A program made the position numbers and the translations under genes. Shown piece after piece: positions 1 to 41,991 of a stretch of 41,991 nucleotides of DNA. The notes beneath the pieces are model-generated. The model was not told the origin of the DNA. It did no database searches and saw nothing but the letters and a program-made list of their open reading frames with translations. The stretch covers positions 1-41,991 of the forward strand of contig CANJQI010000025.1 in assembly GCA_947476215.1 (NCBI GenBank). The letters run 5' to 3'. Each line of letters begins with the position of its first letter. Position 1 is the stretch's first letter. The DNA is from Betaproteobacteria bacterium. GTDB lineage: Bacteria > Pseudomonadota > Gammaproteobacteria > Burkholderiales > SG8-41.

Positions 1-1
1 G

Positions 2-994
2 CTACTCTTCGCGTATGCCCGCGTCCTTGATCACTTTGCTCAATCGCGCCATATCCGCTCTTCGCAATTCGTCGAGATATTCGGGAGTGCTGCCGACGAC
101 TTCCGCGCCAGAGGCGACAAATTTTTCCCTGATATCCGGCTGATTGATGATGCGTTGAATCTCCGCGGCCAGCCGCTTGACGATAGCCTCGGGCGTCCTG
201 GCCGGCGCCCATGCACCGGTAGGTATAGCCAACACCATGCCCGGCACGGTCTGCGCGACCGTCGGCAACCCCGGAACCAGCGCGGAAGGCTCCGCGGTGG
301 TAACCGCCAGCGCTCTCAGCCGGCCTGACTTCATATGCGGTAGTGCAGGGCCCAAAGACCCAAACATCACCTGCACTTCGCCACCCAACAGCGCATTGTT
401 CGCCGGCCCGTTGCCCTTATACGGAATATGCACAATGTTGACCGCCGCAACGGATTTGAACAATTCGCCGGCCAGATGATTGGTCACCCCTATCGGTCCT
501 GTAGAGTAGTTAAGCGCACCTGGTCTGGACTTTGCCAGTGCGACCAATTCCCTGACGGATTTGACCGGCAGTGATGGATGCACCACCAGCAGCAGCGGAG
601 CGCTCATGATTACGCTGACCGGTGCAAAATCTTTGACCGGGTCCCAGGCTCGCGCCCTCAACAACGGCGAGATCCACAGCGCGTTTCCCGCGAACAACAA
701 GGTATAACCATCGGCAGGCGCCTTCGCCACCATTTCCGTCGCGATTATTCCCGGGCGATTCTCGATTACGACTTGCTGCCCCAGACCGATCGTAAGTCCC
801 GGAGCTACCAGACGCGCCGCGAAGTCGTTACCACCACCGGGTTCGGAGGTGATAATGCGGATGGATTTGGCGGGATATTCCTGCGCTGAAACCGTCGCCA
901 ATCCGAACATCAGAACCAAGCACGGCAGTCCTCGCAGAATAGCCGCTACGCCTCGCCGGAACAGGAATTCCGATAACAGGCGAGGAAAGTTCAT
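2..994 (-). CDS. Bug/TctC-family tripartite tricarboxylate transporter substrate-binding protein
   Basis: A 330-residue periplasmic solute-binding protein, normal length for the Bug family, which captures small carboxylates or related solutes. A signal peptide covers about residues 1-37 (hydrophobic stretch, then VSA before QEYP). Family signatures are the glycine-rich EPGGGNDFAARL loop, ENRPG, the VHPSLPVKSV segment, HIPYKGNGP and the C-terminal KDAGIREE. It is the last gene of a four-gene minus-strand operon. Its ATG overlaps the stop of the upstream amidohydrolase by 4 bp (ATGA), which suggests translational coupling. No TctA/TctB membrane partner is nearby. Family is certain; ligand is unknown. 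Confidence 0.93.
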   Translation of the reverse strand: MNFPRLLSEFLFRRGVAAILRGLPCLVLMFGLATVSAQEYPAKSIRIITSEPGGGNDFAARLVAPGLTIGLGQQVVIENRPGIIATEMVAKAPADGYTLLFAGNALWISPLLRARAWDPVKDFAPVSVIMSAPLLLVVHPSLPVKSVRELVALAKSRPGALNYSTGPIGVTNHLAGELFKSVAAVNIVHIPYKGNGPANNALLGGEVQVMFGSLGPALPHMKSGRLRALAVTTAEPSALVPGLPTVAQTVPGMVLAIPTGAWAPARTPEAIVKRLAAEIQRIINQPDIREKFVASGAEVVGSTPEYLDELRRADMARLSKVIKDAGIREE

Positions 995-2700
995 TTCACA
1001 CCAGCAGCTGACGACCGCAGAAGCTTTCCAGCCAGCGCGCCCGTATGTTCGCCATCAACAAATGCGACTTTGCCGGCAACCACGGTGGCCTTGATGCCGG
1101 AGGCCTTTTGCTTGAGCCGCTGTGCGCCGGTCGGAAGATCGGCGACGATCACCGGCACTTCGGGGGCGATTTTGTCGGGGTCTATGACATTGATATCCGC
1201 CACGCACCCGGCACGCAACAGGCCGCGCCCCGTGAATCCCCAGGCTACCGCCGGGGCGAGCGTCACCATTCTGACGGCTTCTTCTAGGGTAAAGGCCTGA
1301 CGCTCGCGCACCCAGTAGGCAAACAAATGCGTATGTATCGAGGTGTCCATGATCAAGCCGACATGCGCTCCGGAATCGGTGAATGTCATGACGGTACGCG
1401 GGTGACGCAGGGACGTCAGCAATTCCTCGTCATCCTTGGCACGCGTGGCGGGATTGAACTGCATGAACAATTGATTGAAGTTGGATGCCAGCGCGAGCTC
1501 TATCATGAGTTCGACAGGGTCAATATTGCGCATTGCCGCCAGTTCCGCCACCGAGGGATTGGGCAGTACAGCGCTCTTGACCACATGCATATTCTGAAAA
1601 TCGGGCTTGCGTGGCTGTCCCGAGGCTGTCTTGTAGACGCCGTTCTTCGCGGAGTCGACCAGGCGTTTTCTAAGCTCGGGTTCGTGCAGCAATCGTTGCT
1701 GTTCGTCTATCGGCAATTTGCGCAGCGTGTCCCACACGGGAAGATCGTCGAACTGCAAATGCCCCTTGAAGGACAACATGTGCGTGATGCCGCGCGTATG
1801 CGTCTGACCGAACATGCGGCCGCCCGCTGCCGCGACCGCATCGATAAGACGTAGATTGTCCATGGCGCCCGGTCCTCCGGGCGGTGTTCCAAACGTGATC
1901 GGAACACCACTGTCCACGGCGAGCGCGAGCAAGGTATCGTTGAGCACCTTGCGCACCGCGGGATCCGCGCAGCGCGTAGCATCGCGCTCGCGAGCCAGTT
2001 CGAATACGCCATGCCCTTCCTGCCCCATGACGTTCACCAGGCGGCACACTTCGTCCCACGTTGCCTGTAGTGATGCAACAGGACCGTCCTTGGGTGTTCT
2101 ATGCGTATTCGAGCGCGATGTCGTAAAGCCTATGGCTCCGGCATTCAGAGCATCGCGCAATTCATGCTCCATCGCACCCATATCATCGGGCGTCGCCGCC
2201 TGCTCAAAAGCACGCTGACCCATGACGTGCGTGCGCAACGCCGAATGTCCGACGTTGGCGGCATAGTTAAGCGCCTTGGGCACCTTATTCACAGCGTCCA
2301 TGTAGTCCCGGAACGTGGTCCAGTCCCATGGAATGGCGGCTTCCATGGCGGGACGCGAAATATCCTCCGCGGATTCGAGATTGTTTATGATCAGATCGCG
2401 CATGGCCAGTGATCCGGGCGCCAGCGAAAATCCGCAGTTGCCCATCACGGCAGTGGTCACACCGTGCCAGCACGAACAGCTGCCAATAGGGTCCCAGAAT
2501 ACCTGGGCATCCATATGGGTGTGTCCGTCTATGAACCCGGGCGTGACAATATGTCCCGACGCGTCGACCTCCTGCGCGCCTTTTGTATGTATACGGCCTA
2601 TCGCCTCAATGCGATTACCGCTGATTCCGACATCCGCCCGATAGCGCGGCAATCCGGAACCGTCGATGACAGTGCCGTTGCGAATTACGAGATCGTACAT
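991..2700 (-). CDS. D-aminoacylase-like amidohydrolase (N-acyl-D-amino-acid deacylase family)
   Basis: A 569-residue metal-dependent hydrolase of the amidohydrolase superfamily, likely cytoplasmic and cleaving an amide or cyclic amide bond. After the N-terminal beta-sandwich (YDLVIRNGTVIDGSG) comes the metal motif GHTHMD (H60, H62). VMGNCGFS (C89) matches the cysteine metal ligand of D-aminoacylases, and TDSGAHV near residue 440 carries the catalytic Asp. I chose the ATG at 2700, preceded by CGGGAGAA, because 19 extra codons upstream are atypical for the family. It lies 25 bp after the flavoprotein gene and overlaps the next Bug gene by 4 bp. The true substrate could be another N-acyl or lactam compound. 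Confidence 0.88.
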   Translation of the reverse strand: MYDLVIRNGTVIDGSGLPRYRADVGISGNRIEAIGRIHTKGAQEVDASGHIVTPGFIDGHTHMDAQVFWDPIGSCSCWHGVTTAVMGNCGFSLAPGSLAMRDLIINNLESAEDISRPAMEAAIPWDWTTFRDYMDAVNKVPKALNYAANVGHSALRTHVMGQRAFEQAATPDDMGAMEHELRDALNAGAIGFTTSRSNTHRTPKDGPVASLQATWDEVCRLVNVMGQEGHGVFELARERDATRCADPAVRKVLNDTLLALAVDSGVPITFGTPPGGPGAMDNLRLIDAVAAAGGRMFGQTHTRGITHMLSFKGHLQFDDLPVWDTLRKLPIDEQQRLLHEPELRKRLVDSAKNGVYKTASGQPRKPDFQNMHVVKSAVLPNPSVAELAAMRNIDPVELMIELALASNFNQLFMQFNPATRAKDDEELLTSLRHPRTVMTFTDSGAHVGLIMDTSIHTHLFAYWVRERQAFTLEEAVRMVTLAPAVAWGFTGRGLLRAGCVADINVIDPDKIAPEVPVIVADLPTGAQRLKQKASGIKATVVAGKVAFVDGEHTGALAGKLLRSSAAGVK

Positions 2701-2725
2701 ATTCGTTCTCCCGAGATTGACCAGA

Positions 2726-4153
2726 TCAACGTCCGCCCGCCGCACACTCGGCGGCAAGCAGGCCGAACACCACGGCTTTCATCAAACCACCAACATAACC
2801 GACCGCCGGCCCGCCTTCCAGTCCGCCGGTGGTGGCACCGGCCGCGAACAAGCCAGGTATCGGCGTGCCGTTCGCATCCAGCACGCGCGCGTTACCGTCT
2901 ATGCGCACACCACCCATGGTATTGGTCATGCCGGCACATGCAGGCGCGCCGTAAAACGGCGGCACTATCACCTGTTGCGCCTTGCGCCGCTTGTTGCTGC
3001 GCACCGGAGTGAGCGAACCGATAGTTGCCGCTGCCACGGCGGCATTGTATGCCGCGACGGTGCCTTCAAGCCCCGTCGCGTTCATTTCAAGTTTGTGTGC
3101 GAGTTCGGCCAGCGTGTTTGCCTTGTGCAAAGTGCCGCCCGCGGTCACCAGAGTCGGATTGGGAGCCACCGCCGCCGCGCGTCCGGAGTCATGCCAGATC
3201 ACTTCATCGAACACGACGGTCGTGCCCAACGGGTCGGCTTCGCGCGCAATCGCATTCGCCATGAACACGCCGCCTAGACCTTCATCGGCGATGCGCCGGC
3301 CTTCCCGATTGAGCAGCAACCCGGCAGCGGCGAGCAAATCAAGTTGCGGGTACGGCCAGATGCGGTCGTTATGCATCGCGTCGCGGCACAGGATATGCCC
3401 ATAGAATGCATTCAGCGCGGTGATGTCCGCGCCCGCTTCGCGCGCCATGCGCATACCATCGCCAACACCGGTACCTGCGCCGCGCTGCTTGACCGCCTCG
3501 GGCTTGGGCGTCAGGTGGCTCAGCGCCATCTCGCGATTGCCCTGAAAACCGCCGTCGGCGAGTACGACAGCGGACGCGCGTATCGTGCGCACCGCAATGT
3601 CGCTGCCTACCACGCGCACGCCACGGCAATGCCCTTGCTCCATGACCAGTGAAGACACGCTGGTGCCGCGATGCACGGCACCGCCGCGCTTTACCAGGTT
3701 TTGTTCCAGCAGGCGCAGCGTCACGTCCGCGCCGCGGCCCTTCCATTCGAGGTGCGTGACCGGCGGCCGCACCGGCGCCAGTATCCACGCACGCGAACCT
3801 ATATCCGCGCGCTGCATGCTGGGATCCAGTCTCGCAAAGCGCGCGCCTTCCGCCTGCAGCCACTCCAGACCGCGCTTGCAGTTGCTGACGATGGCCTTCG
3901 CCAATGCCGGACTGGCGTGGCCTTCGGTGATTTCGTTAATGGCGCTCAACAGTTCTTCCGCGGGATTTGCAGGGTCCTTGTAGGAGATATGCATCAACCC
4001 GCCGGAAAACCGCGAATTGCAGCGGTAAGCGTCCTCGCTGCCGCGCTCGATGACCGCCGTGCGCAGCCCCAACTGCGCACCGCGATATGCCGCGATCATG
4101 CCCGCAAAGCCGCCGCCCACGCTTACCAGATCGTATTCTGCATCTCCCGGCAT
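2726..4153 (-). CDS. FAD-dependent dehydrogenase, fumarate reductase/tricarballylate dehydrogenase-like
   Basis: A 475-residue flavoprotein of the fumarate reductase/succinate dehydrogenase flavoprotein superfamily (TcuA- and ketosteroid-dehydrogenase-like). VGGGFAG at residues 12-18 is the dinucleotide-binding loop, with the acidic residue E36 in VIERG. The C-terminal region has TMGGVRID, GLFAAGATTGG and a glycine-rich end that closes the FAD site. It probably introduces or removes a C-C double bond in a carboxylic acid. It lies 3 bp after the first Bug gene and 25 bp before the amidohydrolase, so the products likely work on one substrate. The substrate is inferred only from family and context. 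Confidence 0.87.
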   Translation of the reverse strand: MPGDAEYDLVSVGGGFAGMIAAYRGAQLGLRTAVIERGSEDAYRCNSRFSGGLMHISYKDPANPAEELLSAINEITEGHASPALAKAIVSNCKRGLEWLQAEGARFARLDPSMQRADIGSRAWILAPVRPPVTHLEWKGRGADVTLRLLEQNLVKRGGAVHRGTSVSSLVMEQGHCRGVRVVGSDIAVRTIRASAVVLADGGFQGNREMALSHLTPKPEAVKQRGAGTGVGDGMRMAREAGADITALNAFYGHILCRDAMHNDRIWPYPQLDLLAAAGLLLNREGRRIADEGLGGVFMANAIAREADPLGTTVVFDEVIWHDSGRAAAVAPNPTLVTAGGTLHKANTLAELAHKLEMNATGLEGTVAAYNAAVAAATIGSLTPVRSNKRRKAQQVIVPPFYGAPACAGMTNTMGGVRIDGNARVLDANGTPIPGLFAAGATTGGLEGGPAVGYVGGLMKAVVFGLLAAECAAGGR

Positions 4154-4156
4154 GGT

Positions 4157-5143
4157 TCATTCCTTCATGTTGATTTCGCGTTCCTGCACGAGTTTGCGCC
4201 AGCGTCCAAGCTCCGTAACCAGCAACTGCCTGAACTGCTCGGGTGTGCTGGCAACGGCCTGAGTGCCATCGAGAACCAGTTCGCTGGCGACGTCCGGTTG
4301 TTTGAGCGCCTTGGCCAGTTCAGTATTGAGTTTGGCAACGATGCTCGGCGGCGTGCCCGCAGCCGCGACTATGCCTACCCAGTTGATGGCGTTGTAGTCG
4401 GGCACACCCTGCTCGGCCAGCGTCGGCAGATCGGGTACCGCGGGATTTCGGTTCAGTGACGTGACGCCGATCGCCCGCACCTTGCCTGAAGCAATCAGCG
4501 GTTTCATGAACGTCACGCTGGCGATGACGCCCTGCACCCGGCCGGTCATCAGATCGGCCACGTAATCCGGCCCGCCTTTATAGTGAATGTAGAATGCCTT
4601 GCTGCTGGTTGCGCTGTGTATCCACTCCGCAGCCAGGTGATTGAAACTGCCGGCGCCGGTGGTGGCAATATTAAGCGCCCCTGGGTTGGCCTTCGCGTAG
4701 GCGATGTATTCACGCACGGATTTCACAGGCAAACCTGCATTGACGACCAGAAGGTACGGCGCGCTGGTCATCAGCGAAATTGGCGAGAATCCCTGCACGG
4801 GATCGAACGCCAGATCCTTGTATTGCAGCGGTGCAATGGTGAAGCTGGGGGAAACGATGAGCAGTGCGTAGCCGTTCGGCGCGGACTTGGCTACATAAGT
4901 TGATGCGATGGTTCCGCCGGCGCCGGGCTTGAAGTCAACCACGAACGGCTGCCCGAGACTGTCACCCAGCTTCTGCGCGTACATGCGTGCAAATCGATCG
5001 AAGCTCGCGCCCGGCGAATTCGGCACAACGAGAGTGACAGGCTTGGAGGGATAAGCGGCAGCGGATTCCTGGGCCTGGACAGAACACGCCAGCAATGGGG
5101 AGAACAACACCGGCATCAATGACAAAAATAATTTTAACCACAT
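4157..5143 (-). CDS. Bug/TctC-family substrate-binding protein
   Basis: A 328-residue Bug protein and the first gene of the minus-strand operon 5143-2. The signal region is residues 1-24. It contains LLAC (C20), a weak lipobox-like match, and then VQA-QE, a signal peptidase I-like site, so a periplasmic protein is more likely than a lipoprotein. Signatures are PNSPGASFDRF, FKPGAGG, VNAGLPVKSV, IHYKGGPDYV and the AAAGTPPS loop. The loop has Ala-Ser instead of the usual Gly-Gly, so its ligand pocket differs from most neighbours. TTTTTCTCC beside the ATG reads as a GGAGAAAA ribosome-binding site on the coding strand. Confidence 0.92.
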   Translation of the reverse strand: MWLKLFLSLMPVLFSPLLACSVQAQESAAAYPSKPVTLVVPNSPGASFDRFARMYAQKLGDSLGQPFVVDFKPGAGGTIASTYVAKSAPNGYALLIVSPSFTIAPLQYKDLAFDPVQGFSPISLMTSAPYLLVVNAGLPVKSVREYIAYAKANPGALNIATTGAGSFNHLAAEWIHSATSSKAFYIHYKGGPDYVADLMTGRVQGVIASVTFMKPLIASGKVRAIGVTSLNRNPAVPDLPTLAEQGVPDYNAINWVGIVAAAGTPPSIVAKLNTELAKALKQPDVASELVLDGTQAVASTPEQFRQLLVTELGRWRKLVQEREINMKE

Positions 5144-5358
5144 GATTTTTCTCCAGTAAATGTAATCTGAAGCGGTTCGTGCCCGATCGTACCGGTGACT
5201 GGCATGATATTGTTTCCTCCTGCGTCCGCGCGCGGTTCCGGTTCAAGGCGCGCGCGATCTGGCTACTGCTTGAAGCATAGCATGAAGGCTTTGTTTCCGG
5301 ATTCCGAAACGCGCACGGACAACTGTCGGCACATGGACTGCCGTCGCTGAATCAAAAA

Positions 5359-5388
5359 TTCACACCTTTCAATGCGCTGACGTATCAT
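5359..5388 (+). promoter_or_regulatory. Candidate sigma70-type promoter for the SDR operon
   Basis: TTCACA at 5359-5364 and TATCAT at 5383-5388 are separated by 18 bp and lie 43 bp upstream of the SDR start, in the 287-bp divergent gap between the two operons. This is a consensus match only. The rest of the gap (5144-5358) shows no gene; an imperfect palindrome around 5287-5302 might be an operator. Confidence 0.4.
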
Positions 5389-5430
5389 ACACATTACATG
5401 ATTCGCAATCAGCAGCGACAGGAGTAACCG

Positions 5431-6210
5431 TTGCAAGCGAAGTACCTCGAAGCAACATTTGGCCTGAACGGACGCACTGCGCTGATTACGGGCGCCGCCG
5501 GTGGATTGGGACGTGCCATCGCGGCTGCGCTGGGACGCGCGGGTGCGCGCGTTGTAATCAATGGCCGTGATCCGGCACGGTGCACCGATGCGCAGGCGAC
5601 ATTGGTCAAACAGGGCATAGACGCACTGTCTACTCCGTTCGACGTGACCGACGACGCGGCAGTCGCTGGCGCGGAAGCGACTTTGCGTGAGCAAGGCATC
5701 AATGTCGATATCCTGATAACGGTCGCCGGCGTCCAGAATCGCAAGCCCGTTACGGACATGACGCTCGCCGAGTGGAAAGCGCTGATGGATGTGCACGTCA
5801 ACGGCACTTTCACCTGCGTAAAAGCGTTTGTGCCGGGTATGCTGGCGCGCGGCTACGGCCGCATCATCCTCATGTCCTCGGTGGCCGGCGAGGCCACCCT
5901 GCCCAACGTCCCTGCCTATGCCACGGCCAAGGGCGCCATTGGCGCATTCACGCGAGCGCTCGCCGTCGACTATGGCGGGCGCGGCATTACCGTCAATGCG
6001 CTCGCGCCCGGATTTGTGCGCACATCGTTGACACGCGCCCTTCAGGACAACCCGGATTTTCAGAAATATCTGACGGATTCGGTGCCGGCCGGCCGCTGGG
6101 GCGAGCCCGACGACATCGGGCCGGCCGTCGTATATCTGGCCTCACCGGGCGCTTCATTTGTCAACGGCCACATCCTGACCATAGACGGCGGCATGCTGGC
6201 GAAATTGTAG
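5431..6210 (+). CDS. SDR-family NAD(P)-dependent oxidoreductase (gluconate 5-dehydrogenase-like)
   Basis: A 259-residue classical short-chain dehydrogenase/reductase. The Rossmann motif TGAAGGLG is at residues 20-27. The catalytic Ser is S149 or S150 and the active-site pair is Y163/K167 (YATAK). IDGG near the C-terminus is typical of the family. The usual NNAG motif is changed to TVAG (97-100). The start is a TTG at 5431 with AGGAG six bases upstream; there is no suitable ATG. It is the first plus-strand gene after the divergent promoter region and is followed 30 bp later by a MITE. It probably oxidises a hydroxy or reduces a keto group of the substrate used by the neighbouring CoA ligase. 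Confidence 0.9.
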   Translation: MQAKYLEATFGLNGRTALITGAAGGLGRAIAAALGRAGARVVINGRDPARCTDAQATLVKQGIDALSTPFDVTDDAAVAGAEATLREQGINVDILITVAGVQNRKPVTDMTLAEWKALMDVHVNGTFTCVKAFVPGMLARGYGRIILMSSVAGEATLPNVPAYATAKGAIGAFTRALAVDYGGRGITVNALAPGFVRTSLTRALQDNPDFQKYLTDSVPAGRWGEPDDIGPAVVYLASPGASFVNGHILTIDGGMLAKL

Positions 6211-6240
6211 CGTAAATGGGCGAGCCATTCTTCCTCGGGG

Positions 6241-6405
6241 CATGCGTATCTACACATCTTTTTCCTCCCCTGTGCACGCAGTCACGGCGTAGGATGGGTC
6301 GAGCGCAGCGACACCCATCGAACAGCCTCCGTAGAAACATGCCGCAGCTGATGGGTTTCGTGCCTCAACCCATCCTACAGGGGCAAAAATGTGTAGATGC
6401 GTATG
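6241..6405. mobile_element. 165-bp MITE with nested palindromes, copy 1
   Basis: A non-autonomous element bounded by imperfect terminal inverted repeats of the form CATRYGYATCTACACAY. The flanks TCCTCGGGG (6232-6240) and CCCTCGGGG (6406-6414) form a 9-bp target duplication with one mismatch. Inside is an 11-bp perfect inverted repeat, GTAGGATGGGT at 6289-6299 and ACCCATCCTAC at 6368-6378. Each half also folds into its own GATGGGT/ACCCATC hairpin, so the core is REPIN-like. It matches 41231-41395 at 143 of 165 positions without gaps. No transposase is encoded. It sits 30 bp downstream of the SDR stop and may act as a terminator. Confidence 0.85.
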
Positions 6406-6414
6406 CCCTCGGGG

Positions 6415-6462
6415 AGAGCGTAGCGAGGGGCGCGTAAGCCGGAAGAGGATGAGGGCGCGATT
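6415..6462. repeat. REP-like sequence flanking MITE copy 1
   Basis: The stretch after the MITE reads AGAGCGTAGCGAGGGGCGCG and later GATGAGGGCGCGAT. It resembles dispersed REP-type repeats, and its ATGAGGGCGC part recurs in the opposite orientation near 10891-10900. The MITE may have inserted into a pre-existing REP. The assignment rests on resemblance and one shared short motif. Confidence 0.35.
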
Positions 6463-6500
6463 TCGCCAACTTTGTAATTCTAATGTTCTGTGAGTACTCC

Positions 6501-6800
6501 ATGTTCCACCACATCGTATTAATGGAATTCACCGCGCAGGCCGATGAAGCGTTCTTCATCAAGGTCGAAGCGTTTTCCGAACGGATACGCCGCACCGCCC
6601 CCGCGCTGCACCGCTATGTTTTCGGCAGGAACGTCGCCGCACGCAGCGACGGACTGAGCCATGCAATCATCGGCAGCTTCTCCAGTGCCGCCGATCACGA
6701 CATCTATCAGGCATCGGCCGTGCATCAGGAAATGAAGGCTTACATGATCCCGTATATCGCACGCATCGTGGTATGTGACTTCGACGAGGATCACCCGTGA
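6501..6800 (+). CDS. Dabb (stress-responsive A/B barrel) domain protein
   Basis: A small 99-residue ferredoxin-like dimeric alpha/beta barrel protein. The opening MFHHIVLMEF and the late AYMIPYIARIVVCDF strand are typical of Dabb proteins, which act in ligand binding or as small non-redox enzymes. I chose the ATG at 6501 because it aligns with family starts and has GTGAG six bases upstream; an upstream in-frame ATG (6483) lacks a ribosome-binding site. Its TGA overlaps the GTG of the CoA ligase (GTGA), so the two are translationally coupled. Function is inferred from context only. Confidence 0.8.
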   Translation: MFHHIVLMEFTAQADEAFFIKVEAFSERIRRTAPALHRYVFGRNVAARSDGLSHAIIGSFSSAADHDIYQASAVHQEMKAYMIPYIARIVVCDFDEDHP

Positions 6801-8716
6801 ACGAAACACGCGGCAGCCAGCTCGGCCGTTTTCTGAAGCGGCATGACATCGCAGACTACCAGCGTCTGTGTGACCAGGCGGCATCCGATCCCGAGTGGTT
6901 CTGGCGTTCGGTGATGGAATTTCATGACCTGCATTTCTTCAAGCCGTACGAGCGCCTGCTGGACGTTACCAACGGGCCGGAATGGGCGCAGTGGTGTATC
7001 GGCGGCACGACCAACATCGCGTATAACTGCCTGAACCGCACCATCGCCACCGGACGCGGCAATCACGCCGCCATCATCTGGGAAGGTGAGAACGGCGAGC
7101 AGCGCACACTCACCTACGATGAGTTGGCCTCGCTCACCTCGCGCGCGGCGGGCGGATTGATGAAACTCGGATGCGGACGCGGCGATGTGGTGGGTCTATA
7201 CATGCCCATGATCCCCGAGACCATCGCCGCCTATCTGGCCATCGTAGGCATCGGCTCCATCGCGCTGCCGCTGTTTTCGGGATTCGGCGCGCAGGCGATC
7301 GTCGAACGCTTCGCCGATGCGAAGGCGAAGGTGGTGGTAACCGTGGACGACACCTATCGGCGTGGCAAGAAGATGTCGATGCTGGAGGTGATGGACTCCG
7401 CCGTGCCATCCCTGCCGGCGCTGGAACACATTATCGTGGTCGAACGTCACGCCGAAAGCACGATAGTGGAAGATGCCCGGCATATTTCGTGGCGGCACTT
7501 TATCGACAGCGCTACCGCAATGACGCCCGCGGAACTTCCCGCGGAAACACCGGCGATGATCGTCTACACCTCGGGCACCACCGGCAAACCCAAGGGCACG
7601 GTACACTCGCATTGCGGATTCATGACCAAGGTCGCCCTCGACTTCGGCCTCATCCTCGACCTGCAAGCGCAAGATCGCCTGCTGTGGATGAGCGACATGG
7701 GCTGGCTGACCGGCCCCATACTCGCGGTGGCCGTGCCGTTGATGGGGGCCACGCTGGTGCTCGCCGAAGGCGTGCCGGATTATCCGGAGCCAGGCCGGTT
7801 ATGGAAAATGGTCGATGCCCACCGCATCAGCTTCCTCGGCGTTGCGCCGACCATGATCCGCGCCTTCATGCAGCAGCCGCCGGAGACCGTCAGGCAATAT
7901 GACCTAAGCTCACTGCGCATCACCGCGGCCACCGGTGAACCGTGGACGCCGGAAGCGTGGAACTGGTTCTGCCGCGAAGTGGGCCACGGCAGAGTGCCGC
8001 TGCTTAACTACTCGGGCGGTACGGAAATCGGCGGCGGAATACTTGCCGGCACGGTGCTGCACAACAACCTTGAGCCGTGCGCATTTGCCGGCCCCATCCC
8101 CGGCATGGGCGCTGTTGTCGTCGACGAACAGGGCAATAAGGTCGCAAGGGGACAGGTCGGCGAACTGGCGTTGTCCGTACCTTCAATCGGACTGACGCGG
8201 GGATTCTGGCAAAACCGCGAACGTTACATCGAGACCTACTGGTCGCGCATTCCCGGCCTGTGGGTGCACGGCGACTTCGCATCCATAGACGAGCAAGGCC
8301 TGTGGTACATCCACGGCCGCTCTGACGACACCATCAAGATCGCCGGCAAACGCATCGGTCCCGCCGAGGTCGAAGCCGCCCTGCTCTCGACCGGAAAAAT
8401 CGCCGAAGCCGCAGCCGTCGGCGTGCCGGACCCCATCAAAGGATCATCGGTAGTGTGCGTGTGCGTGCCGGCCAGAAATGTGATCGCCGATCAGGCACTG
8501 ATCACCGTACTGCGCGATGCCACCGTCGCGGCGCTGGGCGCATCGTTCCGCCCCAAGGATGTGATATTCGTATCCGACCTGCCCAAAACACGAACCATGA
8601 AAATCATGCGGCGGCTTGTGCGTTCGGTGCTGCTGAATGAAGCGACCGGTGACTTGTCGGGGCTGGTCAATCCGGATTCCGTCGACGAACTCAGAGCGCA
8701 AAGACAGCAAGCCTGA
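6797..8716 (+). CDS. AMP-forming acyl-CoA synthetase (acetyl-CoA synthetase-like)
   Basis: A 639-residue ANL-superfamily ligase that activates a carboxylic acid through an acyl-adenylate to its CoA thioester. The phosphate-binding loop YTSGTTGKPKG is at residues 257-267. NYSGGTEIGG is the A5-type motif. LWVHGDF and GRSDDTIKIAGKRIGPAEVE are the adenylate and hinge motifs. The C-terminal lysine K602 in TRTMKIMRR corresponds to the catalytic (acetylation-regulated) Lys. Length and the N-terminal extension match acetyl-/propionyl-CoA synthetases. The start is GTG with GAGGA upstream, overlapping the Dabb gene by 4 bp. The substrate is probably a short or branched acid, but this is not determinable here. 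Confidence 0.9.
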   Translation: MNETRGSQLGRFLKRHDIADYQRLCDQAASDPEWFWRSVMEFHDLHFFKPYERLLDVTNGPEWAQWCIGGTTNIAYNCLNRTIATGRGNHAAIIWEGENGEQRTLTYDELASLTSRAAGGLMKLGCGRGDVVGLYMPMIPETIAAYLAIVGIGSIALPLFSGFGAQAIVERFADAKAKVVVTVDDTYRRGKKMSMLEVMDSAVPSLPALEHIIVVERHAESTIVEDARHISWRHFIDSATAMTPAELPAETPAMIVYTSGTTGKPKGTVHSHCGFMTKVALDFGLILDLQAQDRLLWMSDMGWLTGPILAVAVPLMGATLVLAEGVPDYPEPGRLWKMVDAHRISFLGVAPTMIRAFMQQPPETVRQYDLSSLRITAATGEPWTPEAWNWFCREVGHGRVPLLNYSGGTEIGGGILAGTVLHNNLEPCAFAGPIPGMGAVVVDEQGNKVARGQVGELALSVPSIGLTRGFWQNRERYIETYWSRIPGLWVHGDFASIDEQGLWYIHGRSDDTIKIAGKRIGPAEVEAALLSTGKIAEAAAVGVPDPIKGSSVVCVCVPARNVIADQALITVLRDATVAALGASFRPKDVIFVSDLPKTRTMKIMRRLVRSVLLNEATGDLSGLVNPDSVDELRAQRQQA

Positions 8717-8801
8717 ATTGCCGCAGTTCCGATTTGATCGGACGGCAAGTGCCCGCCTGCGGGCCCAAAAACTAGATGTCGAAGTGGAAGAGGAAGATGG
8801 C

Positions 8802-8843
8802 GACGAAGACGAAGACGAAGACGAAGACGAAGACGAAGACGAC
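8802..8843. repeat. GACGAA hexanucleotide tandem repeat
   Basis: Six perfect GACGAA units (8802-8837) plus a degenerate GACGAC, located 85 bp after the CoA ligase stop. In one plus frame they read as alternating Asp-Glu and on the minus strand as Ser/Arg runs. Neither open frame has a start context or recognisable flanking domain, so I treat this as a simple-sequence repeat prone to slippage, not as a gene. Confidence 0.8.
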
Positions 8844-9286
8844 AATAAATAGTATAGCTTTCTCGGCACGTCGGACTAAGTTTCCGCGCTGCGCGCTCCA
8901 ATGCCGCTCAACAGCGCGTTGAGCATGAGCTTTTGACTAAGCGCTAGGCCCGCTTTGGGTCGATACGGTGAGTTCGAAGGATCGTAGACCAGCCATTCGA
9001 CCACTCTGATCGCCGTGCGTCCGGTGTACGCAGCATTGCCGTCGCTCACTTGGCGCAACTTGGACGACTGCTGTGGCCGACGAGTTGCCGTTCATGGTCC
9101 GCCTACGTGCGACAGGTTACTGCAGCACACCGCCCCCCCGATAACGTATGTTTGCAACTCGGCCGGATTCTCTTGTTAGTCGATTCCTGCCGCACGCACT
9201 TGATAGCGCTGTTTTTCAAGCCTGTCACACCCTATCCTAACTGCTTGATATCAAAAATAAATTACCAGAAGCCCCGATGTGGCCGA
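8844..9286. other. 443-bp gene-poor gap
   Basis: No recognisable gene lies between the tandem repeat and the next Bug stop. On the minus strand a 60-codon open frame (8876-9058, TTG start) includes the protein-like segment GRTAIRVVEWLVYDPSNSPY and might be the end of a decayed gene. I do not recognise it, and it lacks a ribosome-binding site. There is no clear terminator. Confidence 0.4.
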
Positions 9287-10249
9287 TTATTCCGCGCGTA
9301 TGCCGTTGTCCTTGATCAGCTTGCCCCACTTGTTCATCTCGGTCTTGACCTTATCAGCAAGCTGTTCCGGAGAGCTGCCGACAGTTTCCATGGCGATATG
9401 GAAAAACTTCTCCTTGACCTCCGTTTTGCTCAGAATGATTGCGATTTCCTCGCCCAGTTTATTGATGATATTCCTCGGCGTCTTGCCGGGTGCAAAGAGG
9501 CCGTAAATCGTTATCGATTCGTATCCGGGCAGTCCCGCCGCTGACATCGTGGGAAGTCCAGGAGCAAGCGCGGAGGGTTCGGCGCTGGTAACCGCGAGAG
9601 CCCTCACCCTGCCGGACTTAATATGCGAAGTCAGCCCGCCGACGGTGGAGAACACTACCTGCACTTGACCTGAAATCAGATCGACGTTCACCGCCGCGCC
9701 ACCTTTGTAGGGCACACGCACCAAATTGACTCGGGCCATGATTTTGAACAACTCCTCTGCCAGATGATTTGGCGAACCCGCGGACGCGCCGGAACCCATA
9801 TTCAGTTCGCCCGGCCGCGCTCGTGCGAGCGCGATCAGTTCTTTGACCGATTTTGCGGGGAGCGACGGATTCACTACCAGCATGAGGGGCGAGCTCACCG
9901 CAAGCGTAACAGGAGAAAAGTCTCTAATTGGATCGAAGGGAACATTGTCCTGCAAATAAGGCATGAGCCACAGCCCACTGCCGGACAGCAGCAGCGTATG
10001 CCCGTCGGGAGCGGACTTGGCGACGGTTTCTCCGGGAATGACACCGGTTGGTCGATTGTCCACGATCACGGACTGGCCAAGGCTGCCCGTCAATGCCGTG
10101 GCGAGGACGCGCGCCGCCAGATCGCCTCCACCGCCGCTACCTGGCACCACGATACGCACCGGCCGGCTCGGAAAGTTCTGACCATATGCGGCACTGATCG
10201 CGAGAACCGTCATGCCCGCCCCCAGCGCCCATAGAACAAATCGCCGCAT
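9287..10249 (-). CDS. Bug/TctC-family substrate-binding protein
   Basis: A 320-residue periplasmic binding protein. I prefer the ATG at 10249, which gives a compact signal peptide (MRRFVLWALGAG to AYG-Q) and has GGAG 10 bases upstream. An ATG at 10282 would add 11 residues but lacks a ribosome-binding site. Signatures are PGSGGGGDLAARV, DNRPTGVIPG, VNPSLPAKSV, RVPYKGGAA, EPSALAPGLPT and the end KLIKDNGIRAE. The EPSALAPGLPT segment is shared with the Bugs at 2-994 and, in slightly altered form, 39228-40193, marking one paralogue subgroup. It is the last gene of the minus-strand cluster 13457-9287. Confidence 0.91.
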   Translation of the reverse strand: MRRFVLWALGAGMTVLAISAAYGQNFPSRPVRIVVPGSGGGGDLAARVLATALTGSLGQSVIVDNRPTGVIPGETVAKSAPDGHTLLLSGSGLWLMPYLQDNVPFDPIRDFSPVTLAVSSPLMLVVNPSLPAKSVKELIALARARPGELNMGSGASAGSPNHLAEELFKIMARVNLVRVPYKGGAAVNVDLISGQVQVVFSTVGGLTSHIKSGRVRALAVTSAEPSALAPGLPTMSAAGLPGYESITIYGLFAPGKTPRNIINKLGEEIAIILSKTEVKEKFFHIAMETVGSSPEQLADKVKTEMNKWGKLIKDNGIRAE

Positions 10250-10285
10250 TCGCTCTATGCTCCGGAAATTACACTTGTTCATGAT

Positions 10286-10375
10286 TTAGTCGGCACGAAT
10301 GCCAATACCTTCGGGCTCGGGCCGCTCGTGCAGGACAACGTACCCAGGAACATGGGCTCCTAGGACTTCGGAACC
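10286..10375 (-). pseudogene. Possible out-of-frame C-terminal remnant after the SnoaL-like gene
   Basis: Downstream of the SnoaL-like stop (TAG at 10360-10362), a different minus-strand frame stays open to a TAA at 10286-10288. It reads LGAHVPGYVVLHERPEPEG and then GIRAD. The last residues look like the ending common to Bug proteins (GIRAE/GIRAD). It could be the tail of a deleted Bug gene or a tail of the SnoaL-like protein lost by frameshift; chance is also possible for such a short stretch. Confidence 0.3.
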
Positions 10376-10833
10376 TCAGGCTCCACAAACGTTGCGTAAT
10401 GCGACCACAGCGCGCGGTGTATGCGCTTGCGGAAGCGCCAGTTGCCATCGGCGCCACGCACCAGTTCATCTGCATAACGCAGGCCGCGGATCGAAATCCG
10501 ATCGTCAATGACGATATTCGATAGCGCGTAGAGATCGACCTTCGCGGTATCGCCGGTGACGATGATCTCGGCGTGCCCCACGTAATGCGTCTTGGTCTTG
10601 AACAGACGATTGCGGTCATGGAAATAATCGGTGATGACCTTGCCGCCCTGTAGCACCTTTTTCTCGGTGGCGCTGAGATTGAATTCGAACAGGGCATCGT
10701 CGGTGAAGCACGTTGCCAGGAGGTCCCAGTCGCCGGCATCGACGCAGTGAAAATAACGGTCCAGGGTCTTGCGGACACCGATCTGGTCGAGCTCTTTTCG
10801 TATGCTTGCTTCTTCAGCGGGGGTGAAAGCCAT
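10360..10833 (-). CDS. SnoaL-like/NTF2-fold protein
   Basis: A 157-residue protein with the alpha+beta cone fold of the SnoaL/NTF2 superfamily, used by small isomerases, hydratases and dioxygenase beta subunits. The opening helix (EEASIRKELDQIGVRKTLDR), YFHCVDAGDWDLLATCFTDDALFEF and the closing strands around WRFRKRIHRALW fit the family. The start has CCCCAAGGAACCCCC upstream on the coding strand (AAGGA). It lies between an MmgE/PrpD gene and a Bug gene on the same strand. Sequence alone does not separate an enzyme from a ligand-binding protein. Confidence 0.82.
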   Translation of the reverse strand: MAFTPAEEASIRKELDQIGVRKTLDRYFHCVDAGDWDLLATCFTDDALFEFNLSATEKKVLQGGKVITDYFHDRNRLFKTKTHYVGHAEIIVTGDTAKVDLYALSNIVIDDRISIRGLRYADELVRGADGNWRFRKRIHRALWSHYATFVEPEVPKS

Positions 10834-10905
10834 TTTGGGGGTTCCTTGGGTCGGTTGATTACTTTGGAGCGATATGCATGTTGGAACGTTGCGCCCTCAT
10901 CCCTT

Positions 10906-10929
10906 CCCTTCTCCCCCAAGGGAGAAGGG
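10906..10929. repeat. Perfect 10-bp-stem hairpin, REP-like
   Basis: CCCTTCTCCC (10906-10915), a CCAA loop and GGGAGAAGGG (10920-10929) form a perfect stem-loop in the 136-bp gap between the MmgE/PrpD stop and the SnoaL-like start. Neither side has a T-run, so a classical intrinsic terminator is unlikely. The CCCTCATCCC and CTTCTCCC composition is typical of dispersed REP-type palindromes that can stabilise or attenuate operon mRNA. Confidence 0.6.
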
Positions 10930-10969
10930 TGCAAGCCTTGCGCCTCAACATTGCAGCATACAGAGAAAT

Positions 10970-12433
10970 CTACGCGATCAGTTTGGAAAGCGCGGCGATA
11001 TCGCCAACCTTTTCGAGGTCTTCCACCATGTCGATGATCTGCAGCGCGCGCGCTTCGGGCACAGGATTGATTGCGCGCTTCGAGCATTCCAGGAACTTGG
11101 CTTTGCGCTGTTCGCGCGACATCGGATTTTTAGGGTGGCCGAGCGCGCCGTCGAGCGGGCACTCGCAGTCGTAGGACTGGCCTGATGCCGTGGTGATTTT
11201 GGCGCGGCCGATTTCGAACGACGCAAACGATGACGGATCATCCTGTCTCGCGGAGACGCGCCACGTGACTTTCGGCATGGCATTAAGAATAACGTCGTCG
11301 GCAAGCTTGGCATTGTGGTAGAGCTCAAGCGGCACGGTGCCGAATCGTACAGCCGCGGCAACCGCAAAATGCAGATTGCTCAGCAGGTCGATGCGCTTGT
11401 CGGGAATGGCGCCTACGGTGACCGGCCGGCAGCGCGTGAGGTTGATCTTGCCGACTTCCATTTCGACGTGCTTGATCTGTTCAAACTGCAGATTGTGCTT
11501 CTTCATGACATCAAGCACGGCGGTGATCATGTTGTGCAGGTTGCGCATCGATGGCCACGGCTTCAGCGAAACGAACGCGGTTTCATAGTGCTCGCCGAGC
11601 TTGCCGATGATTTCCTCGCGTCGATACTGGCCGTTGAAATACGCCGGGAAAAAGCCGTAGATACCCTCGAACACTTCCGGGTCGCCGCGCAGGCCGCGCA
11701 TCGCCAGTTCCGAGGCGATGATGCCGTTGTGATAGTTCAGCCCGTCGCGGATCGAGCGTACGCTGGAATCCAGATGATGCAGACTCGCCCACGTGCCGCC
11801 CACCAGCGGCAGCGCAAAACCCAGCGCATGGCGATGCTGTGCCGCCGTGGCGCCGCGTATCTTGGCGGCTGCGGCCGTGGCGCCGAACAGGCCGCACACT
11901 GGTGCGCGAAACCAGGGGTGGTCAAATATCTTGGCTGTGATTGCCTTGGCAAGACGGCACGTCAGGTCGTTGGCCAGCGCCACGGCGACGATCAAGTCCT
12001 TGCCGGAAACGCCGCCGCGCTCTTCCGCCACGGCCAATGCCGGCACGAGACTGGCCGAGGTCGGATGCGACGGTGCATTGTCGTGGCAATCATCGAAATC
12101 GTCCTGATGTATCGCCGATCCGTTAGCAAGTACCGCGCTCATCGGCGGCACCTTCAGTCCGCCAGAGGCAATCACGGTGCAACTGGGCTGACCACCCCAT
12201 TGCCGCGCGGTCTTGGTGATTTCTATGACGTCGGAACTCGATGTTCCGGCGAAGACGCACGCCAGGGTGTCGAGTATGCTGGCCTTGGCGGCACTGGTGA
12301 CCGCGGCGGGAAGGTCAGCATAGCCGACTCGCGCAAGGTGCTCCGCGAATATTTCCGATGCGTCGGTTTGAGTAGCATGGCCACCACCGTGGCCTCCGGT
12401 GTCGGCAGCAGACATGACAGACTTGGTGCGCAT
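10970..12433 (-). CDS. MmgE/PrpD family protein
   Basis: A 487-residue member of the MmgE/PrpD family, which includes 2-methylcitrate dehydratase (PrpD) and cis-aconitate decarboxylase. It has an N-terminal all-alpha domain (ILDTLACVFAG, GSAIHQDDFDDCHDNAPSHP) and a C-terminal alpha/beta domain (VTVGAIPDKRIDLLSNLHFA, LDGALGHPKNPMS). The HQDDFDD segment corresponds to the conserved acidic motif of the family. I chose the ATG at 12433 over an adjacent GTG because AAGGA lies six bases upstream. It follows a Bug gene by 64 bp. It may dehydrate or isomerise a hydroxy-tricarboxylate; true PrpD is not implied. Confidence 0.9.
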   Translation of the reverse strand: MRTKSVMSAADTGGHGGGHATQTDASEIFAEHLARVGYADLPAAVTSAAKASILDTLACVFAGTSSSDVIEITKTARQWGGQPSCTVIASGGLKVPPMSAVLANGSAIHQDDFDDCHDNAPSHPTSASLVPALAVAEERGGVSGKDLIVAVALANDLTCRLAKAITAKIFDHPWFRAPVCGLFGATAAAAKIRGATAAQHRHALGFALPLVGGTWASLHHLDSSVRSIRDGLNYHNGIIASELAMRGLRGDPEVFEGIYGFFPAYFNGQYRREEIIGKLGEHYETAFVSLKPWPSMRNLHNMITAVLDVMKKHNLQFEQIKHVEMEVGKINLTRCRPVTVGAIPDKRIDLLSNLHFAVAAAVRFGTVPLELYHNAKLADDVILNAMPKVTWRVSARQDDPSSFASFEIGRAKITTASGQSYDCECPLDGALGHPKNPMSREQRKAKFLECSKRAINPVPEARALQIIDMVEDLEKVGDIAALSKLIA

Positions 12434-12497
12434 CACATATCCTTCGGAAAAAATTCGATTTTACCTGCCCGTATTTCCACGGACAATGCATTCCTGG

Positions 12498-13457
12498 CTA
12501 TTGCTCAATCCCGTTCTTGAGCAGCTTGCTCCAGCGCGTGATGTCGCGCTTGATGATTTCGGCGAACCCTTCCGGCGTGCTGGCAACGGTCACGAAGCCC
12601 AGTTCCATCAGGCGCTTCTGCATGTCGGGCACACGGATGACTTCGACAATGCCTTCATTTAGTCGTCGGATGATATCGCGGGGGGTGCCCGGTGCGGTCA
12701 GCACGCCGGTCCAGTTGCTGGCGTCGAATCCCTTCAGCCCGCCCGCTTCTTCTATGGTCGACATATTCGGGTCGAAAGTCGTGCGCACGCTGGAGCCCAC
12801 GCCCAGGGCACGCAGTTTTCCGGATGCCACCTGTGCCGCCGCGGTGGACACGCCCGCCCAATAGAGATCAATCTCGCCACCCATGAGCGCGGTGATAGCC
12901 TGCCCGCCGCCCTTGTAGGGCACATGCAGCGCCTTGATGCCTGCCATATCCATGAACAGCAGCATCTGCAGATTCTGTATGGTATTGGTACCCGACGACG
13001 CATAGCGGATGAAGCCGGGCCTGGCTTTTGCAAGCGCGATCAGTTCCTTGACCGTCTTCGCGGGAACGGAAGGATGCACGACCAGCAGCGACGGATTGGA
13101 GGTGGCGAGCGTGATCGGCGCAATGCCGTTAATCGGGTCGTAGTTGAGCTTGGTGGTAACGGGTGTAATAGCGTGCGCACTCGTGACCCAGCCGACGACA
13201 TAGCCATCCGCGGGTGAACGCGAGACGTATTCGGTCGCTATGCTGCCGTCGGCGCCGGCCCTGATTTCGACGATCACGGGCTGTCCCCATTTTTCAGACA
13301 GCTTTTGCGCAACCAGACGCGCCAGCACATCGGTGGTGCCACCGGCTGCAAAACCGACGATAAAGCGTACGGGACGCGCAGGATATTCGGCGGCAAATGC
13401 AGGCAGCGTGCCCAACGCAATGCCCAACCATGCTGCGACCCATGTCCGGATTCTCAT
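12498..13457 (-). CDS. Bug/TctC-family substrate-binding protein
   Basis: A 319-residue protein with signal peptide MRIRTWVAAWLGIALG to AFA-AEYP. The ATG at 13457 is preceded by GAAGGA; a longer frame would place the signal peptide internally. Signatures are VGFAAGGTTDVLARL, VEIRAGADGS, VHPSVPAKTV, HVPYKGGGQAI and APGTPRD. The C-terminus (KLLKNGIEQ) is unlike the GIRAE type of several neighbours. It leads the minus-strand cluster with MmgE/PrpD, SnoaL-like and Bug genes, and it diverges from the plus-strand Bug at 13629. Confidence 0.92.
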   Translation of the reverse strand: MRIRTWVAAWLGIALGTLPAFAAEYPARPVRFIVGFAAGGTTDVLARLVAQKLSEKWGQPVIVEIRAGADGSIATEYVSRSPADGYVVGWVTSAHAITPVTTKLNYDPINGIAPITLATSNPSLLVVHPSVPAKTVKELIALAKARPGFIRYASSGTNTIQNLQMLLFMDMAGIKALHVPYKGGGQAITALMGGEIDLYWAGVSTAAAQVASGKLRALGVGSSVRTTFDPNMSTIEEAGGLKGFDASNWTGVLTAPGTPRDIIRRLNEGIVEVIRVPDMQKRLMELGFVTVASTPEGFAEIIKRDITRWSKLLKNGIEQ

Positions 13458-13546
13458 GAAGTTTCTTCCTTCAGGCTTGATGTGACTATTGCGTACATTC
13501 TCTGCATTGCTTGTGTCAGATGCGACAGCAGATCGTACCACATCGA

Positions 13547-13575
13547 TTGACTGAAACGCCGTGATCGCTTAGTTT
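13547..13575 (+). promoter_or_regulatory. Candidate sigma70-type promoter for the plus-strand Bug gene
   Basis: TTGACT (13547-13552), a 17-bp spacer and TAGTTT (13570-13575) lie 53 bp upstream of the GTG start at 13629, in the gap between two divergent Bug genes. The -35 is close to consensus and the -10 is weak. No operator is evident. Confidence 0.35.
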
Positions 13576-13628
13576 AACCGCCAGTTGGAAATGCGTGTGT
13601 ACGTATCAAATCACAAGGAGAGGTAAGC

Positions 13629-14603
13629 GTGGATTCTGTCTCAAGAATTGTTCTGATATTGATAACGGCACTTGCATGGCCCTGCACCGGAAACGCTCAA
13701 ATGGACTTTCCCGCCCGCCCCATGAGACTGGTAGTGCCGTTCGCGCCTGGCGGATCGGCCGATCTGGTGGCGCGCGTCATTGCGCAGAAGCTGGGCGACC
13801 AGTTCGGGCATGCCGTGGTTGTGGACAACAAGCCCGGCGCCAACATGAACATAGGCGCGGAACTGGTGGCGGGCGCACGCGCGGACGGCTATACCGCGCT
13901 TTACAACACCTCCAACATGATCTTTAACATATCGATCTACCGCAAACTTAATTACGACACATTCAAGGATTTCGCGCCGGTCGCACTGACCGCCGCGGTG
14001 CCGCAGATACTGGTCGTCAACCAGGCCGTGCCGGCGACTACGCTGACGGACTTCATTTCCCATGTGCGCGCCAACCCCGGCAAGCTGAATTATGCGTCGG
14101 TCGGGATAGGCGCGATCTCGCACCTCACCACCGTGATGTTCCTGAACGCGCACAAACTCACGGCCCAGCATATCCCGTATACCGGCAGCGGGCAGGCGTA
14201 TGTGGACTTGCTCAGCGGCCGCGTGCAATATTATTTCGCGACCGTCGCGTCGGTGATGCCGTTCGTCAAGGACAACCGCCTGCGCACCATCGCCGTCACC
14301 AGCCTGCAGCGCACCCGGGCACTGCCCGACGTGCCTACCTTCAATGAGTCGGGCATGCCAAAATTCGAAGCGACGAGTTGGCAAGGTGTGCTGGTGCCGG
14401 CCAAAACACCGGCCACGGTAATCAACAAACTCAATGCGGAACTACTGAAGGCACTAAAGAATACGGATGTGCAGCGTCAGCTTGATGTTTATGGAACGGT
14501 GACCTTAGGCTCCACGCCCGGGGAGTATGGCAATTACATGAAAAGCGAGCACGAGCGCTGGGGCAAGGTTATCCGGGACGAGAATATCAAGCCGGAAGGG
14601 TAG
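13629..14603 (+). CDS. Bug/TctC-family substrate-binding protein
   Basis: A 324-residue binding protein starting at GTG 13629 with AAGGAGAGG upstream. The signal peptide spans about residues 1-23 (IVLILITALAWPCTGNA-Q). Signatures are VPFAPGGSADLVARV, DNKPGANMN, the HIPYTGSGQAYVDL segment, LQRTRALPDVPTF and VPAKTPATV. The usual tyrosine-lysine-glycine is YTG here. It stands alone on the plus strand and converges with the Bug at 14608, leaving only 4 bp between stop codons and no room for a terminator. Confidence 0.92.
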   Translation: MDSVSRIVLILITALAWPCTGNAQMDFPARPMRLVVPFAPGGSADLVARVIAQKLGDQFGHAVVVDNKPGANMNIGAELVAGARADGYTALYNTSNMIFNISIYRKLNYDTFKDFAPVALTAAVPQILVVNQAVPATTLTDFISHVRANPGKLNYASVGIGAISHLTTVMFLNAHKLTAQHIPYTGSGQAYVDLLSGRVQYYFATVASVMPFVKDNRLRTIAVTSLQRTRALPDVPTFNESGMPKFEATSWQGVLVPAKTPATVINKLNAELLKALKNTDVQRQLDVYGTVTLGSTPGEYGNYMKSEHERWGKVIRDENIKPEG

Positions 14604-14607
14604 TCTG

Positions 14608-15606
14608 CTACTCCATGACCAGACTCAGTTGCTTGATGACCTTCTTCGCGTTTGCGCTCTCCGACACGATAAAGTCGGCAAATTCCTTGGCCGTATTGCC
14701 ATAGAGCCGCGCGCCTTCCTTGAGGAGCTGATTGCGGATATCGGGGGTGCCGATGATGCGCACGATTTCGCGGTTGAGCACGTCGACTATCGCCGGTGGT
14801 GTTCCTCTGGGAGCGACGATGCCATACCAGTTCACGGACTGGTAACCCGGATAGCCGCTCTCCGCGATGGTCGGAACATCGGGCAACACCGTTGAGCGTT
14901 GTGCGCTGGAAATCGCCAGCGCCTTGAGCTGTTTGGACTGCAGCAGCGGCACGGTGGAAAGTATGGGGCCAAAAATCATATCGATCTCGCCAGACACGAC
15001 CGCAACTGTCGCGGGTGCCGCGCCCTTGTACGGCACATGTGAGAAGTCCGTGCCGGCGAGTGAATTGAACATTTCCACCGCGAGGTGATGGGTAGTGCCC
15101 TTGCCCGCCGACGAATAGTTGAGCTTGCCACGATTGGCCTTCGCATATGTAATGTATTCTGCCAGCGTGTTGGCCGCGGTGCGTGGATGCACGACCATCA
15201 CGAAAGGCGTGGCCGCAATGAGCGTGATCGGCGCGAGATCCCGCACCGGATCGTAGGGCGGCTCCTTCATCATGTACGGCGCCATCGCCAGCGTGGACGG
15301 CGAGCCCATGCCTATCGTATAGCCGTCGGGCGCGGATTTGGTCACCTGAGTGATACCTATCATCCCGCCGGCGCCATCGCGATTCTCGATAACCACGGAC
15401 TGACGCAATGATTCGGAGAGCAGTTGCCCGATGCGCCGCGATACGATGTCATTGCCCGAACCCGCTGCGAAGGGCACGATGAATCTGATAGGCGCCGTGG
15501 GATAAGCAGCCGGTTTTGACGTCTGGGCCAGTGCGCTGCCTGTGCCGAACACGGATGACATCAGTGCCAACACACCACTCAATTTTCTAAATCCGCTGTT
15601 CTTCAT
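14608..15606 (-). CDS. Bug/TctC-family substrate-binding protein
   Basis: A 332-residue binding protein. The ATG at 15606 has TTGGAG six bases upstream and begins a clear signal peptide (MKNSGFRKLSGVLALMSSVFG to ALA-Q). The open frame continues far upstream only as a shadow of the crotonase gene. Signatures are VPFAAGSGNDIVSRR, ENRDGAGGM, HVPYKGAAPATVAV, AQRSTVLPDVPT and PRGTPPAIV. It is the last gene of a five-gene minus-strand operon (HMGL-like, Acd, MmgE/PrpD, crotonase, Bug), so its ligand is plausibly the substrate or precursor handled by those enzymes. Confidence 0.92.
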   Translation of the reverse strand: MKNSGFRKLSGVLALMSSVFGTGSALAQTSKPAAYPTAPIRFIVPFAAGSGNDIVSRRIGQLLSESLRQSVVIENRDGAGGMIGITQVTKSAPDGYTIGMGSPSTLAMAPYMMKEPPYDPVRDLAPITLIAATPFVMVVHPRTAANTLAEYITYAKANRGKLNYSSAGKGTTHHLAVEMFNSLAGTDFSHVPYKGAAPATVAVVSGEIDMIFGPILSTVPLLQSKQLKALAISSAQRSTVLPDVPTIAESGYPGYQSVNWYGIVAPRGTPPAIVDVLNREIVRIIGTPDIRNQLLKEGARLYGNTAKEFADFIVSESANAKKVIKQLSLVME

Positions 15607-15625
15607 GAATTTCTCCAATTTCCGT

Positions 15626-16432
15626 TTATTGACCCGTGAAATCGGGTTTGCGTTTTTCGCGAAATGCCCGACCGCCTTCCTCATGATCGTCCGTGAGCAG
15701 CGACAGGCTCTGTGCCCATGCCTCGGTCTCAAGAAAATTGTCAAGACTGGGGACTTGCAGCGTCTTGAACATGCGTTTGGTGACACCCAACGCAAACCCG
15801 GGACCACTCGCCAACTCCCGCGCCAACTCCTCGGCTGTGCTTTCAAGCGCGTCATCCGCAACCACGCGATTGACGAGACCCAGCGTGTGAGCCTCCTGCG
15901 CCGTCACCGGACGCGCCCTGTATATCATTTCCTTGGCGCGGTAAGGGCCCAGGACCTGCGTAAGAAAAAACACCGCCCCGCCATCCGGCACCAATCCGAT
16001 TTTTGCAAACGATTGATGAAACTTTGCGGTTTCGGACGCCACGATCAAGTCGCAGGCCAGCGCCAGGCTCCAGCCGATGCCGGCCACCGGGCCGCGCACG
16101 GCGGCAATAACGGGCTTCTCGACGTTCGCCAGGTTGAGCACCACCTGTTGCGCTTTCCGGATGCGCGCCTTGGCGGATGCCGGTTTGAAATTCGCCATCG
16201 TTGAAACATCCCCGCCGGCGCAGAAACCCCGCCCCGCGCCCGTCAGCAGTATCACCCGTACGCTGCTGTCGGCCGCCAACTCCGGAAACAGCGACGTAAG
16301 CTGCTCCTTCATTTCATCGGTCAGCGCATTCAGTTTGTCGGGCCGGCTCAAGCGCACGGTCGCGACGCCGGCATTGCGCAGGACTTCTATATCCATCAGT
16401 TCACCCTGTGTCGTGGAACTATCATTGTTCAT
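15626..16432 (-). CDS. Enoyl-CoA hydratase/isomerase (crotonase) family, PaaG-like
   Basis: A 268-residue crotonase-fold protein acting on an acyl-CoA. The oxyanion-hole regions GFCAGGDVS and GPVAGIGW are present. The two hydratase glutamates are not conserved: GWSLALACD has Ser, and KFHQSF has Phe where E144 and E164 of enoyl-CoA hydratase align. The Asp of GLVPDGG matches the PaaG/isomerase type, so a double-bond isomerisation is more likely than hydration. The ATG at 16432 is used; an alternative at 16396 (MDIEVL) has GGGTG upstream and may be the real start. It is 19 bp from the following Bug gene. Confidence 0.88.
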   Translation of the reverse strand: MNNDSSTTQGELMDIEVLRNAGVATVRLSRPDKLNALTDEMKEQLTSLFPELAADSSVRVILLTGAGRGFCAGGDVSTMANFKPASAKARIRKAQQVVLNLANVEKPVIAAVRGPVAGIGWSLALACDLIVASETAKFHQSFAKIGLVPDGGAVFFLTQVLGPYRAKEMIYRARPVTAQEAHTLGLVNRVVADDALESTAEELARELASGPGFALGVTKRMFKTLQVPSLDNFLETEAWAQSLSLLTDDHEEGGRAFREKRKPDFTGQ

Positions 16433-16498
16433 TTTTACTGCATGTGGCGGAAGGCGCTGCGATTTTGCGCCCTACGAATATAACGGTGAGCGACGGGA

Positions 16499-17863
16499 TC
16501 ACGGCATGATCATCTCGACCGAAGGCACGTCTTCCAGTGTGAGTATTTTGTCGATCAGTTCCTGCACCCGGCCCGGTGAAATGGGAACCACCGAGTTCCT
16601 CGCGCAATCGGCAAATTTCTCCTCGATGCCGCCTTTCTTAAGCGGATTCTTTGGATTACCGTACGCGAACTCCACACGCTTGTTGAATACGCGCCCGTCT
16701 TTGGTCGTCACGGTCACGTCCCCTGGCGTCATGTCCGCCGGATCCAGCGCGGGGTCGAAGCGGTGCACGACTTTCTGCGCTGCGTCGAGAACTTGTGGGT
16801 CGGTCAATCGTTCCGGCGTAAAGTGCTCTATCTTCACCGCTTGATGGACCATTGCCAGACCGAGCGTGAATGGCAGGCTGTCGCCGGCGGCAACGGGCGT
16901 CGGCGGTCGCAGGCGGCGCTCCGCGGGTTCGGACAGTTCCCTGCCCCATTTGCTGACTATCGTATCGACCCGCTTGACATCCTGCGCCGCGAGTTTCTGT
17001 TCCCGCATCACGGTCATCAATGCCTCAATGTAAGTGTGCGTCAGCCGGCAGGCAGGCCATACCTTGTAACTGACGTTCGCGCCTTCGTAGACTTTTCCGA
17101 GGTTGTTGACCAGACGCGCAGGCGTGTACTTGCCGCGAAAGTACAGGTTATAGAGACCCGCTCGGCCTTCGAGAAACTGTCCTGGCCCCGTCAAGCCTTG
17201 TTGCGCCAGCAGCGCCGACACCACACCAGTCTTGGCTGAAAATCCATCGCGTACGCCGCGCAGCGAGCATCCTTCGGCCATTTCCCGCGAGCCGCCGGTC
17301 TGCGCGAACGCCATGCCGATTGCATGGCGCATCGCTTCTGACGATAGACCGATGACCTTGCCGGCTGCAACCGCGGCACCAAAGGGTCCGTAAACGGCGG
17401 AACCCAGCCAGCCGTGCTCGGTGGGGCCGGCGTCGACCGCCAGTGCAATGCGCAGCGCCACGTCGGATGCGACAGCTACCGCGGTAATCAGATCACGGCC
17501 GCTGACATTGCCGGCACGTTGCGCCATGGCCAGCGCCGCGGGCAGTGTCTGCGCGGTCGGGTGACTCTTGGCCAGCTCATGCACATCGTCGTAATCGAGC
17601 GGATGGCACAGCGCGCCGTTGACCAGCGCCGCCATGGGTGCGGGCAGGCGGTCGCCAAATCCGATCACCGTGCTTTCGGGCGTGCCGCCGAACTGACGGG
17701 CGAAGGCGGCCATCTTGACGCAGTCATCCGAGTTGGTGGTGGACGCAAGCATGGAGCCTATCGTGTCGAGTATGCTGACCTTGGCGGCCTTGATGGCCTC
17801 GGGCGGCAGGTCTTCATAGCGGCACGCCGCAATGTGATTGCATAATTGTTCTTCAAGACTCAT
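16499..17863 (-). CDS. MmgE/PrpD family protein
   Basis: A 454-residue second MmgE/PrpD paralogue in the window. The N-terminal helical domain has ILDTIGSMLAST and CHPLDYDDVHELAKSHPTAQ (acidic and His-Pro family motifs). The lid domain follows residue ~270, and the C-terminal YGNPKNPLKKGGIEEKF is typical. It starts at 17863 with AGGAGAGT upstream and overlaps the Acd stop by 4 bp (ATGA), so the two are coupled. It is clearly diverged from the paralogue at 10970-12433, so this is not a recent duplication. A dehydratase, isomerase or decarboxylase role in organic acid breakdown is inferred. Confidence 0.9.
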   Translation of the reverse strand: MSLEEQLCNHIAACRYEDLPPEAIKAAKVSILDTIGSMLASTTNSDDCVKMAAFARQFGGTPESTVIGFGDRLPAPMAALVNGALCHPLDYDDVHELAKSHPTAQTLPAALAMAQRAGNVSGRDLITAVAVASDVALRIALAVDAGPTEHGWLGSAVYGPFGAAVAAGKVIGLSSEAMRHAIGMAFAQTGGSREMAEGCSLRGVRDGFSAKTGVVSALLAQQGLTGPGQFLEGRAGLYNLYFRGKYTPARLVNNLGKVYEGANVSYKVWPACRLTHTYIEALMTVMREQKLAAQDVKRVDTIVSKWGRELSEPAERRLRPPTPVAAGDSLPFTLGLAMVHQAVKIEHFTPERLTDPQVLDAAQKVVHRFDPALDPADMTPGDVTVTTKDGRVFNKRVEFAYGNPKNPLKKGGIEEKFADCARNSVVPISPGRVQELIDKILTLEDVPSVEMIMP

Positions 17864-19998
17864 CGTTTACTCTCCTGTGCCGATTCAATGGACGCAACCA
17901 CCATCGCATCGACGGCATAAACGGCGTCCGGACATGCGATGAGCGGATTGATATCCATGCTCTCTATCGTGCCGGCATTAGCCGCCGCCAGCTGCGACAG
18001 CCGGCATAAAGTCTCGGCAAGCGCCGCGAGGTTGGCGCGCGGCCGGCCACGCGCGCCGTCCAGCACACTGAACGAACGCAGCTCACGTATCATTTTACCG
18101 GCTTGTCCGATACCGAATGGCGCGCGTCTGAACACTACGTCACTGAAAACTTCAGTAAAAATTCCGCCCAACCCGAACATGACAAACGGCCCCAGCACCG
18201 GGTCGTTCACTATGCCCGCGATGGTTTCGACACCACCAACAATTTGTCGGGCAACCAGTATGCCTTCCAGTGTGGCATGCGGCGCAGCGACCCGCGCACG
18301 CGCATGCAATTCTTGAAACCCGGCCGCGACAGCCTCCACCGAGGCGACGTTCAGCAACACGCCGCCCATTTCCGTCTTGTGCGGAATATCGCGCGAGACC
18401 ACCTTCATCACCACCGGAAAACCGATGGCGCGCGCCTGCGCAACGGCCTCCTCAACGCTGGTGACCACGGCTTCCGCAGCAACAGGTATGCCGGCGGCGC
18501 GCAACATTTTCTTGACCTCGTATTCATTCGACATTGCACGCCGCATGACAGGCATCGCCGCTTTGTCCACGGCATCCACGGGCGCAACACCCTCGCGCAC
18601 GAACTCCGCGGCCATGCTGCACTTGACCGCGGCCTGAACCGCCCGCGACGGGTCTTCGAACAAGAGGAATCCCGCGTCCTCGAAACGCCGGCGCATATTC
18701 ATCTCGCACAGCATCGACAGGATGAACAGCTTGTCGGGATACTTGCGCCGCAATGCAAACAGCGGACCTGACAATTCATCCATGAGCGCCGTGTCGTAAC
18801 CGATGAACGACATGTGAGTCACTATGATATCGGTGTCGCTGCCCTCTATCACCGCTTCGAAGCACTTCGAAACCAGCGTAATGTCGTTGACCATCTGCGC
18901 GGTCGTATCGATCGGATTGCGCGTGCCTGCAAACGGTATCATGGCGCGTATCTTGTCTTGCGCCGCCACTGGCAGCGGATCGACGATCAGGCCGCCGTCG
19001 ATCGCGGCGTCCGCCATGATCACGCCCACGCCACCCGAAGTCGAAATGATCGCGGCGCGCGCACTGGCCGGCCAGATGCCCGGCGCGCAGGCGTAAGCGG
19101 TGTCCAGCAACTCATCGACCGAGCGCACACGTATCACGCCGTGCTGACGCAAAAAGGCATCGAACAGTTCATCGCGTCCCGCCAGCACCGCGGTATGCGA
19201 GGCGACCGCCGCCACGCCTGCATCGCTGGTACCCGCCTTGAGCAGCACAACCTGCTTGCCGTTGCGGCGTGCGCAATCGAGCGCAGCCGCCAGCTTGGGC
19301 GCGTCACGGCATCCCTCGATGTATCCGGCGATCACCGCCGTATGGCTGTCCTCGGCGAGGAACAATATGCAGTCGGCGATATCGATGTCGGCTTCGTTAC
19401 CGGTGGTAATCCACATACCCAGATTGAGGCCACGGTTACAACACACGGCTGCGGAGTGCGAACCGAATGCGCCGCTTTGCGTGACAAACCCTATCGTTCC
19501 AAGTTGCGGCCAGCGCAGCTCGCGTGACGGCGAAAACGTAACGCTGATCCCTTGTGCGCCGTTTACAAAACCGAGACAGTTCGGCCCGAGTATGCGCATG
19601 CCGCTGGACCGAGCGAGCGCCGTGATCGCGGCCTGCATCTGCGCGCCCTTGCTGCCGACTTCCGAAAATCCGGACGAAAGCACCACCGCACCCTTAACGC
19701 CTTTGACAACGCAATCCTGAAGCGCGGCCAGCACACTCTCCGCAGGCACAGCAATGACCGCAAGGTCCAGATCGCCATCGATGGCCGCAACGCCGGGATA
19801 CGCACGCACGCCCTGCACAGTGTCACGCGCCGGGTTGATGGCGTAGAGCTTGCCCTTGAAACCCAGTTCCTTTAAATAGCGCAGCGGCCGGCCGCCGATC
19901 TTATTGGGATCGGAAGATGCACCGTAAACGGCGATGGAACTGGGTTCGAATACCGCCGACAAAGTGGCGCTCGGCGTTCGGGAACTGGGGATGCTCAT
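17860..19998 (-). CDS. Acyl-CoA synthetase (NDP-forming), fused alpha-beta ACD type
   Basis: A 712-residue ADP-forming acetate-CoA ligase-like enzyme that interconverts acyl-CoA + ADP + Pi with acid + CoA + ATP. The CoA-binding Rossmann domain is at about residues 15-140 (VYGASSDPNKIGGRPL, ILGPNCLGFVN). It is followed by succinyl-CoA-ligase-like domains with QSGAFG. The phospho-accepting His is H268 in ASHTAVLAG. An ATP-grasp domain follows from about residue 495 (GFPVVMKVVSRDIPHKTEMGG, FGLGGIFTEV, MDINPL). The start has no strong ribosome-binding site. It lies 70 bp after the HMG-CoA-lyase-like gene and is coupled to MmgE/PrpD. Confidence 0.91.
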   Translation of the reverse strand: MSIPSSRTPSATLSAVFEPSSIAVYGASSDPNKIGGRPLRYLKELGFKGKLYAINPARDTVQGVRAYPGVAAIDGDLDLAVIAVPAESVLAALQDCVVKGVKGAVVLSSGFSEVGSKGAQMQAAITALARSSGMRILGPNCLGFVNGAQGISVTFSPSRELRWPQLGTIGFVTQSGAFGSHSAAVCCNRGLNLGMWITTGNEADIDIADCILFLAEDSHTAVIAGYIEGCRDAPKLAAALDCARRNGKQVVLLKAGTSDAGVAAVASHTAVLAGRDELFDAFLRQHGVIRVRSVDELLDTAYACAPGIWPASARAAIISTSGGVGVIMADAAIDGGLIVDPLPVAAQDKIRAMIPFAGTRNPIDTTAQMVNDITLVSKCFEAVIEGSDTDIIVTHMSFIGYDTALMDELSGPLFALRRKYPDKLFILSMLCEMNMRRRFEDAGFLLFEDPSRAVQAAVKCSMAAEFVREGVAPVDAVDKAAMPVMRRAMSNEYEVKKMLRAAGIPVAAEAVVTSVEEAVAQARAIGFPVVMKVVSRDIPHKTEMGGVLLNVASVEAVAAGFQELHARARVAAPHATLEGILVARQIVGGVETIAGIVNDPVLGPFVMFGLGGIFTEVFSDVVFRRAPFGIGQAGKMIRELRSFSVLDGARGRPRANLAALAETLCRLSQLAAANAGTIESMDINPLIACPDAVYAVDAMVVASIESAQESKR

Positions 19999-20068
19999 GA
20001 TTCGCCTGAATATTACGATCTTGCCAACCGAACGCTCAGCGACAGCCTGCCAATGCGATGCACGCCAC

Positions 20069-21016
20069 TCACGCCGCCAGCGACTTCGGCCGCGTACCCG
20101 CCTTCATCACCTTGCCGGACAACGGGTGGCCGACAATTGTTTCCGCGAGTCGTGCACACTCGATCAATCGCTCAAGATCAATTCCCGTCGCGATGCCCAT
20201 CTCCTCGCACATGTAAACAAAGTCCTCGGTGCAGATATTACCCGGCGCGCCTTTACTCGATGCGAATGGACAACCGCCCAACCCGCCGACCGTGGTATCG
20301 AATTGATGCACACCCAGGCTCAGCGCCGCCCAGGCATTGGCAAGACCCGTGCCGCGCGTATCGTGAAGATGCGTTCCGAGCTGCAGGTTCGGCCATGTCT
20401 CACGTATCATGCCGATGACACGCTGCACCTTTTGCGGCGTGCCCATGCCCACGGTGTCCGCCAGCACCACACCGGGCAGCGGGTATCCAAACTCATCCGC
20501 CAGAGTAACGAGCTGGGTGACCATCGCCTTGACCTTCTCGGGCGCGATGTCGCCTTCATAATTGCAGCCAAAGGCAGTCATGATATAGCCCCACTCCAGC
20601 GGAATATTGCGCTCGCGGTAGAAACCCAGCCATTTGCGCTGTTCGTCTATGGTCTGGGCTATGGTGCGATTGGTGTTTCGCACGCTGAATGTTTCGGAGG
20701 CCGTAATGCGGATGACGCCGATGATATCGAGCGGCAACGCGGCGGCGCGTTCGAGGCCGCGATAGTTGAGCCACAGTCCCGTATAACGCACGCCGGGACG
20801 CCTGCGTATCAACCGCGCCACATCGTCGGCATCGGCCCAGCCGGGAACCCGTTTTGGGTCGACCAGAGCCACGCTGTCTATCTGTTTAACGCCGGATTCT
20901 GCCAGCGCTTCGATCAATTTCACCTTCTCGGTCGTCGCAATCGGTTTGACCGAGATCTGAAAGCCTTCGCGCGGACCTTCTTCATGAATATCCACGCTTT
21001 TTGGTACGTCACTCAT
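20069..21016 (-). CDS. Hydroxymethylglutaryl-CoA lyase-like protein
   Basis: A 315-residue DRE-TIM metallolyase-family protein, expected to perform a retro-Claisen cleavage of a 3-hydroxyacyl-CoA. It has HEEGPREGFQ at the N-terminus (the catalytic Arg loop), TAFGCNYEGD, ADTVGMGTP, the metal-binding HLHDTRGTGLANAW and GGLGGCPFA with the conserved loop Cys. The ATG at 21016 is used because 39 additional upstream codons are not family-like and run into the divergent promoter region. It is the first gene of the minus-strand operon with Acd, MmgE/PrpD, crotonase and Bug. Its substrate may be a homologue of HMG-CoA. Confidence 0.9.
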   Translation of the reverse strand: MSDVPKSVDIHEEGPREGFQISVKPIATTEKVKLIEALAESGVKQIDSVALVDPKRVPGWADADDVARLIRRRPGVRYTGLWLNYRGLERAAALPLDIIGVIRITASETFSVRNTNRTIAQTIDEQRKWLGFYRERNIPLEWGYIMTAFGCNYEGDIAPEKVKAMVTQLVTLADEFGYPLPGVVLADTVGMGTPQKVQRVIGMIRETWPNLQLGTHLHDTRGTGLANAWAALSLGVHQFDTTVGGLGGCPFASSKGAPGNICTEDFVYMCEEMGIATGIDLERLIECARLAETIVGHPLSGKVMKAGTRPKSLAA

Positions 21017-21135
21017 GATGCAATTCCCGTGTAAACGTCGTTTTGTGAGCGCGTCCTGAGTCAAAGCCATACACGCGCAAAGGGTAAATGAGTAGTATAT
21101 GCCTTTACATGAATCGACCGCAAAGGAGAGCAAGC

Positions 21136-21915
21136 ATGTCCGATGAAGAAGCGACCACGCAGGTGGAACTGAGCGTGGCCTCGAATATTGCCCGCATCGT
21201 TATTTCATTTCCGGAACGACGCAACCCAATAGGCACTGAAACCGCCGCGCGCCTGACGGCACGGCTGCTGGAAGCGGAATCCGACCCGCAGGCGCGGGCG
21301 ATCATTTTGACCGGTGCAGGTAACTCGTTCTCATCGGGCGGCGACTTGCGTGAATTTTTGGCGACCACCACCGCGATGCCGACCGAACACTGGCAAAGCG
21401 GAGAACCGTGGGCAGCGCTCTATCGTACACTGGCGCGTTTATCGAAACCCATCGTGTGCCGCGTGATGGGGCCGGCGCTCGCCGGCGGCTGCGGCATCGT
21501 GGCTTCCTGTGATTTTGCCATTGCATCCGAGTCCGCGACCTTCGGCACGCCGGAGGCAAAGATCGGACTTTTCCCCTTATTCATACTGCCGTCGCTGGTA
21601 CGCGCGGTGGGCCGTCGTCATGCGCTCGACTTGGCGCTGACGGGTCGCACCATAACGGCAAGCGAGGCAGCGGAAATGGGCCTCATTAACCGCGTCGTCC
21701 CTGACGCTGATCTCGACGCCGAAGTCGACAAGCTGGCGCAGCAGCTCGCCACCATAGGACCGATAACCATGAGCATGGGCAAGCGCGCGTTCAATGAAAT
21801 CGCTGAACTCGATTTCGATCACGGCATAGAAGCGGCGCGCGCGATGCGTGTGGCATTCATGGGTTCGCCGGAACTGCAGGCGGGCATCGCGAAGTTTCTG
21901 TCCAAGAGCCGGTAG
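21136..21915 (+). CDS. Enoyl-CoA hydratase/isomerase (crotonase) family
   Basis: A 259-residue crotonase with AAAGGAGAG ahead of the ATG at 21136. The oxyanion-hole segments SFSSGGDLREF and GPALAGGCG are present. The residue aligning with E144 of enoyl-CoA hydratase is Gly (GGCGIVASCD), whereas the E164 equivalent is kept in FGTPEAKIG, a pattern common in isomerase-like crotonases. It is divergent from the HMG-CoA-lyase-like operon across a 119-bp gap and probably belongs to the same pathway. It ends 50 bp before the stop of the convergent Bug gene. Confidence 0.88.
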   Translation: MSDEEATTQVELSVASNIARIVISFPERRNPIGTETAARLTARLLEAESDPQARAIILTGAGNSFSSGGDLREFLATTTAMPTEHWQSGEPWAALYRTLARLSKPIVCRVMGPALAGGCGIVASCDFAIASESATFGTPEAKIGLFPLFILPSLVRAVGRRHALDLALTGRTITASEAAEMGLINRVVPDADLDAEVDKLAQQLATIGPITMSMGKRAFNEIAELDFDHGIEAARAMRVAFMGSPELQAGIAKFLSKSR

Positions 21916-21920
21916 GAAAC

Positions 21921-21956
21921 CGCTGGTTTGTCGTAACTAGCGGCGGCAAACCGGCG
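21921..21956. terminator. Candidate bidirectional stem-loop between convergent genes
   Basis: CGCTGGTTTG (21921-21930) and CAAACCGGCG (21947-21956) form a stem with one mismatched or wobble pair and a 16-nt loop, between the crotonase and Bug stop codons. No T-run follows on either strand, so this is a weak terminator call based on position and symmetry. Confidence 0.4.
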
Positions 21957-21965
21957 CGAGCAGCT

Positions 21966-22925
21966 TCAATCGATGCGCAGATCCGCTTCCTTGACCAGCT
22001 TGCGCCACTTGGCGCTGTCATTCTTGATGTAGGCGGCGGCCTCGGCAGGGGTGCCGCCCACCGCTTCGGTGGCGTTGCTCAGAAACTTCTCTTTCACGTC
22101 CGCGGCGTTTAACACACGCTGCATCTCGTTTGCCAGCCGATCGATAACCGGCTTGGGCGTATGTGCGGGCGCCCACATACCTATCGTAGACCCCGCTTCA
22201 AAACCGGGCACACCGGATGCCGCCATCGTGGGTACATCGGGCGCCAGCACGGAAGGCTTGGTCGACCCGACCGCCAGCACCCTAAGCCTGCCGGTCGCGA
22301 CGTGCGGTATGCCCGTAGGTGCCGAACTGAATACGATCTGAACCTGGTTGGCCATCAGGGCAGCCATGGCCTGACCGCTGCCCTTGTACGCAATCCGCAG
22401 GAGATCGATGCCTGCCATGCTCTTGAACAACTCGGCCGCAAGGTGGTTGGATGCGCCGGCGCCCGCCATGCCGTAGTTGAGCGTGCCGGGACTGGCCTTG
22501 GCCACCGCGATCAACTCGCGCACGGTCTTCGCCGGGACAGACGGATGCGTAAACAGAAACAACGGCGCATTCGCGACCAGCGTAACCGGCGTCAGATCCC
22601 GCATCGGATCGAAAGTGACTTTCTGCATCAGCGGAATGATCCATACCGCGGTGCCGAGGACGAGCAGCGTATAGCCGTCCTGCCCGGCCTTGATCACGGT
22701 GTCTATGGCGAGCACGCCGGCCCGGTTCTGCACGATCACCGGCTGCCCAAGACTGGGGGTAAGCGACTGGGCAACCACGCGCGTCACGATATCGAGGTTG
22801 CTGCCGGTGTCCGTGGTGACGATACGAATCAGCTTGTGCGGATAGGGCTGGGTGTAGCCCGGCCCCGGACAAAATGTGCTCGCGCTCGCTGCGATCACGC
22901 AGACCGCCAATTTCCTGCTTAACAT
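21966..22925 (-). CDS. Bug/TctC-family substrate-binding protein
   Basis: A 319-residue binding protein. I prefer the ATG at 22925, which has GGGGG five bases upstream; the in-frame ATG at 22937 adds four residues. The signal peptide runs from MLSRKLAVCVIAAS to about GYTQ. Signatures are TTDTGSNLDIVTRV, QNRAGVLAID, THPSVPAKTV, RIAYKGSGQAMAAL, KPSVLAPDVPTM and APAHTPKPV. The glycine-rich loop is altered (TDTGSN in place of PGG), so the ligand probably differs. It follows the alpha/beta hydrolase by about 20 bp and is likely in its operon. Confidence 0.91.
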   Translation of the reverse strand: MLSRKLAVCVIAASASTFCPGPGYTQPYPHKLIRIVTTDTGSNLDIVTRVVAQSLTPSLGQPVIVQNRAGVLAIDTVIKAGQDGYTLLVLGTAVWIIPLMQKVTFDPMRDLTPVTLVANAPLFLFTHPSVPAKTVRELIAVAKASPGTLNYGMAGAGASNHLAAELFKSMAGIDLLRIAYKGSGQAMAALMANQVQIVFSSAPTGIPHVATGRLRVLAVGSTKPSVLAPDVPTMAASGVPGFEAGSTIGMWAPAHTPKPVIDRLANEMQRVLNAADVKEKFLSNATEAVGGTPAEAAAYIKNDSAKWRKLVKEADLRID

Positions 22926-22945
22926 CGCTGCCCCCATTTCAGTTT

Positions 22946-23869
22946 TTATCCATACGCACCGGCACCATGGACCATCGGAAGATGCTTATGCACGAATTTG
23001 ACGATATCGTCGAATGCCTCGAGCGAGGCAGGCAGTGTCGGATGCAACGAGGTAAATAACGGCGGTGCATCGAAATATTTCAGGATCAGATCGCCGCCCG
23101 CCTTACGATAATTCGACGCAAAACGCTCCGCCTCGTTCTGCGTGGAATTGGATTCCGGATCGTGATAGTCGTGTATCTCGTCCTGTGAACTCTGTAACCA
23201 CAGCGCCGGCGGCAGCAACACCTTCTCGCCGCGCTCCAGAATCAGCATGGGATTGGCTTCGCGCTGCGTTTCTTCGTTGCCCCAATAGTCGTCGTGACAC
23301 TCGACTAGATGCGCGGCGAAGTCCTGCGGATTCGGTTTGGCCAGTTCACGCTTGGCCATGCGATAACGGCCGAGCGGATTGATCACCGGCCACAGCGTCA
23401 CCACGCAGCCTACGGTCGCATCAACCTGGGGAGATCCCGCAGGCAACGGAATTGCGGCAAAACGCGCATCGTGTGGCTTCATCGCGCCCAGCATCACCAA
23501 CTGGCCGCCGCTGGAATTGCCCGAAATGCCGACTCTGTCGGGACGAATCTTGAAGCGTGCGGCATTGGCCTTGAGCCAGCGTATGCCATAGTTGATATCC
23601 GCCGAGGAGCATGGGAAAGGTCCGGTCTTGCCCTGGCGAAAATCCAGTGACAACACCACGACACCGCTCTTCACCAGGGCTTCATGCAGCCCCTTGCCGC
23701 GGGTGCGGTCGAATTTGGTCCAGGCGCCACCGTGCACTTCGACCATCGCCGGAAACGGCCCGTCGCCCGAGGGTTGATACCAGCGCGCAAGCAATCCATC
23801 TTTGCCATGGCGCAAATATTCGATGTCCTGCATTTCAAATTCGTAGGTTTTTCCGGTAGGTCCGCTCAT
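22946..23869 (-). CDS. Alpha/beta hydrolase (esterase/lipase family)
   Basis: A 307-residue alpha/beta-hydrolase-fold esterase. The oxyanion-hole motif HGGAW and the nucleophile elbow GNSSGG (GxSxG) are clear. Asp in QSSQDEIHD and His in TSLHPTLPAS are good candidates for the rest of the triad. There is no signal peptide, so it is cytoplasmic. The ATG at 23869 is chosen; an upstream in-frame TTG at 23899 is weaker, and AGAGAGAA precedes the ATG. It is paired with the downstream Bug gene, which suggests hydrolysis of an imported ester. No closer substrate call can be made. Confidence 0.86.
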   Translation of the reverse strand: MSGPTGKTYEFEMQDIEYLRHGKDGLLARWYQPSGDGPFPAMVEVHGGAWTKFDRTRGKGLHEALVKSGVVVLSLDFRQGKTGPFPCSSADINYGIRWLKANAARFKIRPDRVGISGNSSGGQLVMLGAMKPHDARFAAIPLPAGSPQVDATVGCVVTLWPVINPLGRYRMAKRELAKPNPQDFAAHLVECHDDYWGNEETQREANPMLILERGEKVLLPPALWLQSSQDEIHDYHDPESNSTQNEAERFASNYRKAGGDLILKYFDAPPLFTSLHPTLPASLEAFDDIVKFVHKHLPMVHGAGAYG

Positions 23870-24115
23870 TCGATATTCTCTCTGTTCAGTCAACGTCAAT
23901 CCGACGTTGGATATTCGCTACTGTTTATGCGCCCGCAACTATAGGGTTCACCGGACCCGCGGTCAATCTCACCGTGGTAAGACGATGCGCACTTTGGCTG
24001 CTTTAACCTCGCATGCCTCGGAAACTGTCAGCCTACACTCGGGAATGTCACGCGACTGCCGGTGTAAACTCCGTAACAGTGAAACTAATCATTAGAGCCT
24101 AAGGAACTCCCCGTA

Positions 24116-25084
24116 ATGGACAATGACCAACATCTGGCCCCACAAACTCTGTCAACAGCAGAACTCATCAGCAATGGCGGATTTCCCAGCCGTGGCCTGC
24201 GCATCATCGTGCCAGGAGCGCTCGGTGGCCCTGTCGACATGGGCGCGCGACTCGTGGGGGAAAAACTCGGCGAGCGATGGAACACGCCGGTGACCATGGA
24301 AAACATGAGCATGAACGTGGGCTTGCTGATTGCAGCCAGCGCCGCTCCTGACGGGCATACGCTCACCATCGCCGGAAGCTCGTACTACATCAATGCCGCG
24401 CTCTACCGCAAACTGCCGTTCGATGCGGTCCATGCTTTTGTGCCGGTGTCCCTGTTCGCGTCGGTCGCCAACGTGCTGGTGGTTCATCCGTCGCTGCCCA
24501 TAGGTTCCATGAAGGAATTGATCTCCTATGCGAGATCGCATCCGGGCGAGCTTAAATATGCGTCGAGCGGCAGCGACACGCCGCCGCATATCGCAGGCGC
24601 GATTTTCCGCCGCATGGCCGGCATCGATATAGGGCATGTACCTTATAAGGGCCACGTGGCTGCCGGCAAAGCACTAATGAAAGGCGAGGAAGTGCAGTTG
24701 ATGTTCGACGCGATACTGACCGCACGTTCGCACCTCGCCGCCGGTGAAGTCAGGAGCCTCGCGGTGACAACCGCCAAACGCGTACCCGTGTTGCCCGACG
24801 TGCCGACAATGACTGAGTGCGGTTTTGAAGGCTACAACATCAACCCCGCCATGGGCGTAGTCGCGCCCGCGGGGACGCCACCGGCGACTATCGCCCTACT
24901 TGATCGCGAAATCCAGGCCATCGCAAGCACCGAAGAAGTAAAGCGCCGGCTGCAAGAAAACGGCATGCAGCCCATGCAAAGCACGCCCGCCGAATTTGCG
25001 GTGCACATGAAGCAGGAATTTACGCGATGGGCGCGCCTGCTGGATGAAGCGGGCGTGCCTGTTCTCGACGCGCCCGGAAAATAG
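24116..25084 (+). CDS. Bug/TctC-family protein lacking a signal peptide
   Basis: A 322-residue Bug-fold protein with normal family signatures: VPGALGGPVDMGARL, ENMSMNVG, VHPSLPIGSM, HVPYKGHVAAG, AKRVPVLPDVPTM and PAGTPPATI. The N-terminus (MDNDQHLAPQTL...GFPSRG) is hydrophilic and has no hydrophobic segment. An in-frame TAA at 24086-24088 closes the frame 27 bp upstream of the ATG, and no alternative start adds a signal. AAGGAA lies 10 bases upstream. The protein is either cytoplasmic, a signal-deleted allele or exported another way. It has no operon partner and converges on CapA. Confidence 0.85.
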   Translation: MDNDQHLAPQTLSTAELISNGGFPSRGLRIIVPGALGGPVDMGARLVGEKLGERWNTPVTMENMSMNVGLLIAASAAPDGHTLTIAGSSYYINAALYRKLPFDAVHAFVPVSLFASVANVLVVHPSLPIGSMKELISYARSHPGELKYASSGSDTPPHIAGAIFRRMAGIDIGHVPYKGHVAAGKALMKGEEVQLMFDAILTARSHLAAGEVRSLAVTTAKRVPVLPDVPTMTECGFEGYNINPAMGVVAPAGTPPATIALLDREIQAIASTEEVKRRLQENGMQPMQSTPAEFAVHMKQEFTRWARLLDEAGVPVLDAPGK

Positions 25085-25177
25085 GCAAACACCATGGCCG
25101 CGCGAGAATATGCAGGACACCCATAGCCGGCTCGTGGCAAACGAGTCAGCGATTCATAGTGGAACCCAGGGACAGCC

Positions 25178-26275
25178 CTACGTCACCACGATCTCGTCGC
25201 CGTCCCGGGTCAATTTGGCGTTGAGGCCCTGGCTCTGGCAGCACCACTCCATGTAACTCAACACCTCATCGCTGCGCTTGTCGGAGCGCGGCAACACCTC
25301 GGGCTGAGCATGCTTATTGATCCACACCGGCAGGAAGGAAACCCGCTCGATCTTCTTGCCCGAAACCAGTATCTTGGCAATCATCGTCTTGCGCGAGTCC
25401 ACGGGAAAGGTATAGTCGGGATACTCGGGGTCGTCCTTGATGTTGTAGTGAGAATGGCCCATGCTGCCTTTGCGACCCGGCACATTGGGCATGACCAGGT
25501 TGCACATGCTGTAGAAGATGACCTTCCCTTTGTAGACCTCGATGCCCTTGAGGATGTGGGCATGGTGGCCGAGTATCAGGTCCGCCCCGGCATCCAGGGC
25601 AGCGTAGCCTGCTTCCTTCTGGTACATGGCGATGACGCCCGGAACGTAATGGACGCCCCAGTGCATGGATACAAATAGTATGTCTACTTGCGGCCTCAGC
25701 TTCTTGATGTCCTCGACCATGGCGGCCATGTCGTTCTTGTCGGCCTGCGTGACGATGCGCGGCGGCGTGCCGGGCTGCCAGTCAATCTGCTCGTAGAAGG
25801 TCGTAGCCCGTAACGGGGCGCAGCCCGATTTGTCGGGCTTGGCGTCATACCCTTTGGGCAGGACGGAGCAGTAAGCCAGGAATCCGATCTTGATGCCTTT
25901 ACGCTCGAAAATCACCGGTTTTCTGGCTTCCTCGATATTCTTGCCCGCGCCCACCGCGGCTATCTTGTTCTTTGCCAGCACGTCTAGAGTCTCAAAGAAG
26001 GCCGCCTCGCCACGGTCAAGATGATGGTTGCCGGCCAATGACAAAATGTCGTAGCCGGCTGCCGCGAGCGCCGAGACTCGATCCGCCGGCACCTTTCTGA
26101 CCGGGGCCATGTGCAACTGAGGCTCGCCCTTATCCGACAGCGGGGCTTCGAGCTGGCCGAAGAGGATGTCCGCCTGCTTGAGCGTGGGCAGCACCAGCTC
26201 GAACAGGTACTCCGGACTAGGCCGGTCGGGAAGGACGTCTCCGTGCGCCAGAATGGTAACTGTGTTCTCGTTCAT
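25178..26275 (-). CDS. CapA family protein (poly-gamma-glutamate/capsule synthesis type metallophosphatase fold)
   Basis: A 365-residue member of the CapA/PgsA family of calcineurin-like hydrolases. ILAHGD near the N-terminus, LAGNHHLDRG (the GNH-D motif), VSMHWGVHY and LGHHAHILKGIEVYKGKVI match the family metal-site motifs. There is no N-terminal membrane anchor, unlike the PgsA of poly-gamma-glutamate synthase, and no capBC-like genes are nearby, so a hydrolytic role in metabolite processing is as likely as capsule synthesis. The ATG at 26275 has GGAGAG upstream. The longer open frame upstream covers the TPP-enzyme remnant in another frame. Confidence 0.87.
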   Translation of the reverse strand: MNENTVTILAHGDVLPDRPSPEYLFELVLPTLKQADILFGQLEAPLSDKGEPQLHMAPVRKVPADRVSALAAAGYDILSLAGNHHLDRGEAAFFETLDVLAKNKIAAVGAGKNIEEARKPVIFERKGIKIGFLAYCSVLPKGYDAKPDKSGCAPLRATTFYEQIDWQPGTPPRIVTQADKNDMAAMVEDIKKLRPQVDILFVSMHWGVHYVPGVIAMYQKEAGYAALDAGADLILGHHAHILKGIEVYKGKVIFYSMCNLVMPNVPGRKGSMGHSHYNIKDDPEYPDYTFPVDSRKTMIAKILVSGKKIERVSFLPVWINKHAQPEVLPRSDKRSDEVLSYMEWCCQSQGLNAKLTRDGDEIVVT

Positions 26276-26393
26276 TGTTCTCTCCTCGTGTTTTCTCTTG
26301 TTTTCCATGGGTAGTGGGTAGTGGGTCGCCCGCCTGCAACGCAAGTGTATCGAGTTCCTGTATGTTCTGCAGCGCGCTTTTGTCGTCATGGGC

Positions 26394-26618
26394 GCAGGCC
26401 CCCTGCGTGCAATTGCACACGCCGACCTCACCGGTGGCCATGGCCGATCCTTTGGCCATGGTGAGAGCGCCACCTTCGTCGCGGACATCGACGATTTTCA
26501 CGGTCTAATGCTTCGCAATCTCCGACCACCATGTCATCTGACCGTCACCAAGCCGGCCGAATACCGTCCTCGTGCCTTGCTTGATAAACGCGTTCGCTAC
26601 GGCTTCATAGACTTTCAT
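26394..26618 (-). pseudogene. Remnant of a thiamine-pyrophosphate enzyme (acetolactate synthase-like) N-terminus
   Basis: From an ATG at 26618 the minus strand reads MKVYEAVANAFIKQGTRTVF, then GRLGDGQMTWWSEIAKH. An in-frame TAG follows at 26505-26507, and reading resumes in the same frame with VKIVDVRDEGGALTMAKGSA and TGEVGVCNCTQG. This is the start of the PYR domain of TPP enzymes of the acetolactate synthase family; the conserved Glu of VRDEG is visible. Family-like sequence stops after about 75 codons, so the gene has both a nonsense codon and a 3' deletion. It lies between a Bug gene and CapA on the same strand. Confidence 0.75.
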
Positions 26619-26660
26619 CAGCGCCACCTACCTGTTGATTGAACCTGGAAACTGCAGCTG

Positions 26661-27668
26661 CTACTTGTCGATCGGCATGGTCGCGATCACCTTCTGCCAG
26701 CGCGCGACTTCGCGGTCGATGATCTGCTTGAACTGCACCGGGGTGTTGGCACGCGCCGCTTCCGCACCGTCCGCGGCTAGCTTCTCGCGGATCTCGGCCG
26801 AATTCATGATCGCGTTGATGTCGGCGTTCAACGCGCGCACCAGCGCCGACGGTGTCTTCAGCGGCGCCAGCATGCCGTACCAGCTGTTCAGTTCGTAACC
26901 GGGCACGCCGGATTCGGCGACCGTGGGCAAATCGGGAAACACAGACTTGCGCTGTGCGCTGGTAATCGCGATCGCGCGTATCCTGCCGTTTTTGACCAGC
27001 GGCCCCGCAGTCAGCGTGTTGGTGATCGCGCAATGCACGCGCCCGCCCATGACGTCTATCATCGACAGGCCACTGCCCTTGTACGGCACATGCGACATGT
27101 CCACGCCGGTCAGCGATTTGAGCAGTTCCATGCCCAGATGCACGACCGAGCCGACGCCGCTCGATGCGTATACCAGCGGCCGAGCCCTGGCCAGCACGAC
27201 CAGTTCCTTGACAGAATTGACCGGCAAGGACGGCGTGACGACTAGCAGGTACGGCTGTCCCATCATTTGCGCGACCGGCGCGAACACGTTGGGAATGTCG
27301 ACCGAGATCGTCTTCAGCAGCATCGCCGTGAGGTTCTGTGCGCTGAGCGTGGCCAGCGTGTAGCCGTCGGCAGCGGCGTTCGCCGCGGTTTCGAGCGCGA
27401 CGCCGCCGGCCGCGCCCGCGCGGTTGTCGACCACTACCGTGTGTCCCCAGCGCTCGGTGAGCTTCTGTGCCGCGCTGCGCGCCAGCAGGTCCGAACCGCT
27501 GCCGGCGGGCGAGCCGACCATGATGCGCACCGGCTTCACCGGATAGGCTCTCGCGCCCTCGGCCGCGCACGCGCCGGCGGCCACACTGGCCAGCGCCACG
27601 CCCAGCAGCGCGGCCGCTTCGCGTTCAGTGCATACGCGGACATCGAAATACCGCACGCAATTCATCAT
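26661..27668 (-). CDS. Bug/TctC-family substrate-binding protein
   Basis: A 335-residue binding protein. The ATG at 27668 is preceded by GGGGGAGG at good spacing. The signal region is longer and less regular than usual: a polar, charged N-region (RYFDVRVCTEREA), then ALLGVALASVAAGACA. Signatures are VGSPAGSGSDLLARS, DNRAGAAGGV, VTPSLPVNSV, HVPYKGSGLSMIDVM, AQRKSVFPDLPT and APLKTPSALV. The helix before VYASSGVG is two residues shorter than in paralogues (RARPLVYAS). It sits upstream of the TPP-enzyme remnant and CapA on the same strand. Confidence 0.9.
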   Translation of the reverse strand: MMNCVRYFDVRVCTEREAAALLGVALASVAAGACAAEGARAYPVKPVRIMVGSPAGSGSDLLARSAAQKLTERWGHTVVVDNRAGAAGGVALETAANAAADGYTLATLSAQNLTAMLLKTISVDIPNVFAPVAQMMGQPYLLVVTPSLPVNSVKELVVLARARPLVYASSGVGSVVHLGMELLKSLTGVDMSHVPYKGSGLSMIDVMGGRVHCAITNTLTAGPLVKNGRIRAIAITSAQRKSVFPDLPTVAESGVPGYELNSWYGMLAPLKTPSALVRALNADINAIMNSAEIREKLAADGAEAARANTPVQFKQIIDREVARWQKVIATMPIDK

Positions 27669-27880
27669 TTTCCGCCTCCCCCTTGAAACGTTGCGGCGAT
27701 CATCCATGACCAGCGTCATTTCGCCCTCGAGTTCGACCGCATCATATAGGGTTTCGGTTCAATGCAGCAACGGATGGCGGCCGCTCTTCCCGAAGGTGGA
27801 CGACGCCGAATGGCCGGAATGCTAGTACCTCCGCGCGGACAGATTTACCTGCTCGAAGAAGTGGGTGAAACGACCAAATT
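27669..27880. other. Gap without recognisable genes
   Basis: These 212 bases lie between the Bug start at 27668 and the Bug C-terminal remnant. They contain the ribosome-binding site of the former (GGGGGAGG, minus strand) and presumably its promoter. A short plus-strand open frame here lacks start signals and recognisable motifs. I see no repeat or RNA gene. Confidence 0.5.
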
Positions 27881-28024
27881 TCAGCCTATGCGCACGACGG
27901 TATCCTTGACAACCCCGCCCCACTTGACGAGCTCAGCTCTAAGGATTGCCACGAGATTATCAGGTGTGCGGCTGATCAACACGGCCCCTTGACTGGATCC
28001 CTGCCTCTTGACGTCCGGCATATT
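27881..28024 (-). pseudogene. C-terminal remnant of a Bug/TctC-family gene
   Basis: Forty-seven codons ending in TGA at 27881-27883 encode the last third of a Bug C-terminal domain (NMPDVKRQGSSQG ... KDTVVRIG). They are identical at 33 of 47 residues to the end of the Bug at 31197-32192. Upstream of codon 1 the similarity stops abruptly, so the rest was deleted, apparently at the junction with the RAYT remnant region. There is no start codon or ribosome-binding site, and it is not expected to be expressed. Confidence 0.82.
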
Positions 28025-28107
28025 GGAAAAGCAGCCATCCTTGACCGAAATCCCGAGCGCGCAGCGGCGCGTTCACGCGTGCATTGTCACAGTTTGACAG
28101 TGCACAC

Positions 28108-28214
28108 AACCGTGACGAGGCGGTCGCGCCGGCCTATCTCTCAGGCGAGCAACTATGGCGGACATCGCGAAACATTTCGGCGTGCATTACACGAAGGTGA
28201 GCAGGTTGGTTTAA
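28108..28214 (+). pseudogene. C-terminal remnant of a REP-associated tyrosine transposase (RAYT, IS200-like)
   Basis: One plus frame reads NRDEAVAPAYLSGEQ and a second reads TMADIAKHFGVHYTKVSRLV before TAA at 28212-28214. Joined with a one-base deletion near 28150-28155, they reproduce the C-terminal helix-turn-helix typical of RAYT transposases (NRDEAI...AYxSGxYTMxxIAxHFGVHYxTVSRxV). The catalytic HUH domain is absent. RAYTs mobilise REP/REPIN palindromes, and REP-like and REPIN-like elements occur at 6241, 10906 and 41231. It adjoins the Bug remnant, suggesting a deletion or insertion scar. Confidence 0.7.
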
Positions 28215-28271
28215 AACATCGAAGCCGCGAAGAATATCGAAATGTGATAATGAAAGACCTCAAGCCTGCAA

Positions 28272-28541
28272 TTACCGTTTTCTGGAGGATTCGCGCAGCG
28301 CTGGGTTGAGCCTGTCGATGTCGGCCTGCACCTGATCGCGACTGCGTTCGTAGATGATCTCCCGCCCCATCACGCTCCCGACATAGGCCATGCCGCTTCG
28401 GGTCGGCACCAAATCGCACTTGACGCTGTGCACGCCTGCGCCGAGCACGACCTGTAGCTGGCTGGCGCGCTTGCTGTAGACCACGACGTCCATGATCGCG
28501 CCGGTTTCGGTTATCTTTACTTTGATCCTTTCGGTGTCCAT
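28272..28541 (-). CDS. Small conserved protein of unknown function
   Basis: An 89-residue protein with alternating beta-rich and charged segments (IKVKITETGAIMDVVVYSKR, LGAGVHSVKCDLVP, GSVMGREIIYERSRDQVQAD, then a basic tail). I recall near-identical small hypothetical proteins in other proteobacteria but know no function for them. The ATG at 28541 has AGAGAGG five bases upstream, a good start. It is the last gene of the minus-strand series 32192-28272. It has no signal peptide or membrane segment, so it is likely cytoplasmic. Confidence 0.75.
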   Translation of the reverse strand: MDTERIKVKITETGAIMDVVVYSKRASQLQVVLGAGVHSVKCDLVPTRSGMAYVGSVMGREIIYERSRDQVQADIDRLNPALRESSRKR

Positions 28542-28595
28542 CGGAACCTCTCTGTCAGCGCGTGCCGAACCGTATCACACTCTTGTTTGTTATAT

Positions 28596-29549
28596 CTAAT
28601 CGGCCCTGATGCCGGAATCGCTGATCAGCTTGCCCATCCGGGTTACCTCGGATTTGATCATGGCGGCAAACTCCTGCGGCGTAGTGGAGACCGCTTCCAC
28701 GCCCAGGTCGAATAGTTTCTCTTTTACGTCCGTCTGCTTGAGCACCCTGACGATTTCCTGGTTCAGCCGGTTAATGATGGCCGCCGGCGTGCTGGCCGGC
28801 GCGACTATGCCTGCCTTCGCCGACATTTCGTAACCGGGCACCGTTGCAGCGATGGCGGGCAAACCAGGGAACAGGATGGACGGCTCGGCGGTCGTGACCG
28901 CCAGCGCTTTGAGCCGGCCTGATTTGATATGCGGCACCACCGAGCCCGGGGAAAGGAACGCCACGTGAATCTGGCCCGCGATCAGATCGGTGGTGGCGGG
29001 CGCAGTGCCTTTGTACGGGATGCTGACGATATTGGTAGCCGTCAGGTTCTTGAACAGTTCAGCCGCCAGATGCGCTGAAGAACCCGATCCGCCGGTGGCA
29101 TAGTTGAGCACCCCCGGTCTTGCTTTTGCAAGAGCGACAAGTTCTTTGACGGACTTCGCCGGTACGGAGGGATGCACCACCAGCAGATTGGGCGATACGG
29201 TGGCGAGGGTAACGGGCGCAAAATCGCGCACCGGATCGTAGGACAACTTTTGCAGCAGTGGACCCAGCATGACCGAGCTGGCGGCGGCGAGCAGGGTATA
29301 ACCGTCGGGCGGCGCCTTGGCGCCCAGTTCACCGACCAGTCCGGCCGGCCGGTTGTCCACCACGACCTGCTGTCCGAGCGGACCCGAAATGCCCTGCGCG
29401 ACCAGGCGCGCCAGCAGATCGGTACCACCGCCTGCCGGTGAGGTGACGATACGGATGGGTTTGAGCGGATAGCTCTGGGCTGATACGACGCCCGCGCGGG
29501 ACATCGCTGCGATCAAAAGCATCCCCGTTATGTAACGCGGTCCCGGCAT
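28596..29549 (-). CDS. Bug/TctC-family substrate-binding protein
   Basis: A 317-residue binding protein. The ATG at 29549 is preceded by GAGGAG at six bases and opens a signal peptide (MPGPRYITGMLLIAAMSRAG to VSA-Q). Signatures are TSPAGGGTDLLARL, DNRPAGLVGE, VHPSVPAKSV, SIPYKGTAPATTDL, EPSILFPGLPA and the C-terminus KLISDSGIRAD. It belongs to the GIRAE/GIRAD-ending subgroup. It is followed 54 bp later by the small conserved gene and preceded by a 32-bp perfect palindrome at 29603-29634. Confidence 0.92.
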   Translation of the reverse strand: MPGPRYITGMLLIAAMSRAGVVSAQSYPLKPIRIVTSPAGGGTDLLARLVAQGISGPLGQQVVVDNRPAGLVGELGAKAPPDGYTLLAAASSVMLGPLLQKLSYDPVRDFAPVTLATVSPNLLVVHPSVPAKSVKELVALAKARPGVLNYATGGSGSSAHLAAELFKNLTATNIVSIPYKGTAPATTDLIAGQIHVAFLSPGSVVPHIKSGRLKALAVTTAEPSILFPGLPAIAATVPGYEMSAKAGIVAPASTPAAIINRLNQEIVRVLKQTDVKEKLFDLGVEAVSTTPQEFAAMIKSEVTRMGKLISDSGIRAD

Positions 29550-29602
29550 GATATCTCCTCGTGCTTGCTCCACCTTTTATTGTCCGCGCGAGCGCGGTGT
29601 CA

Positions 29603-29634
29603 GGTCTTTCATTATCGTACGATAATGAAAGACC
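29603..29634. promoter_or_regulatory. Perfect 32-bp palindrome upstream of a Bug gene
   Basis: GGTCTTTCATTATCG and its exact reverse complement meet around a GTAC centre (core TTATCGTACGATAA), giving a perfect 32-bp inverted repeat with no loop. It lies 53 bp upstream of the Bug start at 29549 and 19 bp after the stop of the Bug at 29654. There is no T-run, so a simple terminator is unlikely. A dimeric regulator site or a transposon footprint are alternatives. Confidence 0.55.
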
Positions 29635-29653
29635 CCATACTTGCGTAACTGTC

Positions 29654-30625
29654 TTATTCCGCCTTTATTCCCGACTCGCGCACGACCTTGCTCCACTTTG
29701 CGATATCGGAGCGCAGAAATTCCCGCAACTCGTCTAGCCCGCCACTACCTGGAACGAGCCCTTGCACGGCGAGACGCTCGCGTGCCTCGGCGGTTTGCAC
29801 GCTCTTGACGATATGCTGATTAATCTTACGCTTGACTGACAACGCTATCCCGGTTGGCCCCAGAATCCCGAACCAAACACTTACCTCGAAACCCGGCACG
29901 CCCGCTTCCGCAACCGCAGGGACATTGGGCAACTCGGGAACAGGCGTCAGGCTGGTCACGCCGAGTGCCCGCAGCCGTCCCGACTTCACGTGCTCGATCG
30001 CCGCCGGTATGGTCGAAAAGTAAATCTGCACCTGACCTGTTATGACATCCACGATAGCCGGGCCACCGCCCTTGTAGTAAATGCTGACGATATCCACTCC
30101 GGCCATCTTCTTGAACAGTTCACCGGCCAAATGAGCGCTCGTGCCGTTGCCAGAGTTGGCATAGTTGAGCCGTGCCGGTCTGGATTTGGCGAGCTCGATA
30201 AGCGCCTGGACAGACGTCGCCGGCAATGACGGTGTGATGACTAAAATGAGCGGTCCCAAGGCAACCTTCGCGATCATCTCAAGGTCTTTGAGCGTATCAA
30301 ACGGAAGCTTGGGATACAGGCTCGGATTGATCGGGAAAGACGTGATAGGCATCAGCAACGTGTAGCCATCGGGCACCGACTTGGCCACAATGTCGGCACC
30401 GATGTTGCCTGCGGCGCCGGGTCGGTTGTCCACGATGACCGGTTGGCCCCACGCATCTGACATCCATCGCGCAACCAAGCGCGCCGTATAATCCCCGGCC
30501 CCCCCCGGTACTGTTGGAACGACGATGCGTATGCCCTTGGTCGGATATTGCTGCGCCTCCGCCACGCCAAACGCGGCCCAGTAAGCCAGCATCAGAGCCG
30601 CAACGGGTTTGATTGGAAGAATCAT
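29654..30625 (-). CDS. Bug/TctC-family substrate-binding protein
   Basis: A 323-residue binding protein. The ATG at 30625 with GGGGAGG upstream begins the signal peptide (MILPIKPVAALMLAYWAAFG to AEA-Q). Signatures are VPTVPGGAGDYTARL, DNRPGAAGNI, ITPSLPATSV, SIYYKGGGPAIVDV, LTPVPELPNVPAV and GPTGIALSV. The C-terminal half is unusual: the PAGTP loop reads GPTGI, and the helix before the end carries PGSGGLDELREF. It lies between the CMD-family gene (57 bp upstream) and the next Bug on the same strand. Confidence 0.92.
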   Translation of the reverse strand: MILPIKPVAALMLAYWAAFGVAEAQQYPTKGIRIVVPTVPGGAGDYTARLVARWMSDAWGQPVIVDNRPGAAGNIGADIVAKSVPDGYTLLMPITSFPINPSLYPKLPFDTLKDLEMIAKVALGPLILVITPSLPATSVQALIELAKSRPARLNYANSGNGTSAHLAGELFKKMAGVDIVSIYYKGGGPAIVDVITGQVQIYFSTIPAAIEHVKSGRLRALGVTSLTPVPELPNVPAVAEAGVPGFEVSVWFGILGPTGIALSVKRKINQHIVKSVQTAEARERLAVQGLVPGSGGLDELREFLRSDIAKWSKVVRESGIKAE

Positions 30626-30682
30626 GCGCCTCCCCTCAGTGAAGATCCAGCGGACCAGCAACGTCACTCTGCAAGTGCAGGC

Positions 30683-31096
30683 TTACGTTATTTTTGACTT
30701 GCCATGCTGCCTGATTTCCTCCATCACCTCCTCATAGATCGGCAGGCATGTACGCAATACATGTATCCCGGCTGGCCAGGAAGCCACCTCAAGCGCCTCG
30801 AAAACCTCTTCCTTCGTAGCGCCGGCCTTCAGAGCAAGCTGCATGTGCGCCCGGGTACCAGTGTAATAAAGAAGAGACGCATTAATGGCCATAACCAGCA
30901 ACTCCTTGACCTTAAGCGATAGCGCCTTTCGTTCATGCATGACATGCATGAACATCTGATGTGTAAGCTCAAGCATTTTCGGGTCTTCTCTGGACAAGAC
31001 CTTATGTGTAACGTTGATAAAACCCCTTCCATTTGAAACTTGCTCGAGAACTTTCTTTGCGCTCTTTTTTTCAGTTTTTCCAGCTTTCTTTGCCAT
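30683..31096 (-). CDS. Carboxymuconolactone decarboxylase (CMD/AhpD-like) family protein
   Basis: A 137-residue all-helical CMD-family protein. A basic N-terminus (KKAGKTEKKSAKK) precedes the domain, which has LSLKVKELLVMAINASLL, then RAHMQLALKAGATKEEVFEAL, the usual H-x4-A-x2-GATxEE helix. The redox CxxC of AhpD-type members is absent (TGTRAH instead), so it is not a peroxidase-type reductase. A decarboxylase-like or unknown role fits better. The start at 31096 has AAAGG upstream. It sits between two Bug genes on the same strand. Confidence 0.84.
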   Translation of the reverse strand: MAKKAGKTEKKSAKKVLEQVSNGRGFINVTHKVLSREDPKMLELTHQMFMHVMHERKALSLKVKELLVMAINASLLYYTGTRAHMQLALKAGATKEEVFEALEVASWPAGIHVLRTCLPIYEEVMEEIRQHGKSKIT

Positions 31097-31196
31097 ATCC
31101 TGACCTTTCGTCGAAAAAGGACTCGCTTAAACGGATTACCCGTGAAAAAAAACGAACTTCTGAAACTGGCTCAACAATTCGAACAGCCGTTGCAAC

Positions 31197-32192
31197 TCAG
31201 TCTATACGCACGCCCGTCTCCTTGACCACCTTTCCCCACTTGGCGAGCTCGGCCCTGAGGAATGCCGCGAGTTCCTCGGGTGTGCAGCTGATCAGCTCGG
31301 TGCCCTGACTGGATACCTGCTCCTTGACGTCCGGCATATTGAGAACTTTCAGAATCTCGGCGTGCAGCCTGGCGATCACTTCCCTGGGTGTCCCGGCAGG
31401 AGCGACCGCGCTATACCAGACGTCCACCACATAGCCCGGCAGGCCGGATTCCGCCAGCGTAGGTAATTCCGGCGCCGGCGCGGCGCGCTTGGCGCTGGTG
31501 ATCGCGAGCGCGCGCAGCCTGCCCGCCTTGACCTGGGGCGCGACCGCGTTGATGGGCGAAAACATGAATTGCGTTTGTCCGCTCAGCACCCCCGTCGTCG
31601 CTTCAGTATTGCCCCTGTGAGGCACGTGCACGACATTGATTCCGGCCATGCTGCTGAACAAGTGAGCCGCAAGATGCGGCGAACCGCCATTTCCACTCGA
31701 CGAATAATAAAGCTGGCCGGGGCGCAACTTCGCCAACGCAACCAGTTCTTTCAAGTTCCGCACCGGCAATGAGGGATGGACAATCAATATCAGCGGCGTT
31801 GATCCCATCAATGTGATCGGCAAAAAGTCCTTCGCCAAATCAAATGTAAGGTTGCTGTACAGACTGGCATTGACGGCAAGGGGCTGCGGCAGGAACAACA
31901 ACGTATATCCATCGGGCGCGGCTTTCGCGGCAAACGCGGCGCCGATGTTTCCGCCCGCGCCGACGCGATTATCAATGATCACCTGCTGCCCGAGGGCGAC
32001 ACTCAGTTTCTGACCGATGATGCGCGCGAATATGTCGGCGCCGCCGCCAGCGGCATACGGCAGTATCAGGCGAACGGCCTTGGTCGGGTATTGCTGGGCG
32101 CTGAGCCCAGACGCGCTGAGCATTGATAGGCAACCCATTGCAGGCAGGATAATCGTCGCAGTCGGACGCCGCATGATTTCAGCACACAACAT
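31197..32192 (-). CDS. Bug/TctC-family substrate-binding protein
   Basis: A 331-residue binding protein, first in the minus-strand series 32192-28272. The start is uncertain: in-frame ATGs at 32228, 32192 and 32174 all precede a plausible signal peptide (ATIILPAMGCLSMLSASG to LSA-Q). 32192 is chosen for its GTGAG at seven bases and a reasonable N-region. Signatures are LPYAAGGGADIFARI, DNRVGAGGNI, VHPSLPVRNL, HVPHRGNTEATTGV, AKRAAPAPELPTL and APAGTPREV. YKG is replaced by HRG. The 27881-28024 remnant derives from a close relative of this gene. Confidence 0.9.
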   Translation of the reverse strand: MLCAEIMRRPTATIILPAMGCLSMLSASGLSAQQYPTKAVRLILPYAAGGGADIFARIIGQKLSVALGQQVIIDNRVGAGGNIGAAFAAKAAPDGYTLLFLPQPLAVNASLYSNLTFDLAKDFLPITLMGSTPLILIVHPSLPVRNLKELVALAKLRPGQLYYSSSGNGGSPHLAAHLFSSMAGINVVHVPHRGNTEATTGVLSGQTQFMFSPINAVAPQVKAGRLRALAITSAKRAAPAPELPTLAESGLPGYVVDVWYSAVAPAGTPREVIARLHAEILKVLNMPDVKEQVSSQGTELISCTPEELAAFLRAELAKWGKVVKETGVRID

Positions 32193-32375
32193 GAAGCAGC
32201 TCACATACCCTCTTGGACTATCTCTCATGAGTTAATCGGATTGATCGTCAGCAACGGACATTATTCAGTGTAACGACGGTACGTATCGTGGTCAATTATC
32301 GTTTGTTGACTTGCCCGAAACCACCATGCTATGGTCAGTGCGGACATTGTCCCGACAAAAACGAGGAGACATGAA

Positions 32376-32957
32376 ATGAACGGAGCGCTTCGGGAACTCA
32401 TGGATCCAAGGGGAACCCCCCAGATAGGCGCGAGAGCGCTTGCACCCCGCCTCGACACCCTGGCCGGCAAAACGATCGGCCTGCTCGACAACGGCAAACC
32501 GAACTTCAATCTGTTTTTGGTGGATCTCGCGCAGTTACTGCGCGCCCAGTGCCCCACTGTGCGCATCGTGGAACGAATGAAACCGATAGTGCCGCGCCCC
32601 GTACCCAAGGAAATGCTGGCGGAGCTGGCGGCATCGTGCGACGCGGTGGTGACTGGTCTCGGGGATTGAGGGGGGTGCGCATCGTGGTGTACCCACGATT
32701 CGGTTGAGTTTGAAAAAAGAAACGTGCCGACCGCGCTGGTGTGCAGCACCGCGTTCGCGCCCGCCGCGCGCAGCCTGGCCAAGGCTCTTGGCGTTCCCGA
32801 CCTCATGATAGCCACGATACCCCATCCTTTCTCGTGGAGTGGCTTGAGCCGCGAAGACATCAGCACGCGGGTCAATGGCGTGCTCGATCAGGTCATGAGA
32901 GGCCTGACCAAGACGACGGAAACGGCACCGCGCCTAAGCGCGGGCGGACGACGCTAA
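32376..32957 (+). CDS. UGSC-family selenoprotein (TGA at codon 98 read as selenocysteine)
   Basis: A 193-residue protein if TGA at 32667-32669 encodes selenocysteine. The frame is uninterrupted on both sides: AVVTGLGD, then U98, then GGCASWCTHDSVEFEKR, which is the hallmark region of the UGSC (seleno)protein family. Here the motif is U-G-G-C (U98, C101), with Ser changed to Gly. The downstream half (VPTALVCSTAFAPAA, ALGVPDLMIATIPHPF) also matches the family and would be lost by termination. The ATG at 32376 has AGGAG seven bases upstream. The stop TAA abuts the ATG of the next gene. A redox role is inferred from the Sec/Cys pair; the biochemical function is unknown to me. Confidence 0.85.
32681..32699 (+). 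promoter_or_regulatory. Candidate bacterial SECIS hairpin
   Basis: ATCGTGG (32681-32687) pairs perfectly with CCACGAT (32693-32699) around a 5-nt TGTAC loop, beginning 11 nt after the in-frame TGA. The apical GGUGU stands about 17-21 nt from the UGA, where SelB-binding bacterial SECIS loops lie. The hairpin is inside the coding frame, as required. The call is from position and pairing only; loop identity is not a perfect match to fdhF. Confidence 0.6.
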
Positions 32958-34004
32958 ATGTCCGCTCCCGGCAAATTACTGTCGCCGGACTCGGTTCAGG
33001 AGACCAACGACCAGTTCTACCGCATGGGTTTGACGGACGGCCTGCCCATCATTCCACCCACGCCGGATTTGGTGGATGCGATGATCGCCCCATCGGGTCG
33101 CGATGCGCAGGAGGTGATAGGTATCGTGCCGCCCTCGTCAGGGGTGGCCACGGTCGAGAAGATCGCCACCAATGCGGTGATGGCCGGATGCTTGCCGGAG
33201 CATCTGCCGGTGGTCATTGCCGCCGTGGAAGCATGCATCGAAGAGAGTTTCAATCTCTACGGCATACAAAACACCACCCATCCGACAACGCCGTTGCTGA
33301 TGGTGCATGGGCCGATAGCCAGGGCGCTGGAGGTCAACAGCGGTTCTTCCTGCCTGGGATATGGCGCGCGCGCCAACGCCGTCATCGGTCGTGCATTACG
33401 GCTCATACTGATCAACATCGGCGGTGGCGAGCGGCGTGCCACGCACGGGCAGCCCGGCAACTATTCCTTTTGCTTCGCGGAGAGCGAAGACAAGAGTCCG
33501 TGGGCGCCTTTTCATGCCGACCGGGGATACGACCGCAACGCTAGCGCCGTGTCGGCGTTCGGCGCCGGCGGCACCATGAATCTGCGGCCCTTTCCTCAAC
33601 GGGGACGCGATGTGCTGGCCAGCATAGCTCGCATGATCGCGCTCGGCGGCAGCCCGCGCTCGCATGGATATGCGCTGATCATACTCAATCCGGAGCATGC
33701 CCGCGTCATCGCCGAGGACGGCTTTTCCAAGGAAAGCGCGAGAGACTACCTGTTCGAGCATTCGAAGGTTCGTCCCAAGGGCTACATGGACGAAGTCGCG
33801 CAAACGTGGATGGAAGAACGGGGGCTGGAGCACATGGATGTCCGAAAGATAATCGGCGAAATCAAGCCCGACACCTGGGTGCCCAGCGCCGATGCACCGG
33901 AAAACATACATATCGTGGTCGCGGGAGGCTCCGGCGGGCATTCGGTGTTCATACCGTTGTGCTTTACCCAACCGACACCCGTAGTAACCAAGCTGGTGCG
34001 CTAG
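32958..34004 (+). CDS. Conserved protein of unknown function, partner of the UGSC selenoprotein
   Basis: A 348-residue cytoplasmic protein without signal peptide or membrane segments. Its ATG follows the UGSC stop directly (TAAATG), which suggests coupled translation and a complex. Conserved-looking blocks are YRMGLTDGLPIIPPT (near 21-35), NAVMAGCLPEHLPVV (72-86), TTPLLMVHGPIARALEVNSG (110-129) and CLGYGARANAVIGRALRLI (132-150), then a Gly-rich NIGGG. Cysteines C78, C93, C132 and C172 are candidates for interaction with the Sec/Cys motif. I recall this N-S-G/A-N-x-x-I-G-R-A family as widespread but uncharacterised; no enzyme class can be assigned. Confidence 0.85.
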   Translation: MSAPGKLLSPDSVQETNDQFYRMGLTDGLPIIPPTPDLVDAMIAPSGRDAQEVIGIVPPSSGVATVEKIATNAVMAGCLPEHLPVVIAAVEACIEESFNLYGIQNTTHPTTPLLMVHGPIARALEVNSGSSCLGYGARANAVIGRALRLILINIGGGERRATHGQPGNYSFCFAESEDKSPWAPFHADRGYDRNASAVSAFGAGGTMNLRPFPQRGRDVLASIARMIALGGSPRSHGYALIILNPEHARVIAEDGFSKESARDYLFEHSKVRPKGYMDEVAQTWMEERGLEHMDVRKIIGEIKPDTWVPSADAPENIHIVVAGGSGGHSVFIPLCFTQPTPVVTKLVR

Positions 34005-34209
34005 AACCAGACTCCGTCTGCAAGTCTTCGTCTCGGTTGAAAAACACGCTTTCGATGGGGCAATAGTTTATTGTTTCGCCACAGGCGTTCGATCCTTGCC
34101 GGCTTCGCGACCGTTACGAATTATCAGGTGGCATGCCGGTGGTAACATCAATGCCTAGTCGCGCGCCATTTCCACGATTGGAATATCCAATGCATGGAGC
34201 GGGCCACCC

Positions 34210-35400
34210 GTGTCCAGCCTCGCCAACCGCTTTGATTCTCGGATGACCATATATCTGATTGTGTTGATGGGCACGTTGGTCCATATCGGCTTCACCGGCA
34301 GCCGGGTTGCCGTTTCGCTCTACGCGCTGAATCAGGGCGCGAATCAAATCGAGATTGGTGCGCTGGTGGCGCTCTACGCGGTGTGCCCGGCGCTGCTTTC
34401 GATCGTCATCGGCAAATTTTCCGACCGGGTCGCAACCCGGGTACCGATGATCATAGGCGCGGCAGGCGTGGGCATTGCGCTACTCCTGCCGGTCACCTCT
34501 CCCGGCATCGCCGTGCTCTTTGCCGTATCGTTTCTGGTAGGGCTTTTCAATCAAACTTTCAATATCCCGATGGAGGCGATCTTAGGCGGCATCGGTGGCG
34601 TGGATAAACGGGCTCGCAACTACGCGCTGGCGGGCATGGGTTTCTCCACGGCGAGTTTCTTCGGGCCCTTGTTAACCGGATTCGCGATAGACCACATCGG
34701 CTATCTGCACGTGTTTCCGATACTTGCTGCGTTTACCTTGGCGCCCATACTGATCCTGTGGTTCATGCCGACGCTATTACCCAAGGTGACCAAACATTCC
34801 AGCGCGGAAAAACGCGGCAGCATACTGGATTTGTGGCGCATTCCGGCTTTGCGTTCCACGTTTATTGCGGGTGGCATCATCGCGTCGGCGTGGGATTTGT
34901 TTCAGTTTTATCTGCCGATCTACGGACATTCGATCGGACTTTCCGCCTCCGCCATCGGAACCATCATCGGAACCGTGGCGATCGCAACGTTTGTGGTGCG
35001 CGGGATAGTCCCGTTGCTGGTGAAGAAACTCACCGAAACTCAGATCATGACCTATTCCATTTTTATTTCAGCACTCGCGTTCGTGCTGCTGCCATTCTTC
35101 GTGAATCCCTACGCACTGGCCGGCATTGGCTTCCTGATCGGGATGGGCATCGGTTGTGCCCAGCCGATCTCGATGTCGTTAATTTACGTAATGACACCGC
35201 GGGGCCGCGTGGCGGAAGCCACCGGCCTGCGTAAAACGGTGAATCAATCCACGCACCTGGTCATTCCGCTGATCTTCGGCAGCGTAGGCGCAGCGTTCGG
35301 ATTCATGACCGTATTTCTGTCGACTGCTATCATTTTGGCCGCCGGTGGTTTCCTGATGCAGAAGACGCGCGTGCCGACGCCGGACAGCGCGGGTAAATAG
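34210..35400 (+). CDS. MFS transporter
   Basis: A 396-residue major facilitator superfamily permease with about 12 hydrophobic segments. The loop 2-3 motif is GKFSDRVATRVP (residues 68-79), and a second half begins after the basic linker KVTKHSSAEKRG. It likely exports or imports a small metabolite by proton exchange. The start is GTG at 34210 with GGAG 11 bases upstream; an ATG at 34243 is an alternative. It follows the UGSC pair by 205 bp on the same strand. That gap holds no gene and may contain its own promoter, so operon membership is uncertain. Confidence 0.88.
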   Translation: MSSLANRFDSRMTIYLIVLMGTLVHIGFTGSRVAVSLYALNQGANQIEIGALVALYAVCPALLSIVIGKFSDRVATRVPMIIGAAGVGIALLLPVTSPGIAVLFAVSFLVGLFNQTFNIPMEAILGGIGGVDKRARNYALAGMGFSTASFFGPLLTGFAIDHIGYLHVFPILAAFTLAPILILWFMPTLLPKVTKHSSAEKRGSILDLWRIPALRSTFIAGGIIASAWDLFQFYLPIYGHSIGLSASAIGTIIGTVAIATFVVRGIVPLLVKKLTETQIMTYSIFISALAFVLLPFFVNPYALAGIGFLIGMGIGCAQPISMSLIYVMTPRGRVAEATGLRKTVNQSTHLVIPLIFGSVGAAFGFMTVFLSTAIILAAGGFLMQKTRVPTPDSAGK

Positions 35401-35440
35401 TCGAGATCACACGGCACGCATAGACCAGTTTCCGAGTACT

Positions 35441-36397
35441 CTACTGCGTTAATGCCGGGGCAATGTGCAGCGGAATGCTGCCCGACGTAAATATCACTCC
35501 ACGCAACCAGCGTACAAATGGTGAGCCATAGACCTCGACGCGAGTGAAATTTGGTACCGGTTGTGCGGTTTTTTCGTCGATGATGGGATGGTTCTGCTGG
35601 TAGTAATGGGTGTCACCGTGTATCAGCATCACTGGCTGCTGCAGGCGCAGCGACAACACACGCAACGCATCCCTTAAATCCGCGTAGCCATCGGATGACG
35701 CGGGCCTGGCCGATCTCAATTCGAAATCGGGATTTGCCTGAATCAGGATGACCAGGCCCGCATGCCGTCTTTGCTCCATCAGCACCGCGGCCTCGTCCAG
35801 CCACGCATGCACCGCCGTCATGCGACGGCGGTATTCGTCGTTCATGCGCGAATTGCGGCCCAGGTTGTTGTTGCTGCCCGGCACGTTCAGCGTGACGAAC
35901 AAGACGTTACCGGCCAGCCAGCGCATATGCTCGCGATACTCGGAAAACCGGGGACCATCGGACTGGCGTTCCAGCTTCATTTTGCGCTGCCCCAGACTTT
36001 CATCGCCCGACGCAAACAATTCGCGGAACCGGTTCAGACGCTCGAGCGGATCCATGCCGCTGCGGTGACAGTCGGTCCAGTCGTTGTCACCGGGAATCAG
36101 GACGAACGGATGACGGATGCGCTCGAATTGCTTCTTTCTCGCAAGGAACCATTCGTCCGTACAGGGACCCACGCCGGAAGTGATATCGCCGACGTGCACG
36201 ACGAATTCAAGCGCCTGCGTATTGATCTCGGCTATCAGCTCGTCAAGCGCTTGCACCTCGCGTTGCGAGTACGGCGTGTCGCCCATTACGGCAAATGGAA
36301 TGCCGGCACCGGGTGGCAGCGGTGGCGCATAGGCGCAGCCGGTGACGACGATCGCGCAGAAGTAAACGAGCAAGGTCAGAGCCGTCTTCATCGCCAT
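35441..36397 (-). CDS. Metallophosphoesterase-family lipoprotein
   Basis: A 318-residue calcineurin-like phosphoesterase anchored as a lipoprotein: hydrophobic segment, then VTGC with the lipidated Cys at C21. Metal-site motifs are MGDTPYS (D40), VVHVGDITSG, IPGDNDWTDC and the late LIHGDTHYY. The GD, GDND and GDTH set is complete, so it is probably active in the periplasm. The start is taken at the ATG 36397; a GTG at 36412 and an ATG at 36391 are alternatives and none has a strong ribosome-binding site. It is a lone minus-strand gene converging with the MFS gene. Confidence 0.84.
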   Translation of the reverse strand: MAMKTALTLLVYFCAIVVTGCAYAPPLPPGAGIPFAVMGDTPYSQREVQALDELIAEINTQALEFVVHVGDITSGVGPCTDEWFLARKKQFERIRHPFVLIPGDNDWTDCHRSGMDPLERLNRFRELFASGDESLGQRKMKLERQSDGPRFSEYREHMRWLAGNVLFVTLNVPGSNNNLGRNSRMNDEYRRRMTAVHAWLDEAAVLMEQRRHAGLVILIQANPDFELRSARPASSDGYADLRDALRVLSLRLQQPVMLIHGDTHYYQQNHPIIDEKTAQPVPNFTRVEVYGSPFVRWLRGVIFTSGSIPLHIAPALTQ

Positions 36398-36491
36398 TTG
36401 GTTGAAACACACCTGAATTCATGATATTGAATGAGCGTCGTCCAGTCCATATTTGAAGGCCCGCGCAGGCATGCAAAACTTACGATGCTTT

Positions 36492-36873
36492 ATGAAGTCC
36501 TGCCCGCAGTGCGGCGAAGAAATTGCAGGCTGGCACAGGCGATTATTCACAAAAGACCGGTTATCAGCATGCGACATGACCGATCGCACCCCCGGCGTAA
36601 ACCTTACGTCAGCGCCATTTGCCTGTACTGCATGCGGAACTCGCCTCCTGTTGATTTGCGCCGACGCCTATTTGTTGCACAAGCTCACAGGCGCTTTTCT
36701 CGCAGAGATTCGTCGCAGGATTTATTCTTCCCGCATTGATTGGGCTGGCATCGTGCTTCGTGTGCGTCCTATTACTCGCGTCTGTGTGTATTGCCCTATT
36801 CGCTTGCTGGGTCGTCGCCCGTGCCACCACCTTGACGGCAGCCCCGCCTTCACAAGCAACATTGATACGCTAG
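36492..36873 (+). pseudogene. Frameshifted zinc-ribbon membrane protein (probable)
   Basis: From ATG 36492 the plus strand encodes MKSCPQCGEEIAGWHRRLF and then FACTACGTRLLLI, two CxxC knuckles of a zinc ribbon. The frame then loses its character. From about 36715 another frame encodes a strongly hydrophobic segment (FILPALIGLASCFVCVLLLA, continuing to FACWVV) and ends at TAG 36871-36873. A zinc ribbon followed by membrane helices is a known small-protein architecture, so a frameshift near 36690-36720 is likely. It could be a real mutation or a sequencing error. Its end overlaps that of the broken MBL gene. Confidence 0.45.
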
Positions 36874-37904
36874 CACCCGCCCGCCACGCAGGCGCCTCTG
36901 CCGTCGAACTCCAGGGTCCTGCCGCTAAGCGCGGGATAAACGGGGCGGCTCTTGACCTGATCGATGAATGCCGTGGTGTAGGTGTTCGGCCGCACCACCC
37001 CACCCGAAGTCGCAGCTTCATTGACATGAGTGACGATCACCGACGCCGGCCGTATCAACTCATTGATGGCGTAAGCCGCGGAGTCCGGCATGATAGCGCC
37101 CACGCCGAGATTCATCAGCACGAGATTGGACCGATGGAAACCCCGCACGATGGTCTGCATTTCGCCATGCACGCCGGTGTCGCCCGACATTTAGACGCGC
37201 AATCCGTTGGTAAATTTGACGACATACCCTATCGGCGGATCGAGGTTGACGTTCAGATTGTCAGGAACGATGATCTTTTGCTTGGCATCGGTCAACAGGT
37301 CACGCGGCACCCGGCTGTCGTGCGATGCAAACACCGTGGTGATTTCGACGCCGCGCGCAGCGCCCGCCGCCTTGACGATGCGCGTGCCGCCCAAATTCAC
37401 GGAAGCGACGCACGGCGTGGCCTGCTCCGCGGCAAGGGTTATGCCGTCAAGCGCGCATGCGCCTATGGGCTTGCCGCGAATATTCTCGACTTTCTTTGCA
37501 ACGAACTGCGCCACGCTGGATATCATGACCAGCGACGCATTTTTCGCCGCGGCGATTTCCGCGGTGGTCGAGTGCGGCGCCGCCGAAATGGTCTCGGGCT
37601 TTGCACAAGCGCCAAGATTCAGCGCGACGATCTTGCGGTCGCCCAGGTGATCGCCGTGGGCGTGGCTCAACAGTACCGCATGCACCGTTCCAAGACGCGG
37701 ATCGTCGCCGCCCATTACCGAATGGCCGGCATCGTACAGGAGTCGCACACCGGTGGGGTCTTCAAAGATGGTGGCTCGGTCGCGGTCGCACAACTCGCCC
37801 GTATGAGTACCCAAGGGGGTGATCTTGACGTTCTGCGCCCAGACTGCTGGCGCCGACCACATCACGACAATCAAACTCGCCACTAATGCCAGTGCTTTCA
37901 TCAT
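36870..37904 (-). pseudogene. Metallo-beta-lactamase-fold hydrolase broken by one stop codon
   Basis: From ATG 37904 or 37901 (GGAGG upstream), a signal peptide (MKALALVASLIVVMWSAP to VWA-Q) leads into an MBL-fold domain with the zinc motif LSHAHGDHLG. After GLRV an in-frame TAA occurs at 37191-37193. The same frame continues directly with MSGDTGVHGEM, the Asp-containing metal motif, and VIVTHVNEAAT with the last His, to TAG at 36870-36872. The stop replaces a position where a Tyr codon would need one base change. The first part alone lacks metal ligands, so the product would be inactive. UlaG/AttM-like hydrolases are the nearest family type. Confidence 0.8.
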
Positions 37905-38150
37905 GGCCTCCTGGGATCTTTCGTTTGGAAAAATCGAGCCCGCATTTTGCGCCAAACATGACCATATCGCCAGATTGATTATCCCATCAACCACCGAGCA
38001 TATGACGGAAATTTCCGATATCTGTGCGAAACCAGCATCGGTAATTTCGATTTCGAAAAGAAGCAAATCAGTAGCTTTGCGCAACCAATGCTTTCGGTAC
38101 CGGATCGCCTGCCATGTTGCATAGCGACATAAACCATGAAAATCAGGCCC

Positions 38151-38156
38151 TATAAT
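38151..38156 (+). promoter_or_regulatory. Consensus -10 box upstream of the Ldh2-type gene
   Basis: TATAAT at 38151-38156 lies 25 bp before the ATG at 38181. I see no good -35 at 16-18 bp, so the promoter may depend on an activator. The remaining divergent gap (37905-38150) holds no gene that I recognise. Confidence 0.4.
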
Positions 38157-38180
38157 GGATGCTGCCACTAAACGTTGCCC

Positions 38181-39200
38181 ATGAAATCCGACACAAACTT
38201 GCTCGACATCAACAGACCGGACACCATCCGCATGTCGGTGGACGAAGCGACGCAGCTGGGCGCACAGGCGCTCCGGCACCTCGGCTACATCGATGAAGAC
38301 GTGAGCATCATCGTCGACCAGCTTATCGACAACGCACTGTGCGGGTACCACTTCGCGGGCCTGCCACGCATACTGGCGATGGCCAACGATCCCAAGTGCA
38401 GGAGGCCCCGCAAACCGCTCAAGGTTGTGCATGAAACACCACTGTCGGCGCTGATCGATGGCGGCAGCAACGTTGGCTACGTGACGGCGTATCACGCGAC
38501 GCAGATGGCGATAGCCAAGGCAAAGACGAACGGCATTGCGTCGGTGGGCGTTCATAACAGCTACTTCAGCGGGCGCAATGCCTACTATGCGGAAATGATC
38601 GCGCGCGCCGGTCTGGTCGGCATACACACCGCATGCGGCAGGCTGAAGGTGCTACCGGCAGGCGGCATGAAGCCGGCGCTGGGCACCAACCCGTTTTGCG
38701 TGGGCTTTCCTTCAACACAAGGTCCTGTGGTATTCGACATGGGAACGGCGTCGCTGATGTGGGGCGAAGTCGTGCTGTGTGCGCACACCGGCGCGCTGCT
38801 GCCCGAAGGCGCCGCTTATGACGGGCAGGGGCTGCCCTCACGCGATGCCCAGGCGGTGTTCAATGGCGGCGGGGTCGTGCCGTTCGGAGGCCACAAAGGA
38901 TACGGGCTGTCGTTCGCGATCCAGGCGCTCGGTTTGCTGGCCGGATCAGCGTTCGCCAACGGCCAGGTACAGGACTACGGCTTTCTGTTCATCGTCATCG
39001 ATCCGGGACTGATGCTGCCGCATGCGGATTTTCCGGCGCAGATGTCGGAACTCGTCGCGAAGATCAAAGCCACGCCGCGGCGGCCGGACGTCGACGAGAT
39101 CCGCATTCCATCGGAGCGCGCATTCCGTGAACGCGAACTGCGCCGCGGACAAGGATTGGTATTGGAGCGAAAAGTCGTGGACACTCTTAAATCGCTGTAA
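38181..39200 (+). CDS. Ldh2/malate-L-lactate dehydrogenase-family oxidoreductase with divergent active site
   Basis: A 339-residue NAD(P)-dependent oxidoreductase of the malate/L-lactate/L-sulfolactate/piperideine-carboxylate reductase family (non-Rossmann). Family features are GGSNVGYVTAYHATQMAIAK, GTNPFCVGFPS, VFDMGTASLMWGEV and PFGGHKGYGLSFAI. The usual DSHG motif is HFAG, and the NSNHFG motif carrying the catalytic His is NSYFSG. The ATG at 38181 is used; an upstream TTG adds two residues. It starts a plus-strand operon with a Bug gene (27 bp gap) and a DapA-like gene. It may reduce or oxidise a 2-keto/2-hydroxy acid taken up by that Bug, or be repurposed. Confidence 0.85.
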   Translation: MKSDTNLLDINRPDTIRMSVDEATQLGAQALRHLGYIDEDVSIIVDQLIDNALCGYHFAGLPRILAMANDPKCRRPRKPLKVVHETPLSALIDGGSNVGYVTAYHATQMAIAKAKTNGIASVGVHNSYFSGRNAYYAEMIARAGLVGIHTACGRLKVLPAGGMKPALGTNPFCVGFPSTQGPVVFDMGTASLMWGEVVLCAHTGALLPEGAAYDGQGLPSRDAQAVFNGGGVVPFGGHKGYGLSFAIQALGLLAGSAFANGQVQDYGFLFIVIDPGLMLPHADFPAQMSELVAKIKATPRRPDVDEIRIPSERAFRERELRRGQGLVLERKVVDTLKSL

Positions 39201-39227
39201 GTGAATTCGAGATTCGACGGAGCACAC

Positions 39228-40193
39228 ATGTCATCGATTAGATTATCAGTACTACTCATACTGGCGACGAGCATGCTGCTCAATCCGGGTCTGGCTGGCA
39301 GTCAAACCTTCCCCGAAAAACCGATCAGGTTTGTCACCACCGGAGTGGCCAGCGGCGGCGACGCGGGTGCGCGTCTCGTCGCGCAGGCGCTGACGGCGAA
39401 CATAGGCCAGCAGGTGGTGGTGGACAATCGCCCGAGCGGCGTCATCCCCGGACAGGTCGTAGCCAAGGCGGCGCCCGATGGCTACACCGTACTTTTCTAT
39501 GGCGCCAGCGTTTGGATCATGCCGCTGCTGCAAAGCGACACCGGCTATGACGCGCTGAGGGATTTTGCGCCGATTACCAAAGTCGGCACCTCGCCCAACG
39601 TGATCGCGGTCCACCCGTCGTTACCGGTCAAGACACTGCAAGAACTGATTGCGCTCGCCAAAGCGAAGCCCGGCGCGCTTAACTATGCCTCGCTGGGCAC
39701 CGGCACCGCCACGCATCTCGCCGCGGAACTGTTCAAATCCATGGCGGGCGTCAACATTACGCGCGTGGCCTACAAAAACGGCGCCACGCAAATGTCCGAT
39801 CTGATCGGCGGTCATGTGCAGATGGCGGTGTCGAACGCGTCGAGCGTCGCGCAGCACGTCAAGTCAGGCCGGCTGCGCGGACTGGCGGTGACCACCGCGC
39901 AACCCACGGCACTCGCGCCAGGGCTGCCGACCGCGACCGCCTCGGGTGTGCCGGGCTATGAATCCGGCGCGCTATATTGCATGTTCGCGCCAGCCAAAAC
40001 GCCGCCGGCCATCATTGCGCGGCTCAATCAGGAAACCGTGCGCGCTTTACGGCAACCCGACGTCAAAGAACAATTCTTCACTGGCGGCGTGGACATCATC
40101 GCCAGCACGCCGGAGGAAATGGCGGCGACCATGAAATATGAGATCGCCCGCCTCGGCAAGCTGATCAAGGAAGCCGGCATACGCGGCGAATAA
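39228..40193 (+). CDS. Bug/TctC-family substrate-binding protein
   Basis: A 321-residue binding protein. The ATG at 39228 has CGGAG five bases upstream and starts the signal peptide (MSSIRLSVLLILATSMLLNP to AGS-Q). Signatures are TTGVASGGDAGARLV, DNRPSGVIPG, VHPSLPVKTL, RVAYKNGATQMSDL, QPTALAPGLPT and KLIKEAGIRGE. The YKG position is YKN. VIPG, ALAPGLPT and the C-terminal end tie it to the Bugs at 2-994 and 9287-10249. It lies between the Ldh2-type and DapA-like genes. Confidence 0.92.
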   Translation: MSSIRLSVLLILATSMLLNPGLAGSQTFPEKPIRFVTTGVASGGDAGARLVAQALTANIGQQVVVDNRPSGVIPGQVVAKAAPDGYTVLFYGASVWIMPLLQSDTGYDALRDFAPITKVGTSPNVIAVHPSLPVKTLQELIALAKAKPGALNYASLGTGTATHLAAELFKSMAGVNITRVAYKNGATQMSDLIGGHVQMAVSNASSVAQHVKSGRLRGLAVTTAQPTALAPGLPTATASGVPGYESGALYCMFAPAKTPPAIIARLNQETVRALRQPDVKEQFFTGGVDIIASTPEEMAATMKYEIARLGKLIKEAGIRGE

Positions 40194-40213
40194 GCCCCGC
40201 GTCGTCCATCCGG

Positions 40214-40253
40214 TTGGCGGTTAAATACTATTTAATATCATAGGGTTATGATA
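40214..40253 (+). promoter_or_regulatory. Promoter-like site with palindrome at the DapA-like start
   Basis: TTGGCG (40214-40219), 16 bp, then TATCAT (40236-40241) resembles a sigma70 promoter. TATCATA (40236-40242) and TATGATA (40247-40253) form a perfect 7-bp inverted repeat that overlaps this -10 and the first base of the start codon. AGGG at 40242-40245 is the likely ribosome-binding site. If the AGGG is used, the -10 call is doubtful; the palindrome could be an operator or an RNA hairpin masking the start. Confidence 0.35.
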
Positions 40254-41188
40254 TGCCTAACATGACTTTGTTTTGCCGTAGCGCGACCACGTTTAACAAG
40301 TCCGGCGCACTGGACGAAGATGCTTTCCGCAAATATCTGCAGCGCTTTGTCGATGCACGGCTGGGTGTTTCGCTGGCGAGCGGCGTCTCCGGCGAATGCA
40401 ATGCCATGACGCGCGACGAATTGCGGCGCACGTATGAAATTGGTGTCGAAGTTTGCAAAGGTGACATTCCGGTATACGCCAGCCTGCCGGGTTCGGCGAC
40501 GGCGCGCGAGACCATAGAGTTCGCGAATCTCGCCATCGGCGCGGGCATAGACATCGTCAATGTCTATGGGCCGGCTTCGCACGGCTACCGCCCCACGGAT
40601 CCTGAATTGATCGCCTACTTTGACGATGTACTCGATGCCATCCGGCATCCGGTAGCGCTCGCGCCCAACCCGGTGATGGGCTACAAACCGTCAGCGGCGC
40701 TGATCGCCGATGTCTGCAACCGCCATCCGCACGTCGTGACGGTGAATTTCTCCAATCTGGACGAGAATTATTTTATCGGGCTCAAGGACAACCTGAAGCG
40801 GGAAGTCGAGACATACGTACCGGTTCCAGGGTCTCTGCACACGCTCACGCTGGGCGCAACCGGCCTGATAGATACGCACGCCAACATATTGCCCAAAACG
40901 CACCGGCGCTATATCGATCTCTACGAAAGCGGAAACTTCGAAGAACTGGGCCGCGTCTACACTGACATCAAACGCTACATCCTGTACATCGCGAAATGGG
41001 GCGCGGTCAGATCGATCAAGATGTCATTGAACGTGCTCAAACTGCCGGGCGCGGGCGGCATACCTCGCAGACCGTTTCTGCTGCCGCCGGACGATGAAAT
41101 AGCGCGTTTTACCGAGGGTCTGTTGCGACTGCGAATACCGGAAATAGATGAGCTTGCGCGTGCGGCAGGGCTGAAAATGCCCGAATGA
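40253..41188 (+). CDS. DapA/N-acetylneuraminate lyase-family protein lacking the Schiff-base lysine
   Basis: A 311-residue TIM-barrel protein of the dihydrodipicolinate synthase/NAL superfamily. GVSGECNAMTRDE (44-56) aligns with the carboxylate-binding GTTGE motif. The strand that normally carries the Schiff-base Lys (GIKDSS) reads VVTVNFSN, with Asn at 165. The position of the catalytic Tyr is Pro (LAPNPVMGY, 138). Class I aldolase chemistry is therefore unlikely unless another Lys serves. The C-terminal part (LPGAGGIPRRPFLLP) is normal for the family. It is third in an operon with Ldh2-type and Bug genes and is followed 42 bp later by a MITE. Confidence 0.83.
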   Translation: MPNMTLFCRSATTFNKSGALDEDAFRKYLQRFVDARLGVSLASGVSGECNAMTRDELRRTYEIGVEVCKGDIPVYASLPGSATARETIEFANLAIGAGIDIVNVYGPASHGYRPTDPELIAYFDDVLDAIRHPVALAPNPVMGYKPSAALIADVCNRHPHVVTVNFSNLDENYFIGLKDNLKREVETYVPVPGSLHTLTLGATGLIDTHANILPKTHRRYIDLYESGNFEELGRVYTDIKRYILYIAKWGAVRSIKMSLNVLKLPGAGGIPRRPFLLPPDDEIARFTEGLLRLRIPEIDELARAAGLKMPE

Positions 41189-41230
41189 TTTCAGTCACGT
41201 CGTTATCTCATTGACGCTATCCCCCTGCAC

Positions 41231-41395
41231 CATGCGCATCTACACATCTTTTCCCTTACCTGCGCACGGAGTCATGGCGTAGGATGGGTCGAGCGCGGCG
41301 ACACCCATCAAACCGTGCCCGTTTCAACATGCCGCAGCTGATGGGTTTCGTGCCTCAACCCATCCTACAAGGGCGAAGGTGTGTAGATACATATG
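41231..41395. mobile_element. 165-bp MITE with nested palindromes, copy 2
   Basis: The second copy of the element at 6241-6405, same length and orientation, 143 of 165 bases identical. It is flanked by a perfect 9-bp target duplication CCCCTGCAC (41222-41230 and 41396-41404), which fixes both ends. The internal GTAGGATGGGT/ACCCATCCTAC inverted repeat is intact. It lies 42 bp after the DapA-like stop and before the convergent Bug gene. A short open frame inside both copies is a by-product of the repeat. Confidence 0.88.
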
Positions 41396-41489
41396 CCCCT
41401 GCACCGTGGACGCCAGCCATTACCGCAGCCTTCCCCCGCGAACCGCTGCGTCCCCTGCGTCCTCCGCGTTGAGCGTTTGAATTTGCCAA

Positions 41490-41991
41490 CTATTCAACTC
41501 GTATCCCCGTTTCCTTCACGACCTTTTGCCATTTCGCAAGTTCCTTGCGGATCAGTTGCGAAAATTGCTCGGGTGTATTCGAATCCGGCGTGTAGCCATT
41601 CGCCAGAAACTGCGACTGCGGATCCGGCAGTTTCAGAATACGCACGATTTCCCGGTTGAGCTTGGTCACCACGGCCGATGGCGTACCGGCGGTGGTGACC
41701 ACGCCGTACCATTGCGCAGCTTCGACCGCCGGATAACCCGCCTCCGCGAAGGTAGGCACATCTTCAAAACCCACGGTGCGCTTGGGATTTGCAACGACGA
41801 TGGCCTTGAGTTTGCGCGCCTGTACATGCGCAATGACGGCACCGGGTCCGCTGAACATGAGTTGCACGTAGCCGCTCAGTTCATCGGTAATGGCCGCGCC
41901 GGTACCCTTGTACGCCACGTGCACGATTTTCATGCCAGCCACGGACTTGAATAATTCCATGCCCATATGGCCCAGCGAACCCACGCCCGCC
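41490..41991 (-). CDS. Bug/TctC-family substrate-binding protein, truncated by the window edge
   Basis: The C-terminal 167 or so residues of a Bug protein; the N-terminal half and start lie beyond 41991. It ends with TAG at 41490-41492. Signatures visible are HVAYKGTGAAITDEL, NPKRTVGFEDVPTF, WYGVVTTAGTPSAVV and the C-terminus KVVKETGIRVE. The frame is open to the edge, so nothing suggests a pseudogene. It converges with the DapA-like operon across MITE copy 2. Confidence 0.9.
   Translation of the reverse strand, partial: AGVGSLGHMGMELFKSVAGMKIVHVAYKGTGAAITDELSGYVQLMFSGPGAVIAHVQARKLKAIVVANPKRTVGFEDVPTFAEAGYPAVEAAQWYGVVTTAGTPSAVVTKLNREIVRILKLPDPQSQFLANGYTPDSNTPEQFSQLIRKELAKWQKVVKETGIRVE

What the first reader, a model, noticed from the sequence alone, without database searches (positions are those of the whole stretch)
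32376..32957. UGSC-family selenoprotein gene with in-frame TGA and a SECIS-like hairpin
An ordinary gene call would end at TGA 32667-32669 and split this gene in two. The frame continues without shift through sequence matching the UGSC family (GLGD-U-GGC, then THDSVEFEKR). A perfect 7-bp stem-loop begins 11 nt after the TGA, at the position of bacterial SECIS elements. The motif is UGGC instead of UGSC. The UGSC family is known computationally; its biochemistry is, to my knowledge, undescribed.
Basis: partly seen in the sequence, partly recalled or inferred. Interest (0 to 1): 0.85.

Follow-up and report, generated by a model that had tools for sequence, protein, structure and literature searches.

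The report
Selenocysteine enzyme gene, one of fifty-three
The gene read through its internal stop-like codon is, by all sequence evidence, a genuine selenium-containing (UGSC-family) protein, and its genome carries some fifty relatives of it, nearly all paired with a second, unnamed protein, which points to a large and untested family of selenium enzymes acting on small organic compounds.

Summary
Window 32376-32957 reads through TGA 32667-32669 into a 193-residue UGSC-family protein (PF24696 E 4.5e-50; NF041046 above cut-off). The genome has tRNA-Sec, selA, selB and a Sec-containing SelD. The hairpin is at the stated place: not significant alone (p about 0.12 under synonymous recoding), but clearly so across 53 paralogues (48 of 53 against 17.9 +/- 3.5). 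UGGC is an ordinary variant (12 of 53).

This genome holds 53 genes with the TGA inside UG[S/G/A/T]C (two look incomplete). Of 55 UGSC domains, 54 are fused to or next to a second domain (here 32958-34004), unmatched in Pfam, NCBIfam or PDB sequences; so are 78 of 78 in loci of other genomes, which were fetched by that second domain. The copies are old (median identity 35%). The Sec region is distantly related to that of glycine reductase GrdB (hhalign E 4e-7; best of 171 controls 0.012). Flanking genes are enriched for solute receptors.

Best reading: one of many substrate-specific, GrdB/PrdB-like two-component selenoenzymes in which Sec attacks a small organic substrate. Sec coding is near certain; the chemistry is inferred. 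The gene itself is a member of a known family.

The parts
32376..32957 (+). UGSC-family selenoprotein gene, 193 residues, Sec98
32363..32368 (+). ribosome-binding-site-like GAGGAG before ATG 32376
   Evidence: sequence; not tested
32667..32669 (+). in-frame TGA read as selenocysteine
   Evidence: invariant column in 51 aligned copies
32676..32678 (+). Cys101 codon, the C of U-x-x-C, probable resolving cysteine
   Evidence: invariant in 51 of 51 aligned copies; role inferred
32681..32699 (+). SECIS-like hairpin, 7-bp stem, loop TGTAC
   Evidence: the seven pairs are kept in 29 of 29 copies with Trp at codon +6, the window included; significant as a set; weak for this gene alone
32958..34004 (+). 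partner gene P0002 ('P2'), 348 residues; its ATG directly follows the UGSC stop codon
   Evidence: paired or fused with UGSC in 54 of 55 own domains
31197..32228 (-). TctC-family solute receptor, divergent neighbour
   Evidence: PF03401 E 3.7e-68
34210..35400 (+). MFS transporter downstream
   Evidence: PF07690 E 7.2e-44

Best explanation
The gene encodes a UGSC-family selenoprotein: SelB and tRNA-Sec insert selenocysteine at UGA 32667, helped by the hairpin just downstream (strongly supported by sequence; not shown by experiment). It is the catalytic half of a two-component enzyme whose other half is the abutting gene 32958-34004; elsewhere the two halves are often one chain (pairing shown, function inferred). 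The UGSC half is a distant relative of the Sec-bearing region of GrdB/PrdB-type proteins. By analogy, the selenolate of Sec98 attacks an activated carbon of a small organic substrate held by the partner domain, Cys101 (U-x-x-C) frees the product by forming a Se-S bond, and a thioredoxin-type reductant resets it (inferred). The many copies are substrate-specific versions of one module, often encoded near periplasmic receptors that would bring their substrates in (association shown for this genome, substrates unknown).
For: Sec. Partner: 54 of 55 own UGSC domains (span at least 90 model positions), gap at most 178 bp or same frame; 78 of 78 in other genomes, in loci fetched with P2 as query; P2 has 62 matches in the genome. 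GrdB kinship: hhalign of UGSC alignment A4 against an alignment of five GrdB-like Sec regions E 4e-7, probability 93%, U-x-x-C on U-x-x-C; against one GrdB E 5.6e-6, probability 86% (E for one comparison); 171 single control proteins: best E 0.012, none at 5.6e-6. The same genome has GrdA and GrdB genes with TGA at the Sec site. Substrate link: TctC in 80 of 185 flanking ORFs against 28 of 148 ORFs from other stretches, Fisher p 2e-6; in 148 flanking ORFs of non-betaproteobacterial loci another receptor family, SBP_bac_5, is the most frequent with 10. Old diversification. Precedent: GrdB-like FarB with FarE, proposed to cleave the C-F bond of fluoroacetate by Sec attack, several B complexes per genome (PMC10838667, passages).
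Against: No biochemistry of UGSC in the passages I read. P0001 matches only UGSC in Pfam at E<=1, so the GrdB kinship rests on profile comparison of 68-82 columns. P2 shows no similarity to the GrdE-like protein of this genome (E 0.16), so activation by a GrdE/PrdA-type partner is not supported. TctC genes are so common here that part of the signal is background (28 of 148): with 33 in 180 kb of other stretches, 48 of 55 P2 copies having one within 3 kb is not far from chance. In other genomes only 30 of 94 P2 copies have one within 3 kb, and no background was run. Two own copies (L076, L077) and one elsewhere (L142) keep the two-domain layout without Sec or Cys at the site; six own P2 loci show no UGSC in the fetched flanks.
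Confidence: 0.55

Rival explanations
1. A real selenoprotein, but a general thiol-disulfide or peroxide-defence protein with a thioredoxin-like fold, not a substrate-specific catabolic enzyme.
For: [quoted passage not shown]
Against: The predicted fold is an alternating beta-alpha sandwich (strands 33-38, 63-68, 90-96, 119-124, 144-148 with helices between; pLDDT 92.8); no thioredoxin among the 50 PDB fold matches shown of 1763. Some fifty diverged copies, each with P2 (one fragment excepted), many with receptors near, are not expected of a housekeeping reductase.
Confidence: 0.15
2. UGSC-P2 uses selenium for non-reductive chemistry (isomerase, lyase or selenyl-transfer enzyme) on carboxylates; redox cycling is not part of the catalysis.
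For: MmgE/PrpD isomerase-dehydratases and family III CoA transferases lie among the neighbours. A starred pair of sister proteins has lost the second Cys: L145 UGTS and L097 CGTS.
Against: The U-x-x-C cysteine is invariant in 51 of 51 aligned own copies, as expected of a Se-S resolving step; MmgE/PrpD enrichment is not significant (17 of 185 against 6 of 148, p 0.08).
Confidence: 0.2
3. Sec is a metal or metalloid ligand; the proteins detoxify or traffic metals.
For: Selenoproteins of ABC-receptor systems (Sao) are tied to metals in a 2026 review (PMC13188914, passages).
Against: No metal-resistance family among the 25 most frequent neighbour families shown in each of three scans (of 64, 69 and 165 families; one single FUR regulator); the frequent ones are receptors, CoA transferases and other catabolic enzymes.
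Confidence: 0.05
4. The TGA is a true stop, an assembly error or a decayed gene.
For: A few broken or cut copies exist in the genome (L074, L069, L075). The window hairpin alone is not significant. Reads could not be checked.
Against: 54 of 58 matches contain a TGA, at one invariant column in the 51 aligned; 48 of 53 hairpins against 17.9 expected; full Sec machinery; the downstream half is conserved.
Confidence: 0.02

Closest known systems
UGSC family (Pfam PF24696, NCBIfam NF041046; UGSC-containing protein of Zhang and Gladyshev)
   Same: Full-length profile match, Sec in U-G-x-C, hairpin after the UGA. Fusion of UGSC to a domain called Unknown_1 was noted in 2008 (PMC2398784, passages); whether Unknown_1 is P2 was not checked.
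   Different: UGGC rather than UGSC (ordinary variant); here the partner is a separate abutting gene; 53 copies with TGA in one genome.
GrdB / PrdB, substrate-binding selenoproteins of glycine and D-proline reductase (PF07355, TIGR04483)
   Same: U-x-x-C (review table), followed in the GrdB of this genome by an E...GVP-V stretch as in UGSC; profile similarity E 4e-7 with Sec on Sec; hairpin 11 nt after the UGA in GrdB and two GrdB-like genes here.
   Different: Only 68-82 columns are shared; the partner is P2, not a GrdE-type protein. PrdB itself was not compared.
FarB/FarE, GrdB-like fluoroacetate reductase of Cloacibacillus porcorum
   Same: Several Sec-bearing GrdB-like copies in one genome, one in an operon with an MFS transporter and proposed to be substrate-specific (PMC10838667, passages).
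   Different: GrdB/GrdE homologues of a rumen bacterium; no P2 or UGSC mentioned in the passages read.

Membership tests
UGSC family | match to the curated family models above cut-off | tested here: met
   PF24696 170.6 bits (cut-off 25); NF041046 136.3 bits (cut-off 125)
UGSC family | in-frame UGA at the U of U-G-x-C | tested here: met
Bacterial selenoprotein gene | hairpin shortly after the UGA, conserved in the family | tested here: met
   32681-32699; family test; pair counts
Bacterial selenoprotein gene | hairpin of this very gene better than chance | tested here: inconclusive
   p about 0.12; a different minimum-energy fold, z -1.56
Bacterial selenoprotein gene | Sec machinery in the genome | tested here: met
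   selC, selB, selA, selD
Bacterial selenoprotein gene | Sec in the purified protein | not testable with these tools
   needs 75Se labelling or mass spectrometry
GrdB (PF07355) | profile match to PF07355 | tested here: not met
   P0001 matches only PF24696 at E<=1. In the GrdB of this genome the PF07355 match ends just before the TGA, so this tests the part of GrdB before the Sec region
GrdB/PrdB | homologous Sec region with U-x-x-C | tested here: met
   hhalign with GrdB and GrdB-like proteins; PrdB not tested
GrdB/PrdB | partner of GrdE/PrdA type (pyruvoyl) | tested here: not met
   P2 alignment against the GrdE-like protein of C148: E 0.16; PrdA not compared; pyruvoyl formation not testable
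Thioredoxin-like fold | thioredoxin topology | tested here: not met
   predicted topology and fold search; prediction only

The most novel reading that the evidence does not exclude
UGSC plus P2 is a large, unrecognised superfamily of two-component, selenium-dependent C-X-cleaving enzymes, a second radiation from a GrdB/PrdB-type Sec domain. Environmental Betaproteobacteria, Chloroflexota, Rokubacteria and others have diversified it into many substrate-specific copies per genome, fed by cognate receptors, so that selenium supports the catabolism of many organic compounds in these organisms.
Probability: 0.4. Interest if true: 0.88.

Novelty: new member of a known kind. Interest (0 to 1): 0.6.

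Why it matters
UGSC proteins are among the commonest selenoproteins in aquatic metagenomes (255 in the GOS set; PMC2398784, passages), and a 2026 review says that the functions of most such families remain uncharacterised (PMC13188914, passages). A near-constant partner, a tie to GrdB and receptors nearby make the function testable. This genome has 53 UGSC genes with TGA (L069 and L075 look incomplete) plus GrdA, GrdB, two GrdB-like genes and SelD with TGA at the Sec site, 56 to 58 in all without a search for other families; that review quotes 57 and 63 as records. Ordinary gene calling would be expected to break many of them.

Tried and rejected
P2 as a known family: P0002 has no Pfam match at E<=1, and the 16 families hit among 52 members match one member each, best E 0.014; NCBIfam 0 of 52; best PDB sequence E 0.099. 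Fold search of the fused model: 3 matches at E<=0.001; of the 50 shown, TM-score by query length is at most 0.21, most align about 140-230 columns and three align 405-491 at 0.17-0.18. Aligned ranges are not printed, so I cannot say which half they cover.

P2 as GrdE: not supported. Thioredoxin fold: not supported. UGGC as a special motif: rejected. Strain mixing as the cause of the copy number: not supported; among own P2 domains compared over at least 150 columns the highest identity is 76%, and the assembly is given as 98.46% complete, 1.17% contaminated.

MmgE/PrpD as a specific neighbour: p 0.08, not claimed. The window hairpin as evidence on its own: not claimed.

Not in print: searches listed no paper whose title or abstract start describes a constant partner of UGSC, a GrdB tie or a UGSC expansion, nor did the passages I opened. 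I saw passages only, of PMC2398784, PMC13188914, PMC9312934, PMC5029168, PMC12013277, PMC10838667, PMC7539508 and PMC5330540, and no supplements. Haft and Tolstoy 2025 (mSystems) is not held and Deng 2026 (Cell Rep) was not looked up, so prior description is not excluded.

Full report
What was claimed and what is there. The frame 32376-32957 runs through TGA 32667-32669 to a single terminal TAA and gives 193 residues with Sec at position 98. Mechanical ORF calling ends at the TGA. The product, across the TGA, matches PF24696 (UGSC) from residue 8 to 178 at E 4.5e-50 and NF041046 above its cut-off.

Sec machinery. The window is contig C25 of a 5.75-Mb, 326-contig assembly, 98.46% complete. tRNA-Sec (C221, 74.1 bits against a gathering score of 47; ARAGORN: tRNA-SeC, anticodon tca), selB (446 bits) and selA (584 bits) lie together on C221; selD (424 bits) itself carries Sec (GGGUGCK). 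Of 60 genomes of the window's family, its own included, 55 have selB above the cut-off.

Paralogues. PF24696 has 58 matches in this genome, 57 above the cut-off; 54 contain a TGA. I fetched their surroundings. With the window, 54 domains have an in-frame TGA: UGSC 31, UGGC 12, UGAC 7, UGTC 3, and one UESC in a broken copy. In the 51 copies aligned (A1; L069, L074 and L075, partial, left out) the Sec position, Gly99, Cys101 and Pro11 are invariant. Two more copies (L076, L077) have neither Sec nor Cys there. All 24 other genomes of the genus and family searched have UGSC matches (4 to 31 each); of 16 others of the order, 3 do. Of 397 other genomes sampled from the phylum 4 do, with 1 or 2 matches each; in that call at most 8 candidates per genome were scored (own: 8 instead of 58), so its copy numbers are lower bounds.

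SECIS. Copies with Trp at codon +6 (29, the window included) keep seven pairs in 29 of 29, with G-C/A-U/G-U at one pair and U-A/A-U at another; an eighth pair is kept in 26. The other 24 form mostly a hairpin of different sequence one register away, with 8 to 24 of 24 paired per position. Synonymous recoding of the 16 codons after the UGA lowers stems of at least 6 bp from 48 of 53 to 17.9 +/- 3.5 and changes mean energy from -13.8 to -7.6 +/- 0.35 kcal/mol; serine at codon +7 is AGT 28 of 28 times. The recoding used codon frequencies of these same genes; related sequences are not independent. The window gene has Cys at that codon and on its own gives p about 0.12, and its lowest-energy fold differs: its case rests on the family. 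GrdB and two GrdB-like genes of the same genome have a 7-bp stem starting 11 nt after their UGA; SelD has a less regular one.

Partner. The next gene, 32958-34004, starts at the base after the UGSC stop codon. It has no Pfam or NCBIfam match. Its family (P2) has 62 matches in the genome, some partial. Of 55 own UGSC domains (model span at least 90; the two Sec-less copies included, smaller fragments not), 54 have P2 on the same strand within 178 bp or in the same frame: 36 in one TGA-read-through frame, 12 UGSC first, 6 P2 first; L069, a fragment, has none. By the stricter measure of length up to the next TGA, 31 of 54 own copies are chains of 300 residues or more. Six P2 loci of this genome, several partial or at contig ends, show no UGSC in the fetched flanks. 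Of these loci 70 hold a UGSC match (L147 only a fragment) and 10 do not; L096, L139 and L148 begin at the P2 gene and L081 ends just after it. In them 78 of 78 UGSC domains have P2 within 965 bp, but as P2 was the query this set cannot show UGSC without P2; only the own-genome search with PF24696 could.

Sec or Cys. Of 78 UGSC domains elsewhere the script gave 71 UGxC, 3 CGxC, 2 other-U and 2 neither. By eye, one 'other-U' is a UGSC cut at its end (L092) and one is UGTS (L145); one 'neither' is CGTS (L097) and one has neither residue (L142): 73 Sec, 4 Cys, 1 neither.

Age. In a tree of 146 P2 domains (quick method) the 53 own rows are interspersed with those of other genomes: 24 label changes, at least 16 forced by starred branches. 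Median own pairwise identity is 35%, highest 76%. The nearest kin of the window's P2 is L036 at 68%; with UGSC the best identity is 61%, also L036.

Structure. AlphaFold2 models are confident: a fused relative (L132) pLDDT 94.6, pTM 0.93; the window UGSC protein 92.8, 0.86. UGSC is an alternating alpha/beta sandwich with Sec98 between strand 90-96 and helix 99-114. Its PDB matches are generic (10 at E<=0.001; TM-score by query length at most 0.53 in the 50 shown). The fused model gave 3 matches at E<=0.001, none convincing. I had no coordinates, so the distance from Sec to P2 was not measured.

Kinship with GrdB. The genome has a GrdB (C148; VSTUGTCTRC) and two GrdB-like genes with U-P-N-C, and near GrdB a GrdA with CFVU. 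The UGSC alignment A4 matches an alignment of five GrdB-like Sec regions at E 4e-7, probability 93%, and one GrdB region alone at 5.6e-6, probability 86%; the own-genome alignment A1 gives 1.2e-6. A4 against 171 proteins called in 20 other stretches gave a best E of 0.012. The controls were whole single proteins, the GrdB queries cut to about 110 residues. The GrdB part before its TGA does not match (E 0.19), nor does P2 match the GrdE-like gene (E 0.16). So UGSC shares the Sec domain, not the whole architecture.

Neighbours. I scanned 185 unique flanking ORFs in two sets: TctC 37 of 92 and 43 of 93. Of 148 ORFs (of 171 called in the 20 other stretches, which hold no UGSC or P2) 28 are TctC. 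Fisher p 2e-6. Density is 128 TctC in 421 kb of UGSC loci, the whole window included, against 33 in 180 kb. By distance 48 of 55 own P2 copies have TctC within 3 kb, which the high background largely explains; in other genomes 30 of 94 do. Outside Betaproteobacteria 148 of 162 flanking ORFs were scanned (14 dropped for size, near-duplication or to fit the cap): SBP_bac_5 10, CoA transferase III 7, luciferase-like 6, amidohydrolase 5; no background was run there.

Mechanism. The review passages list GrdB and D-proline reductase with UxxC; FarB is proposed to act by Sec attack on a C-F bond; the details of the GrdB and PrdB cycles beyond that are recalled. The invariant U-x-x-C, the Sec-domain homology, the near-constant second domain, the many old copies and the receptors fit a set of substrate-specific reductive enzymes. 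Not shown: Sec in the protein, complex formation, substrate, reaction, reductant.

Verdict. A correct observation and a correct reading. The gene is an ordinary member of a known family; the genome-scale setting is not ordinary and is the reason for the score.

Noticed in passing
window 1-41991: Fourteen TctC-type receptor matches in 42 kb, and 33 in 180 kb of other stretches: a very receptor-rich genome.
   Followed up: partly
L191 / L160 (C148), L163 (C52), L164 (C99): GrdA, GrdB and two GrdB-like genes with TGA at the Sec site in the same genome; L163 lies on the contig of two UGSC-P2 pairs (L031).
   Followed up: partly
L076, L077; L142 frame at 987: UGSC-P2 fusions with neither Sec nor Cys at the active site, forming one clade from this genome and a Chloroflexi MAG.
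   Followed up: no
L145 (UGTS) and L097 (CGTS): Sister proteins that have lost the second cysteine of the motif, one with Sec and one with Cys.
   Followed up: no
L185-L190: P2 genes without a UGSC domain in the fetched flanks; several are partial or at contig ends.
   Followed up: no
L074 3671-4505: A broken UGSC copy (pieces in several frames, UESC) before a P2 gene.
   Followed up: no
L086, L113, L129: Cys forms in a haloarchaeon (Natrialba), a Sphingomonas MAG and a Binatia MAG, with P2 beside them.
   Followed up: partly
L101, L115, L127, L128, L135, L142, L154, L155: One Chloroflexi MAG (JACPQD01) accounts for eight of the 80 loci, several with two or three P2 copies: perhaps a second lineage with an expansion.
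   Followed up: no
L091, L126, L145: Metagenome bins titled 'Bordetella parapertussis' that hold these genes; the species label looks doubtful.
   Followed up: no
Geodermatophilaceae (literature): UGSC selenoproteins with a TAG Sec codon and a tRNA-Sec of anticodon CUA are reported there (PMC5330540, passage).
   Followed up: no
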